This document shows, piece after piece, positions 1 through 64,000 of a stretch of DNA of 64,000 nt. How positions within the stretch are numbered: the stretch's first letter is position 1; the number at the start of each line of letters is the position of its first letter. The notes under the pieces are model-generated. The model was not told where the DNA came from. It did no database searches and saw only the letters and a list, made by a program, of their open reading frames with translations. The translations under genes were made by a program, and so were the position numbers. Source of the DNA: Hyphomonadaceae bacterium (GTDB lineage: Bacteria > Pseudomonadota > Alphaproteobacteria > Caulobacterales > Aquidulcibacteraceae); assembly GCA_019636095.1 (NCBI GenBank), contig JAHBYF010000005.1:1-64000 (forward strand), in the 5' to 3' direction.

Positions 1-384
1 CCGCAAGGGTTCTACGTGCGCCTGGCACGCGCTCCTCAAACTGGCGACTTCGTCACAATTGCTTCCGTCGATGTAGCGCCCGACTACGCCGCACTGCGCG
101 GCTTCGCCGATCCCACCGATCAGTTCATCAAGCGCATCGCGGCAGGACGCGGCCAAACGGTTTGCGCCGAAGGCGACAGGATCTCCATAGACGGCCGCGT
201 GGCGGCGGTTCGTGGCGGTCACGACGCGGCGGGCCGTGCGCTGCCGACCTGGTCAGGATGCCGCACATTAGGCGCCGACGAAATACTCCTGTTAGGCGAC
301 ACGCCTGATAGCTTCGACGGCCGCTATTGGGGGCCCATCTCGCGCCGCCTCATTGAAGGCGTCTGGCGGCCAATCGCGCGCTGA
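1..384 (+). CDS. S26 family signal peptidase of conjugative transfer (TraF-like), 5' end missing
   Basis: The reading frame is open from base 1, so the gene starts left of the window. The visible 127 codons begin PQGFYVR, which matches the segment just after the catalytic serine of S26 peptidases, so the serine itself is off the edge. The catalytic-lysine segment FIKRIAAGRGQ and the late conserved block LLLGDTPDSFDGRYWGP are both present. TraF-type peptidases mature the conjugative pilin or related exported proteins at the inner membrane. The neighbouring relaxase supports this role. An internal GTG at 16 would give a truncated protein without the active site and is not the real start. Confidence 0.85.
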   Translation, partial: PQGFYVRLARAPQTGDFVTIASVDVAPDYAALRGFADPTDQFIKRIAAGRGQTVCAEGDRISIDGRVAAVRGGHDAAGRALPTWSGCRTLGADEILLLGDTPDSFDGRYWGPISRRLIEGVWRPIAR

Positions 385-420
385 ACGCTTGACGCGGCGA
401 TTGTCCGCCACGACGATTCC

Positions 421-787
421 ATGACTTGGAGTCCTGCCATGCTGGCCCTCATCATCATTGCGGGTGCAATGCTGCTGCTTGTCGCCACCGCGGTGCGTAA
501 CGCGCTCGCGGTTGTGCTGGCGGGCTGCGGTCTGGCTGTCTGGACCGCAACGCGCGACCTGCCTGCGACCTGCACCGTTGCACCAGGTGGTCGGCGCATC
601 ACCGTCACGTCTCGTGCGGACGATCACTCTGTCAGCAGAGGCCATCACTGCGGCCGCGGCGTCCGCAATGCTCGCATTCATGCTCTTTCATGGCGACCAG
701 GGACCGCTTGCGATGGCTATGACTCTAACCTCAGCAGCGTTGATTGGCGCTGCAGTGGCACTAGGTGCTCGCGCAAAGACGCACTGA
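421..787 (+). pseudogene. Two-TM small membrane protein, probably frameshifted
   Basis: An ATG at 421 opens a frame with a clear hydrophobic segment (residues about 6-40). Beyond roughly base 590 that frame becomes Arg/Ser/Cys-rich and does not look coding. The next frame, open from 458 to the stop at 785-787, takes on membrane-protein character exactly there, with two hydrophobic stretches (about 645-695 and 715-770) and an Ala-rich tail. A single indel around 580-640 would join them into one protein of about 120 residues. I do not recognise a family. It lies between the peptidase and the relaxase genes. A sequencing error is an alternative to a true pseudogene. Confidence 0.35.
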
Positions 788-886
788 GTTGCTCACCTCA
801 AAGACGTATCTTTCCGACGTTCAAACTGCATTCTGATACGATGAGTGCATGAAGGGATGTGAGAGGGTTGGAGGGCTAGATAAAGC

Positions 887-971
887 CGCGACCTGCGGTC
901 GCGCAAACCGCTTGCGCGCACTCAGTTTTTCACGGGTCGCAGCAATCATCACAGGTCGCGACGCAGGTCGC
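887..971. other. oriT-like inverted repeats upstream of the relaxase gene
   Basis: Two hairpins lie back to back. The first has perfect 7-base arms CGCGACC (887-893) and GGTCGCG (897-903). The second has arms GCGCAA (901-906) and TTGCGC (912-917). The half-motif GGTCGC recurs at 935, 954 and 966. The cluster ends about 40 bases before the relaxase start at 1013, a common position for an origin of transfer. No nic site can be assigned from sequence alone. An operator for the relaxase gene is the main alternative. Confidence 0.35.
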
Positions 972-1012
972 CGAGCCCGTCCGACAACACTCGCCAACGC
1001 GGTGTATCGCCA

Positions 1013-2242
1013 ATGAGCGCGACAAGCTTTGACCGCTTGTTGAAATCGTCGCGGCTCGCCATCCCCGCGATCGGCCGCGACGACGATGTTCGCGCCGATC
1101 GTTCGATCCGCATCACCCGACCGGACCGCGAACGCCTGGTGGGCAAGAGCGGACGAGCGAAGGCCGGCGCTGGCTCAGGGCAAGCATCGAGCCTCACGCG
1201 GCAACTCGATAGGCGCACGCCAATGCAGCGCAGGTTCGGGAACGCTGCGGGCGATCGTCTGGCCGAGACGCCGCTGACGTTTGACAGCCGCCAGCGCGCC
1301 GTCGCTAAGGTGCATTACTTCAATCACACGGGCGGTGGCGGCGCGGCGTTGAAGGCTCACGCACGCTATGTGGCCCGCGATGCCGCGACCCGTGACGACC
1401 TGCCGGCCGCACATAGCGAAAAGGAAGCGGAGCGCAGCGACGCATCGGCGGAACGTGATGCCGAGGCACGTGCTAAAGCGCATACCGCTTACCTCTCACG
1501 TGAAGGGCACACGGCGCAGTCGGTATTCTATGATGCTCGCGCGCCTGGGGTGGACGGCGCGGCTCGCGCGGAGAGCTGGGCGCGCTCGGATCGGCGACAT
1601 TTTCGGATCATTCTCAGCGCCGAGCACGGTGCGCGCCTGCGCGACCTGCCGGCCTATACGCGAGAGGTCATGGCGCGCGCCGAGGCCGTGCTTGGAACCA
1701 AGCTCCAGTGGATTGCGGTCGATCACTTCGACACGGACAATCCGCATACCCATCTGATCGTGCGCGGCCGGCGCGCCAACGGTCAGGATCTTTTCTTGCC
1801 CAAGGATTTCGTGAGGCACGGCTTTCGCAGCATCGCTCGCGACGTGGCGACAGAATGGCTCGGACCGCGCTCCCCCGCCGACGAGCGACTGGCGCTTGAG
1901 CGCGAAGCCCGACGGCACGGCCCAACACAGTTCGACCGCATGATCGAAGCGCAGCTGCCGCAGAACGGCACAATTCGTATCGCGAACCTTGAGGCGCCGA
2001 ACGGCGACCCGTCCACGACCCTCGCGCTCAAAACTCGCGCCCGCGAGCTTCAGCGCATGGGTCTGGCGCAGGAGGTGAAGCGCAACGTGCTGGCATTTAC
2101 GCCGGGCTGGCATGACCGCTTACGCGCCATGGAGCTCCACCTCGACATTCGCAAGCGAGTTGTCCTGGAGCGCACGCTTCAAAAGCAGGCTGGTCTTGAT
2201 CGCGTAGTGAAGGATCTGACGCGTGGGCTCATAGGGCGCTAG
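1013..2242 (+). CDS. MobP/VirD2-type relaxase (DUF3363 family), short C-terminus
   Basis: This 409-residue protein has the relaxase metal-binding histidine cluster HFDTDNPHTH at residues 238-247. It is preceded by HFRIILSAEHG (196-206) and followed by the family block ending EWLGP (281-285). Such enzymes nick oriT and stay bound to the transferred strand through a tyrosine. Relatives that also carry the full DUF3363 region are usually nearer 600 residues. Here the chain ends about 120 residues after the histidine domain, so the C-terminal region is reduced or lost. No clear ribosome site precedes the ATG. No TraG/VirD4 gene follows, and the next genes run on the other strand. Confidence 0.85.
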   Translation: MSATSFDRLLKSSRLAIPAIGRDDDVRADRSIRITRPDRERLVGKSGRAKAGAGSGQASSLTRQLDRRTPMQRRFGNAAGDRLAETPLTFDSRQRAVAKVHYFNHTGGGGAALKAHARYVARDAATRDDLPAAHSEKEAERSDASAERDAEARAKAHTAYLSREGHTAQSVFYDARAPGVDGAARAESWARSDRRHFRIILSAEHGARLRDLPAYTREVMARAEAVLGTKLQWIAVDHFDTDNPHTHLIVRGRRANGQDLFLPKDFVRHGFRSIARDVATEWLGPRSPADERLALEREARRHGPTQFDRMIEAQLPQNGTIRIANLEAPNGDPSTTLALKTRARELQRMGLAQEVKRNVLAFTPGWHDRLRAMELHLDIRKRVVLERTLQKQAGLDRVVKDLTRGLIGR

Positions 2243-2257
2243 AAATGCGCCGTTGGT

Positions 2258-2746
2258 TCAAGAAAGAAGAGCCATCGGGCTCTTCGCGTCGGCTTCGTGC
2301 TCCAGCCCCATATATGCGAGCGTGACAAGATCGGTTCGAGAGAGCCGACCACGCTGTTTCAGGAAGCCGGGCTTCAGCCACGCGCGAACGTCATCTATCT
2401 GGTCGGCAGTGGGCTGTTCGTAAGGGCCGTTGGCTAGCAGCCAGTAGGGCATGACAAGAAGGCGAGCCCGCTGCGGTTCGAGGTCTGGATTTCTTGTTCT
2501 CGCGTCCACATAAGCCTGCACGAAATCATCCGCCCGTTCGAGATCCAAGAACCTGTAAATCTCAAATATGAGGTGTTTCATGCAGTGACGAGCCAGCTTG
2601 CGTGCGCCGGACCATCCGATCGACGCGAGCATGACCGCAGCGACGAGATCCTTTGGTGTCGACTCGGCGACAACGTATACCTTTCCATCCGCGAGCACGG
2701 CCATGGCCGCGCCGCTGGAGTCTCTAATCTCTACTCTTTCGCTCAT
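2258..2746 (-). CDS. Hypothetical protein
   Basis: The protein has 162 residues, is soluble in appearance and has no motif I recognise. It has no signal peptide or membrane segment, and it is rich in Leu, Ala, Asp and Arg. It starts at an ATG and shares its strand with the next unknown gene (2826-3818) and with hipBA. It ends 15 bases from the relaxase stop on the opposite strand. It is likely element cargo. Confidence 0.6.
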   Translation of the reverse strand: MSERVEIRDSSGAAMAVLADGKVYVVAESTPKDLVAAVMLASIGWSGARKLARHCMKHLIFEIYRFLDLERADDFVQAYVDARTRNPDLEPQRARLLVMPYWLLANGPYEQPTADQIDDVRAWLKPGFLKQRGRLSRTDLVTLAYMGLEHEADAKSPMALLS

Positions 2747-2825
2747 ATGCTTCGTCTGCGTCCGGATGGGATTGTGAGGACGATCTCGGCTTCTTCAGAG
2801 GTGCAATCGGCGCGGGGAGAATTGT

Positions 2826-3818
2826 TCACTGGCGCGGCTCGTCACCACGTTCAAGCCGATAGCGTCCACCCCGCAACAAGTACGTTGCCGACATCTCGCG
2901 GCGGCGCGCGCGTCTCTCTCCATACTCGCTGACAGACCATGTGAGCGTGATCTCATCAGGGCCGTTCGGCGAATACTCGACGGAGATAAGCTCATACTCG
3001 GCAGAGCAAGCCGTGGAGCCGGCACACGAATACGAGGACGGAAACAGCCCTACATCACGCGGCACTGCGCCAGAGAAATCCGTCACGCCCACGAGCGATA
3101 TCGTGTGACCCTGCCATGTGCCTCCCGCTTCCAGCCAAACATGAAATGCGCCGAGCGGCTGTTGTCGCGGCGTGTAAAGCCGACCGTGATAGCCTCTGTT
3201 CTGGCCCGTCGGCATCAGCACTGGACGCGAAATGGGCTGGCCCGCATCGGAAACAATGGTGGCTGCGAAAGTAGCGCTTAAGTAGTGGCCGTTCAAAACG
3301 GGATTGAGCAACACATGACGGCCATCGGGTAGATCTATCTGCACGCCAGCAGCGGCGGGAACTATGAAATGCGGCGCCCCCGTCCAAGTCGGTGGCAAGT
3401 CGACGACGACGGGCCACAGCTCAGACGCACCCGCGCAGGATTCTCCGAGAGCATTGTCATTCCATTGGCTCGGTGCCGTTGATGGAGTTAGCCGCGCCAA
3501 ATTCGCGAGCAACACGTCATCGTCGGAGCTATAATAACCGATTTCCAAGTGTGGATCGTCCGCCCACTGCTGGCATTGCGCCGCGGGTGTAAGCTGTTCA
3601 GGCTCAGCGGTGGGAGCGCTGTAGGATCTCCCCACATCTGCGGCGCTCGGAACTATTTGATCGTTCGGCGCAGCTGTTGGATTGTCCGAACGCGGCGGCT
3701 GCAATCCAAACAAATGTACTGCCGCGCCTACGGCAGCGTAACCGAGCAAGACACAGAGAACGACAAGCACGGCCACCACGGGGCCAGCTTTAAGCCACCT
3801 CGTATCACCCCGCCCCAT
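2826..3818 (-). CDS. Membrane-anchored hypothetical protein
   Basis: The protein has 330 residues. After a short basic N-terminus there is one strong hydrophobic segment (about residues 12-37), followed by a Pro/Ser/Thr-rich linker and a domain of about 240 residues. That domain contains several cysteines and many aromatic and Gly turns, suggesting an extracytoplasmic beta-rich fold. No named domain was recognised. It lies between another unknown gene and hipA on the same strand. A role at the cell surface is possible, but this is only inference from topology. Confidence 0.6.
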   Translation of the reverse strand: MGRGDTRWLKAGPVVAVLVVLCVLLGYAAVGAAVHLFGLQPPRSDNPTAAPNDQIVPSAADVGRSYSAPTAEPEQLTPAAQCQQWADDPHLEIGYYSSDDDVLLANLARLTPSTAPSQWNDNALGESCAGASELWPVVVDLPPTWTGAPHFIVPAAAGVQIDLPDGRHVLLNPVLNGHYLSATFAATIVSDAGQPISRPVLMPTGQNRGYHGRLYTPRQQPLGAFHVWLEAGGTWQGHTISLVGVTDFSGAVPRDVGLFPSSYSCAGSTACSAEYELISVEYSPNGPDEITLTWSVSEYGERRARRREMSATYLLRGGRYRLERGDEPRQ

Positions 3819-3892
3819 CTCGGCAGCCCCGTTATCCGACCTCTTACTAATAGCGGCCCCGCCTTGGTGTTGGAAGCTGAGGCGACTGACGG

Positions 3893-5137
3893 CTAGCGCA
3901 GACGTCCCGCTCGATCGGCAACCAGAGCTGAGAAACGCTCAAGATCAGACTGAGATAGTCCCGATGCCTCCAACTTCTCCGTTACGGCGGAGGTAGCACC
4001 CTCAATTGCCGCAGCAAGCTCTTCCACACGCCGCCGCACGAATGGGACCGCGAGCCCCGCATCGGCGGCGAATTTTGGCCACGTGCCGTCATCGATCTCT
4101 TCCAGTGTCGCGCATTTGGCAATCTTCATCGCCAGCTTTGGCGAGAGTTCAGGATAGGCGACGGTCGAGAGCAGATCATAGAGCGGCGCAAGCGTTGTTC
4201 CGTCCGCGCGATAGAGCAGGCTGTAGTTCTTGCCATGAGCATCTGCGTTGCCGACGATCAGGTTGAAGATCGCTGCATCCAATAACTTCAGCACTTCTAC
4301 CGCAGGCCGCGCGGCGGCCCGGCGCAGGAGTTCGAACCCGTTCTTGAACGTGGGCCCGCCTTCGGCCGCGTATTTGTGCTCCGGCGGAATGCCGAGTGCT
4401 TGGCAGAAATCTTCTTGGTGCAGTCGAACGATACGCCCCGAGGCGTCCTTTGTTCGATCATAACGCTCGATCAGAAGGAAGCGCCGATCAGCGACGACGC
4501 GAGGCTCGACGGGGGCGACCGACAATCCAACTTCCGCTGCGAGCATCATCGCGAACGCTTCGTTCTCGGTCGTGCCGGAAACGCGCTCGATCGGCGGCTT
4601 CAAGATATGCGTGGTCGGTTGTCCGGGCGCAGGCAAAGCAATCGCGTCATCGACAAGCACGACGGGGATTTTGCTCTGCACGCCGGCCAGCGAAAGCCGC
4701 AATCCATCCTTGCCCGCGAGCATCGGCCGCTTTGGCAACTCGTCGAGCATGGCGATGAGCGCGTTATCGCCTAGCGGCGTTGGCGCCTCCTGCGCAGCGA
4801 TCGAAGGCGGTGGCTCGCCTTCGGAACAGAGCGTCAGCGCACCGGCCACGTCGCCGCCCAAAGCATTGAGCAAAGCGAAGTCGTTGCCCTTCGAAATGCC
4901 GAGCGCACGCGCCACGGCCTCACGTTGTCCCTCCTCCGGGAGGAGGCCGCTGAAGAACGGGCGACAGGCGCGCCGGTTGAATGTCTCGGCTTGCTTCGGA
5001 AGCGACGCCGACAGGGGCGGCGCGGCCGGATCGGAGAGCCAATCCGCAGCGTACGCGAAGCTCATGTCGCCGTGCTCGTCGAGGCGCAACGCTCCGACGA
5101 GCTTTCCATCCCACCAGACCGAGAGCGCCGCTTTCAT
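3893..5137 (-). CDS. hipA: HipA-family serine/threonine kinase toxin
   Basis: At 414 residues it matches usual HipA length. The N-terminal HipA_N region (about 1-110) includes GLLPEEGQREA (64-74). The kinase core shows the ATP lysine in HILKP (K180), ERYDR (224-228), HQEDFCQALG (240-249), the catalytic loop NADAHGKN (297-304) and the metal-binding region LYDLLS (319-324). In the founding E. coli system HipA phosphorylates glutamyl-tRNA synthetase and induces dormancy; the target here is unknown. Its start overlaps the hipB stop by four bases (ATGA), the expected antitoxin-then-toxin order. All key kinase residues seen are intact. Confidence 0.93.
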   Translation of the reverse strand: MKAALSVWWDGKLVGALRLDEHGDMSFAYAADWLSDPAAPPLSASLPKQAETFNRRACRPFFSGLLPEEGQREAVARALGISKGNDFALLNALGGDVAGALTLCSEGEPPPSIAAQEAPTPLGDNALIAMLDELPKRPMLAGKDGLRLSLAGVQSKIPVVLVDDAIALPAPGQPTTHILKPPIERVSGTTENEAFAMMLAAEVGLSVAPVEPRVVADRRFLLIERYDRTKDASGRIVRLHQEDFCQALGIPPEHKYAAEGGPTFKNGFELLRRAAARPAVEVLKLLDAAIFNLIVGNADAHGKNYSLLYRADGTTLAPLYDLLSTVAYPELSPKLAMKIAKCATLEEIDDGTWPKFAADAGLAVPFVRRRVEELAAAIEGATSAVTEKLEASGLSQSDLERFSALVADRAGRLR

Positions 5138-5352
5138 CGCCTCACACTCGGCTGTTCGATGATGATGCGAAGCCCCAGCGCCGCCGCGACCGCTAGCGCT
5201 TTGCCGAGATGAGTGGTCGGCTTGCCAGCCTCCAGATCGACAATGAACCTGACACCCACACCGGCCGCGCCCGCGAGCTGGTCCTGCCGCAAGCCCTGAG
5301 CCTTGCGGGCGGTGCGAATGGCGGTGCCGAGTTCATTTGCGGTGAGCATCAA
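5134..5352 (-). CDS. hipB: HipB-like XRE antitoxin and autorepressor
   Basis: The 72-residue protein is a single XRE helix-turn-helix: the segment from LGTAIRTARKAQGLRQDQLA through the Gly-rich turn to FIVDLEAGK is the typical pattern. HipB proteins bind and neutralise HipA and repress their own operon. The gene lies directly upstream of hipA with a four-base overlap. Three palindromes upstream of its start fit a HipB operator array. Confidence 0.92.
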   Translation of the reverse strand: MMLTANELGTAIRTARKAQGLRQDQLAGAAGVGVRFIVDLEAGKPTTHLGKALAVAAALGLRIIIEQPSVRR

Positions 5353-5359
5353 ATAATAT

Positions 5360-5471
5360 TTCCCGTACGGGAAGATGACAGCTTATGAGCGGGAATTCAA
5401 GGGCAAATTTCCTGATCGGGAATATTGATGTCAAACGTGGCCTATCGCCCCGGAATATTCCCGATCGGGTA
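5360..5471. promoter_or_regulatory. Three phased hipBA operator palindromes
   Basis: The 14-base palindrome TTCCCGTACGGGAA occurs at 5360-5373. Near-identical copies are at 5409-5422 (TTCCTGATCGGGAA) and 5458-5471 (TTCCCGATCGGGTA). The copies are spaced exactly 49 bases centre to centre. They share the pattern TTCCCGnnCGGGAA and occupy the gap between hipB (start at 5352, minus strand) and the helicase gene (stop at 5569). Known HipB proteins bind several inverted repeats in their own promoter. This layout suggests cooperative HipB binding, which is inference. Confidence 0.75.
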
Positions 5472-5568
5472 ATTTTCTACTCGTTTTGAGCCGTGGGGAT
5501 AGGCGCCACGCACGTTGCCACATGGCGAGAACCGGTCGAGTAAGCGCGAAGTCCCGACTCGCACCGCG

Positions 5569-7521
5569 TTACGCCGCCATGCGCGTACGGTACTTCCGCA
5601 GAGCGCCTGTCGACAGGCAACGAATTACGACAACGGCGCCATCCCGCTCAAACGCCACGACGTTACCGACCGTATCGCCGACCTGCACGGTGTGACCGAT
5701 CGCAGATTTGCCAAATCCATGCGTGCGAAGCAATTCGGCTAAGGTCTGGCCGGAGGCCCGCAATGAGGGCGTGCAGATGGCGCGGGCAAGCGCTTCGATT
5801 TGTGCCACGCGTTGATTGGTAAGGTCGCCCTGCGAGACGAGCAGAACGACCTGGGCCATCGCACGCGAAAGCGCGACATTGAGCAGACGATCGCCGAGTT
5901 CGCCGTTGAGGAATTTACCCCCGGCTTCGACTGGATCGAAGATAACCACACGCCGTTCGCCGCCTTGCGCGCGATGCACAGTCGAGACTGAGACTGCCCG
6001 AAGTTTCTCGGCGTAGAGGATATTGCGAAGGAGGTTGCGCTGGGCGCGATAGGGCGTCAACGCCCAGATATCAGACTCGGCGACGCCCCTGCTTAGCAGT
6101 TGTTTCACCTTAGCCACGCACGCCTTCGCGGACTCGTAGCGTATCCGCCCGCCGTAATTCTGCGACCACTGACTCTCCGAACCAATTCGGCGAATGATGA
6201 TGGCGTCATCCTGCTTCGAGCCTGGCAAGCCGATCTTACGCTCCTCGTGCCAGGACCGGTCGTGGGCTTTGTCGCCGGCAACCGCGAGTTCGCCACGATA
6301 GAACACCTTGCTCACAAGCTCGCAGAGGTCTGGGCTCATCCGGGATTGTTCGTTGAGACGCACCGACGGCGCGGTATCCTCGAAGATATCGAACGCCGTG
6401 CTGCGCATGTAACGGCGGCACAGCGGGTGTTCGCTCTGCACAACGGCGGGAAGCTGCTTGGGGTCACCGGCGAACAGGACGCGCTCCGACAGGGTCGCCA
6501 TCATGACGGCGGTGGCGCCCGTCAACTGCGAAGCTTCATCCACAACGAGAAACCGCCAGGGCACGGCGTCATAGGCACTCAAATTGTAGAGGATGGATGC
6601 CGATGTCGCCGCGATGACGCGTGCGTCGCCAAACAGGGCGGAAACGTCGGTGCGCATCTGGGCGCGCAGCGCGCGCTCGATTTCCTTCCAGGCGATCCAC
6701 CGTTCGGCGTCTTTCTTGTCCGGCTCCTTCGCATTGTGCGCCCTCAACGCCTCAAGTGCGCTGTTCTTCGCCGCCGGCAGCAAGTGATCGCGCCCCTTGA
6801 ACTTATCGGGATCAAAGCCCGATCCCATCCGAGTCAGTAGGCCGCGAAGATCATCTCGGCCCATACGCGCCAGCGCATCGTCCGCGGAGAGCAGCGCTAG
6901 ATCGACCGCCGTGTTCGTCGTCGCGGTCACCAGGATGCGCCACGACGTGCTGGCAACGAGCCGCGCGATGTTGACGCCGAGAGTATAAGTCTTGCCGGTG
7001 CCGGGCGGGCCATGAAGCAGCCCGATCTGTGCATTAGTGAGTTCGATCGCTTGCCGCTGGCGCGTGCGCAAAGGAAGATCACTTGACGCACGCGGCTGTC
7101 CGTAGAGCCGGTCTCGCGCGCTCCCGATCATGTTGAGCGCGCGTGCCGCTCGCATTCCATCGTTCCAGGCATCGAGCAGCTTTTGCAGATAGTCGACCGG
7201 ATAGACGCGGAGTTCCGCGCCCACCTCGATGGTCGCTTGGTCGGCGGCCCGAATGACCAATTCGCCGTCGTCCGGATTGACCATCTTCACGGTGCCCATG
7301 CAGGGCTGGTCGCCTGGCTTCGTAAGCCACCACGCCCGCGTCTCTTCAAGGTTCTCGTCTAGGGTACCGGACGCCACCCCGGGCTTTTTGATGACTTCCA
7401 GCCGAAGATGACCACGCGTCCGGGCGACGGATTTGACACTGAACAGGAGCGGCTCTTTCGCTTGATCCTGCTCCAGCATGATCGCGCGCCTGACGTCAGC
7501 TAGATTCCAATTCTGCTGCAT
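5569..7521 (-). CDS. SF1 (UPF1/DNA2-like) helicase
   Basis: The protein is about 650 residues. Numbering from an upstream GTG at 7530: Walker A GPPGTGKT (174-181), motif II VVDEASQ (329-335), motif III GDPKQLP (355-361), motif IV region LNEQSRM (392-398), motif V STVHRAQGGE (516-525) and motif VI NVALSRA (551-557). The first 150 residues form a separate N-terminal domain seen in UPF1-like proteins. It should unwind nucleic acid with ATP; its substrate is not known. I chose the ATG at 7521; the GTG adds three residues. It lies between hipBA and the integrase, so it is element cargo. A defence role is possible but not shown. Confidence 0.88.
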   Translation of the reverse strand: MQQNWNLADVRRAIMLEQDQAKEPLLFSVKSVARTRGHLRLEVIKKPGVASGTLDENLEETRAWWLTKPGDQPCMGTVKMVNPDDGELVIRAADQATIEVGAELRVYPVDYLQKLLDAWNDGMRAARALNMIGSARDRLYGQPRASSDLPLRTRQRQAIELTNAQIGLLHGPPGTGKTYTLGVNIARLVASTSWRILVTATTNTAVDLALLSADDALARMGRDDLRGLLTRMGSGFDPDKFKGRDHLLPAAKNSALEALRAHNAKEPDKKDAERWIAWKEIERALRAQMRTDVSALFGDARVIAATSASILYNLSAYDAVPWRFLVVDEASQLTGATAVMMATLSERVLFAGDPKQLPAVVQSEHPLCRRYMRSTAFDIFEDTAPSVRLNEQSRMSPDLCELVSKVFYRGELAVAGDKAHDRSWHEERKIGLPGSKQDDAIIIRRIGSESQWSQNYGGRIRYESAKACVAKVKQLLSRGVAESDIWALTPYRAQRNLLRNILYAEKLRAVSVSTVHRAQGGERRVVIFDPVEAGGKFLNGELGDRLLNVALSRAMAQVVLLVSQGDLTNQRVAQIEALARAICTPSLRASGQTLAELLRTHGFGKSAIGHTVQVGDTVGNVVAFERDGAVVVIRCLSTGALRKYRTRMAA

Positions 7522-7618
7522 GCAAACCACCGACTCGACTTTTCTCGATGGTTGCGACGCGGGGTAAACGTCTTGTTAACCAGTATGCCCGGGCAGTCCT
7601 GCAACGCTGCGTGGCGCG

Positions 7619-8863
7619 CTAGGTTCGCGTATTCTCGTTGCCCAAAATCTGCTGCGCTACAGCCTCCGACACGGCCCGAACCGGATCGTCCGCTAGGTGC
7701 GCGTAGCGTTCGGTGGTGGTTGCTTGAGTGTGCCCCAGCGCCTTGCCCACCAGAAAGAGGCTGGCGCCGTTTGCGACCGCGAAGCTCGCGAAAGAGTGCC
7801 GCAGATCGTGCATGCGCAGGCCCGGCAGCTTCGCGCGCGCCCGCACAGTAGCCCAACGATGCGAGACGCCGATCAGGGGGCCTCTGCCGCCGCGACCAGG
7901 AAATACGAAGTCCTTGGATTTCGGCTGCGCTCTGATCAGGTCGCACGCAATCGTGGTTAAGGGGATGATCTTCTCGCCGGTTTTGGAGCGCTCGCGCGGC
8001 AGCACAATCCGCGCCCGATCGAGATCGACCTCCGACCACCGGAGTTCCAAGATCTCCGCTCGCCTAGCGCCCGTTAGAGCCAACAGCCGGATCGCCGCAG
8101 CAAAGGCAGGAACGATTTCGTTCTCCTCCACCAACTCATCGGCCGCTTGAAACAGGCGACGCATTTCCTCGCCATTAAGATATCGTTCGCGCTTTGGCGG
8201 ACGCACGGTCTTGACCCCCTTGCAGGGGTTCGACCGGATAACGCCTTCACGTTCGGCCCATGACATCATCGCGGACAAGCTACGCACGACACCGCCGGCG
8301 ATTACCGGCCCTCCGGCAATACGCGCGACACCACGCTTCTTGGTTTTGAACTGGCGAGCCGTCTTGCCAGCCTTAACGTCGGCCTGCACTCGCTCGATGT
8401 CGGATCGGACAAGTTCGGCGGCAGGCTGTTTACCAATCAACGGGCTCACGTGCCGGCGCAGACAGGAAGCGTCGTAGGCCCATGACGACTCCTTCTTCGA
8501 CGGCTTCGCTGCACGGCCCTCTACAAGGTAGAGTTCGATCAGATCATCTACAGTGACGGCCTTCCGGCGCTCTTCCTTAATGCCTTGCGGATCATCTCCG
8601 TCCTCGGCGGTCCGCAAAACCTCCTTGGCGCGATCCCGGGCTTCTTCGGCGGTCCATGGCGACCCGTGATCGCCAATCGTCATCCACCGCTGACGCGAAC
8701 CGATGCGATATTTGACGCCGTAGGACTTTCGCCCATTCGGGAAGACCCTGAGCACGAAGCCCTTCAGCTCCGTATCCCAGACGCGCTTTTCGACAGCGCC
8801 CGGGTGCGTCGCGTCCACCGTTCGCTTCGTGATCTTGGCCTTTCTCGGCACCGACGACTCCAT
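7619..8863 (-). CDS. int: P4-type tyrosine integrase
   Basis: The 414-residue length is usual for this family. The N-terminal arm-binding domain (DUF4102-like, about 10-90) includes WDTELKGF and the basic strand after it. The catalytic domain shows TGARRAE (Arg267), HDLRHSF (His352, Arg355), LGH (His378) and the nucleophile in TERYAHL (Tyr387). These enzymes recombine the element into tRNA 3' ends. The gene lies 205 bases from the tRNA-Arg remnant, the expected place next to an attachment site. All catalytic residues are present, so it may still be active. Confidence 0.95.
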   Translation of the reverse strand: MESSVPRKAKITKRTVDATHPGAVEKRVWDTELKGFVLRVFPNGRKSYGVKYRIGSRQRWMTIGDHGSPWTAEEARDRAKEVLRTAEDGDDPQGIKEERRKAVTVDDLIELYLVEGRAAKPSKKESSWAYDASCLRRHVSPLIGKQPAAELVRSDIERVQADVKAGKTARQFKTKKRGVARIAGGPVIAGGVVRSLSAMMSWAEREGVIRSNPCKGVKTVRPPKRERYLNGEEMRRLFQAADELVEENEIVPAFAAAIRLLALTGARRAEILELRWSEVDLDRARIVLPRERSKTGEKIIPLTTIACDLIRAQPKSKDFVFPGRGGRGPLIGVSHRWATVRARAKLPGLRMHDLRHSFASFAVANGASLFLVGKALGHTQATTTERYAHLADDPVRAVSEAVAQQILGNENTRT

Positions 8864-9068
8864 TTCCCGGCGGATGCAAGTCTGCTACCACTCTGCTACC
8901 AACTCGAAATCGAGCCGTGCTACCATATTGCTACCAAGTAAAAGCAATTCGCGGCTATTGCTCGAAATTTACGTTCGCGCCTGTTTGACGAATAAAGCGA
9001 GTGTTTTCCGCCTTTTGGCGGGTGCCATTACACTCAGTTGGGGCAAGTAGAAAACCCCCTGGGCGTTT

Positions 9069-9113
9069 CTACGAATCTGGGGGTCAGGAGTTCGAATCTC
9101 TTCGGGCGCGCCA
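9069..9113 (+). other. Attachment site: 3' fragment of tRNA-Arg(ACG)
   Basis: The 45 bases match a tRNA from the anticodon loop (CTACGAA, 9069-9075) through the variable region, the T arm with TTCGAAT (9091-9097) and the acceptor end to CCA (9111-9113). The bases before 9069 do not pair with TCTGG to make an anticodon stem, so no 5' half exists. This is the expected product of integration into tRNA-Arg(ACG): the core repeat left at the distal end of the element. The rest of 8864-9377 shows no gene. Confidence 0.85.
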
Positions 9114-9377
9114 TTTTTCTCAGTTCGTTGTTGCAGATGCGCCCGCCAAAACGAGCGCCTTATCCGTCTGGCTAACGCGCGACGCTCCGGCATTGGCGCA
9201 TCTCGCCGCGCTCGCCAGTCACCGAGTCACTCAGCGACATGTTGATCTGATATCCGCAAGTCAGAAGCGTTCGCAGCGCTGGTGAAGCGCTCACGCGGCC
9301 GCGTCGCGCGATAGGCGAATAATTGCGTCTCTGCAGCGCGCGCGCTGGCTAAACCGCATGATGATCGGTGACGATTC

Positions 9378-10532
9378 GTGATAGCTGCGCGTGTGGTCAG
9401 GCGTCGACGCATAGGATTCTTGATTAACTCGCTCACTGGCGGCGGCGCCGAGCGAGTGATGTGCACGTTGTTGCGCCACTCCGAGGCGGAGCGCGCGGAG
9501 TTCGAGATTTTTCTCGGTATTCTCGACGATGTGGAGCGCGCCTACGAACCGCCCGCTTGGGTTGACGTGCGTCAGTTCGATTGCCGGGGCGCGTTTCATC
9601 GGAGCTTGAAGGCGTGCGGTACGTTTCTTCGGGACGTGAAACCGGATGTCACGGTTAGCTTTTTGCCGCGCGCGAACTTCGTCAATGTTCTTTCCCAGCC
9701 CAGCCGGAGCATCATCAGTGTGCGCGGCACGATGTCGGTCCGGCTGTCGCGTGACGCGCGCGGCCGCGCTGCGCGTGGTGCGATGCGGCTGGCCTACCCG
9801 CGAGCGGCGCGCGTCATCGCGGTTTCGAATGGCGTTGCCGAAGACATGACGGCGAACTTTGGTATCGATCCAGATCGCATCGCAGTCATCAATAACCCCA
9901 TGGACCTCGACGCCATTGCCGCAAGCGCAAGCGAGGCGAGCAATGTGAGTGTGCCAAAGCCTTTCATCTTGACGGTCGGACGCCTGATGAAGGTGAAGAA
10001 TTTTGAGATGCTGATCCGCGCCTATGCTGCTTCTGGCACGCCCAGGACTCTTGTGATCGCGGGTGATGGACCGCTTCGGAGCGCATTGGAGGAAGTCGCT
10101 CAATCATGCGGTGTCGCTGACCGCGTCGTGTTCACGGGCTTCCTCAAAAACCCGTACGCGCTGATGCGCCAGGCTGAACTGTTCGTGCAATCGTCCGATA
10201 CTGAGGGCTTTCCCAACGCATTGGTGGAAGCGATGGCGGTTGGTCTGCCGGTCATCTCCACCAACGCGCCTTCCGGCCCCTCCGAGATTTTGGCTGAAGC
10301 GGAGCGAACGACGATTGACGGACTGACCTTCGCTCCGCACGGTGTGCTCACCCCTCCGGGAGACGTTTATGCAATGGCTGAGGCCTTGCGTGCGATGGAA
10401 GATCGCGAACGCTCTCTTTCCTACGCCAGCAAGGCCGCTCAGCGGGCGCGGGCGTTCGGCGCGGAGGTTGGCAAGAACCGCTACTGGGACGTGATTCGCG
10501 ATGTAGCCAATAGCCTTGAACCATGCCCGTGA
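9378..10532 (+). CDS. GT4-family glycosyltransferase
   Basis: The 384-residue protein has GT-B fold marks. An N-terminal SLTGGGAERV glycine loop is followed by a C-terminal donor half with the linker FILTVGRLMKVKNFEMLI, the GDGPLR turn, and the E-x7-E type block TEGFPNALVEAMAVGLPVI. Such enzymes add sugars from nucleotide donors to lipid- or polysaccharide-linked acceptors at the inner membrane. The start is a GTG at 9378 without a strong ribosome site. It is the first chromosomal gene right of the mobile element and has no linked polysaccharide genes, so its product is unknown. Confidence 0.85.
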   Translation: MIAARVVRRRRIGFLINSLTGGGAERVMCTLLRHSEAERAEFEIFLGILDDVERAYEPPAWVDVRQFDCRGAFHRSLKACGTFLRDVKPDVTVSFLPRANFVNVLSQPSRSIISVRGTMSVRLSRDARGRAARGAMRLAYPRAARVIAVSNGVAEDMTANFGIDPDRIAVINNPMDLDAIAASASEASNVSVPKPFILTVGRLMKVKNFEMLIRAYAASGTPRTLVIAGDGPLRSALEEVAQSCGVADRVVFTGFLKNPYALMRQAELFVQSSDTEGFPNALVEAMAVGLPVISTNAPSGPSEILAEAERTTIDGLTFAPHGVLTPPGDVYAMAEALRAMEDRERSLSYASKAAQRARAFGAEVGKNRYWDVIRDVANSLEPCP

Positions 10533-10583
10533 AATCCCGCCGAGACTTGACGGCGACCTGCGGCTAGCTGGACCATCGGCTCT

Positions 10584-11078
10584 ATGGGCTCAGGCCAAGA
10601 CCCTGCATTGCTGCGCCGTTTGCTCCGCGCCAAGGATCGGATGGACGCCGCTTCCGAAGAGGAGTGGCCGGTTGAGCGCCTAGCTTCCGTCGGTGGCGTT
10701 TCCGCGGCGCATTTCGCGCGCGCTTTCAAGGACGCCTTCGGCGCGCCGCCGCATCGCTATTTGCTGACGCGCCGGATCGAGCGCGCCAAGGCGCTGCTGC
10801 GCGATACCGATCAACCGATCATCGACATCGCTTTCCAAACTGGCTGGTCGAGCCTTGGCACGTTTGGCCGCGTGTTTCGCGATATTACCGGCGAAAGCCC
10901 CACCGAACTCCGCGCCCGTGAGCAGGCGGGAGCGCATGCCCTCGATCAGGTTCCGCACTGTTTCATCAGCGCCGCCCATCGTCCGAACCTGAAGACCGCA
11001 GTTTCGGAGAAGCGCCGCCAGGAGGCGGCCGATAAGACTGATCCCGAAGCAATAGAGACTTCGGAGGACACGAAATGA
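10584..11078 (+). CDS. AraC-family transcriptional regulator, short form
   Basis: The 164-residue protein is almost only a DNA-binding domain. The first HTH includes VERLASVGGVSAAHFARAFK, and the second includes IIDIAFQTGWSSLGTFGRVF followed by GESPTELR. There is no N-terminal sensing domain. A charged tail of about 50 residues follows. Its stop overlaps the start of the VOC gene (ATGA), so the two are co-transcribed. A regulator coupled to a glyoxalase-fold protein suggests a small-molecule response, which is inference. Confidence 0.85.
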   Translation: MGSGQDPALLRRLLRAKDRMDAASEEEWPVERLASVGGVSAAHFARAFKDAFGAPPHRYLLTRRIERAKALLRDTDQPIIDIAFQTGWSSLGTFGRVFRDITGESPTELRAREQAGAHALDQVPHCFISAAHRPNLKTAVSEKRRQEAADKTDPEAIETSEDTK

Positions 11079-11476
11079 GCAAGGGCATCGGCGTCGTTGG
11101 CCTTTACGTCCACGATCAGGACGAAGCGCTGGATTTCTACGTCAACAAACTCGGGTTTCAGGTCCACGCGGACGCCCGCAACGGCGCTTATCGCTGGCTG
11201 ACGGTGAAGCACCCGAACCAGCCGACATTTGAGCTTGGGCTATTCACTCCACAGGAGCCCGTCATGGATGCGGCGACGGCCCAAACCATGCGCGAGATGG
11301 TGGCCAAGGGCGCGATGCCACCGCTGGTGCTGGTCGTTGAGGATTGCAAGGCAGCATACGAAGCGATGCGCAAGAAAGGCGTCGAGTTCACGCAAGAGCC
11401 GATTGCGCGTTATGGGGGCGTTGACGCCAACTTCCGCGATCCGTCGGGGAATGGCTGGAAGATGATCCAGGGCTAG
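11075..11476 (+). CDS. VOC (glyoxalase/bleomycin-resistance fold) protein
   Basis: The protein has 133 residues. The first beta-alpha-beta unit reads IGVVGLYVHDQDEALDFYVNK, typical for vicinal-oxygen-chelate proteins. A second unit ends FRDPSGNGWKMIQ, where DPSGN is the usual late turn. Members bind metal and act on or sequester small molecules; the substrate here cannot be told. It overlaps the AraC gene by four bases and is likely controlled by it. Confidence 0.85.
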   Translation: MSKGIGVVGLYVHDQDEALDFYVNKLGFQVHADARNGAYRWLTVKHPNQPTFELGLFTPQEPVMDAATAQTMREMVAKGAMPPLVLVVEDCKAAYEAMRKKGVEFTQEPIARYGGVDANFRDPSGNGWKMIQG

Positions 11477-11524
11477 CGCCCGATGCACGCCGAACTCATT
11501 CAAGCCGCGTCGAGGAAGATCGCC

Positions 11525-11728
11525 ATGAGCAAATTCATTCGCCAGTTCCATCGCTGGACGTCAGCACTGTTTGTGCTGAGCGTTATCGCCACGACGATCG
11601 CGCTGGCTCAGCCGACGCCGATCATGTGGATGTCGTACGTGCCGCTGCTGCCATTGGCTTTGCTGTCGCTCACCGGCATCTACATGTTCTTTCAGCCATA
11701 CGTCGCGAAGTGGCGGCGCAAAGGTTAG
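11525..11728 (+). CDS. Small two-TM membrane protein
   Basis: The 67-residue protein starts at the ATG at 11525, which has a GAGGAAG ribosome site about 6 bases upstream. An in-frame ATG at 11483 is less likely. Two hydrophobic segments (about 13-30 and 36-55) are joined by a short Pro-rich loop, with a basic C-terminus KWRRKG. No family was recognised. It follows the VOC gene by 48 bases and probably belongs to the same transcript. Confidence 0.6.
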   Translation: MSKFIRQFHRWTSALFVLSVIATTIALAQPTPIMWMSYVPLLPLALLSLTGIYMFFQPYVAKWRRKG

Positions 11729-11738
11729 GAGCGCGATC

Positions 11739-12125
11739 GTGGCCAGAAAAGCGCCAGCAAAGAAAGCGTCGTCTGCGAAGTCTGATTGGCGCGCCGAGCT
11801 CTTCGCGCGGTTGCGCGTCATCATCGAAGCCGCAGCGCCAGACGCAACCGTCGAAGCGAAGTGGAAGAAGCCGACCAATCCCGCCGGCGTGCCGACCTGG
11901 TCGCAGAACGGCATCCTCTTCACGGGCGAAACCTACAAAGACAAAATCAAGCTCACCTTCGCGCATGGTGCGGCGCTCCCTGATCCTTCGGGCATTTTCA
12001 ATGCTAGCCTCGATGCCGGCACGCGGCGCGCCATCGATTTTCACGAAGGTGACAAGATCAATGAGAAGGCGCTGGCGAGGCTCATCCGCGCCGCCGTGGC
12101 GTTCAACGCCGGCAAGAAAAAGTAG
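11739..12125 (+). CDS. DUF1801 (YdhG-like) protein
   Basis: The 128-residue protein has a basic Lys/Ala-rich N-terminus and then a DUF1801-type domain. The features are an early helix with LFARLRVIIEAAAPDATVEAKW, a WSQNGILFTGETYKDKIKL strand pair and a short C-terminal helix. The biochemical function of the family is not known. The start is GTG at 11739 with AGGAG placed 9 bases upstream and overlapping the previous stop. It is likely the last gene of the AraC-VOC transcript. Confidence 0.75.
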   Translation: MARKAPAKKASSAKSDWRAELFARLRVIIEAAAPDATVEAKWKKPTNPAGVPTWSQNGILFTGETYKDKIKLTFAHGAALPDPSGIFNASLDAGTRRAIDFHEGDKINEKALARLIRAAVAFNAGKKK

Positions 12126-12251
12126 GCGTGCAGTTCGCAAACATTGCGGCATCGAAATCTTTCGTCGCAATCAAGCCCTGAAATCCGCCCACCAGCGACA
12201 TGGAACTCGCCTCGATGCTGCGCGTTCACAAGCGCTGCACGTCACACGCGA

Positions 12252-13772
12252 ATGGAGGGCGCCATTCCTAAGCTCACCGCTGACTCACTCGAGTCCGATC
12301 TGAAACTGTCCGACCGCGGCGCCGCTGACGGCGCGAAAAACATCCCTGGCTCTCAGGACAGCCGCTTATCTGCCGTCGAAGCGATGGTGGTGAGCCGTAT
12401 TGAGGGCGCGATCTCGCAGAAATCCAACGAAATTCTAGGCGTTGGCTCGGGGCAGGATTTCACCACGCTGCCGCAAGACCTCGAGTCCATGGCTACCGAG
12501 CCGCAGACCATTCTCACCGGCTTCCGCGCCAAGAAGGCGCGGGCGCAAGCCGCTCTCGGCCTCGAACTCAACGCTGCGCAGACCGACTACGCGCGCGCCT
12601 ATCGCGACTACCGGGCCTTCCGCATCCAGCACCAGCTCACCGAAACCGAGCCGAGCTACGACACTGTGTTCTGGCGCAAGGTGTTCTTCCTGGCGTTGCT
12701 CTTCATCGTCGAAGTCGCGGCCAACGGCTGGATGATCGGTCAAGCCAGCCCCGGCGGCTTGGTGCAGGGCTGGAGCACGGCGCTGATGATCTCGGTGCTC
12801 GTCGTGCTTACGGGGTCGCTGCTTGGGGCAGGACCTTGGCGTTATCTCAACTATCGCGGCGCTGACGGCGCAGGCTTCAAGCACCGCTTGTGGGCCGTGC
12901 CTGCGCTAGTGGTGGGCAGTGCGTTGTTGCTGCTGTTTGCCTTCTATATCGCACACTATCGCTATGAATTGTCCCACAGTTCGCTTGACGCGCCGGTTCC
13001 CGACAACATCCTCACCTCCGTAATGACGCAGCCGTTCCAGCCGTTTCAACAATTGGAGTCGCTGCTCCTTTTCATCATCGCGCTCCTGATCGGGATTTTC
13101 GCAATTCATCGCGGCGCGCACTGGGATGATCCGTATCCTGGCTACGGTCCGCGTCACCGGCGTATGGAAGAGGCGCGCGAGCGTTCGCAGGACATTGCGC
13201 AACGTTTGGCGGAAGATATCGACATCGCCAAAGCCGACGCTGATCGCGCACTCAACGAGATCAACGTGAAGAGCACGGGCGCGGTCGCTGCCTTGCGCCA
13301 AGCCATTGCGCGCACGCAGGACAATGCTGCGATCTGGGATTTTACCGCCGCTGAAATCCTGGCCGAGGGGCGCGACGCCATAGAGATCTATCGCGATGCG
13401 AACCGTGAGGCGCGCTCCTCCAGTCCGCCGGCCTATTTCCAGCGCGACGCGTTCGATGACGCTGAGCCGTCGTCATCAGCTGAAATCCTCGAAACTCTGA
13501 CCACCGCTTTCGGTCGCGCCACCTCGAACATCACAGCCTGCAAGAGCCAGTTGGCGGGCGCACGTGCGCAGCTTGAGGCCGAATATCATTCCTTCTATGA
13601 CGACGAACTCACGCCGTTCCTGAAGAACATTGAAAACGCCGCCACCATCAACGTGCGTGGCGAATTCGGCGATGTGAAAAAGCTTCCATCCATCGAGATC
13701 GAGGCCGAAGACGACAGCGAAGAAGAACCTGCGGAAGCTGTCTCATTCCGTCATCGGCGGAGGTCGCGCTAG
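12252..13772 (+). CDS. Four-TM coiled-coil membrane protein of an unnamed two-gene module
   Basis: The protein has 506 residues from the ATG at 12252; an upstream TTG at 12144 adds sequence that does not look coding. A charged helical region (about 60-130) leads to four membrane segments (about 140-270). Segment 1 contains the acidic FIVEVAANGW, and after segment 3 comes AHYRYEL. A long charged, probably coiled-coil tail follows and ends in an acidic stretch with a basic HRRRSR terminus. The layout recalls a group of uncharacterised bacterial membrane proteins that share the HYR motif, but I cannot name it. The next gene begins on the very next base. Confidence 0.75.
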   Translation: MEGAIPKLTADSLESDLKLSDRGAADGAKNIPGSQDSRLSAVEAMVVSRIEGAISQKSNEILGVGSGQDFTTLPQDLESMATEPQTILTGFRAKKARAQAALGLELNAAQTDYARAYRDYRAFRIQHQLTETEPSYDTVFWRKVFFLALLFIVEVAANGWMIGQASPGGLVQGWSTALMISVLVVLTGSLLGAGPWRYLNYRGADGAGFKHRLWAVPALVVGSALLLLFAFYIAHYRYELSHSSLDAPVPDNILTSVMTQPFQPFQQLESLLLFIIALLIGIFAIHRGAHWDDPYPGYGPRHRRMEEARERSQDIAQRLAEDIDIAKADADRALNEINVKSTGAVAALRQAIARTQDNAAIWDFTAAEILAEGRDAIEIYRDANREARSSSPPAYFQRDAFDDAEPSSSAEILETLTTAFGRATSNITACKSQLAGARAQLEAEYHSFYDDELTPFLKNIENAATINVRGEFGDVKKLPSIEIEAEDDSEEEPAEAVSFRHRRRSR

Positions 13773-14543
13773 ATGCGCCGCGAACGCGAAGCCGCCAACC
13801 GCCGCTACGCAGGCTTCACGGCCGGCGTTCTGTTCAGCGTGCTGGCGCTGACAGCTACCGTTTGGCTGTTGCGTCCAGCTGATCTCGACGCGGCGACCTT
13901 ATGCCCAACGAACAGGCCGCTTGCAGGCCACACGGTCGTGATTGTCGATCGTACTGATCGCTGGACGCAGGCGATGGGCGCAGCGCTCACCCAGTTGGTC
14001 GAGAACGCCCAGCGCGACACAGACAAATACGAAAAGTTTTCGATCGTTTCGCTCGATGCAAACCAATCGGTGCATCCGCTGTTTTCGATCTGCAATCCTG
14101 GTCAGCCGACGTTCTGGTCGGACCTCTATCGTGGCCGGCGATACACCACCCGTGATTTCGAGCAGCGTTTTGTCGGCGCCGCCGAGCGTGTGATCGAAGA
14201 GGTGCGCGAACCTTCCGAGGCCCGCTCAAGCCCGATCATCGAATACGTGCATCGTTGGCTCGGCAGTGACGACTTCAACGCAAACGTTCCGCATCGTCGG
14301 CTCATCCTGGTGTCGGATATGCGCCAGAACTCGCAGCTCTACAGTATCTACACAGGCGCGGAAGATCAGCTCGGAGACGTGGTGGCTCGACAGTTCGGGC
14401 CCGCGGCGGAGGGTGTTTCGTTCGATGTCTATTTCGTCGCCCATGGCCGCGACCATAATGTCAGCGAAGACGAGGTTCGCGCCGCCTGGGACCATGCCTT
14501 TGGAAGGATTGGCGCTGATTATTCCTGGCGACAGATAAGCTAG
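13773..14543 (+). CDS. Membrane-anchored vWA-like protein, partner of the upstream gene
   Basis: The 256-residue protein has an N-terminal anchor (about 14-34) and an exported domain. That domain starts with the strand HTVVIVDRTDRW and later has the strand RRLILVSDMRQNS. These resemble the first and fourth strands of von Willebrand A domains, with DRTD in place of the usual metal-site DxSxS. The segments CNPG and SPIIEYV lie between. The ATG directly abuts the upstream TAG, so translation is coupled. The vWA assignment is from strand pattern and motif position only. Confidence 0.7.
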   Translation: MRREREAANRRYAGFTAGVLFSVLALTATVWLLRPADLDAATLCPTNRPLAGHTVVIVDRTDRWTQAMGAALTQLVENAQRDTDKYEKFSIVSLDANQSVHPLFSICNPGQPTFWSDLYRGRRYTTRDFEQRFVGAAERVIEEVREPSEARSSPIIEYVHRWLGSDDFNANVPHRRLILVSDMRQNSQLYSIYTGAEDQLGDVVARQFGPAAEGVSFDVYFVAHGRDHNVSEDEVRAAWDHAFGRIGADYSWRQIS

Positions 14544-14754
14544 GCAGACTTGCTGCAGTGCGGCAGCAATAAATTTGCCTGATATTGGTCAGTATAGGTG
14601 GAAGTTACCCTCTATTGGGTCACCAAAGGCAACAAGTTTCCGCCAATCACGCGATCATTGCCAAGACTCCGCGCCTGAGTATTTTCCGCCCGCAAATCAA
14701 CGCGGGACGCGCTCGGACGCGCCACCGCCGCCTCGCAGGGAGCGTAGCGTCCAC

Positions 14755-16538
14755 ATGAAAACATCGCGCCGCCGGGTCGTCCTCGCACTCGGATCAACTG
14801 TGCTCGTCCCGCTGATGGGCGCAGACGCTTTTGCGCAAACCCCAAGTCGCGCCGACCGCGCTTTCGAAGCGCTCGGCCGCCGCTGGCTCGATCGTTCGAT
14901 GCGCCTTTCTCCGGTGAGCGCAACCGGGGCCGGCGATCACCGCTTCGACCGCGAGATCGACGATGTCAGCGCCGCCGGCCGCGCCGCCGGTCTGCGCTTT
15001 GCGCACGACACACTGCGTCAGCTCGAAGCGATCGACAAAAGCCAGCTCTCGCGCGCCAACCAGGTCGATTACGCCATCCTCGGCAACTCGCTGCGCGCGG
15101 GCATCTGGCAAACCGAAACCTGGCAGACCTGGGCGTGGAATCCGCTCGGTTACCAGGGGCTTGCGGGTGGCGCGCTCTATAGCCTGATGGCGCGTGAGTT
15201 CGCGCCGCTGTCGCAGCGTCTCGAAAGCGCTATCTATCGTCTTGAAAGGATGCCGCGCCTGCTTGCGCAAACTCGCGAGGCGCTTGTTCCCGCGCGCGTG
15301 CCAGTGCCGCACGCCGCGACCTATGCTGCGCAAAACCCAGGTCTGAAGTCGATCGTCACTGGCATGATCGAGCCGCACAAGGGTGAACTCTCGGCCTCGA
15401 AGCAGCGCCGGCTCGAACGTGCGATCGAGGCTTTCAACACTGCTGTCGATGAACACCAAGCGTGGATCACGGAAACACTTGTTCCCGCCGCGCAAGCCGA
15501 CTTCCGCGCCGGCGCCGAGACCTTCGACACCCAGCTTGGCTACACGCTGCTCTCCAATCTTTCGCGCGCCGAAATTCGCAACCGCGCGGAGGCTGCTGTC
15601 ATCAGCGTCCGCCAGGAAATGTACCAAGTCTCGAAGCAAGCGCTCGCTGGCCGTCCCGGCGCGCCGGCGACGCCCGATAATCCGACAGCCGAGCAACAAC
15701 AAGCCGTCATTCGCGCTGCGCTCGACATCGCCGCCGCCGAACGGCCCGCGCGCGACCACCTGGTCGAAGATGCGACAGCCGCCACCGAGGAAGCCCGCCG
15801 CTTTGTGATCGAGAAGGATCTTATCACGCTGCCGGAAGGCCCGGTGCGCGTGATCTTGATGCCGGAATTCCAGCGCGGTGTCGCGGTCGCCTATTGCGAT
15901 TCACCTGGCCCGCTCGAGCGTCATCTCGAAACGTTCTACGCCATCTCACCGATCCCGGACGATTGGTCCGAAGAGCAGTCAACCTCGTTCCTGCGCGAGT
16001 ACAACAGCCGCGCTATCCTCGACATCGGCGTGCACGAAGCGATGCCAGGCCACTACGTGCAGATATTTCACTCGAACCGTTATCCTTCGACGCTCCGCGC
16101 CGTGCTCGGTTCAGGGTCTTTCATCGAAGGTTGGGCGGTCTATGCCGAAGAGATGATGTGCGAAGAGGGCTTCCGCGCCAACGATCCGCTCTATCGCCTC
16201 AGCCAGCTCAAGGTGCAGCTGCGCACCATCACCAACGCCATCATCGATCAGGCCATCCATGTTGATGGCATGACGCAAGAGGAGATGATGACGTTCCTCA
16301 CGCAGACCGCATTCCAGGAAGAGCGCGAGGCCGCTGGCAAATGGCGCCGCGCACAGCTTTCCGTGACCCAGCTCTCGACCTATTTTGTGGGTTTCCAGGA
16401 ACATCTCGAAACCCGCACCGCTGCGCGTGAACGCCAAGGCGCTGCATTCAACCTCAAAGCCTACCACGATGGCGTGCTTGCGTTCGGTTCGCCTCCAGGC
16501 CGTTTTGCACGTCAACTCTTGCTGGATGAACCGATCCA

Positions 16539-16542
<4 letters not shown>
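14755..16542 (+). CDS. Exported DUF885 zinc peptidase
   Basis: The 595-residue protein starts at the ATG at 14755, preceded by GGGAG, with a SRRRVVLALGS signal of twin-arginine character and Ala-rich cleavage region. The catalytic motif HEAMPGH (family HExxPGH) lies in DIGVHEAMPGHYVQIF, about two thirds along. DUF885 proteins are predicted zinc metallopeptidases of the cell envelope. Its stop overlaps the start of the amino acid dehydrogenase (ATGA), so it leads the branched-chain catabolic operon. It probably releases amino acids from peptides for the downstream enzymes, which is inference. Confidence 0.85.
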
Positions 16543-18814
<2,272 letters not shown>

Positions 18815-18818
18815 CCAC

Positions 18819-19832
18819 ATGGCCCAGATGACCATGATCCAGGCGCTCAATTCGGCGCTCGACACCATGATGGAGCGCGATCCAAACGTGCTCACCTTTG
18901 GCGAAGACGTTGGCTATTTCGGCGGCGTGTTCAAAGTCACCGAACACCTGCAGCAGAAGTACGGCGCCAAACGCTGCTTCGATGCGCCGATCAGCGAAAA
19001 CGGCATCACCGCAACCGCCATCGGCATGGCCGTGTACGGGTTGCGCCCGGTCGTTGAGATACAGTTCGCCGACTATATGTATCCGGGCTACGACCAACTC
19101 GTGAATGAAGCCTCGCGTATCCGCTATCGTTCGGCTGGCGACTTCACTGTGCCGATGACGGTGCGCATGCCCTATGGCGGTGGCATTCGCGGCGGCCAAA
19201 CCCATAGCCAATCGCCTGAATCGCTCTTCACCCACGTCGCCGGTTTGAAGACAGTGATCCCATCGACGCCGTACGATGCGAAGGGCCTGCTCATCTCAGC
19301 TATCGAAGACGATGATCCAGTCATCTTCATGGAGCCGAAGCGCATCTACAATGGCCCGTTCGACGGCTTCCATGATCGCCAAGTCTCGCCGTGGTCGAAG
19401 CATCCGGCGTCGGAAGTGCCCGACGGCTACTATAAGATCCCGCTCGGCAAGGCGAACGTCGTCAAAGAAGGCGAAGCGCTCACTGTCATCGCCTACGGCA
19501 CCATGGTGCATGTCGCGCTTGCCGCGGCCACTGAGGCGGGCATTGACGCAGAAATTATCGATCTGCGCACGCTGGTGCCGATCGACATCGAGACCATCGT
19601 GAATTCGGTCGAAAAGACTGGCCGCTGCGTCATCGTCCACGAAGCCACGCGTACGTCGGGCTTCGGCGGCGAACTCTCAGCTTTGGTGCAGGAGCATTGC
19701 TTCTATCACCTCGAAGCGCCGATCGAACGCGTGACTGGTTACGACACGCCGTATCCTCACTCCCAGGAATGGGAGTACTTCCCGACACCGCCGCGCATCA
19801 TCAAAGCCATGCGCCGCGCATTGGAGTCCTGA
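18819..19832 (+). CDS. bkdA2: Branched-chain 2-oxoacid dehydrogenase E1 beta subunit
   Basis: The 337-residue protein starts MAQMTMIQALN at the ATG at 18819, four bases after the E1alpha stop. Upstream in-frame codons belong to the E1alpha region. Conserved parts are LTFGEDVGYFGGVF, FDAPISENGI and the late TSGFGGELSA segment. It completes the alpha2beta2 E1 enzyme. The operon position between E1alpha and E2 is the standard order. Confidence 0.93.
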   Translation: MAQMTMIQALNSALDTMMERDPNVLTFGEDVGYFGGVFKVTEHLQQKYGAKRCFDAPISENGITATAIGMAVYGLRPVVEIQFADYMYPGYDQLVNEASRIRYRSAGDFTVPMTVRMPYGGGIRGGQTHSQSPESLFTHVAGLKTVIPSTPYDAKGLLISAIEDDDPVIFMEPKRIYNGPFDGFHDRQVSPWSKHPASEVPDGYYKIPLGKANVVKEGEALTVIAYGTMVHVALAAATEAGIDAEIIDLRTLVPIDIETIVNSVEKTGRCVIVHEATRTSGFGGELSALVQEHCFYHLEAPIERVTGYDTPYPHSQEWEYFPTPPRIIKAMRRALES

Positions 19833-19833
19833 C

Positions 19834-21240
19834 TTGGGCCAGTTCGTTTTCAAACTTCCTGACGTCGGTGAAGGCACCGCGGAGGCCGAGATCGTCGCTT
19901 GGCACGTACGCGTTGGCGATGTCGTCAAGGAAGATGCGCCGCTCGTCGACGTAATGACCGATAAAGCGACGGTGGAGATGACCTCTCCTGTCGACGGCAA
20001 AGTCGTCTCGATCCACGGTGAACCGGGTGATATGGCGCCGGTCGGTGGCGCTATCGTCGTGTTCGAAACCGAAGCTGAAGGCGACGACGAGCCTGCAGCA
20101 GATCCACCGCCGCCCAAGCAAGAAGCCAAAGCGCCGTCGCCTCCGCCTGCTGCGCCGCAAGCAAACGGCGCTGCTGCGCCGAAGCCGAAGATCAAAGCGC
20201 CAGCCGGCGCCACTTGGTCGGAAGACCAAGTGCAAGCCGCGATGCAAGGGTCTGCGCCGAAGGCGACGCCCGTGCCTGCCGCTGCAATGCCGACCGCCGC
20301 CGCGCCAAAGCCGCAGCAAGCCGTCGCCAAACCTGCGGCACGCGACGCCTCCGTACATGAATGGAGCCAAGCGCAGGCCTCACCCGCGGTCCGCGCGCGC
20401 GCACAGAAGCTTGGTATCGATCTCGGCCAGGTACGTGGCAGCGGGCCGGAGGGCCGCGTCACACACGAGGATCTGGACGCGGTGCTCGTGCCTGCCGTCG
20501 GCGCCCGCCGCAGCACTGGCTCGGCGCTGGCCGAGCGCAATGGCATCGAGCCGGTGAAGGTTATCGGCCTTCGCCGCAAGATCGCGGAGAAGATGCAGGA
20601 CGCCAAGCGCCGCATCCCGCACTTTGCCTATGTTGAAGAAGCCGATCTCACAGAACTTGAAGAGCTCCGTGCGCATCTGAACGCCACCAAGCGCAACGAT
20701 CAGCCGAAGCTGACCATGCTTCCGTTCCTGATGCGCGCTTTGGTGCTGGCGCTGCCGGACTTCCCGCAGATTAACGCTCGCTACGATGACGAGCAGGGCG
20801 TCGTCTATCGCCACGAGAACGTCGATATCGGCATCGCCACTCAAACCGATAACGGCCTTATCGTGCCGGTGGTGCGCCATGTGGAAGCGCGCGATGTCTG
20901 GGATAGCGCCATCGAAATCGCGCGCCTCGCCGCCGCCGTCCGCAACAACAGCGCCGGCAAGGACGAACTCTCGGGCTCGACCATCACCATCACCTCGCTC
21001 GGCGCTCTCGGCGGCATCGTGACGACGCCCGTGATCAATCACCCGGAAGTGGCGATCATCGGCGTCAACAAACTCGTCGAACGCCCGGTGGTAAAGAACG
21101 GCCAGATCGTTGTCCGTAAGATGATGAACCTCAGCTCATCCTTCGATCACCGCGTGGTCGATGGCTACGACGCAGCCGCCTTCATCCAGCGTGTGAAGGG
21201 GCTGCTCGAACATCCAGCTGCTCTATTCATCGAGCGCTGA
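19834..21240 (+). CDS. bkdB: Dihydrolipoyl acyltransferase E2 of the branched-chain complex
   Basis: The 468-residue protein has one lipoyl domain (about 1-80, lipoylated Lys44 in DKATVE), a long Pro/Ala linker, an E1/E3-binding domain (about 180-215, ending GSGPEGRVTHEDL) and a catalytic acyltransferase domain with the active histidine in FDHRVVDGYD (His439, Asp443). It forms the core that passes the acyl group to CoA. The start is a TTG with GGAG seven bases before it. No E3 gene follows, so the complex probably shares a lipoamide dehydrogenase encoded elsewhere. Confidence 0.93.
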   Translation: MGQFVFKLPDVGEGTAEAEIVAWHVRVGDVVKEDAPLVDVMTDKATVEMTSPVDGKVVSIHGEPGDMAPVGGAIVVFETEAEGDDEPAADPPPPKQEAKAPSPPPAAPQANGAAAPKPKIKAPAGATWSEDQVQAAMQGSAPKATPVPAAAMPTAAAPKPQQAVAKPAARDASVHEWSQAQASPAVRARAQKLGIDLGQVRGSGPEGRVTHEDLDAVLVPAVGARRSTGSALAERNGIEPVKVIGLRRKIAEKMQDAKRRIPHFAYVEEADLTELEELRAHLNATKRNDQPKLTMLPFLMRALVLALPDFPQINARYDDEQGVVYRHENVDIGIATQTDNGLIVPVVRHVEARDVWDSAIEIARLAAAVRNNSAGKDELSGSTITITSLGALGGIVTTPVINHPEVAIIGVNKLVERPVVKNGQIVVRKMMNLSSSFDHRVVDGYDAAAFIQRVKGLLEHPAALFIER

Positions 21241-21251
21241 GGCGGTTAAGC

Positions 21252-21265
21252 TCCTCTGCGGAGGA
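21252..21265 (+). promoter_or_regulatory. Small hairpin covering a ribosome binding site
   Basis: TCCTC (21252-21256) can pair with GAGGA (21261-21265), leaving a four-base loop. The 3' arm is part of the GGAGGA ribosome site for the ATG at 21271. A five-base stem is weak, so any effect on translation would be modest. It lies just after the E2 stop. Confidence 0.3.
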
Positions 21266-21270
21266 CTTTG

Positions 21271-21717
21271 ATGCGCCTTTTGGTGGCTTCGGCCGTTGCT
21301 GCTTGCGCGATCGCAAGCGCCGCGCTGGCGCAGAACGCGCAGCCGACCATAAGATATGTTTGGGATCAGCGGCCCGACGGAATAGCGTTTGCCCGTCACT
21401 TTCCAATACGGGCGCAACATGACGAAGTCGCGGGTGCGGCTGTGCTTTGCTGCGCCGTGAACGCGGATCGCACGCTCAATTGTACCTCCCCGCTCGAATG
21501 GCCCGCCGGTTACGGCTTCGGCGAAGCTTCGCTTTCAATTAGCCGCTATTTCCGATTGTCCGAGGCATCTTATGCGGAGGTGAGAGCCGACCCCGGTCAC
21601 ACTATTCGCCAAACCATTCGTTGGGTTCTGCCAAATCGCGGAAACGAATATCCACCAGAGGAATTCCGTGAAGCGGCGCGCACCATTTGCAATGGCGCTA
21701 CGACGCCAATCAGCTGA
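21271..21717 (+). CDS. Periplasmic TonB C-terminal-like protein
   Basis: The 148-residue protein starts at the ATG at 21271 with GGAGGA upstream and has a signal peptide ending near ASAALAQ. The mature part contains AAVLCCAVNADRTLNCT, PAGYGFGEA and SISRYFRL, the pattern of TonB C-terminal domains (strand, Cys pair, PAGxGFG, helix). It has no Pro-rich linker, so it is not a full TonB. The function is unknown. It follows the E2 gene by 30 bases. Confidence 0.65.
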   Translation: MRLLVASAVAACAIASAALAQNAQPTIRYVWDQRPDGIAFARHFPIRAQHDEVAGAAVLCCAVNADRTLNCTSPLEWPAGYGFGEASLSISRYFRLSEASYAEVRADPGHTIRQTIRWVLPNRGNEYPPEEFREAARTICNGATTPIS

Positions 21718-21752
21718 TCGAGCGCTAGCCGTGGCGACGGTTCTCGCTGCAA

Positions 21753-22907
21753 CTACCGCGAAGGCCAAGTCCAGGACGGCCGCTCGGCATCGGCGACCGC
21801 TGTCTCGCCAAGCTCCTTGCTGAGCACAAACAATCGGCAATCCGCCTCCGCCAGCAACGCCTCTGCGAGTGAGCGCGCATGGGTCACAACAAAGACTTGC
21901 GATCGCGACGCTACGCTTGCGATGAGGCGCGCAAGTGGCGCGAGCAAATCCGGATGCAGGCTGGTTTCAGGCTCGTTGAGAATCATCAAGCTTGGTGGTC
22001 TCGGCGAGAGCAATGCCGAGATCAAAAGGAAGTATCGCAGTGTGCCGTCCGATAGTTCGGCAGCCTTCAACGAACGTAGCAACCCGTGTTGCCGTACTTC
22101 GAGTTCAAGATAGCCCCGGTCACCGGTGATCTCAACGCGCGCGCCGTCGAAGGCGTCGGCGACTGCGTCATCCAATGCGGCGCTGTCGCCGATCTCCCGA
22201 ACGGTTTGCATCGCGGCAGCCAAGTCTGCGCCGTCGCTAGCAAGAACAGGCGTGTAGGTGCCCACCTGAGGGCGGCGCGCGGGCGCGTCGACGTCTGTGC
22301 GGAAGTGATCGTAGAAGCGCCAATCGCGCAGACGTTCGCGCAGCAACAGCAATTCCATTCCGTCCTTTGGATCGCTGCAATGAGTCATCATGCTGTCGAA
22401 GGGCGCCAAGCTATTGTACGCTTGGCGCCAAGTCCCGGCATCGTCTCGAATACGCACGCTTGGCCCTTGTCGAATGGCGAACGTGTTGGTTCGGCCGAAT
22501 GTCTCACCGGTCCACAAGCCTTCGGTTTTGATTGCCGGATCTCGCGCAAACGCGGAGGCCGAAGGGGTAGGAAGCCCAAGGTCGATTGCGTAGCCGTAGT
22601 CATCGCCGGAAAAGCCAAGCTTCAGTGACACCGGACCTTTCCGAACCGTCCCCTGAACAGGCTGGTCGCCGCGCTTTATTGCGCGCGAGAGCGTTTCCGG
22701 CCCAGCCCACAGGGTTGAGTCTAGCCCGCCCTCCGCCGCGAGCGCCTGAATGATGCGCCCTTGTGCAACGTCAGCCAGGAGACGAAGCGCGCGATAGAGG
22801 CTCGACTTTCCGGAGCCGTTTGGGCCCGTAACAACATTGACGGGTCCAAGCCCTAACGTGATGTCTCGAAGTGATCGATACCCGGAAATCGCGAGCTTTG
22901 TGATCAT
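21753..22907 (-). CDS. AAA ATPase of the RecF/OLD-like (AAA_21) group
   Basis: The 384-residue protein has Walker A GPNGSGKS (28-35), the ABC-like signature AELSDGTLRYF and the Walker B region LMILNEPETSLHP, followed by the switch strand VFVVTHA. No TOPRIM nuclease domain is present, so it is not a complete OLD nuclease. Stand-alone members are predicted DNA- or defence-related ATPases of unknown action. It stands alone, convergent with the TonB-like gene. Confidence 0.82.
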   Translation of the reverse strand: MITKLAISGYRSLRDITLGLGPVNVVTGPNGSGKSSLYRALRLLADVAQGRIIQALAAEGGLDSTLWAGPETLSRAIKRGDQPVQGTVRKGPVSLKLGFSGDDYGYAIDLGLPTPSASAFARDPAIKTEGLWTGETFGRTNTFAIRQGPSVRIRDDAGTWRQAYNSLAPFDSMMTHCSDPKDGMELLLLRERLRDWRFYDHFRTDVDAPARRPQVGTYTPVLASDGADLAAAMQTVREIGDSAALDDAVADAFDGARVEITGDRGYLELEVRQHGLLRSLKAAELSDGTLRYFLLISALLSPRPPSLMILNEPETSLHPDLLAPLARLIASVASRSQVFVVTHARSLAEALLAEADCRLFVLSKELGETAVADAERPSWTWPSR

Positions 22908-22978
22908 TCGTCGTCCGACTGTCTAGCGAGACATTAGGGCTTGGACGCGGCGCGTCGACCACGTCTGCGGTATTCGGC

Positions 22979-23479
22979 TCACGAAATTTCTGCGCTGATC
23001 GCGGCCGGCGTCTTGAGTGTTTGCAGAACGACGCAATAGCGCTCGGTAAGCTTCAGCAGCGTCGCGCGCTGGTCGTCGCCGATCTGGTTGCCGAGCACAA
23101 AGCGCAAGCGAATGTCAGAAAACCCCACCGGCGCGCCCTTATCGACACCGAGCGTGCCGCGGAAATCGAGATCGCCTTCGGCGATGACTTCAGCATCGCC
23201 TATGTCGATCTCGAGCGCCGTCGCAACCGCATTCAGCGTCACGCCTGCGCACGCAACCAACGCCTGTAGCAACATGTCGCCAGAGCAGAGCAGGCTGCCG
23301 TCGCCGCCGCTGGCTGGGTGAAGCCCGGCCGCCGCCATCGCGCGTCCGGTTTCAACCGAGCAGCTTACGTTGTCGCCCAATCGTCCCTGCGCGCGCAGCG
23401 TTATCCGCGCCTCGCCTGGCGCCGTCCGGTATTTGTCTTTCAGCGGCGCCTGAAGCGCCTTCAAGCTGTCAGCGTCCAT
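22979..23479 (-). CDS. OsmC-family peroxide-reducing or redox protein
   Basis: The 166-residue protein starts at the ATG at 23479; a TTG one codon earlier is less likely. OsmC-type features are the two cysteines in LVACAGVTL and ERYCVVLQTL, with the long central helix between them. OsmC/Ohr enzymes reduce organic hydroperoxides through this Cys pair. A six-base-arm hairpin (23514-23529) lies just upstream and could be a regulator site. Confidence 0.82.
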   Translation of the reverse strand: MDADSLKALQAPLKDKYRTAPGEARITLRAQGRLGDNVSCSVETGRAMAAAGLHPASGGDGSLLCSGDMLLQALVACAGVTLNAVATALEIDIGDAEVIAEGDLDFRGTLGVDKGAPVGFSDIRLRFVLGNQIGDDQRATLLKLTERYCVVLQTLKTPAAISAEIS

Positions 23480-23698
23480 CAATGCTCTCCGCGTTCGCTT
23501 GTAGCACGAGGCCCGCTCATTTTTGAGCGCCCTCGAAACTCTTCATGATTCTTCTAAGTGTCTGGCAATGGGCGGGAAATCCTCGTTTCCCACGTATCCG
23601 TGACCTACGTCATCTTCCCGTCGCGTTCCTGAGAGCCTAATACGGCCTCTGGGACAAACGAGGCCGGCGTGAGAACGCGCCGTGGCAGGGGTGCGCGG

Positions 23699-25258
23699 AT
23701 GGCGGACATCTTTATTTCCTACGCGAGCGAAGATCGCAATCGCGTTCGGCCTCTCGCCGAAGCGTTGCAGCAGCGCGGCTTCAATGTCTGGTGGGATCGC
23801 TCGTTGGCGGCTGGGCAGGACTACACGGCCATTATCGAGAAAGAGTTGAGGGACGCGAAAGCCGTCATCGTTCTGTGGACGCAAAGCTCCGCCAACTCGA
23901 CGTTTGTCCGCGATGAGGCGGGCCGCGCGCGCGACGAGGGCCGTCTCGTTCCTGTGATGCTCGACAATGTGCAGATTCCGCTCGGCTTCGGGGCTTTCCA
24001 AGCGGAAGACTTTACGCGCTGGAATGGCGGCGCCAACGCGCCGCAGATGCAGCTGCTTGTGGAAGTGCTGAGCGCCAAGCTTTCGGGCCGCGAAGTCAAC
24101 TCGTCCGAGATCGAACGCCGCCGCCGCCGTTTGGGTGCGCGAATTCGTATCGTGTCGGTGCTCACCGTGATCGCGTTGATCGCAGGCATCGCTTGGGTGG
24201 TGAACGATTTCGTACGCCCCGATCCGCCGCCAACCGATTTGCGTGCGGAGCTTTTGCGTCTGCTCGCGGACGGGCAGCTCACGCCTGAGCAAGCGATCCA
24301 ACTCGCGCAAATCCTGGAATCTGGCGCACTTGGCCAGACTGCCGACGCCAGTGAGGAAGCACGGATGCCCGGCGTTGCGTCCGATACGGCGCCGTCTGCC
24401 AGTATGACTGAGGGCATGGTCAGCGAAGCCTCATTCGACGCGACCGCGAGCGAGGCCTATCGGGTTGCCTTCGCGGCGCTTGCGGCGCACCCCGACGCGC
24501 ACGTTCGCTTGGCCGTCGCGCAGATGTCGCAAGCGAGCACGCGAGACTCCGCGATGCAAACGCTCTGGACCTACGCCAACGAGCATCCCGACGACCCGCT
24601 GCGTGATGAGATGTTCCTCCTATGCGGTTCGGTGGGCGAGGCGAACAACAACCCGCTGGGCCAGCGCGCGCTGGAGCAGGCAACGAGCTTGCGTTCGCGC
24701 GATCCAGCCGTCTGGCGCATGCTGTCGCGCTCGTATCAACGCACAAATCGCGCCGGCGAGGCCGAGGCTGCGGCGCAGGTTTCCGAGGGCGTGGCGGCGC
24801 AGAACGCTGGCGACACGGCTGCAGCCGAGCAGCAATTGCAGCGGGCGCTGCCGCAATTGACCGCCCCGGAACTGCGTGCGCCGGTAGCGTCCGAGCTGGG
24901 CCAGATCGCCGAAGCACGTGGCGATTTCACTGCTGCTAGCGCCCGCTTCTCGCAAGCCTACAGCGCGCGCGAACAGGTGGCGCAAGCGACGCCGGATTCT
25001 GCCTCGGCCGGCGAGATCCAAGCTGATGCGCAGCAATTGGTGCGCGCGCTTGATCGCTCGGGCCGCACACGTGAAGCGTGCGAGCGCCTGCGCCAAGCTC
25101 AGGAACAGCACGACGTCGCCGCGCCCGATGCCGAGTTGTTGCAGCGCTGCCAGCGTCTCTATCGCACCAATCTGCGCAATGACGTCCAATTGGCCCCGCA
25201 ACTGCAGAGCCGCGCGATTCAAGTGCGCCCGGAGGTGACGCCAACGCCGACGCCGTGA
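23699..25258 (+). CDS. TIR-domain protein with TM segment and repeat-rich C-terminus
   Basis: The 519-residue protein starts at the ATG at 23699 with AGGGG upstream. Residues 1-130 are a TIR domain: FISYASEDR (5-13), WWDRSLAAGQ (31-40), VIVLWTQSSANSTFVRDE (57-73) with Glu73 at the position of the NADase glutamate. A membrane segment spans about 149-170. The remaining 350 residues are helical, Ala/Gln-rich and resemble degenerate TPRs. TIR domains in bacteria often cleave NAD+ in defence or make scaffolds for signalling. The role here is unknown, and no partner gene of a named defence system is adjacent. Confidence 0.85.
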   Translation: MADIFISYASEDRNRVRPLAEALQQRGFNVWWDRSLAAGQDYTAIIEKELRDAKAVIVLWTQSSANSTFVRDEAGRARDEGRLVPVMLDNVQIPLGFGAFQAEDFTRWNGGANAPQMQLLVEVLSAKLSGREVNSSEIERRRRRLGARIRIVSVLTVIALIAGIAWVVNDFVRPDPPPTDLRAELLRLLADGQLTPEQAIQLAQILESGALGQTADASEEARMPGVASDTAPSASMTEGMVSEASFDATASEAYRVAFAALAAHPDAHVRLAVAQMSQASTRDSAMQTLWTYANEHPDDPLRDEMFLLCGSVGEANNNPLGQRALEQATSLRSRDPAVWRMLSRSYQRTNRAGEAEAAAQVSEGVAAQNAGDTAAAEQQLQRALPQLTAPELRAPVASELGQIAEARGDFTAASARFSQAYSAREQVAQATPDSASAGEIQADAQQLVRALDRSGRTREACERLRQAQEQHDVAAPDAELLQRCQRLYRTNLRNDVQLAPQLQSRAIQVRPEVTPTPTP

Positions 25259-25262
25259 GACG

Positions 25263-25826
25263 CTAGGTTTTGGGTCTCAGGAAAAGCACCTTCGCGGCGC
25301 CGTAAGCGCGTTCGTCCAGTGTTTCGAAATTTGGCGTCTGCGGCGTTTCGTCGGCGCCAACTTCGAGGGTGATGAGCGCATCCGGTGTGATCCAGCCGCC
25401 TTCGATCAAGCGCGCCGCCGCGCGCTCTCCCAACTGCTTGCCGTAGGGCGGATCGAGAAACACAAGGTCGAACGGCTCGCCCAGCCCAGCCGGTTTCAGG
25501 CCCAGGTCGGTCGCGTCGCGCCGGTGAATGCGGGTCGCGCCGAACAGGCCCAATGCTTCGATATTGTCGCGTATCGCGCCGCGCGCCGCGGAATCCGTGT
25601 CGACGAACAGCGCAAACGCGGCCCCGCGCGACATCGCTTCCAGCCCAAGCGCTCCTGATCCCGCGAATAAGTCGAGCACTCGCCGTCCTGCGACGCCAGG
25701 TGACCAGTCCGCGTGCGCCAAGACGTTGAAAACGCCCTCACGTGCGCGATCCGAAGTTGGACGCGTGTCGCGGCCCGCTGGGGTTGAGATGGCCCTGCCT
25801 TTGAAGGTTCCGCCGACAATTCTCAT
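25263..25826 (-). CDS. rsmD: 16S rRNA (guanine966-N2)-methyltransferase
   Basis: The 187-residue protein starts MRIVGGTFKGR at 25826, the conserved RsmD beginning; longer upstream frames are not real. The SAM-binding region is LDLFAGSGALGLEAMSRGA and the catalytic motif is LDPPYGK, the DPPY form of N-methyltransferases. It methylates 16S rRNA in the 30S subunit. It converges with the TIR gene, with only four bases between the stops. Confidence 0.93.
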   Translation of the reverse strand: MRIVGGTFKGRAISTPAGRDTRPTSDRAREGVFNVLAHADWSPGVAGRRVLDLFAGSGALGLEAMSRGAAFALFVDTDSAARGAIRDNIEALGLFGATRIHRRDATDLGLKPAGLGEPFDLVFLDPPYGKQLGERAAARLIEGGWITPDALITLEVGADETPQTPNFETLDERAYGAAKVLFLRPKT

Positions 25827-25917
25827 GGCGCTGTCTCGCGCGGCCAGTGGGCAAGCGCAACTTGGTTTTGACTGCCTTCTCCCGCCGTTCTGCGCTACAC
25901 CGGTCGGCGGGAGGTCG

Positions 25918-26286
25918 ATGATGAGACTACTTGCAATAGCGACGCTCTTTTTCGCGGTTTCTTGTGCAAGCCCGGAGGGAGCGCCCACCGGCGCCGAACA
26001 GGCACAGGCCACGGCGACACAGAACTATGGCGATGCGCGCTCAGTTGCGTCTGATGATGCGGTGCGCGACGCCCGTCGCGCCTATCGTACGGCTTGCCAG
26101 CAAAGCAATTCTGACGGTTGGTGCGAGTGCATGACGGGCGGAATGGCGCAAGCGTTGCCACCGGCTGAGCTTGCCATCGCCACCGCCGCTTTTGCCGGCG
26201 GAACTGTGCAAGCTTCGGACCCAGCCCGGCAGCACGTCGCGCAAACCCGCGCCGCGGTCGAGCGGGGCTGCGACCAGTTTCGTTAG
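25918..26286 (+). CDS. Small lipoprotein, unknown function
   Basis: The 122-residue protein starts at the ATG at 25918 (another ATG follows directly) with GGGAGG upstream. The signal ends in a lipobox-like FFAVSCAS. The mature part contains the conserved-looking segment CQQSNSDGWCECMTGGMAQ with several cysteines, which could form disulfides. No family name was recognised. It is divergent from rsmD, 91 bases apart, so a promoter for both lies between. Confidence 0.65.
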   Translation: MMRLLAIATLFFAVSCASPEGAPTGAEQAQATATQNYGDARSVASDDAVRDARRAYRTACQQSNSDGWCECMTGGMAQALPPAELAIATAAFAGGTVQASDPARQHVAQTRAAVERGCDQFR

Positions 26287-26416
26287 GCTTGCCCGCGCGC
26301 AGAGCCAGAACGATATGTCGCGCTTGCGACTTGTGGGCTGGTGCTTGACCTGGGCGTCAGCTTTCGTGAACAAGAACGGCCCCTGAAACCTCGGGGCGGA
26401 CCGGAGTAGCGCCACC

Positions 26417-27115
26417 GTGGAAGGATTGATCGCGAGCTTTATCGACGTCTTCAATCCGGATCACGCAGTCACCAACTTCGCGGCGCTGTTTCAGGTCATC
26501 CTGATCGACCTGGCGCTGGCTGGTGACAACGCCGTCGCCGTAGGGCTCGCCGCCTCGGCGCTGCCGAAGGATCAGCGGCGTAGGGCCATCTTCTGGGGCA
26601 TCGTGCTGGCGCTCTTTCTGCGGATCGCCTTCGCGAGTGTCACGCTGCACCTTTTGCAGATTCAGGGTCTGCTGCTGGTTGGCGGCTTGCTGCTCTTCTG
26701 GGTGGCGTGGCGGATGTGGTCCGACCTCCAGCACCACAATCCTATTCAGGTCAATGATCCGGCCGCGGGCGTAGCAGCGGCGGAGGCAGTCGGCGGCAAG
26801 AAGCCGAAGACATTCTTCAGCGCCTTGCTCACGATCGTTGTCGCCGACGTTTCGATGTCGCTCGACAATGTCATCGCGGTTGCGGCGGTCTCGCGCCACA
26901 ACGAAATCATCATGTGGTTCGGCTTGATCTTGTCGGTGATCCTCATGGGCATCGCGGCTTCGATTGTCGCGCGTGTGATTGATCGCCATCGCTGGATCGC
27001 CGTCATCGGGATTATCTTCATTGTCTTTGCTGGCGCGCGGATGATCTGGGAAGACGCGCACAACTTCTTGCCGCAATACATTCCCTCAATTCCAGCATTT
27101 CTAGGCGGACACTAG
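26417..27115 (+). CDS. TerC-family (YjbE-type) membrane transporter
   Basis: The 232-residue protein has seven or so membrane segments and the two family signatures LALAGDNA (about 35-42) and ADVSMSLDNVIAVA (about 141-154), whose Asp/Asn residues are linked to metal transport. TerC/Alx proteins export manganese or protect exported proteins from mismetallation. The start is a GTG with CGGAG 9 bases upstream. Its stop overlaps that of the pseudouridine synthase gene in the sequence CTAG. Confidence 0.88.
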   Translation: MEGLIASFIDVFNPDHAVTNFAALFQVILIDLALAGDNAVAVGLAASALPKDQRRRAIFWGIVLALFLRIAFASVTLHLLQIQGLLLVGGLLLFWVAWRMWSDLQHHNPIQVNDPAAGVAAAEAVGGKKPKTFFSALLTIVVADVSMSLDNVIAVAAVSRHNEIIMWFGLILSVILMGIAASIVARVIDRHRWIAVIGIIFIVFAGARMIWEDAHNFLPQYIPSIPAFLGGH

Positions 27116-27864
27116 GACCAGTCCTTGCCCAATTGCTCTTTGAGCGCCTTGCGCGGAATTTCTTCCACCGCGCCGGGCGGCAACGTACCGAGTTGGAACG
27201 GCCCGTAGGATGTCCGGATCAGCCGGTTCACGCGAAGTCCCAATGCATCGAGCACGCGCCGCACCTCGCGGTTTTTGCCCTCGGTGATCGCCACATTGAT
27301 CCACGCATTGGCGCCGCTGCCGCGCTCCAACTTTGCGTCGATCGAGCCATAGCGCACGCCATCGACGGTGATGCCGTCCTTCAGCGTGTCCAGCTCGTCT
27401 TGCGTCACGCGCCCGAACGCGCGCGCGCGATACCGGCGCAGCCAGCCGTTGGCGGGCAATTCGAGCTTACGGGCGAGTTCACCGTCATTGGTCAGCAGCA
27501 ACAGCCCTTCGGATGTGAGATCGAGCCGGCCGACGGAAATCACCCGAGGCATGTCGTTGGGCAGATGCTGAAACACCGTTGGCCGCCCGGCCGGGTCACG
27601 GTGCGTGGTCACCAGCCCCGAGGGTTTATGATAGCGCCACATGCGCGTCGCCTCGGCCGCGCCGATCGGGCGGCCATCGACCTGCACTTTATCTGCCGCG
27701 GTCACCTTCACCGCCGGAGTGTCCAGCACCTTGCCGTTGAGCTTCACGCGGCCTTCGGCGATCAATCGCTCAGCATCCCGCCGCGAGCAGACCCCCGCGC
27801 GCGCGAGGAACTTCGCAATGCGCTCGGCTTCCGGGTTAGAAGAGGACTCAGAAGGTTTTGCCAT
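27112..27864 (-). CDS. rluB: RluB/RsuA-family rRNA pseudouridine synthase
   Basis: The 250-residue protein has an S4 RNA-binding domain (about 14-60, RIAKFLARAGVCSRRDAERLI) and a catalytic domain with VGRLDLTSEGLLLLTNDG, whose Asp is the nucleophile, plus the late EGKNREVRR motif. It modifies uridine in rRNA, probably 23S; the exact paralog (RluB, RluE, RluF, RsuA) is not certain. Its start codon shares bases with the divergent monooxygenase gene (CATG). Confidence 0.87.
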   Translation of the reverse strand: MAKPSESSSNPEAERIAKFLARAGVCSRRDAERLIAEGRVKLNGKVLDTPAVKVTAADKVQVDGRPIGAAEATRMWRYHKPSGLVTTHRDPAGRPTVFQHLPNDMPRVISVGRLDLTSEGLLLLTNDGELARKLELPANGWLRRYRARAFGRVTQDELDTLKDGITVDGVRYGSIDAKLERGSGANAWINVAITEGKNREVRRVLDALGLRVNRLIRTSYGPFQLGTLPPGAVEEIPRKALKEQLGKDWS

Positions 27865-28179
27865 GTTCGCAGTGATCTATAGGTGGCAGGTGCTACCAGG
27901 GCTTGAAGCGCAATTCGAGGCGGGGTGGCGTCGCGGCACCGAACGGATTGCGGCGGAGTTCGGTGGTTGGGGGTCGAGGCTCCATAGGCAGGCCGACGGC
28001 GTCTACATCGCCTACGCGCAATGGCCGGATGAAGACACCTGGAAGAAGGCGATGGAAACCAGAATGCACCATTCCGACGAGGAAGCGCGGCGCCAATATC
28101 GCGAAGCCATCGTGCCGGGGACGTTCGAAACCATCGCGCAGGGGGAGGTTGTCGCCGATCTGCTGGAGCTGCGCCGTCC

Positions 28180-28183
<4 letters not shown>
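27863..28183 (+). CDS. Antibiotic biosynthesis monooxygenase (ABM) fold protein
   Basis: The 106-residue protein begins MFAVIYRWQVLPGLEAQFE, the first strand and helix of dimeric alpha-beta barrel ABM proteins, and has YIAYAQWPDEDTW in the middle. The ribosome site AGAAGG lies 8 bases before the ATG, inside the coding region of the divergent rRNA synthase. Its stop overlaps the GTG start of the deaminase gene. Substrate unknown; members degrade quinones, haem or act as simple monooxygenases. Confidence 0.8.
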
Positions 28184-28635
<452 letters not shown>

Positions 28636-28641
28636 TAGTCT

Positions 28642-28681
28642 CGTCATTCCGGGCCTTCGCTTCGGTACGCCCGGAAAGACG
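28642..28681. repeat. REP-like palindrome, short copy
   Basis: CGTCATTCCGGGC (28642-28654) is nearly the reverse complement of GCCCGGAAAGACG (28669-28681), with a 14-base centre. The arm sequence CGTCATTCCGG also opens the copy at 49663. It lies between tadA and the MaoC gene and could act as a transcript-end hairpin. Confidence 0.7.
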
Positions 28682-28699
28682 ATGCTAGGGCCGATAAGC

Positions 28700-29131
28700 A
28701 TGAGTGCAATGCAAACAATCTATTTCGAAGACCTTCGCGTTGGCATGCGCGAGACGACGCGCAACGTCGTAACCAAGGAGAAGGTTGCCGCCTTCGCTGA
28801 AATCAGTGGTGATCACAATCCGATTCACTTGGATGAAGCCTACGCTGCAACGACGCCGTTTGGCGGCTGCATCGCGCATGGCGTGTTCACGGCGGGTTTC
28901 GTCTCCGCCGCCATCGCCACGCGTCTGCCGGGCCCGGGCTCGATCTATATTTCACAGACGTTGAGCTTCCGTGCGCCGGTGATGATTGGCGCAACCGTCG
29001 AAACGGCCATCGAAGTAACTGAACTCATCGAACGCGGCCGCCGCGTGAAGTTGAAATGCGAGTGCCGCGTTGGCGACAAGGTCGTCCTCGAAGGCGAGGC
29101 GGAGGTAAAGGCGACCGCGAGGCCAGCTTGA
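28700..29131 (+). CDS. MaoC-family (R)-specific enoyl-CoA hydratase (PhaJ-like)
   Basis: The 143-residue single hot-dog domain has the hydratase-2 signature: Asp38 and His43 in SGDHNPIHLDEAYA, then FGGCIAHG. It should hydrate trans-2-enoyl-CoA to (R)-3-hydroxyacyl-CoA, linking beta-oxidation to polyhydroxyalkanoate or acting in fatty acid breakdown. ATG codons at 28682, 28700 and 28709 are possible; AGGG before 28700 favours that one. Confidence 0.85.
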   Translation: MSAMQTIYFEDLRVGMRETTRNVVTKEKVAAFAEISGDHNPIHLDEAYAATTPFGGCIAHGVFTAGFVSAAIATRLPGPGSIYISQTLSFRAPVMIGATVETAIEVTELIERGRRVKLKCECRVGDKVVLEGEAEVKATARPA

Positions 29132-29235
29132 GTCATTCCAGACGCGCCAAAGGCGTGATCTGGAATCCAGAAGCCGATGCCAAGCTCCACGACCCCCTGG
29201 ATTCCAGGTCTTGCTCCGCTCGCCTGGAATGACTC
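29130..29235. repeat. REP-like palindromic element between convergent genes
   Basis: Outer arms GAGTCATTCCAG (29130-29141) and CTGGAATGACTC (29224-29235) are perfect complements. Inner arms CTGGAATCCAG and CTGGATTCCAG (near 29160-29170 and 29197-29207) add a nested stem. The element starts inside the MaoC stop codon and ends at the ribF stop, filling the gap completely. It probably forms a bidirectional terminator-like hairpin. Confidence 0.85.
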
Positions 29236-30164
29236 TAGGCGCCAACCAAAGCGCGGCGCGCATCGATGACGTCCCGCGTCATCTGGCGCTTCAACTCGCC
29301 AAGGCCGTCGAACTTCGCCTCGTCGCGCAGGAAGCTGATCAGTTCGACTTCAATCGTGCGCCCGTAGAGATCGCCGCTGAAATCCAGGAGATGTGCTTCG
29401 AGCAAGGGTTCGGGCAGGGCGCCGACTGTTGGGTTCACACCGACGCTTGCAACGCCAGGCAACAAGACGCCATCGCCGGTATCGACCCTGACCGCATAAA
29501 CGCCGAGTCGGGGCCGCACATAGTCGCCGAGCGCAAGGTTGGCGGTTGGAAATCCGAGCGTTCGTCCACGCTGAAAGCCTTTCAGCACTTCGCCTTCGAT
29601 CGCCCAGGGGCGCGTTAACATCTTGCTCGCCGCCGTCATGTCGCCGCGATTGATCGCCTCGCGGATCCCGGTCGAGGAAACTTTCTTGTCGCCGCCCACC
29701 GGCGCGACAGCCGCCACGCTGAAGCCGAGTTCGTCTCCCAGCCCTTTCAAGCTCTCTGCATTTCCGCAGCGGCCTTTGCCGAATTCAAAGTCTGCGCCGA
29801 CACTTACATGGGCGACGCCGAGCACGTCGCGCAGCACACGCTCTGCGAACGCGCGATCGCTCGAGCCGGCAAGCGCCGCGTCGAAGCCGATCTCGAACAC
29901 TTCTTCCACGCCGAGATCAGCCAATGCCCGAGCACGTTGAGCCCCATTCTGAAGACGGAAAGGTGCGGCATCCGGTTTGAAAAATTTTCGCGGATGCGGC
30001 TCGAAAACCGCAACGCCTAACGCGACGCCTAATTCATCGGCGGCTTTCGCTGCATTCGCCACGACAGCTTGGTGCCCCGCGTGCACGCCATCGAAATTCC
30101 CGAGCGCGATGGCGGCGCCGCGCGCATCATTAGGAATTGTTGAGGTTGGGCCCAGGCTCGGCAT
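29235..30164 (-). CDS. ribF: Bifunctional riboflavin kinase / FAD synthetase
   Basis: The 309-residue length is standard. The N-terminal adenylyltransferase has GNFDGVHAGHQ (22-32) and the SSTGIREAI segment. The C-terminal flavokinase has GRTLGFPTANL and the late strand VELISFLRDE. It makes FMN and FAD from riboflavin in the cytosol. No FMN riboswitch was seen upstream. Confidence 0.95.
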   Translation of the reverse strand: MPSLGPTSTIPNDARGAAIALGNFDGVHAGHQAVVANAAKAADELGVALGVAVFEPHPRKFFKPDAAPFRLQNGAQRARALADLGVEEVFEIGFDAALAGSSDRAFAERVLRDVLGVAHVSVGADFEFGKGRCGNAESLKGLGDELGFSVAAVAPVGGDKKVSSTGIREAINRGDMTAASKMLTRPWAIEGEVLKGFQRGRTLGFPTANLALGDYVRPRLGVYAVRVDTGDGVLLPGVASVGVNPTVGALPEPLLEAHLLDFSGDLYGRTIEVELISFLRDEAKFDGLGELKRQMTRDVIDARRALVGA

Positions 30165-30345
30165 TCGTTCACAAAGTCTTTCTCAAGTCAGCCAGAAGTG
30201 GGGCCATGTGTTTCCAACTCCTAACCATAGTGCGCACAATGTGCGCCGGCGTTCATTCATACTTAAGCGCTGTTTTACCGAAAATTCTCAGGTCTTTGCT
30301 ATCTCTCACTTCACGACACGGCGCACTTAAGAGCCGGAAACGTCT

Positions 30346-30379
30346 CACCGCCGGGCCATCGCACCCTGGCTCGGCGGTG
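30346..30379 (+). promoter_or_regulatory. Strong hairpin upstream of the CheY-like gene
   Basis: A 13-base stem (30346-30358 with 30367-30379) begins CACCGCC and closes GGCGGTG, with one G-T pair and an eight-base loop. It ends 57 bases before the start codon at 30437. No T run follows, so it is not a typical terminator. It may be a 5' leader structure or mark a small RNA. The rest of 30165-30436 shows no gene. Confidence 0.5.
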
Positions 30380-30436
30380 TGCCCTTCCCGGTGAAGCGAA
30401 CAACAAGCGCCGGTCAGTGGGAAAAGGCTGGCGCAG

Positions 30437-30811
30437 ATGTCCGTTTCGATGACGATGCCGATTTTGATCGTGGATGACTACAACACCATGATCCGCATCA
30501 TGCGAAACCTGCTCCGCCAGCTCGGTTTTACCAATATTGACGAAGCCAATGACGGCGCCGCCGCCTTGGCCAAGATGCGCAGCAAGGACTACGCGCTGGT
30601 GATCTCGGACTCACACATGAGTCCGATGACCGGCATAGAATTCCTGCAACGCATCCGCGCTGAAGAGCGCATCGCGCAAACGCCGTTCGTAATGGTCGCC
30701 AATGACAATTCTGAGGGCGCCGAAGCGCAGGGCGCGTCGAGCTTTATTGTCAAGCCGTTCAGCGCCCAGGCGCTGAAGTCCACGCTCGTGCCGGTCATTG
30801 GCGCGTTCTAG
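30437..30811 (+). CDS. CheY-like single-domain response regulator, atypical switch residue
   Basis: The 124-residue receiver has the acidic pair Asp13-Asp14 (VDDYNTM), the phosphate-accepting Asp58 (ISDSHMSP) and Lys106 (VKPF). The usual Thr/Ser after strand 4 (CheY Thr87) is Ala88 in FVMVAND. Single receivers act in chemotaxis or as c-di-GMP-linked motor effectors in Caulobacter relatives. The lost hydroxyl suggests weak phosphorylation-dependent switching. There is no adjacent histidine kinase. Confidence 0.88.
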   Translation: MSVSMTMPILIVDDYNTMIRIMRNLLRQLGFTNIDEANDGAAALAKMRSKDYALVISDSHMSPMTGIEFLQRIRAEERIAQTPFVMVANDNSEGAEAQGASSFIVKPFSAQALKSTLVPVIGAF

Positions 30812-31578
30812 GCGGCCATCACGCCGCCATCTATAATGATCGTTTGACCTGTCAGAAACGCGCCCGCTTGTGACGCAAGCAAGACTGCCATGCCGGCGAT
30901 CTCGTCGGGCTGGCCGATGCGCTTCAGCGCTGCACGCGAGGTCGAGGTCTTCAGTATTTCCGGGTTCTCCCAGAGCGCTTTCGCGAAATCGGTCTGCACC
31001 AGGCCTGGCGCAATCGTGTTGACGCGTACGTTATCGGGGCCGAATTCGACCGCGAGGTTTCTCGCGAGCTGCATGTCGGCGGCTTTGGAAATATCGTAAG
31101 CGCCGATCACCGGCGAGCCCTTCAGGCCGCCGACGGACGAGATGATAATCACTGCGCCGTCTTTGCGCTCGCGCATTTGCGGGGCGCACATGTTGATGAG
31201 CCAGTGGTTGGAGATGACGTTGTTCTGCAGGATCTTCATGAACTGATCGTCGGTGATGCCACTCATTGGCCCGAAGTACGGGTTCGAAGCAGCATTGCAG
31301 ATGCAGATGTCGATCTTGCCGAGCGCGCGGTTGGTTTCGTCGACGAGGTTCTGTAGCGCCTCCTTGGCGGCAATGTTCGCGGCGACCGCGATCGCGGCTT
31401 TGCGGCCAAGGTTATCGTTGATCTCAGCCGCGGCTGCGTCACACGCGTCTTGTTTGCGTGAAGAGACGACGACATTCGCGCCGTGTTCCGCGAGGCGGTA
31501 AGCGATCTGCTTGCCGATGCCGCGCGAGGAGCCTGTGACGATTGCGCTCTTGCCGCTCAAGTCGAACAAATTGGCCAT
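30808..31578 (-). CDS. SDR-family oxidoreductase
   Basis: The 256-residue protein starts MANLFDLSGKSAIVTG at 31578. It has the cofactor loop TGSSRGIG, the NAA motif and the catalytic set Ser (SSVGG), Tyr and Lys (YDISKAA), and ends with GQTIIIDGG. It reduces or oxidises an unknown carbonyl substrate with NAD(P)H. Its stop overlaps the CheY-like gene stop in CTAG. It is divergent from the TPR lipoprotein. Confidence 0.9.
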   Translation of the reverse strand: MANLFDLSGKSAIVTGSSRGIGKQIAYRLAEHGANVVVSSRKQDACDAAAAEINDNLGRKAAIAVAANIAAKEALQNLVDETNRALGKIDICICNAASNPYFGPMSGITDDQFMKILQNNVISNHWLINMCAPQMRERKDGAVIIISSVGGLKGSPVIGAYDISKAADMQLARNLAVEFGPDNVRVNTIAPGLVQTDFAKALWENPEILKTSTSRAALKRIGQPDEIAGMAVLLASQAGAFLTGQTIIIDGGVMAA

Positions 31579-31657
31579 CGCGGTGCTCCCTATTATGTGA
31601 GGGCACTCTAGGCGCGGCCTTTGGGGATGGTCTAGGTTGACCTTGAGGAGGGCGCGG

Positions 31658-32578
31658 ATGCGCAAGATTTGGTTCGTTGGCGCGGTCCTGGCGGCGACTC
31701 TCGCGGCGTGCGATCGAACCGACGTAGCTGACGATTCTCAGCGTTGCCTGGCGGCGCAGGAAGCTGAAGCCAAGATTGCGGCGTGCACGGCTGCAGCACA
31801 AAATGAGTCGCTTGCGCCGCAACAACGATCTGTTGCCTACAGCACGCGCGGCGAAGCGCAGGAAGACACGGGCGATGTCACGGCGGCGTTGCGCGACTAT
31901 GGCTCGGCGATCGATCTCGATGGCGAAAACTCAGCCGCCCTTATCGGCCGTGGCCGCATTCTACTCGCCAGCGGTCAGTTGGATGCCGCCGAACCTGCCG
32001 CGCGCCGCGCTATCGAACTCAGTCAGGCCGGCGAAGCCTATCTGATCCTCGGACAAATTCAGGTTCGGCGCGGTGAATTCTCCGAAGCCATTTCGTCCTT
32101 CAACTCCGCGCTCGACCATGAGCCGCGCTCGGCCGTTGCGCTTGCGGGACGCGCGCGCGCCAAGCAGCGGCTGAACGATCTCGAAGGCGCCGCCAACGAC
32201 TACGATCAGGCCATTCGCACTGACGGCAATTTGGCCGAAGCGCGGGCGGGCCGGTGCTGGCTCGATCTCAACGAGAAGCGCGAGTTTGACCGCGCTCGCC
32301 AGGATGCGGATGCCGCGGTTGCCGCCGACCCGCGCAATGTCGAAGGCCAGCTTTGCCGCGGCGTCTTGCAGCTGCGCGAGGGTCAGTGGGCTGACGCCAA
32401 GGCCTCATTTGAAGCGGCGCTGGCGGTGGAATCCGGCAATCCGATAGCGCTCTTCGGCCGCGGAATAGCACGCCGGCGTAGCGGCGATAGCGCAGGGACC
32501 GAAGACATGAACCAGGCCCGTGACTTTGACGGGCACATTGGCGAGCAGTTCGACGATTTCGGCGTGCGTACCTACTAA
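31658..32578 (+). CDS. TPR lipoprotein
   Basis: The 306-residue protein starts at the ATG at 31658 with GAGGAGG upstream. A lipobox-like LAACDRT ends the signal (about residue 19). The body is a run of tetratricopeptide repeats with the typical A-x-G-R-A pattern (for example ALAGRARAKQRLNDLEGAA). It probably acts as a protein scaffold on a membrane surface; the partner is unknown. Confidence 0.8.
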   Translation: MRKIWFVGAVLAATLAACDRTDVADDSQRCLAAQEAEAKIAACTAAAQNESLAPQQRSVAYSTRGEAQEDTGDVTAALRDYGSAIDLDGENSAALIGRGRILLASGQLDAAEPAARRAIELSQAGEAYLILGQIQVRRGEFSEAISSFNSALDHEPRSAVALAGRARAKQRLNDLEGAANDYDQAIRTDGNLAEARAGRCWLDLNEKREFDRARQDADAAVAADPRNVEGQLCRGVLQLREGQWADAKASFEAALAVESGNPIALFGRGIARRRSGDSAGTEDMNQARDFDGHIGEQFDDFGVRTY

Positions 32579-33429
32579 GCCAGCGCCGCCATCGTGTAGG
32601 TGGCGCGGACATTTTCGGCGGCCAGCGCGGCATCGACCTTGGCGGGATCGAGCTTGCCGTTCGTCCAGAGCGCTTCGCCATGAATGCCGGCGGCGATGAA
32701 GAGACTGTCGAGACCTTGCGCGTTGGCGCCCGCAATATCGGTTACGACGCCATCGCCGATACAGAGAATCCGGGACGCCTCGATATCGCGGCCGGCAATC
32801 TCGGCGAGTTCCTCGCGTGCGAGATCATAGATTGGCGCGAACGGCTTGCCCGCCATAATCACCTTGCCGCCGAGCGCTTCGTAGTCGCGCGCGATTGCGC
32901 CGGCGCACCAAATCATGCGGTCGCCGAACTGCACGACGATATCGGGGTTGGCGCAGATCATCTCCAAGTCGCGCACCTTGGCTTGGCGCAACGTCTCGAC
33001 GTAGTCCGCAGGCGTCTCGTCATCCCGGTTGAGCCCGGAAATGCCGATGAACGCCGCGCTACTGAGCGGCGCTTCTACAAGCTCCAGCCCCTCCCACAAT
33101 TGCCGGTCATAGTCGCGTGGGCCTATGCGAAAGACTGGCCCGGGTGCTCGCTGCGCCAGTTCTGCACGGATTGCATCGCCGGACGTGACAATCGCGTCCC
33201 ACGCATCGCGCGGCACGCCGAAGCGATTGAGTTGGCCTGGGATCGGTCCACGTGGTTTAGGGACGTTGGTGATGAGGATCACGTGCTTACCCGCGGCGCG
33301 CAGGCGCTGCAGGGCGGCGCATGCTGTTGGGTAGGCCTGGCGACCGTTGTGAATGACGCCCCACACGTCGCAGAGCACGGCGTCATAGCGATCGGCGATT
33401 TCGTCAATACTGGTGATTGGCTTGGTCAC
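32575..33429 (-). CDS. HAD-IIA family hydrolase (TIGR01459-like)
   Basis: The 284-residue protein has the first HAD motif as CDVWGVIHNG (Asp21), the Thr motif LITNVPKP, and the last motif CIGDGVVTDIAGA. The DVWG form fits the alphaproteobacterial HAD-IIA group rather than NagD itself. It is a predicted phosphatase of unknown substrate. It overlaps uridine kinase by four bases, and its stop overlaps the TPR lipoprotein stop. Confidence 0.87.
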   Translation of the reverse strand: MTKPITSIDEIADRYDAVLCDVWGVIHNGRQAYPTACAALQRLRAAGKHVILITNVPKPRGPIPGQLNRFGVPRDAWDAIVTSGDAIRAELAQRAPGPVFRIGPRDYDRQLWEGLELVEAPLSSAAFIGISGLNRDDETPADYVETLRQAKVRDLEMICANPDIVVQFGDRMIWCAGAIARDYEALGGKVIMAGKPFAPIYDLAREELAEIAGRDIEASRILCIGDGVVTDIAGANAQGLDSLFIAAGIHGEALWTNGKLDPAKVDAALAAENVRATYTMAALA

Positions 33430-34037
33430 GTTAAGCGTTCCGCTATTTGGGCGGCGCTTGCGTCCGCGTGCTCTGGACCGGCTTCGTAAGGGCAGACGAT
33501 CACAAGATCGGCGAACGCGCGCTGCGGCTCCACGTGGGCTTCATGCATTGCGCGCACGTGGGTGAAGAACTGCGCCATGATCGAACGGGGCGTTCGACCG
33601 CGGGATTCCGTGTCGCGGATCATGCGGCGGCCAAGGCGGAGCGCCTCATCTGAATGCATGAAGACGCTGACGTCGAACAGTTCGCGAAGCTCGGGCGCGG
33701 CAAGCAAATGAATGCCTTCGACGATGACCCAATTGGCGTGCGCGATGCGCTCCACCTCCGGCGTCCGCCGATGGGTCACGAGGTCGTAGACCGGCTTGTC
33801 GAACGCGACGCCGCTTCTCGCGAGCGCCAGATGCTCGCGCAGCAAGGCGTGCTCTTTCGCGGTCGGCACGTCGAAATTGTAGGTCGCCGGATCGAAGTCA
33901 GGCACTGTCGATGAGCAGCGATAATAGTCATCTTCCGCAATCACCACGGCGCCAGCACCAAGGCGCTTGGCGAGCGCGCGGGCGATTGTTGTTTTGCCTG
34001 CGCCTGAGCCGCCGGTGATGGCGATGAGCTTCGTCAT
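33426..34037 (-). CDS. udk: Uridine kinase
   Basis: The 203-residue protein has Walker A GGSGAGKTT (9-17) and DDYYR, the nucleoside-site segment of uridine kinases, plus HRRTPEVERI. It phosphorylates uridine or cytidine for pyrimidine salvage. It leads a two-gene transcript with the HAD hydrolase through an ATGA overlap. The sequence is close to the P-loop kinase family, so another nucleoside substrate is possible. Confidence 0.85.
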   Translation of the reverse strand: MTKLIAITGGSGAGKTTIARALAKRLGAGAVVIAEDDYYRCSSTVPDFDPATYNFDVPTAKEHALLREHLALARSGVAFDKPVYDLVTHRRTPEVERIAHANWVIVEGIHLLAAPELRELFDVSVFMHSDEALRLGRRMIRDTESRGRTPRSIMAQFFTHVRAMHEAHVEPQRAFADLVIVCPYEAGPEHADASAAQIAERLT

Positions 34038-34080
34038 TGGCCGCTAGGTGCGTTCGGTCATCACAAAACGCAACCCTCAA

Positions 34081-34104
34081 CATTCGGCAGGCTCAGCATG
34101 ACGC
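34081..34104. repeat. Half copy of the second REP-like family
   Basis: The 24 bases contain CGGCAGGCTCAGCATGACGC, close to CGACAGGCTCAGGGTGACGC in the full copy at 55558. Only one arm is present, and it lies between udk and the TipF-like gene. Confidence 0.55.
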
Positions 34105-34116
34105 TTCTTGGGGTGA

Positions 34117-35415
34117 TCAGCTCACCCGTCCGCTTTGCTTCAGGTAGAATTCGCGCGGCGGCGCGGTTTCTTCCATCAGGCTCTCTTTGATGGCGCGCGG
34201 CGCGCCGAAGAGGTGACCCTGGGCGTACGGCACGTCGAGGTCGAGCACCTCAAGGACGGTGTCTTCCGCCTCGATCCGTTCGGTGATGAGATCGATGCCA
34301 TAACGCTGGAAGATCGCCGCTATATCGGCGGCGGCAATTTCGCGCGTGATCGCCGAACGGGGGCGCATGCCACGATGGACGACCTGCTCAACCAGCGTGC
34401 TCGCCGCGACCTTCACGTAACGCACACCGGAGCGCTCAAGGTCCGGCAGGTCGATTTCGGTGTTGGTCACGCGGTCGATCGAGAAACGGAAACCGAGATC
34501 GACAAGCTTCGCCATGGCGCGCGCTTCGATAGACGTGCGGTTTTCGTAGGCGTCTTGGGGGATTTCAAAAATCACGCTGCCGGCGAGATCGCGGTTGTCG
34601 CGCATGAAGTCGAGGAATTGCGGGAAGAAGTGCTCATCGGCCAAGGCAGCGGGCGATAGATTGCAGAAGATGCCGATGCGGCGGTCTTGCTTCATCAGCT
34701 TGCGCACGATCTGCACGCAGCGGAACAGCAACACATTATCGATCGTTCCCATGAGCCCGGCTTGCTCGGCTGCAGGGATGAACTCCGTAGGCAGGATGAG
34801 GCGGCCGTTTGCATCTTTGAGGCGGGTGAAGCCTTCGTAGAACGCGGTCTTGCGTTGCGGCAGCTGTACGATCGGCTGGAGGTGCAATTCGACGCGATTT
34901 TCCATCAACGCTTCGCGCACGAGATCCATTGGCCCGCGCGCGGCTGTTGGATTGATCGCGGTGATGTTGCCGGCGTTCTGAATGGTGTTCAGGCGCGCAT
35001 CCATGGCGGCGCCGAGCTTATCGACGATCTGGTCAATCAGCTTCAGTTCGATCGGCGCACCGGTTGTTGTGGCGGCGGGTATCTGTTGCTGCTGCGGCGG
35101 CGCGCCGAAGGCGACTTGGGTTTCGATCTGGTCGAGGCGGGTTTGCACGGCGTCGATGTCGGCTGCGACTTCGCGGTGCGCGGTGCGCAGGCGCTCCATG
35201 TCGCCCTTGATCTTCTTCTCAGCCTGACTGACGCGCCCAGCCGCGGCGGCGGCGGAGATGCCGGCGTGGGTGACTGCGCAGGCTGAGAAAAGGGCGATGC
35301 CGCCAAGGATCGATGAGCCGAGCCCTTCACCGCCGACTTCGTTCAGCGCCAGCCCCACCGTCAGCGAAACCATCGCGTAGGCGGCGTAGAGCAGAATGTG
35401 CGTGATGATGGGCAT
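34117..35415 (-). CDS. tipF: TipF-like membrane protein with degenerate EAL domain
   Basis: The 432-residue protein has two N-terminal membrane segments (about 5-24 and 33-56), a coiled coil (about 60-105) and a C-terminal EAL domain. Catalytic motifs are altered: EAL reads EGF (in FYEGFTRL), the DDFG loop reads IDRVTN, but the GHLFGAPR end is kept. In Caulobacter, TipF binds c-di-GMP without cleaving it and positions the flagellum. Same architecture and length support the name, but no flagellar gene is adjacent. A CtrA-like half-site TTAACCA lies upstream at 35474. Confidence 0.7.
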   Translation of the reverse strand: MPIITHILLYAAYAMVSLTVGLALNEVGGEGLGSSILGGIALFSACAVTHAGISAAAAAGRVSQAEKKIKGDMERLRTAHREVAADIDAVQTRLDQIETQVAFGAPPQQQQIPAATTTGAPIELKLIDQIVDKLGAAMDARLNTIQNAGNITAINPTAARGPMDLVREALMENRVELHLQPIVQLPQRKTAFYEGFTRLKDANGRLILPTEFIPAAEQAGLMGTIDNVLLFRCVQIVRKLMKQDRRIGIFCNLSPAALADEHFFPQFLDFMRDNRDLAGSVIFEIPQDAYENRTSIEARAMAKLVDLGFRFSIDRVTNTEIDLPDLERSGVRYVKVAASTLVEQVVHRGMRPRSAITREIAAADIAAIFQRYGIDLITERIEAEDTVLEVLDLDVPYAQGHLFGAPRAIKESLMEETAPPREFYLKQSGRVS

Positions 35416-35494
35416 TATTTGCCGTCCCGAATCTCAAGTGATCCATGGGACCCGTGCGCTGGTTGCCAGGGCCTTAACCACTCTGAGCATCCGC

Positions 35495-35531
35495 TTGACA
35501 AAATTATTGCAATACGATAATTGATTATCGT
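35495..35531 (+). promoter_or_regulatory. Promoter with overlapping operator for the DUF2975/XRE pair
   Basis: A consensus -35 box TTGACA is at 35495-35500. Downstream, ACGATAA (35514-35520) and TTATCGT (35525-35531) form a perfect inverted repeat with a four-base spacer covering the probable -10 (GATAAT, 35516-35521, 15-base spacing). It lies 22 bases before the start at 35553. The XRE protein of the pair is the likely binder. Confidence 0.65.
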
Positions 35532-35552
35532 CTTACTTGAGGCTCTTCCCAA

Positions 35553-36086
35553 ATGACTGAAGCCGCACTCGCGCCGCTCCGGCGCGCGCAGCAACTTGCC
35601 GGTGGCGCCGTAACGGCAGCCATTGTTGGCGCGATCCTGATCGTTCTGGCGGCCGTCGCCGAAGGCGCCTCGCCCGCTTTGGACGCGCTGGCGAGCCAGC
35701 AGGTCACGTTCGATCTGCCGGGCGCGCTCGCCGTTCTGCGCGCCTTCGGGCCCTTCTGGGTGTTGGCGCTGCCGAGCTTCTTGCTCGCGGCCGCACTGCT
35801 CGATTTGAGCAAGGTGCTCGACGAGTACGGCAAGGGGCAGTTCTTTTCCCTGAAAGCCAGCGCTGGCGTGCGCAAAGCCGCTGAGGGCGCGCTCTGGGCG
35901 CTCGGCTTCAAGGTCGTCGGCTCGCCCACGATCTATTCGTGGATCACGCAGGAGGGCCGCGGTTTCGAATGGCAGATGGAGCCGTTCGACCTTGGCCTCA
36001 TCGCCTTCGCAGCTTTCGTCGCCGTGCTCGGCCGCGTGCTCGAAGCCGCCGCTCGCATCAAAGCCGAGAACGATCAGATCGTCTGA
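35553..36086 (+). CDS. DUF2975 membrane protein
   Basis: The 177-residue protein has about four membrane segments and the family-like block LSKVLDEYGKGQFFSLKASAG before a third segment. DUF2975 proteins are usually paired with a small XRE regulator, as here; their function is unknown. The stop overlaps the next ATG by one base (TGATG), giving coupled translation. Confidence 0.8.
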   Translation: MTEAALAPLRRAQQLAGGAVTAAIVGAILIVLAAVAEGASPALDALASQQVTFDLPGALAVLRAFGPFWVLALPSFLLAAALLDLSKVLDEYGKGQFFSLKASAGVRKAAEGALWALGFKVVGSPTIYSWITQEGRGFEWQMEPFDLGLIAFAAFVAVLGRVLEAAARIKAENDQIV

Positions 36087-36316
36087 TGCTGCGAATTGTC
36101 GTCACCCTCGATGTGATGCTTGCGCGCCGCAAGATGAAGTCGAAAGACTTGGCTGAGCGCGTTGGCATTACCGAAGCGAACCTGTCGCTGCTGCGCACGG
36201 GCAAGGTGAAGGGTGTGCGCTTCGAGACGTTGGCGAAGATTTGCGAAGCGCTGGAGTGCAAGCCAGCGGATTTGCTGGATGTGGAAGCGTGTGGAGGCGA
36301 CGGCGGTGATGTTTGA
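36086..36316 (+). CDS. Small XRE-family regulator (YozG-like)
   Basis: The 76-residue protein is one HTH: MKSKDLAERVGITEANLSLL followed by LAKICEALECKPADLLD, typical of Cro/C1 proteins. It is the regular partner of DUF2975 genes and likely represses the pair through the palindrome at 35514-35531. Confidence 0.88.
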   Translation: MLRIVVTLDVMLARRKMKSKDLAERVGITEANLSLLRTGKVKGVRFETLAKICEALECKPADLLDVEACGGDGGDV

Positions 36317-36370
36317 GCATGCGCGCAGTATCGCTCAGGTTCGGAAGTGTAGGATAGATTTTGACACTCA

Positions 36371-36489
36371 CGCTTCCCGGTCGAAGCGAAGCGGAGAACC
36401 GGGACCCAGGGAGTGACAGAGTGCAGTGTGTTGCTCCTGGGTCCCGGCTCGCACCCCGGCTCAAAGGCCGGGGCTGCGTCCGGGAAGCG
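36371..36489. repeat. REP-like palindromic element
   Basis: Outer arms CGCTTCCCGG (36371-36380) and CCGGGAAGCG (36480-36489) are perfect complements, and nested CCGGGACCCAGG / CCTGGGTCCCGG arms form a second stem. It ends 8 bases before the TauE/SafE stop and separates that gene from the XRE gene, which points toward it. Confidence 0.8.
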
Positions 36490-36496
36490 CCTGGCG

Positions 36497-37240
36497 TTAG
36501 CTCGTCGCGAACAGCGCCAGGGCTTGCAGCAAATAGACCGCGCCAAGCGCCGTCACGATCAGACGCGTGTACTTCAGGAAGTTCACATCGCTCATCCGGT
36601 CGAGCACCTTGCCGCCGAGCCATGCGCCGGTCATCGCGAGCGGCGCCGCGACCAGGAAGAACCACAAGGGCGGCAGGCCGGTATCCACGGCAGTGATCAG
36701 CGGTAGGCCATAGAACACCATCTTCACGGTGTGACTGAACGCCTGGGTGGCCGCCTTGGTCGCGACGATGGTGTGGCGTGAGAGATTGGTGCGCACGAAG
36801 AAGACGTCGAGCAGCGGGCCGGAAACGCCCGCGATGACGTTCAGGCCGGTGACGAAGAGGCCGCAGGCGATTGCATGGATTGGCTTGGCGGCGTCGAGAT
36901 GGAACTTGCCCTTCGGCAGCCAGGCGAGGCCGGGGACCAGACCAAGCATCAGATAGACCCACGCCTTCGTGGGTTCATAGGTGATCGAGGCCAGAAGCGC
37001 CGCCGCGATGGCCGAGCCGATGCCGTACATGACGATGATGCGCCAATCGATGTGCGCCCGGTGCAGGAAGGCGCGCCAGCCGTTGGAGACGAATTGCACG
37101 GCGCCGTGGCTGACCATGGCGGCGGAAACGGGCATTGCGAGCGTCAGCCCGCCCATCAGCATGAGACCGCCAGCCATGCCAAAGACGCCCGACACGGTGG
37201 ACGTGACGAGGACGAGAATGAGCAGGAGGATGTGTGTCAT
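36497..37240 (-). CDS. TauE/SafE-family sulfite/organosulfonate exporter-like permease
   Basis: The 247-residue protein is hydrophobic, with about seven to eight membrane segments, and begins with the family's SGVFGMAGGLMLMG glycine-rich segment. A second repeat unit carries AGVSGPLLDVFFV. Members move sulfur-containing or carboxylate anions across the inner membrane; the substrate is unknown. No sulfur gene is adjacent. Confidence 0.85.
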   Translation of the reverse strand: MTHILLLILVLVTSTVSGVFGMAGGLMLMGGLTLAMPVSAAMVSHGAVQFVSNGWRAFLHRAHIDWRIIVMYGIGSAIAAALLASITYEPTKAWVYLMLGLVPGLAWLPKGKFHLDAAKPIHAIACGLFVTGLNVIAGVSGPLLDVFFVRTNLSRHTIVATKAATQAFSHTVKMVFYGLPLITAVDTGLPPLWFFLVAAPLAMTGAWLGGKVLDRMSDVNFLKYTRLIVTALGAVYLLQALALFATS

Positions 37241-37398
37241 GCACAGCCTCCCACTTTGTGAGCGATAGCGAGCGAAACCACGCGCGCCTCCTATGTCAGA
37301 GTTGGAGAGCGGCGCGGCGGGGAGCGCCCCGATAGCCGCAAAACTGCGGCGCTCGCGTCAGGCTTAGTTTAGGCGGTCAGTGCGCTGCTTTCAACGTG

Positions 37399-37971
37399 CT
37401 AGCGGATTGTGCTGGCGAACAATATGGACCAGCCCACCGTCAGCATCAGAAGCGCCACGCCTGCGGTCCATTGCGCCCAGCGCGCGGGTACGAAGAGCGC
37501 GAGCAGACACAGCAGCAGGAACGGCAAATTGCTGAGGCATTGTTGCAGCGCGAGTTCGGGCGCCGATGTTCGCAGGAGCACCCACGAGCCGCCCATGAAG
37601 ATCAGGAGCAGCAGGGAGAACAGGCTGTAATAGAGTGGGCGTGTGCGCCAGTAGAAGGCTTCCATGTCGATCGGTTGTTCATGTGACGGCTCGGGGACGG
37701 CGGCGACGCATAGGAAGTAAATGACGATGGGATAGGTGAAGATGACGGCGATCGTCGCCAGATCCCATTCCGGCAGAGTGCGAAGGTCCCACAAAGCCAG
37801 CCAATCGACGAAGACCTGAAGCAGAGCGTTCGAGATCGCGAGGGTCAGGAGCGGGGAAAAGCGCACGCGCTCGCGCGCCGAGATGAGTGTGCCAACGCCT
37901 GCGAGCAGGTGCGCCATCGCCATCGCGAATACAAACGACAGCAGAATGAGAATGAAATCGAACTTATCCAT
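37399..37971 (-). CDS. Hypothetical five-TM membrane protein
   Basis: The 190-residue protein has about five hydrophobic segments (near 5-25, 42-62, 72-92, 112-130, 144-185). No known motif was recognised. It starts 8 bases from the stop of the acetyltransferase gene on the same strand, so the two are probably co-transcribed. Confidence 0.65.
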   Translation of the reverse strand: MDKFDFILILLSFVFAMAMAHLLAGVGTLISARERVRFSPLLTLAISNALLQVFVDWLALWDLRTLPEWDLATIAVIFTYPIVIYFLCVAAVPEPSHEQPIDMEAFYWRTRPLYYSLFSLLLLIFMGGSWVLLRTSAPELALQQCLSNLPFLLLCLLALFVPARWAQWTAGVALLMLTVGWSILFASTIR

Positions 37972-37978
37972 CGTTGCC

Positions 37979-38557
37979 CTAGTATGCAGCCAGGCGCGTT
38001 TCCAGGCCCGCTCTTACAAATGGCCATTCTTCGCGGATCACTGAGAACCAGGCTGTATCACGCAGGCTGCCGTCGGCGCGGCGCATGTGCTTGCGATGGA
38101 TGCCTTCGAACTGTGCGCCCATCTTCAACATCGCGGCGCGAGAGCGTGCGTTGAGGGCGTCGGTCTTGAGTTCGACGCGTTCGGCGCCTTGCGCGAAGGC
38201 GTTTCCGATCAGCAGCAGCTTGGCGCTTGGGTTGACGATGCCGCCTTGCGCGTCGCGGGCGTACCAGGTGGAGCCGATCTCGACCCCGGCGTCGCGTGGC
38301 CTGATGTTGAGATAGCAGCTCTGACCGACGATTCGGTCGTCCAGCAGCACGGCGTGCGGGATCGAGCGGCCTTCGGCTTGATCTTGGCGCAGCAGATCGA
38401 ACCAGGCGCTGTAGCCGAGCTTCGCCACAGGAAATGGCATGTGACGGAAAATCTCGGGGTCGGCGTCCGCCACCGCCGCTAGGCTTTCGCGATGGCGCTC
38501 CTCGAACGGCTCCAGCCGGACGCGCCCGCGTTCTAATGTCCCTGCGGCAAGGTCCAT
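37979..38557 (-). CDS. GNAT N-acetyltransferase (RimJ/RimL-like)
   Basis: The 192-residue protein starts [20 protein letters not shown] at 38557. GNAT features are the early [11 protein letters not shown] strand, [16 protein letters not shown] and the C-terminal [17 protein letters not shown] segment that contacts acetyl-CoA. It acetylates a protein or small-molecule amine; the target is unknown. It is divergent from the acyl-CoA dehydrogenase. Confidence 0.85.
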
Positions 38558-38630
38558 GAGCCGATTGCCCCCGTCACGCCCCGGCTTTAGCGTGCCGCCA
38601 AACAAGCCGCTAGCGCCCGGAGGACCTCCC

Positions 38631-39917
38631 ATGCATTTCGAACATTCGCCGAAGACCAAGGAATGGATGGGCCGCGTCAGCAAGTTCATGGAGGACCACA
38701 TCATCCCGGCGGTGCCTGCTTATGAGGCGCAGCAGAAAGAGGGGGGGCGCTGGAAGGTCATTCAGGTTGTGGAAGACCTGAAGGTGAAGGCGAAGAAGGA
38801 GGGCCTGTGGAATTTCTTCATGCCGCCGTCGAGCGGCCACCCGAAGGTCGATGACACTTTCAACTTTGAAGGCGAGCAACTCACCAATCTCGAGTACGCG
38901 CCGCTGGCGGAGATCATGGGACGGGTCGGGTTTGCGTCGGAAGTGTTCAACTGCTCGGCGCCTGATACGGGCAACATGGAAGTGCTCGAGCGCTACGGCA
39001 CGCGCGCGCACAAGGACCAATGGCTGAAGCCGCTGATGAATGGCGAGATCCGCTCAGCGTTCCTGATGACCGAGCCTGCGGTGGCGTCATCGGATGCGAC
39101 CAACATCCAGTGCGAGATCAAGCGCGATGGCGACGACTACGTCATCAACGGCCGCAAATGGTGGTCGAGCGGCGCCGGCGATCCGCGCTGCAAGATCGCG
39201 ATCCTGATGGGCAAGACCAATCCGGAAAATCCACGCCACAGCCAGCAAAGCCAAATCCTGGTGCCGCTTGACGCGAAGGGCGTGAACATCCTGCGGCCGC
39301 TGACCGTGTTCGGTTATGACGACGCGCCGCACGGGCACATGGAAATTGAGTTGAAGGATGTGCGCGTGCCGACGTCGAACTTGTTGCTCGGCGAAGGACG
39401 CGGGTTCGAGATCGCGCAGGGCCGCTTGGGCCCGGGCCGCATTCACCATTGCATGCGCACGATCGGTGCGGCGGAAGCCGCACTTGAGGCGCTGTGCAAG
39501 CGGATCACGACGCGGGTGGCGTTCGGCAAGACGATTGCCGAGCATTCGGTTTGGGAGCAGCGGATTGCCGAGGCGCGCACCGACATCGAGATGAACCGGC
39601 TCTTGTGCCTCAAGGCCGCGTACATGATGGATGTGGCTGGCAACAAGGTCGCGAAGAATGAGATCGCGATGATCAAATTGGCGGCGCCGCGCATGGCGCT
39701 CAAGATCATCGACGATGCGATCCAGGCGCATGGCGGCGCCGGGGTTTGCCAGGATTTCGGTCTGGCGAAGAGCTACGCCGGCATCCGCACGTTGCGTCTC
39801 GCTGATGGGCCGGATGAAGTGCACGCGCGCTCGATTGCGCTGCAAGAGCTCGGCAAGTACGGCTGGACCGGCAAGCGCGCGAAGCCGGAAGGCGAGAGCC
39901 TGCCCGGCATGCGCTAA
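38631..39917 (+). CDS. Acyl-CoA dehydrogenase (ACAD10/11-like)
   Basis: The 428-residue protein starts at the ATG at 38631 with CGGAGGA upstream. FAD-binding and active-site regions seen are [28 protein letters not shown] and the late [23 protein letters not shown] and DGPDEVH segments. It removes two hydrogens from an acyl-CoA in the cytosol. The type resembles the ACAD domain that in animals is fused to an APH-like kinase; a free APH-type gene of that kind is at 51609-52688. Confidence 0.9.
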
Positions 39918-40330
39918 TGATCTTTGCTTGGTGCTTGAGCGCGTTGGCTTTGCTGGTCGGCGTGGGGCTTGGCGCGCGCGCGCTGATCGACCCTGCGTGG
40001 GCGGCGAAGTTCGTGCGCCTGAAAGCTGACGATCAGGGCGGCGGACAGGCTGAGTTTCGCGCCACGTTCGGCGGCGTGTTTCTTGGCCTGCATCTGGTGG
40101 CACTTGTGTTCACGCTGTTCTACCTCATGGGCGGCGTCTATTTGATCGGTGTGATGGCGACTGGGGCCAGCGCCGCCATTGCAGCGGGTTGGGGCGGCGC
40201 CGCGTTTGGGCGCGCCGTCGCGATGTGGCGTGATGGGGCGGACAGCAAATTCAACCGTTTGAGCATTGGTGTTGAGATCGCCATGGCCTTGGCGATCGCG
40301 ATGCCGTGGCTGGTTTGGTTCTTGCTCTAA
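39917..40330 (+). CDS. Small four-TM membrane protein (DUF4345-like)
   Basis: The 137-residue protein has about four membrane segments. The segment GQAEFRATFGGVFLGLHLV recalls the DUF4345 pattern. It is coupled to the acyl-CoA dehydrogenase by a TAATG overlap. Function unknown. Its stop overlaps that of the convergent DUF486 gene. Confidence 0.65.
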   Translation: MIFAWCLSALALLVGVGLGARALIDPAWAAKFVRLKADDQGGGQAEFRATFGGVFLGLHLVALVFTLFYLMGGVYLIGVMATGASAAIAAGWGGAAFGRAVAMWRDGADSKFNRLSIGVEIAMALAIAMPWLVWFLL

Positions 40331-40686
40331 GCTTTGCCGAGAAACACGACCGCCGCGCCGGCGGCGATGAGGGCAAAGCCCAGCAGATGGTTCCAGCCGA
40401 GTTGTTCGCGCAGGAAAAGCGTCGAGAAGCCTACGAACACGGTAAGCGTGATCACTTCCTGCATGGTCTTTAGTTCGGCGGTCGAGTAGGCGGCCGAGCC
40501 GATGCGGTTGGCCGGCACGGCAAGACAATATTCGACGAAGGCGATCCCCCAAGAGACGACAATCGCGATCAAAAGCGGCGTCGACTTAAACTTCAGGTGG
40601 CCATACCAGGCGAACGTCATGAACACGTTCGATCCGATCAGCATCAGGATCGGCGCAATTTGGGGCGAGGTGAGGAAAGACGGCAT
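40327..40686 (-). CDS. DUF486 / DMT-like small membrane protein
   Basis: The 119-residue protein has four membrane segments and the DUF486 hallmarks FMTFAWYGHLK, SWGIAFVEYCLAVPANR and LKTMQEVITL. The family is related to small drug/metabolite transporters, but no substrate is known. It probably works as a dimer. Confidence 0.88.
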   Translation of the reverse strand: MPSFLTSPQIAPILMLIGSNVFMTFAWYGHLKFKSTPLLIAIVVSWGIAFVEYCLAVPANRIGSAAYSTAELKTMQEVITLTVFVGFSTLFLREQLGWNHLLGFALIAAGAAVVFLGKA

Positions 40687-40792
40687 TGGTGCTCCGCATC
40701 GAGTCGCGAGAGCTTAGCATGCGCCTGCGGCGCCGCAGCGCCTGGCGCTGCAGCGTAAGGGAACGTTCTGCAATGGAACTTGTTGCGGGCGG

Positions 40793-41527
40793 CTAGCTCG
40801 TGTCGGCGAGCACGGTTTGGGCGTGTACAGCAGCAGAGAAAATGTGAATCGTGAGCAGTGGATCGTGGCGGTCGCCGACAAAGCGCCGCGGTGCGCGCAG
40901 CGCGTAGTGGCGGATCACGTCGCGGGAGCGCGCCACGCCAATGCGGCGGCTTCTCGCGAGCCGCTGCACGTGCGGCGCGGGGTCGTTGAGCACGCGGCGC
41001 AGCGCCTCGACACGGCGGGCGACACAGAAGGCGCCGGAGTTGCGGTTGGGCGGCGAACGCTCTGGCGCGGGCGGCGGCGGCCCTCCACCCCAGAGCGCGC
41101 GAATGCGCGGCGCGCGGCGATCCTCGACCGTGCGCGCGTCGCGCGGAATGGCCAGTGCAAAGCGGGCTGACCAGGTTTCGGGATTGGCTGGATCGGCTAT
41201 TCGCGCGCGCCGGGGTGCGCACGGGCGTCGCCACGCCGGCGGCGGCGTGTAAAGCCCGCTGGCGCTGAGCTTGGCTTCGATGAGACGCGGGCCGCGCTGC
41301 ATATCTGGCATAAGTGCTGCGGCCTCAGCGAGGAGCAGTTTGCGCGCCAAGATTTCGACAAGCGCGATGTGGCGAACCATTGCGGTGCGCATGCGCGGCG
41401 CGAATTGGAGCGTCACAAGGATGGCGGGCGCGCCGATGGCGGCGACGATGCGGCCAAACAACCCGCGCAAACGCTCCCAAAGCTGTGCTGTGGGCGGTGT
41501 CGTTTGCGGGGGCGGCGAGGAATGCAT
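40793..41527 (-). CDS. Hypothetical Arg/Pro-rich protein
   Basis: The 244-residue protein starts at the ATG at 41527. After a hydrophobic patch (about 28-42) comes a helical region with LARKLLLAEAAALMP, then ETWSARFALAIPR and RRVEALRRVLNDPAPHVQRLAR. I recall similar unnamed proteins in Caulobacterales but cannot give a function. Composition is extreme in Arg, Ala and Pro. Confidence 0.55.
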   Translation of the reverse strand: MHSSPPPQTTPPTAQLWERLRGLFGRIVAAIGAPAILVTLQFAPRMRTAMVRHIALVEILARKLLLAEAAALMPDMQRGPRLIEAKLSASGLYTPPPAWRRPCAPRRARIADPANPETWSARFALAIPRDARTVEDRRAPRIRALWGGGPPPPAPERSPPNRNSGAFCVARRVEALRRVLNDPAPHVQRLARSRRIGVARSRDVIRHYALRAPRRFVGDRHDPLLTIHIFSAAVHAQTVLADTS

Positions 41528-41660
41528 GTGCGCGAACAGTATGCGCGCGGTCCTGGGGGTGTCGGATAGATTTGGATGCGGCGTGAGCGGAGTCAGAGGG
41601 TTAGGGGCTGCTGGGTGTGGGATAGATGTAGCGCGGACGGCTGTTTTTCGCCGGAAACAG

Positions 41661-42446
41661 TCACTCGGCATTCGAACGGGGCGCCCCGATTTCAGCCTGT
41701 CTATCGTTGATTAGGCCGGCGATGCGCCGGTGACTTTCAAGCACGCGCCTGACGTCGTGAAGGCGGGCGGAGGTAAAGTAGGACCGATAGAGCACGGCGT
41801 TTCGGAACGCTTGCGTCTTCATTACGCGCGGCGTCACAGAAGGCGGGTGTTGCGTCTCGGTCAGCCAACCGATCGCAGGCGGCGCGCCGTTGATGTTCGG
41901 TTGGCGAAGCACGCCTGCCATGTCGACGCCGGAAATGAGTAGCGGGTCGGAAAACAAATAGGTTACTTGCAGTTCGTCGCGTTCGCGGCGCTCCACCTCC
42001 GTGACCTCGGCGCTTAAGGATTGCAGCGCGGAAATCAGCGCAGGGCTTGAAATCGCGTTCAAACGCCCAGATCCCTTCAGCGCCTCGTAGGTGACCTGCC
42101 GAACTCTGAAAGTCGCGAGGTGAAATAGGCCGTGGGCGATAAGGCGGTCCCGGAGTTCGGGCTCCATTGTATCTTGCGGATCAAGGCTGAAGGCGTAGAG
42201 TGCCGCGCGCGCCTCTTCCTGACGCTCCATCGAAGTAATCAGCTCCTCAAGCTTTTCGATTGAGTAAGCGACATCTTCCTCCATCGCCGCGAGATAGCGG
42301 ATCTCCGCGGACCGCTCGCTACGTGCAGCGTTCCAGTTAGAAACTTGGAGACCGACAAACACGCCGAGCACCACGATCACAAAGTCGATCGCGATGGCCG
42401 TCCATTCTTGCTTTCGCAGGTGCGCGATGACGCGGCGGAGTATCAT
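41661..42446 (-). CDS. DUF6090-like single-TM protein, paralog 1
   Basis: The 261-residue protein begins with a basic amphipathic stretch and one membrane segment, LRRVIAHLRKQEWTAIAIDF then VIVVLGVFVGLQVSNWN (about 18-40), followed by a helical domain of about 220 residues. Two further copies of this design follow upstream. The start overlaps the stop of the next paralog (ATGA). Function unknown. Confidence 0.75.
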   Translation of the reverse strand: MILRRVIAHLRKQEWTAIAIDFVIVVLGVFVGLQVSNWNAARSERSAEIRYLAAMEEDVAYSIEKLEELITSMERQEEARAALYAFSLDPQDTMEPELRDRLIAHGLFHLATFRVRQVTYEALKGSGRLNAISSPALISALQSLSAEVTEVERRERDELQVTYLFSDPLLISGVDMAGVLRQPNINGAPPAIGWLTETQHPPSVTPRVMKTQAFRNAVLYRSYFTSARLHDVRRVLESHRRIAGLINDRQAEIGAPRSNAE

Positions 42447-43225
42447 GGGGTGGGCATTTCAGGTTGCGCCTGGACTCCAAGCCTGGCGGCGAGAACAGCT
42501 TCGAGCGCGACCAGTTGTTCTTCCCGACGCTCATAGGTTTGAAGAACAGTGGCATTGCGGCCACTATTGTCGACATAGTCGTTCAGGAAACTCGCGCTTC
42601 TGCGCATCTCATCTACATTGCAGTTCACCACCCATCGGAATCCTTCCCCGCTGAGAAACGTCCAACGCCCGTCATAGTCGTCTTCCACTGGCGCGCGCGA
42701 GATGGTCATCTGTTCCGGGTGACGACTGTAGAGTCTGAAGGGCTCGTTTGTAGCATCAAAATAAATGCCGCGCTGGCGTTCGCGGAACAAGATGTACGCG
42801 CGCAGGCGTTCTTTCACCTCCTGGTCCACAATCAGGTTGAGCTGGCCGGTCGCGAGCATTTCATCCAGGACCGGCAACTCATCGGTTGGCCTACTGATAA
42901 CGTGGGACCCGGCAATCCATTCGCACTCGCTGACCGTTAGCGGGCGTGCAGCCTGCTGAGAAAACAGAACAGGATTAGCAGTCACAGAAGGCGCCGCACG
43001 TTCCCGGTGCGCCCGGTACTCCTCGCGCGTAACCGCGAGGAGTTCTTGCGTTTCGATATGAAGCCGCTGCAACAACGCATGTTCCACTCTACGATCCCCG
43101 AGGGTCTCGTTCCAATTCGCGACCTGAATACCGATGAAGACACCGACGACAACGATGAGAAAATCGATCGCGATGGCCGTCCATTCCTGTTTGCGCAGGT
43201 GCGCGATCACGTGGCGCAACAGCAT
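42443..43225 (-). CDS. DUF6090-like single-TM protein, paralog 2
   Basis: The 260-residue protein starts MLLRHVIAHLRKQEW at 43225. Its first 40 residues are nearly identical to paralog 1, including IAIDFLIVVVGVFIGIQVANWNE, while the rest is strongly diverged. It carries a Cys in SECEWIAG and another in VNCNVDEM. It is translationally coupled to paralog 1. Longer upstream frames are not supported. Confidence 0.75.
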   Translation of the reverse strand: MLLRHVIAHLRKQEWTAIAIDFLIVVVGVFIGIQVANWNETLGDRRVEHALLQRLHIETQELLAVTREEYRAHRERAAPSVTANPVLFSQQAARPLTVSECEWIAGSHVISRPTDELPVLDEMLATGQLNLIVDQEVKERLRAYILFRERQRGIYFDATNEPFRLYSRHPEQMTISRAPVEDDYDGRWTFLSGEGFRWVVNCNVDEMRRSASFLNDYVDNSGRNATVLQTYERREEQLVALEAVLAARLGVQAQPEMPTP

Positions 43226-43359
43226 CTGATATCTCCCCGCTAGCTGCGGGAAGCTTGACCCATTTCCATTCCGCTGGCGAGGCGGAGTGTCGACCTCGGG
43301 CCAAGCTAGGCCACAACCACAATTTTCTAGACTTGCGCGCTGAACTGCGCGACGAAGAC

Positions 43360-43539
43360 ATGGTGATGTGGCAAGTGCATCCCCGCCGCGATCACGATTG
43401 GAAGGCCGTCTTCCATGTTCTTGATGCGGATCACTGGGTGCGAACCGAATATGTGCGCGATTACGGTACCGACGATTGGACGCCGACGGGCCGCCTGAGC
43501 GCGACGCAAGTGGCGTGCAGCGAGGTGCGCGTTCCTTAG
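43360..43539 (+). CDS. Possible small protein in the gap between paralogs
   Basis: The gap 43226-43560 holds an open plus-strand frame. The ATG at 43360 would give 59 residues rich in Asp, His and Trp (for example WQVHPRRDHDWKAVFH), which looks protein-like. No ribosome site or family was seen. It could be a remnant of a larger gene. The rest of the gap holds nothing I can support. Confidence 0.25.
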   Translation: MVMWQVHPRRDHDWKAVFHVLDADHWVRTEYVRDYGTDDWTPTGRLSATQVACSEVRVP

Positions 43540-43560
43540 AACGCGGCGCTCGCGCGCGCA

Positions 43561-44316
43561 TCATCGCTCCTCTGCCGATGATGCGCGATCGAGTTGCGCG
43601 GCGCGGGTAATCAGATCGCGTATTTGGATATCGAGTTCATTGCTGCGATGCCGCAGCGATGCGGGTATCGCCCGCTCGGCGCGAAGCGCGTTTGCTGAGT
43701 GGTGGATGGTTGCGGCTGAAAGCCCAAGCGAGCACGGATAGTCCAGCGCAACGATCTCAGCTGAATCGACGTCGCCGCAGTGTTCGCGCGCTGCCCGGTG
43801 GGCTTCGGGCGGCAGGGTCTCACGCAGGAGATTTCGATAGCTGGATTGGCGTCCATCGGCGGCGGCGGACGCGATGTAGTTGAAGCCAAAGTGCTCAATC
43901 GCCATCGCACGCAAGCCGGGATTGGTAATCAGATTAATGCGCCCGGTGGAAACGAGTTCATCGAAGGTCGAGCGATTGATTGGCACCAGCGCAACCTGGC
44001 TAGCGCGGTAGGCGGCGATAATCAGGGCTTCGTCGGAAAGCGGCGCTTCACCTTCAAGGGCGCCGAGCGCGCGCACGGCGTTGTCGCGCACCGAGGTGTA
44101 ATACGCAGCGACATCGCGATAGCGCGCCGCATCGGCATGGAGGTCATGTTCGAGCAAACGGGTGAATGTGACGGATTGCGCCTTTTCAAGGCGCGATTCA
44201 TTCCAGTTTCCCATTTGAATGCCCAAGAAGACGCCAAGCACGACGATCACGAGGTCGACGCCGACCGCAAACCAGTTCTGGGCTCTGACCTGTTCCATCA
44301 CGCGGCGCAGCAGCAT
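43561..44316 (-). CDS. DUF6090-like single-TM protein, paralog 3
   Basis: The 251-residue protein starts MLLRRVMEQVRAQNW at 44316, with an upstream GTG or other start eight codons earlier possible. The membrane segment VDLVIVVLGVFLGIQMGNWNE matches paralogs 1 and 2. The later domain has a four-cysteine-poor helical fold with CGDVDS and DYPCSLG. It is the most diverged of the three. Confidence 0.75.
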   Translation of the reverse strand: MLLRRVMEQVRAQNWFAVGVDLVIVVLGVFLGIQMGNWNESRLEKAQSVTFTRLLEHDLHADAARYRDVAAYYTSVRDNAVRALGALEGEAPLSDEALIIAAYRASQVALVPINRSTFDELVSTGRINLITNPGLRAMAIEHFGFNYIASAAADGRQSSYRNLLRETLPPEAHRAAREHCGDVDSAEIVALDYPCSLGLSAATIHHSANALRAERAIPASLRHRSNELDIQIRDLITRAAQLDRASSAEER

Positions 44317-44424
44317 CTTTGGCTTCTCCCTCCGCGCCAACCTAACGAGGTTTCCGCGCAGCGAAAACCGACGCCCGTCCGCAGATGCGCCGCGATGCCG
44401 CGATTTGCCTGTGGAGCGATCTGG

Positions 44425-45132
44425 TTACGCGCCTTGTCCGAGTTGGCCCAGGGCGATGGCGATGACGAAGCCGATGGCGGTGGCGATGCCGGAGAGTTCG
44501 CGTTCTTCCTTGTAGGCCTTGGGGAAGACTTCGGTTGCCAGCGAGGCGATAACAGCGCCGGCCGCGAAACAGCGGATCGCTGCGAGCGGTGTCTGGCCGA
44601 CGCCGGTCAGTGCTACATTCCCGATAATTGCCGCTGCACTCAAGATCAGCGCCGTGACCGACCAGGTTGCGACGACGACGGCCTTGCTCATGCGGTTCTT
44701 GCACATGTCTCGTGCGCCGCCGGCCGCTTCTGGCAGATTGGAGAGAAGGATTGCGCCCGCGAGCGCGGCGACCTGCATTGGTTCGGCGCCGATGAGCGCC
44801 ACGCCAAGCGCCAGATTTTCGGGAATGCCGTCCAATGTGATCGCGGCAAGAAGGCCGCCGCCGGACTGAGCGCCGAGTGTTTGATCGACCAGCTTGTCGG
44901 CGACAAAGAAGACAAGCGCGCCCGCCAACGTTGATGCGATGACGATGAGAAGGGAGGTGGCTTCAAGCGCCGGCTCCACCAGTTCGGAAGTGGCGGAAAC
45001 GAGCAACGCGCCGCCGGCGAGCGCCACCAGGAAGCCTTCCAGTTTCTCGCCAAGCGCACCGAACACACCCCAAAGCGCGCCCGCCACCAAAGCTGCGGAA
45101 ACCACGAGGATGACGAGCACGACGACAAGCAT
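44425..45132 (-). CDS. ZIP-family metal transporter
   Basis: The 235-residue protein has about eight membrane segments. The metal-binding helix motif LDGIPENLALG and the following LLSNLPEAAGG are the ZIP signatures. ZIP proteins import zinc, iron or other divalent metals into the cytosol. No metal regulator is adjacent. Confidence 0.88.
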   Translation of the reverse strand: MLVVVLVILVVSAALVAGALWGVFGALGEKLEGFLVALAGGALLVSATSELVEPALEATSLLIVIASTLAGALVFFVADKLVDQTLGAQSGGGLLAAITLDGIPENLALGVALIGAEPMQVAALAGAILLSNLPEAAGGARDMCKNRMSKAVVVATWSVTALILSAAAIIGNVALTGVGQTPLAAIRCFAAGAVIASLATEVFPKAYKEERELSGIATAIGFVIAIALGQLGQGA

Positions 45133-45228
45133 GGTGTCGGAACAAGCTGCTGTGCTGCTGGTTCCCGCTGATGTCAGAATAGCGCGTGTGTCGCCGTGGG
45201 GGCGATGTTTGCTCTTCGCCGTTTGAGA

Positions 45229-45753
45229 TCAGTGGCCGGCGCCGTCAGAGAGGGTCGCTTCCAGCAGGGCTTGGGCGTCTCCGGCCCGAACGCGAGCGTG
45301 CAGGACCTCGATTTTCAGAGCCAGCAAAACCACTCCAAGTTCTGCTTTGATGTCGCTTTCGATTTCACTCTGCTCAGCGCGCAGAGCGTAGATCACAGCG
45401 CGCTGTTGCGACGCGCGCCGTGAATCAAGCTCTGTCACTTCCTGCAGCTCCCACTGACGACGCAAATTGGTCTCGCGCCGCTCGCGCAAAGTGATGAGCG
45501 GCTCCGAGCCGAGTGCGTCGATATGTTGCCAATTGCCGGTCTCGCTCATCTGCAACACCTGCCGGTAGCGCTGTTCCTTTTCAGCGAGATCTGCGCGAGC
45601 TTCTAGCATGGCGCGACCGAGCGCTGGCTGAGTTGTGTCATCCGAAACCCGAACGATGGCTGGTGACTGACGTTCGGGATTGACGGTCAGCCCGCAGGCA
45701 TTCGCTAGGGCAAGCGCCGCCGGCCCAAACATCGCAACCGTGATCCACCGCAT
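45229..45753 (-). CDS. Exported coiled-coil hypothetical protein
   Basis: The 174-residue protein starts MRWITVAMFG at 45753 with a signal peptide ending near ANACGL, possibly a lipobox. The mature part is a long charged helix (about 45-140), rich in Glu, Arg and Leu, probably a coiled coil. It is divergent from the dehydrogenase-cytochrome gene. No family was recognised. Confidence 0.6.
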   Translation of the reverse strand: MRWITVAMFGPAALALANACGLTVNPERQSPAIVRVSDDTTQPALGRAMLEARADLAEKEQRYRQVLQMSETGNWQHIDALGSEPLITLRERRETNLRRQWELQEVTELDSRRASQQRAVIYALRAEQSEIESDIKAELGVVLLALKIEVLHARVRAGDAQALLEATLSDGAGH

Positions 45754-45905
45754 CGCGTGCTCCCTGCAATAGGGTTTGCTCCAAATCTTTGTCGACGCAA
45801 GACTTGGTCGCATGCTGGCACGATTGTGGCACGCCACGGCCGCGCTGCCCCATGCGCAGTGTGGGGTCCGAGGCCGTCTTGATTACGAGTGCTCTGCGTA
45901 AGCTC

Positions 45906-47762
45906 ATGACAGCCAGCGAAAGGTTGGCCGATCCAATTCGTGCGCGGATTCGCGCGTCGCGACGCGAACCGGGGAAAAAGTCACCCAAGCTGAGACGCAT
46001 TCGCGCGCTGGTATTCAAACTTGTCTTAGCGACGATGGTCTTGGGGGTGTTCTTCGCGTTTGGCGTGAGTGCAGGCGTCGTCGCTGAACGCGCAGAACTG
46101 CCGGACCGGCTCGCGCGGCGCTTTGATTTTGAGCAGCGACTGGCTGCCGCCGGACACGCGCTGGGGCTCCGCGCCGGGGACACTCAGCGCGCGACATGGC
46201 GCCAAGTTGACCTAAATCAGCACACTATCGAGTGGGCGGCCATCCGCGTTCATGCGCCAGGCGTGCGCGGTGGGGCATTGGCGGTTCTTGGCGGCAACCT
46301 TGTGTTCTCGTCTCCGCTGGGGCGCTTCGGCTATTTGGGCGCCGACAACGTTTTGCGCCCGTTGCCATTGCAGGCGCCAACCAACGTCGCGGCCATTCGC
46401 GGCACGCCTTTGAGTGAAGATCCTCTGTTCATGGCGGCGGAGTTTCGGGTTCACGACCTGCTCGCGCGTGCGCGTGGAGAGAACAGTTGGGAGCTCTACG
46501 CGAGCCTGAGCCGCTTTGAGCGAGCGGGCTGTTATCAGTTCAAGATCGTGCGCGCCCGGCTGGAGCAAGCCAATGACGGGCTGCATGTTACGTCCGGCTG
46601 GGAGGATGTGTTCACCGCGCGGCCAGGATGTATTCCCGACAAGGATCATGGCTGGCGTTTTCAGGGGACGGAAGCGGGCGGCCGTATGGTGCTGACCGAC
46701 GACAATACAATGCTTGTCAGTGTCGGCGACCATCAATTCGACGGTTACAATTCATCGCAGCGCGCCGCGATGGATCCCAATTGGGACCTCGGGAAGATTA
46801 TCCAAATTGATCTGCGCTCGTTGGAAACGCGAATTTACACAAGTGGGATGCGCAATCCGCAAGGGCTCGTTGTGATGCGCGACGGCCGGATTTTCTCGAC
46901 TGAGCACGGCCCGCAGGGTGGCGACGAGATCAACTTCATCCGCCGTGGCGCCAATTATGGATGGCCGCTGGTGAGCTACGGTGTGAACTACGGATTCCCG
47001 AGAAGTGTCTGGCCCACCGATCCACATCCTGGCGGACACTCCGGCTACACGCGTCCCGCATTCGCGTTTGTGCCCGCGATCGGGATCAACAATCTCGTTC
47101 AGCCGGACCCTCGCGAGTTTCCGAATTGGAGTGACAACGACCTGTTCCTGATCTCGCTGCGCGCAGGGACGTTATTTCACGTGGCGACTTATGAAGATCA
47201 TATCGCTTACGTCGAACCGATAGAGTTGAACCGGCGTTTTCTGGGGCGTGAACGGCTTCGCGATATCGTCACGCTCGCCGATGGGCGCAACGCAATCCTC
47301 ACAGATTCAGGCCGTATCATTTTCGTGCGCAATGCCGACCTGCACACCGATGCGCCAAGATCGTTCGTTGTGCGTGGTTATTCGAGCCTCACTCGACCGA
47401 TGCCGGAAGAAATGTTCGCCGATGGCGGCTCGCGGATCGAGCAGGGGCGGCAATATTTCCAGATCTCTTGTGCGTCGTGTCACAGTCTAACAGGTGAGAT
47501 CGGCAATGGGCCGCCGCTGAACGGGATATTGGGAAGACATATCGCAGGCGTTGACGGCTTCAGCTATTCGCAAGCGCTTGCGCACACCCATGGCGTATGG
47601 ACGGAAAACGCTCTGCGATCCTTTATGATCGATCCGAGCGATTACATTCCCGGGTCCGCCATGCCTTCGCCGGGAATTTCGTGGGCCATGGCGCCGGAAA
47701 TCGTCGACTACCTTCGCACCACGACGCCCAGCGGCGCGGCTGAGGATCGCACGCAGCACTGA
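45906..47762 (+). CDS. Membrane-anchored GSDH-type sugar dehydrogenase fused to cytochrome c
   Basis: The 618-residue protein has an N-terminal TM (about 32-52), a beta-propeller of the PQQ-dependent sugar/aldose dehydrogenase type (for example SGMRNPQGLVV, STEHGPQGGDEIN, NYGWPLVSYG) and a C-terminal cytochrome c: CASCH (522-526) and the axial Met586 in GSAMPSPG. It would oxidise a sugar in the periplasm and pass electrons to its own haem. The start is uncertain; an ATG at 45852 is also in frame. Confidence 0.82.
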   Translation: MTASERLADPIRARIRASRREPGKKSPKLRRIRALVFKLVLATMVLGVFFAFGVSAGVVAERAELPDRLARRFDFEQRLAAAGHALGLRAGDTQRATWRQVDLNQHTIEWAAIRVHAPGVRGGALAVLGGNLVFSSPLGRFGYLGADNVLRPLPLQAPTNVAAIRGTPLSEDPLFMAAEFRVHDLLARARGENSWELYASLSRFERAGCYQFKIVRARLEQANDGLHVTSGWEDVFTARPGCIPDKDHGWRFQGTEAGGRMVLTDDNTMLVSVGDHQFDGYNSSQRAAMDPNWDLGKIIQIDLRSLETRIYTSGMRNPQGLVVMRDGRIFSTEHGPQGGDEINFIRRGANYGWPLVSYGVNYGFPRSVWPTDPHPGGHSGYTRPAFAFVPAIGINNLVQPDPREFPNWSDNDLFLISLRAGTLFHVATYEDHIAYVEPIELNRRFLGRERLRDIVTLADGRNAILTDSGRIIFVRNADLHTDAPRSFVVRGYSSLTRPMPEEMFADGGSRIEQGRQYFQISCASCHSLTGEIGNGPPLNGILGRHIAGVDGFSYSQALAHTHGVWTENALRSFMIDPSDYIPGSAMPSPGISWAMAPEIVDYLRTTTPSGAAEDRTQH

Positions 47763-47790
47763 GAGCAGCGAGGCGCCGGGCGATCGGAGA

Positions 47791-48312
47791 TCAGAGATCG
47801 CTGATGCTGGTGTCGGCGCGAGTGGGCCAGGCGCTGGGACGGAGGCCGCAGGTTGCGGGATCGAAGCTTTCGCGGGTGACGATGACGGTGTTGGTCGGCG
47901 TTTCTTCGATGCGGACTTCGCGGACCACGAAAGGAAGTTTGTCGTCGGCAATGAAGGCGCTGAGCTTGAGGAAGAAACAGGCGGCGAGAGCTTCGGTGGT
48001 TGGATCGCCTTGGAAGGTCATGATCTGCTTCAGCAGCGCCGGCTCGTGCTCGCGGAAGTAGCCGATCAGAGGATCGTTCTCGCCGAGGTGCAATGCGTGA
48101 TCGACGTGATTGTCGATCCAGGCGTGCCAACGCTTCTTCACCGCTTCGAATGGAGCGGTAGAGTTCGTGTCGGAGAATTTGAAGCTCGTCAGCGGATCGA
48201 GACGTACGGTGACGAATTCATTGTGCCCGTGCGGGATTGCGCATTTCGGGCTTTTCGTCGCCAACAGGCGATGCGCCATCGCGTAGCGACGGGTGAATTC
48301 CAGCGAAGCCAT
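47791..48312 (-). CDS. 6-carboxytetrahydropterin synthase-like (QueD/PTPS family) protein
   Basis: The 173-residue protein starts MASLEFTRRYAMAHRL at 48312. Zinc ligands fit His in MAHRL and PHGHN, and the HALHL segment is typical for the fold. At 173 residues it is longer than QueD (about 120). It may make a queuosine or other pterin precursor. No other queuosine genes are nearby, so the exact reaction is open. Confidence 0.72.
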   Translation of the reverse strand: MASLEFTRRYAMAHRLLATKSPKCAIPHGHNEFVTVRLDPLTSFKFSDTNSTAPFEAVKKRWHAWIDNHVDHALHLGENDPLIGYFREHEPALLKQIMTFQGDPTTEALAACFFLKLSAFIADDKLPFVVREVRIEETPTNTVIVTRESFDPATCGLRPSAWPTRADTSISDL

Positions 48313-48389
48313 AAGACTGTCCTCGGGCAATCCCGCAGAACAGACGAGCGCCCGCGCGAAGCTCTAAGCGCGGACGCTCCCGTTTTCAA

Positions 48390-48623
48390 TCAGTGATGGC
48401 CGTCCTTATCGTCCCAGACGGGTTCGCCGAGATTCACTTGCTCCGGCGAGGTGAGGCCGCCGACGGCTGCGCCGACGACAGCGCCTGGAAGTGCGCCGAC
48501 GCCGCCGAAAACCGCGCCGGTTCCCGCGCCGATCGCTGCGCCAGAGGCTAGGCGATCGCCCATTTGCGTGCCGCAACCGGCAAGCGTGACAGCGGCTGCA
48601 GCCGCCAGGACTACGTACTTCAT
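48390..48623 (-). CDS. Small glycine-zipper lipoprotein
   Basis: The 77-residue protein starts MKYVVLAAAAAVTLAGCG at 48623 with a clear lipobox (LAGC). The mature part has a glycine zipper, ASGAAIGAGTGAVFGGVGALPG then AVVGAAVGG, which forms a membrane-interacting hairpin in outer-membrane lipoproteins. Function unknown; such proteins often support envelope integrity. Confidence 0.8.
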   Translation of the reverse strand: MKYVVLAAAAAVTLAGCGTQMGDRLASGAAIGAGTGAVFGGVGALPGAVVGAAVGGLTSPEQVNLGEPVWDDKDGHH

Positions 48624-48700
48624 GCGTATGCTCCCAAGCACAATGTCGCTTGCGCTAGGAGGAAGTTGCGGCGCGAGTGAGGCGAATCCCTTAAAGCGCG

Positions 48701-49633
48701 TTAGGAGAACCAACGCCGCCAGCGGGCGATGCCAAAGAGAATGGCGGGCGCGGCGAGCATCAGTGCAAAGCCGACCCATGGCCCCCACGAAGCGTCGAAC
48801 CAGGTCATGGCTTTGAAGTTCATGCCGAAGATCGAAGCGATGAGGGTTGGCGGCACGAAGGCGATGGTGGCGAGCGAGAGCGCTTTCAGCACGTTGGTTT
48901 GACCGGCATTGATGAGGCCAAGCAGTGCGTCCTGCAGATAAGAGAGGCGCGGCTGCAGCGTTTCGGCGATGCGCTCAAGTTCGCCGACGTCGCGCGCGAG
49001 CGGGGTGATGCGGGCAGCCTCGAGGCCGTATTTGCCCTTGGCGGCGCGCGCGTAAACCAAGAGGCGCTGCAGGCTTGAGAGCGAGTCGTGCGCCACCGCT
49101 GCGAGCGCGCCGATGCGGCCCAGTTCGCGCAGTGCGTCGGGAAGATCGGGCGCGCCTTCCTCGGCGAAGACTTGCAGCGAGAGCGCGTTGGCGTCGCGCG
49201 TGGCTTCGGCGAGAAGGTCCGCGAGACGTTCGGCGGCGCCTTCGAGCAGCGCTATCAAGACGTCAGCGCCGGTTTGTGCTGAACCGATGCGCGCGGAGGC
49301 GCGGCCTTGGCCGATGTCGAAAGCGCGCGGGCGCACTTGGCGGACGGTGACAAGCTTTCCTTTGGCCAGAATGAAGGTGACGGCGCCGGAGACGAGCGGG
49401 CCTTGGTCGCGGCGGCTAAGGAGTGTCGCAGTGAGGTGGAGGGCTTCGCCTTCTTCATAAAAGCGGGCTGATTCTTCGAAGGCGGAGCGCTCAACCGGGG
49501 GCGGCACATCAATGCTGAGGGAGGCTTCGACCTCTCGCTCTTCGCCTTCGTCCGGCGATTCCAGGTCGTACCAAAGCGCGGCGGCGCTTTCGCACGCCAC
49601 TTCCGCGCCGCCCTTTGCGATCACTCGAAGCAT
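48701..49633 (-). CDS. CorA-like magnesium/cobalt transporter
   Basis: The 310-residue protein has a long helical cytosolic part and two C-terminal membrane segments. The first ends in the signature GMN (IFGMNFKAMTW). It ends with a basic RWRRWFS tail as in CorA. CorA forms a pentameric divalent-metal channel. The substrate is not certain; ZntB-type zinc export is an alternative. Confidence 0.87.
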   Translation of the reverse strand: MLRVIAKGGAEVACESAAALWYDLESPDEGEEREVEASLSIDVPPPVERSAFEESARFYEEGEALHLTATLLSRRDQGPLVSGAVTFILAKGKLVTVRQVRPRAFDIGQGRASARIGSAQTGADVLIALLEGAAERLADLLAEATRDANALSLQVFAEEGAPDLPDALRELGRIGALAAVAHDSLSSLQRLLVYARAAKGKYGLEAARITPLARDVGELERIAETLQPRLSYLQDALLGLINAGQTNVLKALSLATIAFVPPTLIASIFGMNFKAMTWFDASWGPWVGFALMLAAPAILFGIARWRRWFS

Positions 49634-49662
49634 GGCGCTGGCTTAGCGCGGTTCGTTTGTCT

Positions 49663-49766
49663 CGTCATTCCGGACGGGCATAGTGCGATCCGGAATCCAG
49701 GGGCCGCGAGCACGTCGTTTGCCTCTGGATTCCGGGTTCAATGCTGCGCATTGCCCCGGAATGACG
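49663..49766. repeat. REP-like palindromic element
   Basis: Outer arms CGTCATTCCGG (49663-49673) and CCGGAATGACG (49756-49766) are perfect complements. Nested arms GATCCGGAATCCAG and CTGGATTCCGGGTT form an inner stem. It shares its design and arm sequence with the elements at 28642 and 29130. It lies between the CorA start and the amidohydrolase stop. Confidence 0.85.
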
Positions 49767-49784
49767 AACGTGGAGGCGAAACGA

Positions 49785-51101
49785 TCACTCGTTCTTGGCT
49801 ACCGTGCCGCGCGCCATCACGAAGGGGACGTTCATCAGCGTCGTGACGTCCTGCGTGGGGTCGCCATCGACGGCGATGATGTCTGCGGCCATGCCTGGGG
49901 CGATGCGGCCGGTGACGTCGCTGATCTGAAGGTGATCGGCGGCGTTCACGGTGGCCATTTGCAGCGTCTGCAGCGGCGTATAGCCAGCTTCGACGAGCAG
50001 TTGGAACTCGCGCGCGTTCTGGCCGTGCGGCGAGACGCCGGTGTCGGTGCCGAAGGCCATGCGCACGCCAGCAGCGTGCGCCATGCGCACCATGCGCACG
50101 AGGTCGGGGCCGACGCGTCGGGCCTTTTCGGTTTGCGCCGGCGTGAGCACGCCGCCGCGCTCAGCGAGTTGGCCGACCCACCAGCCGGCCATCATGGTCG
50201 GGATAAGGTAGCGATTGCCCTGGCGCAGCAAGCGTACGGATTCGCGATCGAGGTAGGTGCCGTGTTCGATCGAGTCGACGCCGGCGCGGAGGGCGGCGTT
50301 GATGCCGTCAGTGCCGTGCGCGTGCGCGGTGACGCGGCGGCCCATCATGTGGGCGGCTTGTACGATGGCGGCGAGTTCTGGATCGGTGAGCTGTTGTGAC
50401 ACGCCGGCTGCCGTGTTGGAGAGCACGCCGCCGGTAGCGGTGATCTTGATGATGTCGGCGCCGGCTTGAATTTGACGGCGCGTCGCGCGGGCGCAGGCGT
50501 CGGCGCCGGAGCAAGCGGAGATGCTGCGCAGAACGTTCAAGATGTCGGGCGCGAAGCCGTTGGCGTCGGCGTGGCCGCCGTCTGGCGTGATGGCTGACCC
50601 TGCCGCGATGATGCGCGGCCCAAGCGCACGGTTTTCGCGGATGGCGCGGCGCAGCGCGAAGATGGCGTCGTTGTTGGCGCCGAGATCGGCGACGGTGGTG
50701 AAGCCGGCCATCACCGTTTTGCGCGCGTTCTCGGCGCCTCGCATGGTTTGGTCGGCGACGGTGAGCTGCACTTCTTCGAGGAGCTGATTGGGCCCGAGTT
50801 CACTGGTGAGGTGGACGTGACTGTCTATGAGGCCGGCCATGACGAAGCGATTGCGCGCATCGATGATGGTGGCGCCGTCTTGAGTGGCGTAGCCGGGTTG
50901 GATGGCGATGATGTTGCCGTCAGCGCCGACGAGGATGGATTGCTCGGTGAGTACGCGTCCGTTCGAAGCGTCGGCGAGGAGGCGCCCGGCGTGGATAATG
51001 CTGGCGGCGCGGACTTGTGTTTGATCCTGTGCGAAACTTGAACCGGACAGCATCGCGAGCGCGGCGAGCGCTCCAGCGACAGTCATTGCGCGTTGCAGCA
51101 T
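49785..51101 (-). CDS. Exported amidohydrolase (prolidase-like)
   Basis: The 438-residue protein starts MLQRAMTVAGALAAL at 51101 with a signal peptide ending near SSFAQ. The metal-dependent hydrolase signatures are DSHVHL, the lysine in DIIKITATGG, VTAHAHG, SIEHGTYL and FGTDTGVSPHG. Members hydrolyse dipeptides or amides in the periplasm. An ATG/GTG farther upstream is not supported. Confidence 0.88.
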   Translation of the reverse strand: MLQRAMTVAGALAALAMLSGSSFAQDQTQVRAASIIHAGRLLADASNGRVLTEQSILVGADGNIIAIQPGYATQDGATIIDARNRFVMAGLIDSHVHLTSELGPNQLLEEVQLTVADQTMRGAENARKTVMAGFTTVADLGANNDAIFALRRAIRENRALGPRIIAAGSAITPDGGHADANGFAPDILNVLRSISACSGADACARATRRQIQAGADIIKITATGGVLSNTAAGVSQQLTDPELAAIVQAAHMMGRRVTAHAHGTDGINAALRAGVDSIEHGTYLDRESVRLLRQGNRYLIPTMMAGWWVGQLAERGGVLTPAQTEKARRVGPDLVRMVRMAHAAGVRMAFGTDTGVSPHGQNAREFQLLVEAGYTPLQTLQMATVNAADHLQISDVTGRIAPGMAADIIAVDGDPTQDVTTLMNVPFVMARGTVAKNE

Positions 51102-51177
51102 GAGAATCCCCCGTTTGAGGCAGTTTTGATCCGCTTCGAGCACGGCGGCGTCAACTGCTTACGCCCGGTTTTTGCCG

Positions 51178-51612
51178 CTAACCCAGCGTGATCGCGACGA
51201 AGAGGATGAAGCCAGCGATCACAGCGACGGCGATGCCTACCGCAATCATCGGCCAGCGGTCGGCGCCTTGCATGACAGGTTTTTCTGCTGGCGGCTGGGC
51301 GCCCGTCGCCAACATGGATTGGTACATTGCTTCTTGCGAGGCGAAGACGCGGTTGGCGAGGCCAAAGCCGATGGCGGCGAAGGCGCCGACCGAGAGCACC
51401 AGCAATTTGCCGCCGCGCTCGATGAACGGGATGATGGCGGAGAGACCGGTGTAGCTGCCGCGATCGCCCCCAACATCGCCGATCAGCATGAGCGTGAACA
51501 GCAAGCCGCCGAGTGCGCCAATAGCGGCGCCCCGGAGCGAGATCGCCATTTGTCCGGGCGCGCGGCTGCGCGACCATTGGTAGAGAAAGAGATCGCGCTG
51601 GCGTTCGTTCAC
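51178..51612 (-). CDS. Membrane protein of unknown function, GTG start
   Basis: The 144-residue protein starts at GTG 51612, overlapping the stop of the upstream phosphotransferase gene (GTGA). It has three hydrophobic segments (about 25-45, 70-87, 121-143) and a conserved-looking RGAAIGALGGLLFTLMLIGDVGG. It is the second gene of the transcript with the phosphotransferase. A longer frame exists upstream, but it is a shadow of the phosphotransferase. Confidence 0.65.
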   Translation of the reverse strand: MNERQRDLFLYQWSRSRAPGQMAISLRGAAIGALGGLLFTLMLIGDVGGDRGSYTGLSAIIPFIERGGKLLVLSVGAFAAIGFGLANRVFASQEAMYQSMLATGAQPPAEKPVMQGADRWPMIAVGIAVAVIAGFILFVAITLG

Positions 51613-52688
51613 TCGAGGCCGGCCTTCTGGGCGTAGTGATAGGACGCGGCCGCGAGCGGGCGGATGCGCTGGATCATCTGCGCGGCGTGGGCGCTGGCGG
51701 CGGTGCCATCGCGAACGCGCCCGGCGATGCCCTGCAGGATGCAGGCAAGACGGAAGGCGTTGTAGGAGAAGTACCAGTCGAGTTCGGGGATGCCATCGCG
51801 GCCGGTTTGCGCGCAATAGAGCTTTACGGTTTCTTCGAGCGTCGGAATGCCAAGCGCCGCCACATCGACGCCGCCTAGCCCTGCGCGGCCGTCGCTCGGC
51901 ATCACCCAATTCATCAAGTAGTAGGTGAAATCGCCGAGCGGATCGCCGAGCGTCGAAAGCTCCCAATCGAGCACGGCGATGACGCGCGGTTCGCTTTCGT
52001 GCAGCACCATGTTGTCGAGCCGGTAGTCGCCATGAACGATCGAAGTGCGCTCGCCGGCGGGAATGGTTTGCGGCAGCCACTCGATGAGACGGTTCATCTC
52101 GTCGATGGTTTCGGTTTCGCTCAATTTGTATTGCTTCGACCAGCGATCGATCTGGCGGCCAAAATAATTTCCCGGCTTGCCGTAATCGCCGAGACCGATT
52201 TTTTCGTAGTCGGTGTTGTGAAGTTTGGCGAGCGTCGCGATTTTGTGCTCGTAGGTTTTGCGGCGATCGGCTTTGTCCATCTCCGGCAGCGCGCCGTTCC
52301 ACAGTACACGGCCTTCGACCATTTCCATAACGTAGAACATCGCGCCAAGGACGGCGTCATCGGTGCAAAGCGCGTATTGGCGCGCGACCGGGAAGCCGGT
52401 TGGGTGGAGCGCCGACATGACCCGGAATTCGCGGTCGACGGCGTGCGCCGAGGGCAGCAGTTTGCCGCCGGGCTTTTTGCGCAGGACGTACTTTCGTGAC
52501 GGCGTGACCAGTTGGTAGGTCGGGTTTGATTGGCCGCCTTTGAACTGATTTATCGTTAGTGGGCCGGCATAGCCTTCGACATTGGCGCGCATCCATGTAT
52601 CGAGCGCGGTTTCATCGAGCTTGTGGCGCTCTTCGACGGGCTTCACGCCTTTGAAATTTTCGTGCGGGTCTTCGGCTGGTTCAGTCAT
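51609..52688 (-). CDS. APH-like phosphotransferase of the ACAD10/11 type
   Basis: The 359-residue protein starts MTEPAEDPHENFKG at 52688. Kinase-like motifs are the ATP-site lysine region RKYVLRKKPGG, the catalytic loop IVHGDYRLDNMVLH (Asp in HGDYRLDN) and VLDWELSTLGDPLGD, whose Asp binds magnesium. In animals this domain precedes the acyl-CoA dehydrogenase domain of ACAD10/11, which phosphorylates 4-hydroxyacyl-CoAs for breakdown. The link to the dehydrogenase at 38631 is inference. Confidence 0.85.
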   Translation of the reverse strand: MTEPAEDPHENFKGVKPVEERHKLDETALDTWMRANVEGYAGPLTINQFKGGQSNPTYQLVTPSRKYVLRKKPGGKLLPSAHAVDREFRVMSALHPTGFPVARQYALCTDDAVLGAMFYVMEMVEGRVLWNGALPEMDKADRRKTYEHKIATLAKLHNTDYEKIGLGDYGKPGNYFGRQIDRWSKQYKLSETETIDEMNRLIEWLPQTIPAGERTSIVHGDYRLDNMVLHESEPRVIAVLDWELSTLGDPLGDFTYYLMNWVMPSDGRAGLGGVDVAALGIPTLEETVKLYCAQTGRDGIPELDWYFSYNAFRLACILQGIAGRVRDGTAASAHAAQMIQRIRPLAAASYHYAQKAGLE

Positions 52689-52734
52689 TTCATAGGGATA
52701 CACGCTGGTGTCGCGCTGCGAAAGCGTTCTCCTT

Positions 52735-52901
52735 CCGTCATCCTGGCCGTGCGGAACGCGGCCGCCGCCGGCCGTTTCCGCCGCCTCTAGAATGCAATAA
52801 GAGCCGTCATCCTGGGCACGCGGAGCGTGACCGGGATCCAGGAGGGAAGAGGCGCTGGTTGCCCTGGATCCCGGCCGCGCTTTGCGCGTCCAGGATGACG
52901 G
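52735..52901. repeat. REP-like palindromic element with an adjacent half copy
   Basis: A full element has arms CCGTCATCCTGG (52804-52815) and CCAGGATGACGG (52890-52901) with nested GGGATCCAGG and CCTGGATCCC stems. A second CCGTCATCCTGG stands at 52735 with its own imperfect hairpin (52751-52782), reading as a half copy. The element ends 4 bases before the stop of the GIY-YIG gene. Confidence 0.8.
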
Positions 52902-52904
52902 AAT

Positions 52905-53228
52905 CTAATCGTTTGGCTTGAGATGCTGCGGTAAGAGGAAGTCTTCGTACAAATCGCGCCAAGTAGGATTTTCGCCTTCTATCAGCGCTAGCTTCTTCTT
53001 TCGTCCGAAGCGTTTGAGTTCTTTCTCTCTGGCGATCGCTGTCGGCATGTCGCCGTGTTGCTCCCACCAGACGAGATGCTTGCATCCGTATCGTTTTGTG
53101 AATCCGTCGATGCGCCCTTCGCGATGTGCGTGGCCGCGCTGCAGGAGATTGCTTGTCACACCGACATAGATCGTGCCGTTGCGCCGGCTCGCCATGATGT
53201 AGACCGCGATGAACTCATAGCGGCCCAC
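52905..53228 (-). CDS. Small GIY-YIG endonuclease-like protein
   Basis: The 107-residue protein has the GIY-YIG core AVYIMASRRNGTIYVGVT, the Arg in LLQRGHAHREG, and the later Glu in AIAREKELKRFGR, as in UvrC-type and YhbQ-like nucleases. The GTG at 53228 is chosen because an ATG at 53195 would cut the VYI half of the motif. These single-domain proteins cut DNA structures; the role is unknown. It ends next to REP-like repeats. Confidence 0.85.
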   Translation of the reverse strand: MGRYEFIAVYIMASRRNGTIYVGVTSNLLQRGHAHREGRIDGFTKRYGCKHLVWWEQHGDMPTAIAREKELKRFGRKKKLALIEGENPTWRDLYEDFLLPQHLKPND

Positions 53229-53235
53229 TGGTGCG

Positions 53236-54510
53236 CTAACCCAACGCCCGCCAGGCGATGTCTCTGCGGCAGAAGCCGCCGGGCCAGTCGATGCGGTTGA
53301 CGCCTTCGTAGGCGGCGTCGACGGCGTCGCGCAATGTCGCGCCAGTGGCGGTGACGTTGAGGACGCGGCCGCCGTCAGCGCGGAGGAGGCCGTCGCTGTC
53401 GATGCGGGTGCCGGCGTGGAAGACGACGACATCAGGCGCTTCGTTGGCTTGGCTTACGCCGCGGATGACCGAGCCTTTCAGCGGCTCATCCGGATAGCCT
53501 TGCGCGGCGTAGACAACTGTCACGGCAGGGCGGTCGTCCCAGACAATTTTAGGCGCGCCGGCGAGTTGGCCTTGCGCGGCGAGCAATAGAACCGGCGCCA
53601 GATCGGATTTGAGACGGCGCATAAGCGTCTGGCATTCGGGGTCGCCGAAGCGGACATTGAACTCGATGAGCTTGGGGCCTGCGGGTGTGATCATCAGACC
53701 GGCAAAGAGCACGCCGATGAAGGGGCGGCCTTCGGCTTTCATGCCGCGCAAAGTCGGCAGGATGATCTGGTCCATGGTTTGATCGCGGACCGCATCGGTG
53801 AAGATTGGCGCGGGCGAGTAGGCGCCCATGCCGCCGGTGTTGGGGCCTTTGTCCTGATCATAGGCGCGCTTGTGATCCTGGGCGGCGCCGAACGCGACGG
53901 CGGTTTCGCCATCGCAGATGGCAAAGAAGCTCGCTTCCTCGCCGGGCAGGAAATCCTCGATGACGATGCGCTGGCCGGCAGTGCCGAATTTGCGCAGGAA
54001 GAGAATCTCGTCGATCGCGGCGTCGGCCTCGCGGCGGGTTTCGGCGATGATGACGCCTTTGCCGGCGGCGAGACCGTCGGCCTTGATCACAAACGGGGGT
54101 TCGCGGTCGCCGAGATAGGCTTTGGCGTGGATGGCGTCGTCGAAGACTTTGTATTGCGCTGTTGGCACGCCGTGGCGTTCGCAGAAATCCTTCATGAAGG
54201 CTTTGGAGGCTTCGAGTTCGGCGGCGGCTTTGGTGGGGCCGAAGCATGGAATGCCGACTTGCCGAAGCGCGTCCGCGAGGCCGGCGGCGGCAGCGGCTTC
54301 CGGGCCGATGACCACAAGCTCGATCTGCTCGCGCAATGCAAACGCCGCCAGTTCGCGCGCGTCGTCAGCCTTGATGGCGACGCAGCGGCCAAGCTCGGCG
54401 AGACCCGGGTTGCCGGGCGCGGCGATGATCTCGGTGACGAGCGGGCTTTGTTTGAGTTTCCAGCCTAAGGCGTGCTCGCGCCCGCCTGAGCCGACGATCA
54501 GAATCTTCAT
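53236..54510 (-). CDS. purD: Phosphoribosylamine-glycine ligase
   Basis: The 424-residue protein starts [15 protein letters not shown] at 54510, the standard PurD N-terminus. The ATP-grasp region has [19 protein letters not shown] and [14 protein letters not shown], and RFGDPECQ follows. It carries out the second step of purine synthesis, joining glycine to phosphoribosylamine with ATP. Its neighbour xseA lies 3 kb to the right. Confidence 0.96.
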
Positions 54511-54542
54511 GGCCGTTGCATTGCGACTAGCCGCGCTTAGGG

Positions 54543-54953
54543 TCAAGACACTGGGCGGGCGGTGTAGGTTTCAAAGTCACTCAACAGGCCCTGCCAGGCT
54601 TCCTCCATTGCGTCTGTCCACGCCGATCCGCACGCAGAGCGCACCTCATCGCGCACCACACCGAAGAACGCCGCGAACGCCCCAGAATCCACGCCGTAGC
54701 CATCGTGCGTCACAATCTCGGCCCCGATGAAGCGATGGGCGTACCGCCGCTCGCCGATGAAATCGAAAATCGTTTCGAACACATGTGCCAGCATCGCCCC
54801 GCGCACTTGCCCGTCGCGATCCATCACGAACAGAGCTTCTGTCTCGGGAAATTCGGCGAATAGCCTTGTATAGATCGCAGTGGTGAGATCGCCGCCGCGT
54901 GCGCCTGCAATTTCGAGACTGCCCTCGATCGCCGCGGCGCCAGCGAAACTCAT
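54543..54953 (-). CDS. Globin-like protein
   Basis: The 136-residue protein starts at the ATG at 54953, which overlaps the stop of the FMN reductase gene (ATGA). Pattern IYTRLFAEFPETEALFVMDRDG, MLAHVFETIFDFIG and IVTHDGYGVDSGAFAAFFG matches the globin fold; the His in VTHDGYGV is the candidate proximal haem ligand. Coupling to a flavin reductase gene fits redox chemistry such as nitric oxide handling, which is inference. Confidence 0.6.
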   Translation of the reverse strand: MSFAGAAAIEGSLEIAGARGGDLTTAIYTRLFAEFPETEALFVMDRDGQVRGAMLAHVFETIFDFIGERRYAHRFIGAEIVTHDGYGVDSGAFAAFFGVVRDEVRSACGSAWTDAMEEAWQGLLSDFETYTARPVS

Positions 54954-55504
54954 TTGAAGCGCAGCGTCCAATTCCGCAGCGCTTCGAGGTATTTGCCGAG
55001 CAACTCAGCGGTTTTGGCGTCGGTTAGTTCGCCCTTGTCGTTGAATTTTTCGTGGGCGCGGAAGACGAGGATTTCCGGTTGCGCCATGCAGTACGAATTC
55101 GTGAATTCGAACGCCTGGCGCAACTGGCTCTGGCCACGAGCGGTGCCGACTTGTCCGGGTGAGGCGCCAATGATGCCAACCGGCTTGCCGTTGAGCGCTG
55201 CGTCGCGCGGCGGTCGCGAAGCCCAGTCGACCGCGTTTTTCATTACGCCAGGAACACCGTGATTGTATTCGGGCGTCACGAAGAGGACCGCGTCGGCGGC
55301 GCGGATCGCTGTTTTCAAGGCAGTCACGCCTGGCGGATCGCCGGCGGCTTCGACATCGCCATTATAGAGCGGCACGTCGTTGAGCTCGAAGCTGTCGATG
55401 GTGAGGCCCGCGGGTGCGAGCTTTATTGCGGCGCGCAGCAGGGCGCGGTTTAGCGAGCCATGCCGCAGGCTTCCGGCAACACCGAGTACGCGTATATCAG
55501 TCAT
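54950..55504 (-). CDS. NADPH-dependent FMN reductase
   Basis: The 184-residue flavodoxin-fold protein starts MTDIRVLGVAGSLRHGSLNR at 55504. The FMN phosphate loop GSLRHGSLN and TPEYNHGVPGVMKNAVDWASRP are the family signatures (SsuE/YieF/ArsH type). It reduces FMN or quinones with NADPH. It is co-transcribed with the globin-like gene. Confidence 0.92.
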   Translation of the reverse strand: MTDIRVLGVAGSLRHGSLNRALLRAAIKLAPAGLTIDSFELNDVPLYNGDVEAAGDPPGVTALKTAIRAADAVLFVTPEYNHGVPGVMKNAVDWASRPPRDAALNGKPVGIIGASPGQVGTARGQSQLRQAFEFTNSYCMAQPEILVFRAHEKFNDKGELTDAKTAELLGKYLEALRNWTLRFK

Positions 55505-55557
55505 GGGAAAGATATGGAGCGGTGGAGGCCGCTTCGGCAAGCTTGGGATCGCGTCGC

Positions 55558-55638
55558 CCTTCGACAGGCTCAGGGTGACGCTACTTCGAAAGTTTCGCTG
55601 ATGGCAGAAACGGCGTCACGCTGAGCTTGTCGAAGCGG
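55558..55638. repeat. Second REP-like family, full copy
   Basis: Arms CCCTTCGACAGGCTCAGGGT (55558-55577) and CACGCTGAGCTTGTCGAAGCGG (about 55617-55638) are near complements. The family differs in sequence from the CATTCC-type repeats. A half copy is at 34081. It lies between the reductase start and the solenoid protein stop. Confidence 0.75.
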
Positions 55639-55652
55639 GATGCCACTCGCGA

Positions 55653-57785
55653 TTATTCGTCCTTCGGCTTCATTATGCCGGAGAAGGTGACCACGGCGAG
55701 GCCGGTGAGGATCGCGCCAAGTATGGCGTAGAGCGCATGCGCCCATCGCCAGAGCGCGACACCTTCGAACCAGCGCCAGTCGCTAGTTTCAGAGACGGCG
55801 ACGCCGGCAGGCAAATCGGCGCGCGCAGTGCGACCAGGGGCGCAACGGCTTTCTTGGCCGAGGTCGATCACCGGCAGCGCAACGTCGAGTGCGTAGAGCG
55901 TCGGTTCCACGGCGCCATTGCAGGCGCGGCCCTGCGGCGTGACGAGCGCGCCTTGCGCGTTCATCGCGAGCACGCCGAAGACGCCAAGCGCCAGGAAGAG
56001 CGCGAGCGCCCGCACCACGCGAATCGGCGCAAGGCCGTAGCCAGCAATGACGCCGAAGAGCGACGAGAGCGCCCAGGTGAACGGGCCGGTGGACGCGGCA
56101 AGCGTGTGCAGATCGTGTTGGGCGAGTTGGACGCGCCGCGCGTCTTCGCGGCGGCCCATGCGCGCGTAGATGCTTGCGGCGTGAGTGAAGGGTTGCGGTG
56201 AAAATTTCTCACCGTCGCGGCGCGAACGTTTCAGCCAGCCGAGGCGCGCGCGCCATTTTTCGCCCTCGCTGTCGATGCGGCCGTAAGCGAAGCCGTCGAG
56301 ACCGAGGCGCGCGGCTTCCGCGCCCCAACCGTTCTTCACATCGTCATCGAGCGCAGCGGCGCTGGCGCCTGAGGCGTCGATGAACGTGTCCTGCTGGGTG
56401 GTCAGTGCGCGCGCTTCGATGGCGCCGTCGATGGTTGCGTCCACGAAGGCGAACACCGCGTCTTTTGCGCCGTCTGGACCGGGGCCGCGCAGCTCAAGCG
56501 CCGACCAAGCAAGCTTGCCGCCAATGCGGGCGCGCGCCAGTTTGCAGCCGCCTTCGATGACGGTTTTCTGGCCGTGCGGGGCAAAGCCGTTTTCCGGGAG
56601 CGTGAAGGTCAGGTTGCTGCCGACGCGGGCGTTGGGCGCGCGGATGGCCCAGTGACCAGGATTGATGTAGCGGCCAGCGCCGAAGGCGAGATAGCCGCTG
56701 ATGCGAGCGTCGGCGAGAAACAGTTCGCCCTTGACATTGGCGCCTTGCAGCATGGCGCCGCCGCCGATGGTAATGCTGGTCGCGTCGATCGCGCGGCCGA
56801 AGGTTTCGCCACGCGGCGTGGTGCGATGCACGATTTCTGCGCCACGCAGATCGAGATTGTGGGCAATGTGTGTGTTCTGCATCGCCAATTGTCCGGCGAT
56901 CTTCACATCGTCGGCGTTGACCTGACCTTCAATGCGCGCGTTCGAGAGCACGACAGCGCAGCCCAGATCGTTGCGAAAGGAGGCGTTGGAGAGGTCGAGG
57001 TTGCCGCAAATGGTTGCGCCCAGGAACCAGACTTCGCCTTCGGCCTTGAAGCCGTTGCGCAGCAGCACGTCGCCATCGATGCGTGCGGTTTCAGCGATGA
57101 GCGCGCTGGCGCGCGCGTCGTCGCTGCGGTTGAGAAAGACGCCGCCGCTGCAATCGACGGCGCCGCGAATACGCGCGCCGTAAATGGTGACGGAGCCGAA
57201 GGCTTCGAAGCCTTCGCGCAAGAACACATTGCCTTCGATCTCCGCGCCTTGGAGGTTCAGCGCATCGGCGTCGCTGTCTTCAGCGCGCGCGAACTTTGCG
57301 CCACGCGCGAGCACGTCGCCGTCGATGCGGACGCCACGAAGTTTGGCGGTCAGTGTTTCCGTGCCGGCGGCTTCGATCGGAGCCACGTCGCAGAGATCCA
57401 GTTCGCCATCAATTTGTGCTTCGACGGCGTGCAATTGGGTGAAGCGGCTGCCGTTGAGTGAGAGCCGGGCGAGGCGCGCGTGACTGACATCGATCGGGTC
57501 TGGAATTTCGCACCCGTTCAGTGACAGCGCTGGCAAGCCCTCGCCTGAACAATCGGTAAGGTCGAGGGCGCCCTCGATGCGGGCGCCTTTGATGCGGACG
57601 CCCGGCGTCCGGATGGCCCAGCTGGTGTCGAGCCGGAGCAGCAGTTTGCGGAGGAAGCCGGCGCGGATGATCGGTTTGGCGCCACCGGGGCCGCCCATGG
57701 CCGAGAAATCAGCGATTTCCCCAGCGCTGGTCCGTTCCACGACAAACTGCTCGTGCGGCGACAGGTCGTTGGCGTCGAACGCCAT
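55653..57785 (-). CDS. Large membrane-anchored beta-solenoid protein
   Basis: The protein has about 710 residues from the ATG at 57785 (another start lies eight codons upstream). Residues about 55-480 are repeats of the type A-x-I-x-G-x-x-x-L/V, for example ARIEGALDLTDCS, AEIEGNVFLREGF and ARIRGAVDCSGGVF, which should form a right-handed beta-helix. The last 170 residues carry two or three membrane segments. Similar proteins are sometimes labelled membrane-associated oxidoreductase, but I see no redox motif. Function unknown. Confidence 0.75.
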   Translation of the reverse strand: MAFDANDLSPHEQFVVERTSAGEIADFSAMGGPGGAKPIIRAGFLRKLLLRLDTSWAIRTPGVRIKGARIEGALDLTDCSGEGLPALSLNGCEIPDPIDVSHARLARLSLNGSRFTQLHAVEAQIDGELDLCDVAPIEAAGTETLTAKLRGVRIDGDVLARGAKFARAEDSDADALNLQGAEIEGNVFLREGFEAFGSVTIYGARIRGAVDCSGGVFLNRSDDARASALIAETARIDGDVLLRNGFKAEGEVWFLGATICGNLDLSNASFRNDLGCAVVLSNARIEGQVNADDVKIAGQLAMQNTHIAHNLDLRGAEIVHRTTPRGETFGRAIDATSITIGGGAMLQGANVKGELFLADARISGYLAFGAGRYINPGHWAIRAPNARVGSNLTFTLPENGFAPHGQKTVIEGGCKLARARIGGKLAWSALELRGPGPDGAKDAVFAFVDATIDGAIEARALTTQQDTFIDASGASAAALDDDVKNGWGAEAARLGLDGFAYGRIDSEGEKWRARLGWLKRSRRDGEKFSPQPFTHAASIYARMGRREDARRVQLAQHDLHTLAASTGPFTWALSSLFGVIAGYGLAPIRVVRALALFLALGVFGVLAMNAQGALVTPQGRACNGAVEPTLYALDVALPVIDLGQESRCAPGRTARADLPAGVAVSETSDWRWFEGVALWRWAHALYAILGAILTGLAVVTFSGIMKPKDE

Positions 57786-57858
57786 GCTTAGATCCCCCGG
57801 CTCCCCCAAGCCGGGAACTGTTTAAGCACCTGGGGCGGGGCGGCGCGAGTCGGCTTAT

Positions 57859-59307
57859 ATGAAAGAGATGTCAGACGCTGCGGCTGCTACCACCCAGAGC
57901 AATCTGCCCGAGCTTTCGGTCAGCGAACTTGCGCAGGCCGTCAAGCGCACGATGGAGACGAATTTCGACCGCGTGCGCGTGCGTGGCGAACTCGGCCGCG
58001 TGATGATCGCGAAGTCTGGCCACCTCTACGTGGACTTGAAGGATGCAGATGCGACGATTTCCACGGTGATGTGGAAGTCGAACGTGCATCAGCTTGCGTT
58101 CAAACCGGAAGAAGGTTTGGAGGTTGTAGCCGAGGGGCGGCTTTCGACCTTTCCGAACCGCTCGCAGTATCAGCTCATTTGCGAGCGCATGTCGCCGGCA
58201 GGCGTGGGCGCGCTGCTGGCGCAGCTGGAGAAGCTGAAACAGAAGCTACAGGGCGAGGGGTTATTCGCGCGCGAGCGGAAGAAGCCGATCCCGTATTTGC
58301 CGAGGACGATTGGCGTGGTGACGTCGCCGACCGGCGCGGTGATCCGAGACATTCTGCACCGCTTGCGGGAACGCTTTCCGTGCCGCGTGATCGTGTGGCC
58401 GGTTCTGGTCCAAGGGCCAGAGGCGGCGGGGCAGGTGTCGCGCGCGATCACGGGTTTCAACGCGGTGCAAGGGCGCGATCGGCCGGATGTGCTGATCGTG
58501 GCGCGCGGCGGCGGTTCGATCGAGGATTTGTGGGCGTTCAATGAAGAGGTCGTGGTGCGCGCCGCGGCGGCGAGTGAGATCCCGCTCATCAGCGCTGTCG
58601 GCCACGAAACCGATACCACTTTGATCGATTATGCCTCGGATCACCGTGCGCCGACGCCAACGGCGGCCGCCGAGCGCGCAGTGCCAGTGCGGGCGGAGCT
58701 GATCGAGCGCGTGACGAGCGCCGATGGGCGTCTAAAGAACGGACTGGTACGCGGATTGGAGCGGCGACGGACGGAGCTGCGCGCGGCAGCGGCGAAGTTG
58801 CCGCGTCTGGAGACGCTCTTTCAAATTCCGCAACAGCGCTATGACCGCGCTGCCGAGCGGCTGAATGCAGCGCTTGTCGCCAACACGCGCGCGGCGCAAT
58901 CGAAGCTCGATCGGGTTGCGGCGCGCCTGCGGCCGGAGGCGCTGGCGCAAGACATTACGCGCCGCGGCGAATTGTTGAGCCGTGTTTCGGCGCGCCTCGC
59001 GCCAGCGATGAAGCGAACGCTGGAGGCGCATCGCAAGCATTTGGACGGTGCGGCGCGGATGTTGGAATCGCTGTCGCACAAGAGCGTGTTGGCGCGTGGG
59101 TTTGCGCTCGTGCATCGGACGGACGGATCGCTGGTGCGCGCGGCCAAGGATCTCTCGCCGGGCGACGAGATCGAGCTGACGTTTGCTGATGACAAGCAAA
59201 GCGCTGTGATCGATCCATCGCGCGCGCCAGCGGCAGAAGCTGATGCCGCGGCGGCAAAGCCCAAGGCTAAGCCAAAGCCTGGCGGCAATCAGGGTAGTCT
59301 GTTCTGA
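57859..59307 (+). CDS. xseA: Exodeoxyribonuclease VII large subunit
   Basis: The 482-residue length is standard. The N-terminal OB domain starts LSVSELAQAVKRTMETNF, the catalytic region has IGVVTSPTGAVIRDIL and VARGGGSIEDLWAFNEE, followed by SAVGHETDTTLIDYASD. It degrades single-stranded DNA with the small subunit XseB, which is not in the window. A Lys/Pro/Ala-rich tail ends the chain. It is divergent from the solenoid gene. Confidence 0.95.
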   Translation: MKEMSDAAAATTQSNLPELSVSELAQAVKRTMETNFDRVRVRGELGRVMIAKSGHLYVDLKDADATISTVMWKSNVHQLAFKPEEGLEVVAEGRLSTFPNRSQYQLICERMSPAGVGALLAQLEKLKQKLQGEGLFARERKKPIPYLPRTIGVVTSPTGAVIRDILHRLRERFPCRVIVWPVLVQGPEAAGQVSRAITGFNAVQGRDRPDVLIVARGGGSIEDLWAFNEEVVVRAAAASEIPLISAVGHETDTTLIDYASDHRAPTPTAAAERAVPVRAELIERVTSADGRLKNGLVRGLERRRTELRAAAAKLPRLETLFQIPQQRYDRAAERLNAALVANTRAAQSKLDRVAARLRPEALAQDITRRGELLSRVSARLAPAMKRTLEAHRKHLDGAARMLESLSHKSVLARGFALVHRTDGSLVRAAKDLSPGDEIELTFADDKQSAVIDPSRAPAAEADAAAAKPKAKPKPGGNQGSLF

Positions 59308-59519
59308 TGCGGCGCTTTGATGCGCGTGCGCTTTATGATGCGCTGGATGCGCAGCGCCAGGTGCGCGGGCTCTCATGGCAGGACGTGGCGCGTGAGACCG
59401 GGATTGCGGCAGCGACCATGAAGCGCACGCAAGACGGCGGTCGCCTTGAGGTGGATGGGATGCTGGCCATGGTTGGATGGTTGGGGCGGAGCGTCGAAAG
59501 TTTCGTACGAGAAACCTAG
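59307..59519 (+). CDS. Small XRE-like DNA-binding protein
   Basis: The 70-residue protein has one HTH: LSWQDVARETGIAAATMKRT followed by a short C-terminal helix. Its ATG overlaps the xseA stop by one base (TGATG), so it is coupled to xseA. Target genes are unknown. Confidence 0.75.
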   Translation: MRRFDARALYDALDAQRQVRGLSWQDVARETGIAAATMKRTQDGGRLEVDGMLAMVGWLGRSVESFVRET

Positions 59520-59569
59520 AGGCAGTTGGCTCTTGCGCGTGCGACCCGCGATAGCGCACAGACGCGCTC

Positions 59570-60316
59570 ATGCATCTTAACGTCATCAGCCTGCCTGCTC
59601 GCGCCGATCGGCGGGCGCAGTTTAACGCGTGGAACGCGAAGCCGGGGGTTGAGATCGCGTTCGTCGATGCGGTCGTAGGCGCGGCGCTCGACCTTGCCGA
59701 TGTGGTGGCGCGGGGGCTTTTGGCGGCGGAGGCGTCGCACTTCAGCGCCGGGGCCTTGGGCAACGCGCTGTCGCATCACAAGCTTTGGCTTGAGGCGGCG
59801 AACGCGGCGGCACCGACGTTCGTGTGCGAGGACGATGCGTGCCTGCGTGGTGATTTTGCCGCGCAGACGATGGGCGCGCTCTCGCAGATCGGGGCGGATT
59901 GGGACGTTGTGTTCTTGGGATACAATACCAACGCCGCGGTTGCGGTACAAAGCCGGGATGGTCTCAAAGTGCTGTTGCACTTCGATGAGAGTGCAAAACG
60001 CAATCCCGATTATTTTTCGGCGTTCGCGCGCGACCCAGCGCCTGCGCCAACGCCGCTGCTTTGCTTTCAGGCGTGGGGGACATTGGCTTACGCGATCTCG
60101 CCGCGCGGTGCGCAGAGATTGCTCAAGCTTTGCTTTCCGCTGAACGGCGCGACCGACATTCTCATGTTTGGGCAGAACCGCAAGCTGCAGCCATATACGT
60201 TGGATGGCATGGTCAATGTTGCGCTACAACGCGCGCCGCTCAATGCCTATTGCGTCTTTCCGCCGCTCGCGGTGAGTTCGAACGACGTGGCGGGTTCGGA
60301 CGTCGTGACGCGATGA
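59570..60316 (+). CDS. GT25-family glycosyltransferase
   Basis: The 248-residue protein starts MHLNVISLPARADRR and has GALGNALSHHKLWLEA and FVCEDDACL, the signatures of LPS-type GT25 enzymes. It adds a sugar, often galactose, to a surface polysaccharide or protein. It overlaps the TPR-glycosyltransferase gene by four bases (ATGA). Confidence 0.85.
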   Translation: MHLNVISLPARADRRAQFNAWNAKPGVEIAFVDAVVGAALDLADVVARGLLAAEASHFSAGALGNALSHHKLWLEAANAAAPTFVCEDDACLRGDFAAQTMGALSQIGADWDVVFLGYNTNAAVAVQSRDGLKVLLHFDESAKRNPDYFSAFARDPAPAPTPLLCFQAWGTLAYAISPRGAQRLLKLCFPLNGATDILMFGQNRKLQPYTLDGMVNVALQRAPLNAYCVFPPLAVSSNDVAGSDVVTR

Positions 60317-62019
60317 AGAGCGTGGTTGAAGCCTTTGGCCTCTTTCAGCAGGGCGATGTCGCCGGCGCGGAGGCGGCGCTTGCAGAATTGCTGGAGCGCG
60401 CGCCGGACGACCCTGATGCTCTGCATTGCATGGCCGCGATTCAGCATCAAAAGGGCGATCTCGTAGGTGCGCTGGGCTACTTCGACCGCGCCCATGAGGC
60501 ATCGCCCTATGATGCCGAGATTGCTTTCAATCGTGTGGTGGTTCTGTCGGCGCTTGGCCGTCACGACGCGTGCGTGGAAGCGTGTTCGGGTTTTCTGAAG
60601 CTGCGGCCAGGCGATCCCGAAGCGCTGTTGTTGCAGGGTGTTTCGCTGGCGGCGCTCGGCCAACATGATGCGGCGCTCGCCGCGTTGGATCAGACCTACG
60701 AGCACCGCGCCGATGTGCATGCGCGCAGGGCGGCGGCGCTGCTGCAATTGGGCCGGACCGAGGAGGCGCTGACAGCGGCGGCGCGCGCGTGCGGCATCGA
60801 TCCGCGCAGTGTCGACGCGCATTTTCATCGTGGCCAAGCCTTCGGCAAGCTTGAGCTTTGGGCGGAAGCTGTCGAAGCGTTTGACGCCGCGTTGGCGCTT
60901 GGGGCGAAGCAATTGGCAGTCCGCGCGGGCCGCGCGCCAGCGCTTGCTAATGTCGGCCGCTTCGAGGAGGCGCTCGCCGATATTGATGCGGCGCTGGCGG
61001 GCAATCCGCACCATGGCGAAAATCTTGCGCGGCGCGCTTACATCTTGTCGGCGGCGAACCGTCATGCGGAAGCGCTCGCGGCCTATGAACGCGCGCTGGC
61101 GCTAAATCCAAACGATTTCGCGACGCTCTATGGCAAATGCGATTTGGTGTTGAGCGGAGGCGATTTCGAGAACGGGCTACCGCTCTATGAGGTGCGCCAT
61201 CGTCTGCTGGGCGCGATCACGCCGGACTCGAAAGCGCCGCTCTGGCGGGGCCAGCCGCTCGAGGGCAAGTCCATCCTCGTGCGTGGCGAGCAGGGGTTTG
61301 GCGATCTCTTTCAGTTTTGCCGATTCATTCCAGACCTAGCGGCGCGTGGTGCGAAGGTCATTCTGCAGGAGCGCGAACCGACCCGCGCGTTGATGCAGAG
61401 CTTGGATGGCGTGACGCAGTTTGTGTCGGCGCGCCAGCCCGCGCCGGATGCCGATTTTCATGTGCCGCTGGCCAGTCTTATGCTGGCGCTTGGCGTGCGC
61501 GTCGATACAGTTCCTACGCCGATTCCATATCTTCACGCCGAGCCGGAGCGCGTGGAACGCTGGCGCGAAACGCTTGGTGCAAAGCAGCGGCGACGTGTCG
61601 GCGTCGTCTGGTCTGGACTGACGCATCACGCGATCCAGCTTTGGCGCAGTCTCGATGGCGCAGCACTCGCGCAGCTGCTGCAGACGGACGCAGATTTCAT
61701 CAGCTTGCAGATGGAGGAAAATGCGACGGCCAGCGCCTACAACGTCCGCCAGTTTGGCGCCGCGATCGCAGACTTCGCCGAACTCGCCGCGCTGATCGAA
61801 AACATGGATATTGTCGTCAGCATCGATACCGGCGTCGCGCACCTTGCCGGCGCGCTCGGTAAGCCGGTGCTTGTGATGTTGCCGTTCCGCGCCGATTGGC
61901 GCTGGCTGCGCGATAGGGCCGACAGCCCGTGGTATCCAACCATGCGGCTATTCCGCCAACGGCGCTTTGGCGATTGGCGCAGCGTGATTGCAGACGTTCA
62001 GGCTGCGCTTCAGGAATAA
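60313..62019 (+). CDS. TPR protein with C-terminal GT-B glycosyltransferase domain
   Basis: The 568-residue protein has about eight TPR units (residues 1-290) and a C-terminal domain of 270 residues with VRGEQGFGDLFQFCRF, VGVVWSGL, SIDTGVAHLAGALGKP and MLPFRADWRWLRDR, typical of GT9/GT41-like enzymes. The layout matches FlmG-type flagellin glycosyltransferases and O-GlcNAc transferase-like proteins. Coupling to GT25 suggests one glycosylation pathway. Target unknown. Confidence 0.85.
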   Translation: MKSVVEAFGLFQQGDVAGAEAALAELLERAPDDPDALHCMAAIQHQKGDLVGALGYFDRAHEASPYDAEIAFNRVVVLSALGRHDACVEACSGFLKLRPGDPEALLLQGVSLAALGQHDAALAALDQTYEHRADVHARRAAALLQLGRTEEALTAAARACGIDPRSVDAHFHRGQAFGKLELWAEAVEAFDAALALGAKQLAVRAGRAPALANVGRFEEALADIDAALAGNPHHGENLARRAYILSAANRHAEALAAYERALALNPNDFATLYGKCDLVLSGGDFENGLPLYEVRHRLLGAITPDSKAPLWRGQPLEGKSILVRGEQGFGDLFQFCRFIPDLAARGAKVILQEREPTRALMQSLDGVTQFVSARQPAPDADFHVPLASLMLALGVRVDTVPTPIPYLHAEPERVERWRETLGAKQRRRVGVVWSGLTHHAIQLWRSLDGAALAQLLQTDADFISLQMEENATASAYNVRQFGAAIADFAELAALIENMDIVVSIDTGVAHLAGALGKPVLVMLPFRADWRWLRDRADSPWYPTMRLFRQRRFGDWRSVIADVQAALQE

Positions 62020-62396
62020 TAGGATTTCTGTTCGACCAAGCCGTCTTTGGCTAAGCGGCTGATGCGTTGCTTGATGCGGTGACGCAGATCGTTACCGCGG
62101 GCGATGCGGGTTAGCAGCGCCGCCGCTTTTGCTGGTGCGTTCGGCGCACGGCGGAATCGTTGCCGCGAGGCTTCCTCCAACGTCCACAGCACGCTGTTCA
62201 CCGCGCGGAGACGCCGCTTGAGGACGATGAGTGCGGCTAGCTTCTCATAGGGCTCGGCGATTCTGCGTAGGCCCTCCAATTCGCGGCGCACCTTTGCGCG
62301 CTTGGTCGGCGAAGCGATACGGCGCGACTTGATCTCAAGGATCGTCAGCCGGTCGATCAATTCGCCGAGAGATAGCGGGGCCGAGAGCGTGCTCAT
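62010..62396 (-). CDS. DUF6165 family protein
   Basis: The 128-residue protein starts with SLGELIDRLTILEIKSRRI, the DUF6165 opening, and then forms a long basic helix. Its 3' end overlaps the TPR-glycosyltransferase by ten bases. I recall this family near glycan genes, but its function is unknown. Confidence 0.7.
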   Translation of the reverse strand: MSTLSAPLSLGELIDRLTILEIKSRRIASPTKRAKVRRELEGLRRIAEPYEKLAALIVLKRRLRAVNSVLWTLEEASRQRFRRAPNAPAKAAALLTRIARGNDLRHRIKQRISRLAKDGLVEQKSYYS

Positions 62397-62508
62397 GCGC
62401 TGGTGCTTAGCACAGAGCGCCTGGTTGGCAGGTCCGTAAATTGGCGCATTGACCTAAGGACGATCCGCACCAAGTGAGTGTAACGGGCTGTCGGGATCGG
62501 AGGCGACG

Positions 62509-62871
62509 ATGATAGAGATTCTTCGAGATTTCCCAGCCAACGTCATTGCATTTCAGGGCAGTGGCCACGTTACCCGGCGCGATTATGACGATGTGCTCGT
62601 CCCGGCGGTGGAAAACGCCCTGAAGCGGCACGACAAGATCAGGCTCTTCTACAAGATCGGTCCCGACTTCACCGGAATCGAGGCGGGCGCGGTATGGGAA
62701 GATTTCAGCGTCGGCGTCGCGCACTTCACCGCCTGGGAGCGTATCGCGATTGTTACGGACGTCGCCTGGATCGCCAACACGATGCGGGCGTTCAGCTTCC
62801 TGATCCCGGCTGCGGCGAAGGTTTTTCCCCTGTCTGAAGAGGCTGCGGCGCGCAGCTGGATCGCGGCCTAA
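62509..62871 (+). CDS. SpoIIAA-like (STAS-fold) protein
   Basis: The 120-residue protein begins MIEILRDFPANVIAFQGSGHVTRRDY and later has IAIVTDVAWIANTMRAF, the pattern of the SpoIIAA-like (DUF3478) family, a STAS-related fold that may bind lipids or proteins. Function unknown. AGGCGACG precedes the ATG. It stands between the glycan genes and the DUF2093 gene. Confidence 0.82.
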   Translation: MIEILRDFPANVIAFQGSGHVTRRDYDDVLVPAVENALKRHDKIRLFYKIGPDFTGIEAGAVWEDFSVGVAHFTAWERIAIVTDVAWIANTMRAFSFLIPAAAKVFPLSEEAAARSWIAA

Positions 62872-62931
62872 AACGTTCGCGGAACGAGTTGTCCGTTTGG
62901 CGCGCCAGCCGCCTGGCGCTAAGAGACTCGC

Positions 62932-63153
62932 ATGAACAAGCACGATCCAGGCGGGCCCGAGGCCAAGCTGCACTACGGCGACAACGAAATCACCATCCTG
63001 CGCCAGGGCACCCATGTGCGCTGCGCCGTGACGGGCGAGCCGATCACGCTCGACGCGCTGCGGTATTGGAGTGTTGACCTGCAGGAGGCGTATCGCGGCC
63101 CCGCAGAGGCGACGGCGCGTTGGAAGCAGCTTCATGCGGAGAAAAAATCGTGA
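62932..63153 (+). CDS. DUF2093 protein
   Basis: The 73-residue protein contains AKLHYGDNEITILRQGTHVRCAVTG and LDALRYWSVDLQEAY, the conserved pattern of DUF2093, an alphaproteobacterial family that commonly follows xseA. Here it is separated from xseA by the glycosyltransferase block. Its stop overlaps the peptidase start (GTGA). Function unknown. Confidence 0.88.
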   Translation: MNKHDPGGPEAKLHYGDNEITILRQGTHVRCAVTGEPITLDALRYWSVDLQEAYRGPAEATARWKQLHAEKKS

Positions 63154-64000
63154 GAGCGGTTGCGGGGCTTTTTGCGCTTTTGCTCGCGGCGTGTGCCGCC
63201 GGTGAGGCGCCGGCGCAACCGGAAGCGCCGGTTGCGGTTGAGCATCCCGTTGAGGCGGCAGGGCCAGCTAATCCGCCGCCGACAACGCTTTCGCTGCGTT
63301 GCGCAGGCGCCTTTACGCAAGGCGGCGTCGCGCTTTGCCGGACGTTGCCGGGCGCAAGTGTGGCGCTCGATGGGGCGACCGTTGGCGTAGCTGACGCTGA
63401 CGGTTGGGTTGTCGTCGGCTTCACGCGCGAGCATGCGGCTGCCGCGGAAGTGAGCGCTTCGGCCAACGGTGGGACCGCGACGGCGCGGTTCGACATCGCG
63501 CCGCGTGAGTTCGACATTCAGCGCGTGAATGGATTGCCGCAGCAGACGGTGACGCCGACCGATCCGGACGTGTTGGCGCGCATCCGGCGCGAGGCGGCGC
63601 TGAAGCAAGAGGGCTTTCGAAGCACCGCGAACATCGAAGGCTTTCTCGATGGTTTCGTTTTGCCGATTGAAGGCGGCACGGTGACCGGGCGCTGGGGCAA
63701 TCAGCGGATTTTGAACGGGACGCCAAGCACGCCCCACTTCGGCTACGATATCGCAGCGCCGGTCGGCACGCCGGTGCATGCGCCCGCCAGCGGCGTCGTG
63801 ACGCTCGCCGAACCGGATATGCACTACGAGGGCGGGCTGGTGTTTATCGACCACGGCCAAGGTCTCATCACTATGTACCTGCACATGAGCCGCCTCGATG
63901 TTCATGTCGGCGACACGGTGGAGCAAGGTCAGGTGATCGGCGCTGTCGGCGCACGCGGACGCGCGACGGGGCCGCATCTTTGCTGGCGCATGAAGCTGCG
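63150..64000 (+). CDS. M23-family metallopeptidase lipoprotein, 3' end missing
   Basis: The frame opens at GTG 63150 and is still open at the window edge, giving 283 complete codons. A lipoprotein signal ends LLLAACAAG. The C-terminal LytM domain shows the zinc motifs HFGYDIA (His and Asp), YLHMS and GPHLCW. M23 peptidases cut peptidoglycan cross-links. It is coupled to DUF2093 by GTGA. A few residues of the domain lie beyond the window. Confidence 0.9.
   Translation, partial: MRAVAGLFALLLAACAAGEAPAQPEAPVAVEHPVEAAGPANPPPTTLSLRCAGAFTQGGVALCRTLPGASVALDGATVGVADADGWVVVGFTREHAAAAEVSASANGGTATARFDIAPREFDIQRVNGLPQQTVTPTDPDVLARIRREAALKQEGFRSTANIEGFLDGFVLPIEGGTVTGRWGNQRILNGTPSTPHFGYDIAAPVGTPVHAPASGVVTLAEPDMHYEGGLVFIDHGQGLITMYLHMSRLDVHVGDTVEQGQVIGAVGARGRATGPHLCWRMKL

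Follow-up and report, generated by a model that had tools for sequence, protein, structure and literature searches.

What do two abutting membrane-protein genes, here called A and B, do in a Hyphomonadaceae bacterium (Aquidulcibacteraceae), and do they belong to any system already described? The genes lie in the window, the 64,000-nucleotide stretch analysed here (positions 1 to 64,000 of contig JAHBYF010000005.1, assembly GCA_019636095.1), and the initial annotation had read them as an unnamed two-gene module outside any recognised family, with a signalling or defence machine as the suggested function. The absence of a known family stands: searches of both proteins against Pfam, NCBIfam, PHROGs and PADLOC gave nothing meaningful, and the pair is outside every described kind of system tested, which in itself makes no claim on function. 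With a probability of about 0.45, somewhat short of even odds, we propose that a modular envelope machine, hitherto undescribed, has A-B as its conserved core and that its full form would join a Zorya-like motor to a periplasmic nuclease directed against incoming DNA.

Both genes are present at the coordinates given in Table 1 and, as had been claimed, follow each other with zero spacer and are made together; in many relatives, the junction is an overlap of a few bases. An in-frame TTG lies upstream of A, at 12144; the annotated ATG is favoured over it as the start because the N-terminus that it yields, MEGAIPKL, is kept in close relatives. Codon comparison with five relatives gave dN/dS values of 0.07-0.35 for A and 0.06-0.24 for B (rough values, with dS close to saturation), indicating that both are real proteins under purifying selection.

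Table 1. Features of the A-B pair in the window (TM, transmembrane; vWA, von Willebrand factor A).
Feature	Position	Strand	Basis and remarks
Gene A	12252..13772	+	506 aa; ATG 12252, TAG 13770-13772; predicted inner-membrane protein with four TM helices between long helical arms
A N-terminal long helix, residues 66-126	12447..12629	+	AlphaFold model; predicted on the cytoplasmic side
A TM1, residues 140-165	12669..12746	+	Model; carries E154
A TM2, residues 169-198	12756..12845	+	Model; G169, G173, A177, R197 conserved
A TM3, residues 208-242	12873..12977	+	Model; AHYR at 234-237
A TM4, residues 268-289	13053..13118	+	Model; followed by conserved D293-P-Y-P
A C-terminal long helices, residues 298-387 and 409-477	13143..13682	+	Model; predicted on the cytoplasmic side; Y380-R381 conserved
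A/B junction TAG/ATG	13770..13775	+	Spacer 0
Gene B	13773..14543	+	256 aa; ATG 13773, TAG 14541-14543; vWA protein with TM anchor
B N-terminal TM anchor, residues about 12-33	13806..13871	+	Model and sequence; no acidic residue
B vWA domain, residues 52-255	13926..14537	+	Model and Foldseek; predicted periplasmic

The AlphaFold model of A (mean pLDDT 86.8) has four membrane-length helices with long helices on both sides, and thus bears out the initial description of four TMs between N- and C-terminal helical arms with an AHYR motif. Conservation of that motif is limited to A234 and R237. Across 54 relatives, the near-invariant residues of A are E154 and R237, both within membrane helices (53/53 and 52/53 of the ungapped relatives, respectively), and D293. 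The arms are predicted to be cytoplasmic, with a weak loop-charge test, the loops being short and poor in charges. No solved fold was matched by the A model in Foldseek, and comparison of A with the PDB by sequence returned coiled-coil noise only. Membership of the MotA/TolQ/ZorA group was rejected by hhalign (E 0.014 against ZorA and 0.28 against TolQ, a range that also holds the comparison with gene C, described below) and by Foldseek. Also rejected was DUF4407 (PF14362), prompted by a weak match of one relative that covered the coil only, outside the TM region (hhalign E 0.02-0.06). Since A has no recognised fold, its role is one that we infer.

The model of B (pLDDT 87.8) consists of an N-terminal TM helix and a vWA fold. 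With this model, Foldseek gave 71 PDB matches at E<=0.001, the best being vWA proteins (E 1.2e-6, probability 1.00), and BatB (3ibs_B) was matched at E 9.7e-6, so the vWA-like domain noted at the outset is borne out, with its placement on the outer side predicted; by sequence, B matched no vWA Pfam family. The DRTD and SDM motifs singled out in the initial annotation are the ends of two strands bearing MIDAS-like residues (D59, T61, D182), to which S153 is added. Position 61 is T or S and position 153 S or T among relatives, and D59, T/S61, S153, D182, C44, C107 and W239 are near-invariant across 54 of them. A full MIDAS (DxSxS...T...D) is absent from B, the third position of DxSxS being variable, and there is no conserved Asp in the TM helix, D39 lying outside it.

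The pair is kept together across genomes. Among 61 genomes (its own and 60 relatives), A was found in 36 and B in 36, adjacent wherever contigs permit, and nearly all homologs found in relatives, class genomes and plasmids have A and B as neighbours. A gene-neighbourhood survey had been set beforehand as a check on the module, with rare adjacency or a known family for both genes as the contrary outcome; the homologs proved to be almost always adjacent. The window-type copy is present in about 11 of 30 genus genomes. Its flanking genes are kept at five loci (L062-L064, L066, L086) and not at five others (L065, L067, L081, L083, L084), and A-B stay paired where flanking genes differ. These flanking genes read as housekeeping, from names read from sequence, not from family search.

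In the window, no motor, nuclease or defence gene lies close to the pair, and a ZorB next to a ZorA is absent from its neighbourhood. The genome has SNase (staphylococcal-type nuclease) genes elsewhere, and ordinary TolQ, ExbB and MotA-type genes, for none of which a link to A-B was found; one ZorA2 model (PDLC00635) gives no match in it. It also carries a second, more distant A-B copy (G000:C8:184198-186127, L077), the B of which is frameshifted. The genes around this second copy (inositol monophosphatase, GDPD) form a conserved core neighbourhood, and the copy is internally deleted in genomes G024 and G028 (L085, L087), so that in all three genomes a broken second copy stands alongside a window-type copy. 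Phage records searched with a relative of A gave no match.

Beyond these relatives, the pair occurs in four operon forms. A-B alone accounts for nearly all Caulobacterales copies, the window included. Outside Caulobacterales, most Alphaproteobacteria that have the pair carry it at the start of a four-gene operon, A-B-C-D, found on Rhizobium, Sinorhizobium, Microvirga and Paracoccus plasmids, in other Alphaproteobacteria genomes, and as complete sets on the three contigs classed as viral that carry C, which may be misassigned bacterial DNA. In a third form, an OmpA protein precedes A'-B' on Pantoea, Paraburkholderia and Aliarcobacter plasmids and in gammaproteobacterial genomes. The homology of A' to A rests mainly on the B' neighbour and the helix layout, because the hhalign match of gamma A' to A is weak (E 9e-4, probability 22%). 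At these loci (L163-L167, L187-L189; gamma-, beta- and epsilonproteobacteria), the OmpA protein is a lipoprotein, with an unknown domain after OmpA. In the fourth form (L168, 8836-10994; L124, 6868-9115), the gene directly after A-B encodes a VirD4-type coupling protein, and a serine recombinase gene lies in the vicinity. Both loci are apparent integrative elements with a recombinase of the large serine type; a type III restriction-like gene is also present in L168. At a further locus (L123, 6444-8189), two genes come after A-B: one of 268 aa, unrelated, and one for a membrane protein of 301 aa that shows weak similarity to C (E 4.5e-4), perhaps a diverged motor form. Two related genomes (L126, L136) have a very large protein past D, of 1448 and 1286 aa; the one tested had no Pfam or PADLOC match. 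The two-gene module initially described therefore holds as the minimal form, but the larger modular family with its A-B-C-D operons had been missed.

In a tree of A+B rooted by midpoint, the A-B-C-D loci group in one clade (support 0.57), together with L093, which has A-B only; the stand-alone Caulobacterales loci, with the window, form a separate one (support 0.70). A-B is also the form found on the deepest branches, and the tree thus suggests an older A-B to which C-D was added, the alternative being loss of C-D.

C and D resemble a motor pair. The membrane helices of C match the ZorA pore helices in hhalign with E 1.9e-5 and 78% probability (comparable to ZorA against TolQ, 8.5e-5), a likeness that rests on this TM-only comparison because the PADLOC ZorA matches of C are mostly coil bias; a PDB search with C returned uninformative coiled-coil noise. 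A profile of C matched 10 of 385 class genomes, nine of which also have A-B, the tenth (G073) having C on a 4.5 kb contig where no A-B was found. The same profile had no match in the window's genome and its 60 relatives. With a profile confined almost entirely to A-B genomes, C is nearly specific to the A-B-C-D system. D has one TM helix, is MotB/ZorB-like and usually bears an OmpA domain; one member matched ZorB at 1.5e-27, as well as OmpA. At the position where MotB and ZorB have Asp, the D helix has Glu in 23/23. From these sequence features, C-D would act as an ion-driven motor.

Nucleases are closely associated with these operons. In four of the 23 A-B-C-D loci, an SNase is fused to the C-terminal end of D (L127, L134, L135, L172), and nine others have it as an adjacent gene at less than 500 bp (L069, L072, L073, L074, L075, L131, L169, L194, L195), most of these genes with a signal-peptide-like N-terminus. 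In one locus (L170), the SNase lies 1.2 kb off, and in another (L171, 5391-7196) an HNH nuclease (GmrSD_C) is fused to the MotB/OmpA-like D, apparently in place of the thermonuclease fusion. A nuclease is thus fused or within 1.2 kb in 15/23 loci, and about 8/23 have none close by. The nuclease end of D is predicted to face the periplasm. SNase genes are otherwise rare: against a background of 29 SNase matches in about 56 Mb (11 A-B-C-D genomes), 7 of 11 operons have an SNase within 1.3 kb, for a Poisson expectation of about 0.04, with G172 excluded from the counts and the distance picked after the pattern was seen. Among stand-alone loci, L091 is the only one with an SNase gene, directly upstream of the pair.

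Defence genes also flank some A-B-C-D loci: a type III CRISPR Cas10 (L128), an OLD/GajA-like gene (L133) and AbiEii (L126). With uncontrolled sampling, L128 and L133 having been chosen for large flanking ORFs, these neighbours are at most suggestive of a defence role. The initial defence reading thus fares unevenly: at the window it finds housekeeping flanks and no C in the genome, but the nucleases and some of the neighbours favour it indirectly for A-B-C-D. A defence role of the window copy itself is putative.

Among described systems, Zorya is close in several respects. The A-B-C-D operon has a nuclease, a ZorA-like C with a long coiled-coil tail and a ZorB-like D that usually bears an OmpA domain for peptidoglycan binding; Zorya defence is reported to depend on ZorB D24, on the ZorA tail and on binding to peptidoglycan (PMC11890865). 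Unlike in Zorya, the nuclease would be on the periplasmic side and is frequently fused to D; Zorya also lacks A and B, and the window pair has no motor. PADLOC found no ZorC, ZorD, ZorE, ZorF or ZorG among selected operon neighbours, the nuclease being carried on D instead. Proteins with a vWA domain that are coupled to TolQ-like motors have been described, with further such systems expected, and these transducers have a conserved Asp in the TM helix (PMC12204202). B resembles them as a TM-anchored, predicted periplasmic vWA protein, the fullest form of which adjoins a TolQ/MotA-like gene, but its TM helix has no Asp, a separate MotB-like D is present, and A is not TolQ-like. With the 5:2 motors of the MotAB/TolQR/ExbBD type (MotAB relatives are reviewed in PMC12505986), the operon shares the C pore helices and a D with a TM acidic residue and an OmpA domain, but Glu replaces Asp in D, and A and B are not motor subunits by the tests run. 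BatB and other vWA proteins share the fold of B, which differs in its partial MIDAS and its partner. In open-licence papers, we found no description of A, nor of a thermonuclease fusion to a MotB-like protein.

In the machine that we propose, A would lie in the inner membrane with its long helical arms in the cytoplasm, and B would be anchored beside it with the vWA binding domain in the periplasm. The MIDAS-like face of B would bind a cue or a partner in the periplasm, an event that A would relay to its cytoplasmic arms. C-D would be a peptidoglycan-anchored, ion-driven motor of the MotAB/ZorAB type that supplies force, and D or the next gene would present the nuclease in the periplasm, where phage or conjugative DNA would be cut during entry; the logic would be Zorya-like, with the nuclease turned outward. 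The target of the full form is probably incoming DNA. The window copy, a stand-alone A-B, most likely retains the sensing and transducing step only. On a more tentative footing than the proposal as a whole, A-B-C-D with its nuclease may represent a new class of immune machine, with a periplasmic nuclease and A-B as sensor core, of which the window pair would be the minimal version.

Other readings of the pair deserve weight. The stand-alone A-B may be a housekeeping envelope complex, for stress sensing or for peptidoglycan or outer-membrane tethering, that has no part in defence and was borrowed by the A-B-C-D operons. The separation of the two clades in the tree, the conserved core neighbourhood of the second copy and the retention of the window flanking genes in close relatives all speak for it; nevertheless, for a core function, presence in only a minority of genus genomes and a second copy broken in three of them would be odd, and the SNase of L091 sits next to a stand-alone pair, so we regard this as possible but doubtful. 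It is improbable that A and B themselves are a two-part ion motor, a TolQ-like A pentamer around a vWA B dimer as in PMC12204202: they do share the layout of one polytopic and one TM-anchored vWA protein, and E154 and R237 are near-invariant in the A membrane helices, but the B helix has no acidic residue, A matches neither ZorA, C, TolQ nor a solved fold, and the motor, where present, is C-D.

Equally improbable is a role of A-B in DNA transfer, with the pair as accessory to a coupling protein of conjugation. The VirD4-type gene that follows A-B, with the serine recombinase, would fit such a role, but it is seen at two distant loci only and not in the window, in the window's relatives or in the A-B-C-D operons. 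The initial description of A as channel-like is unsupported, since neither a fold nor a family was matched. The four TM helices of A, with Glu and Arg inside the membrane, could be read as an ion channel that B gates, but A has no sequence or fold likeness to any channel, which makes this the least probable of the readings considered.

A and B thus went unrecognised by the curated protein, phage and defence libraries used, and the nuclease-fused operons now provide a defined test set for experiments. If the proposed envelope machine is real, a defence nuclease would act in the periplasm, ahead of the arrival of DNA in the cytoplasm, and ZorAB-type motors could be coupled to outward-facing nucleases.
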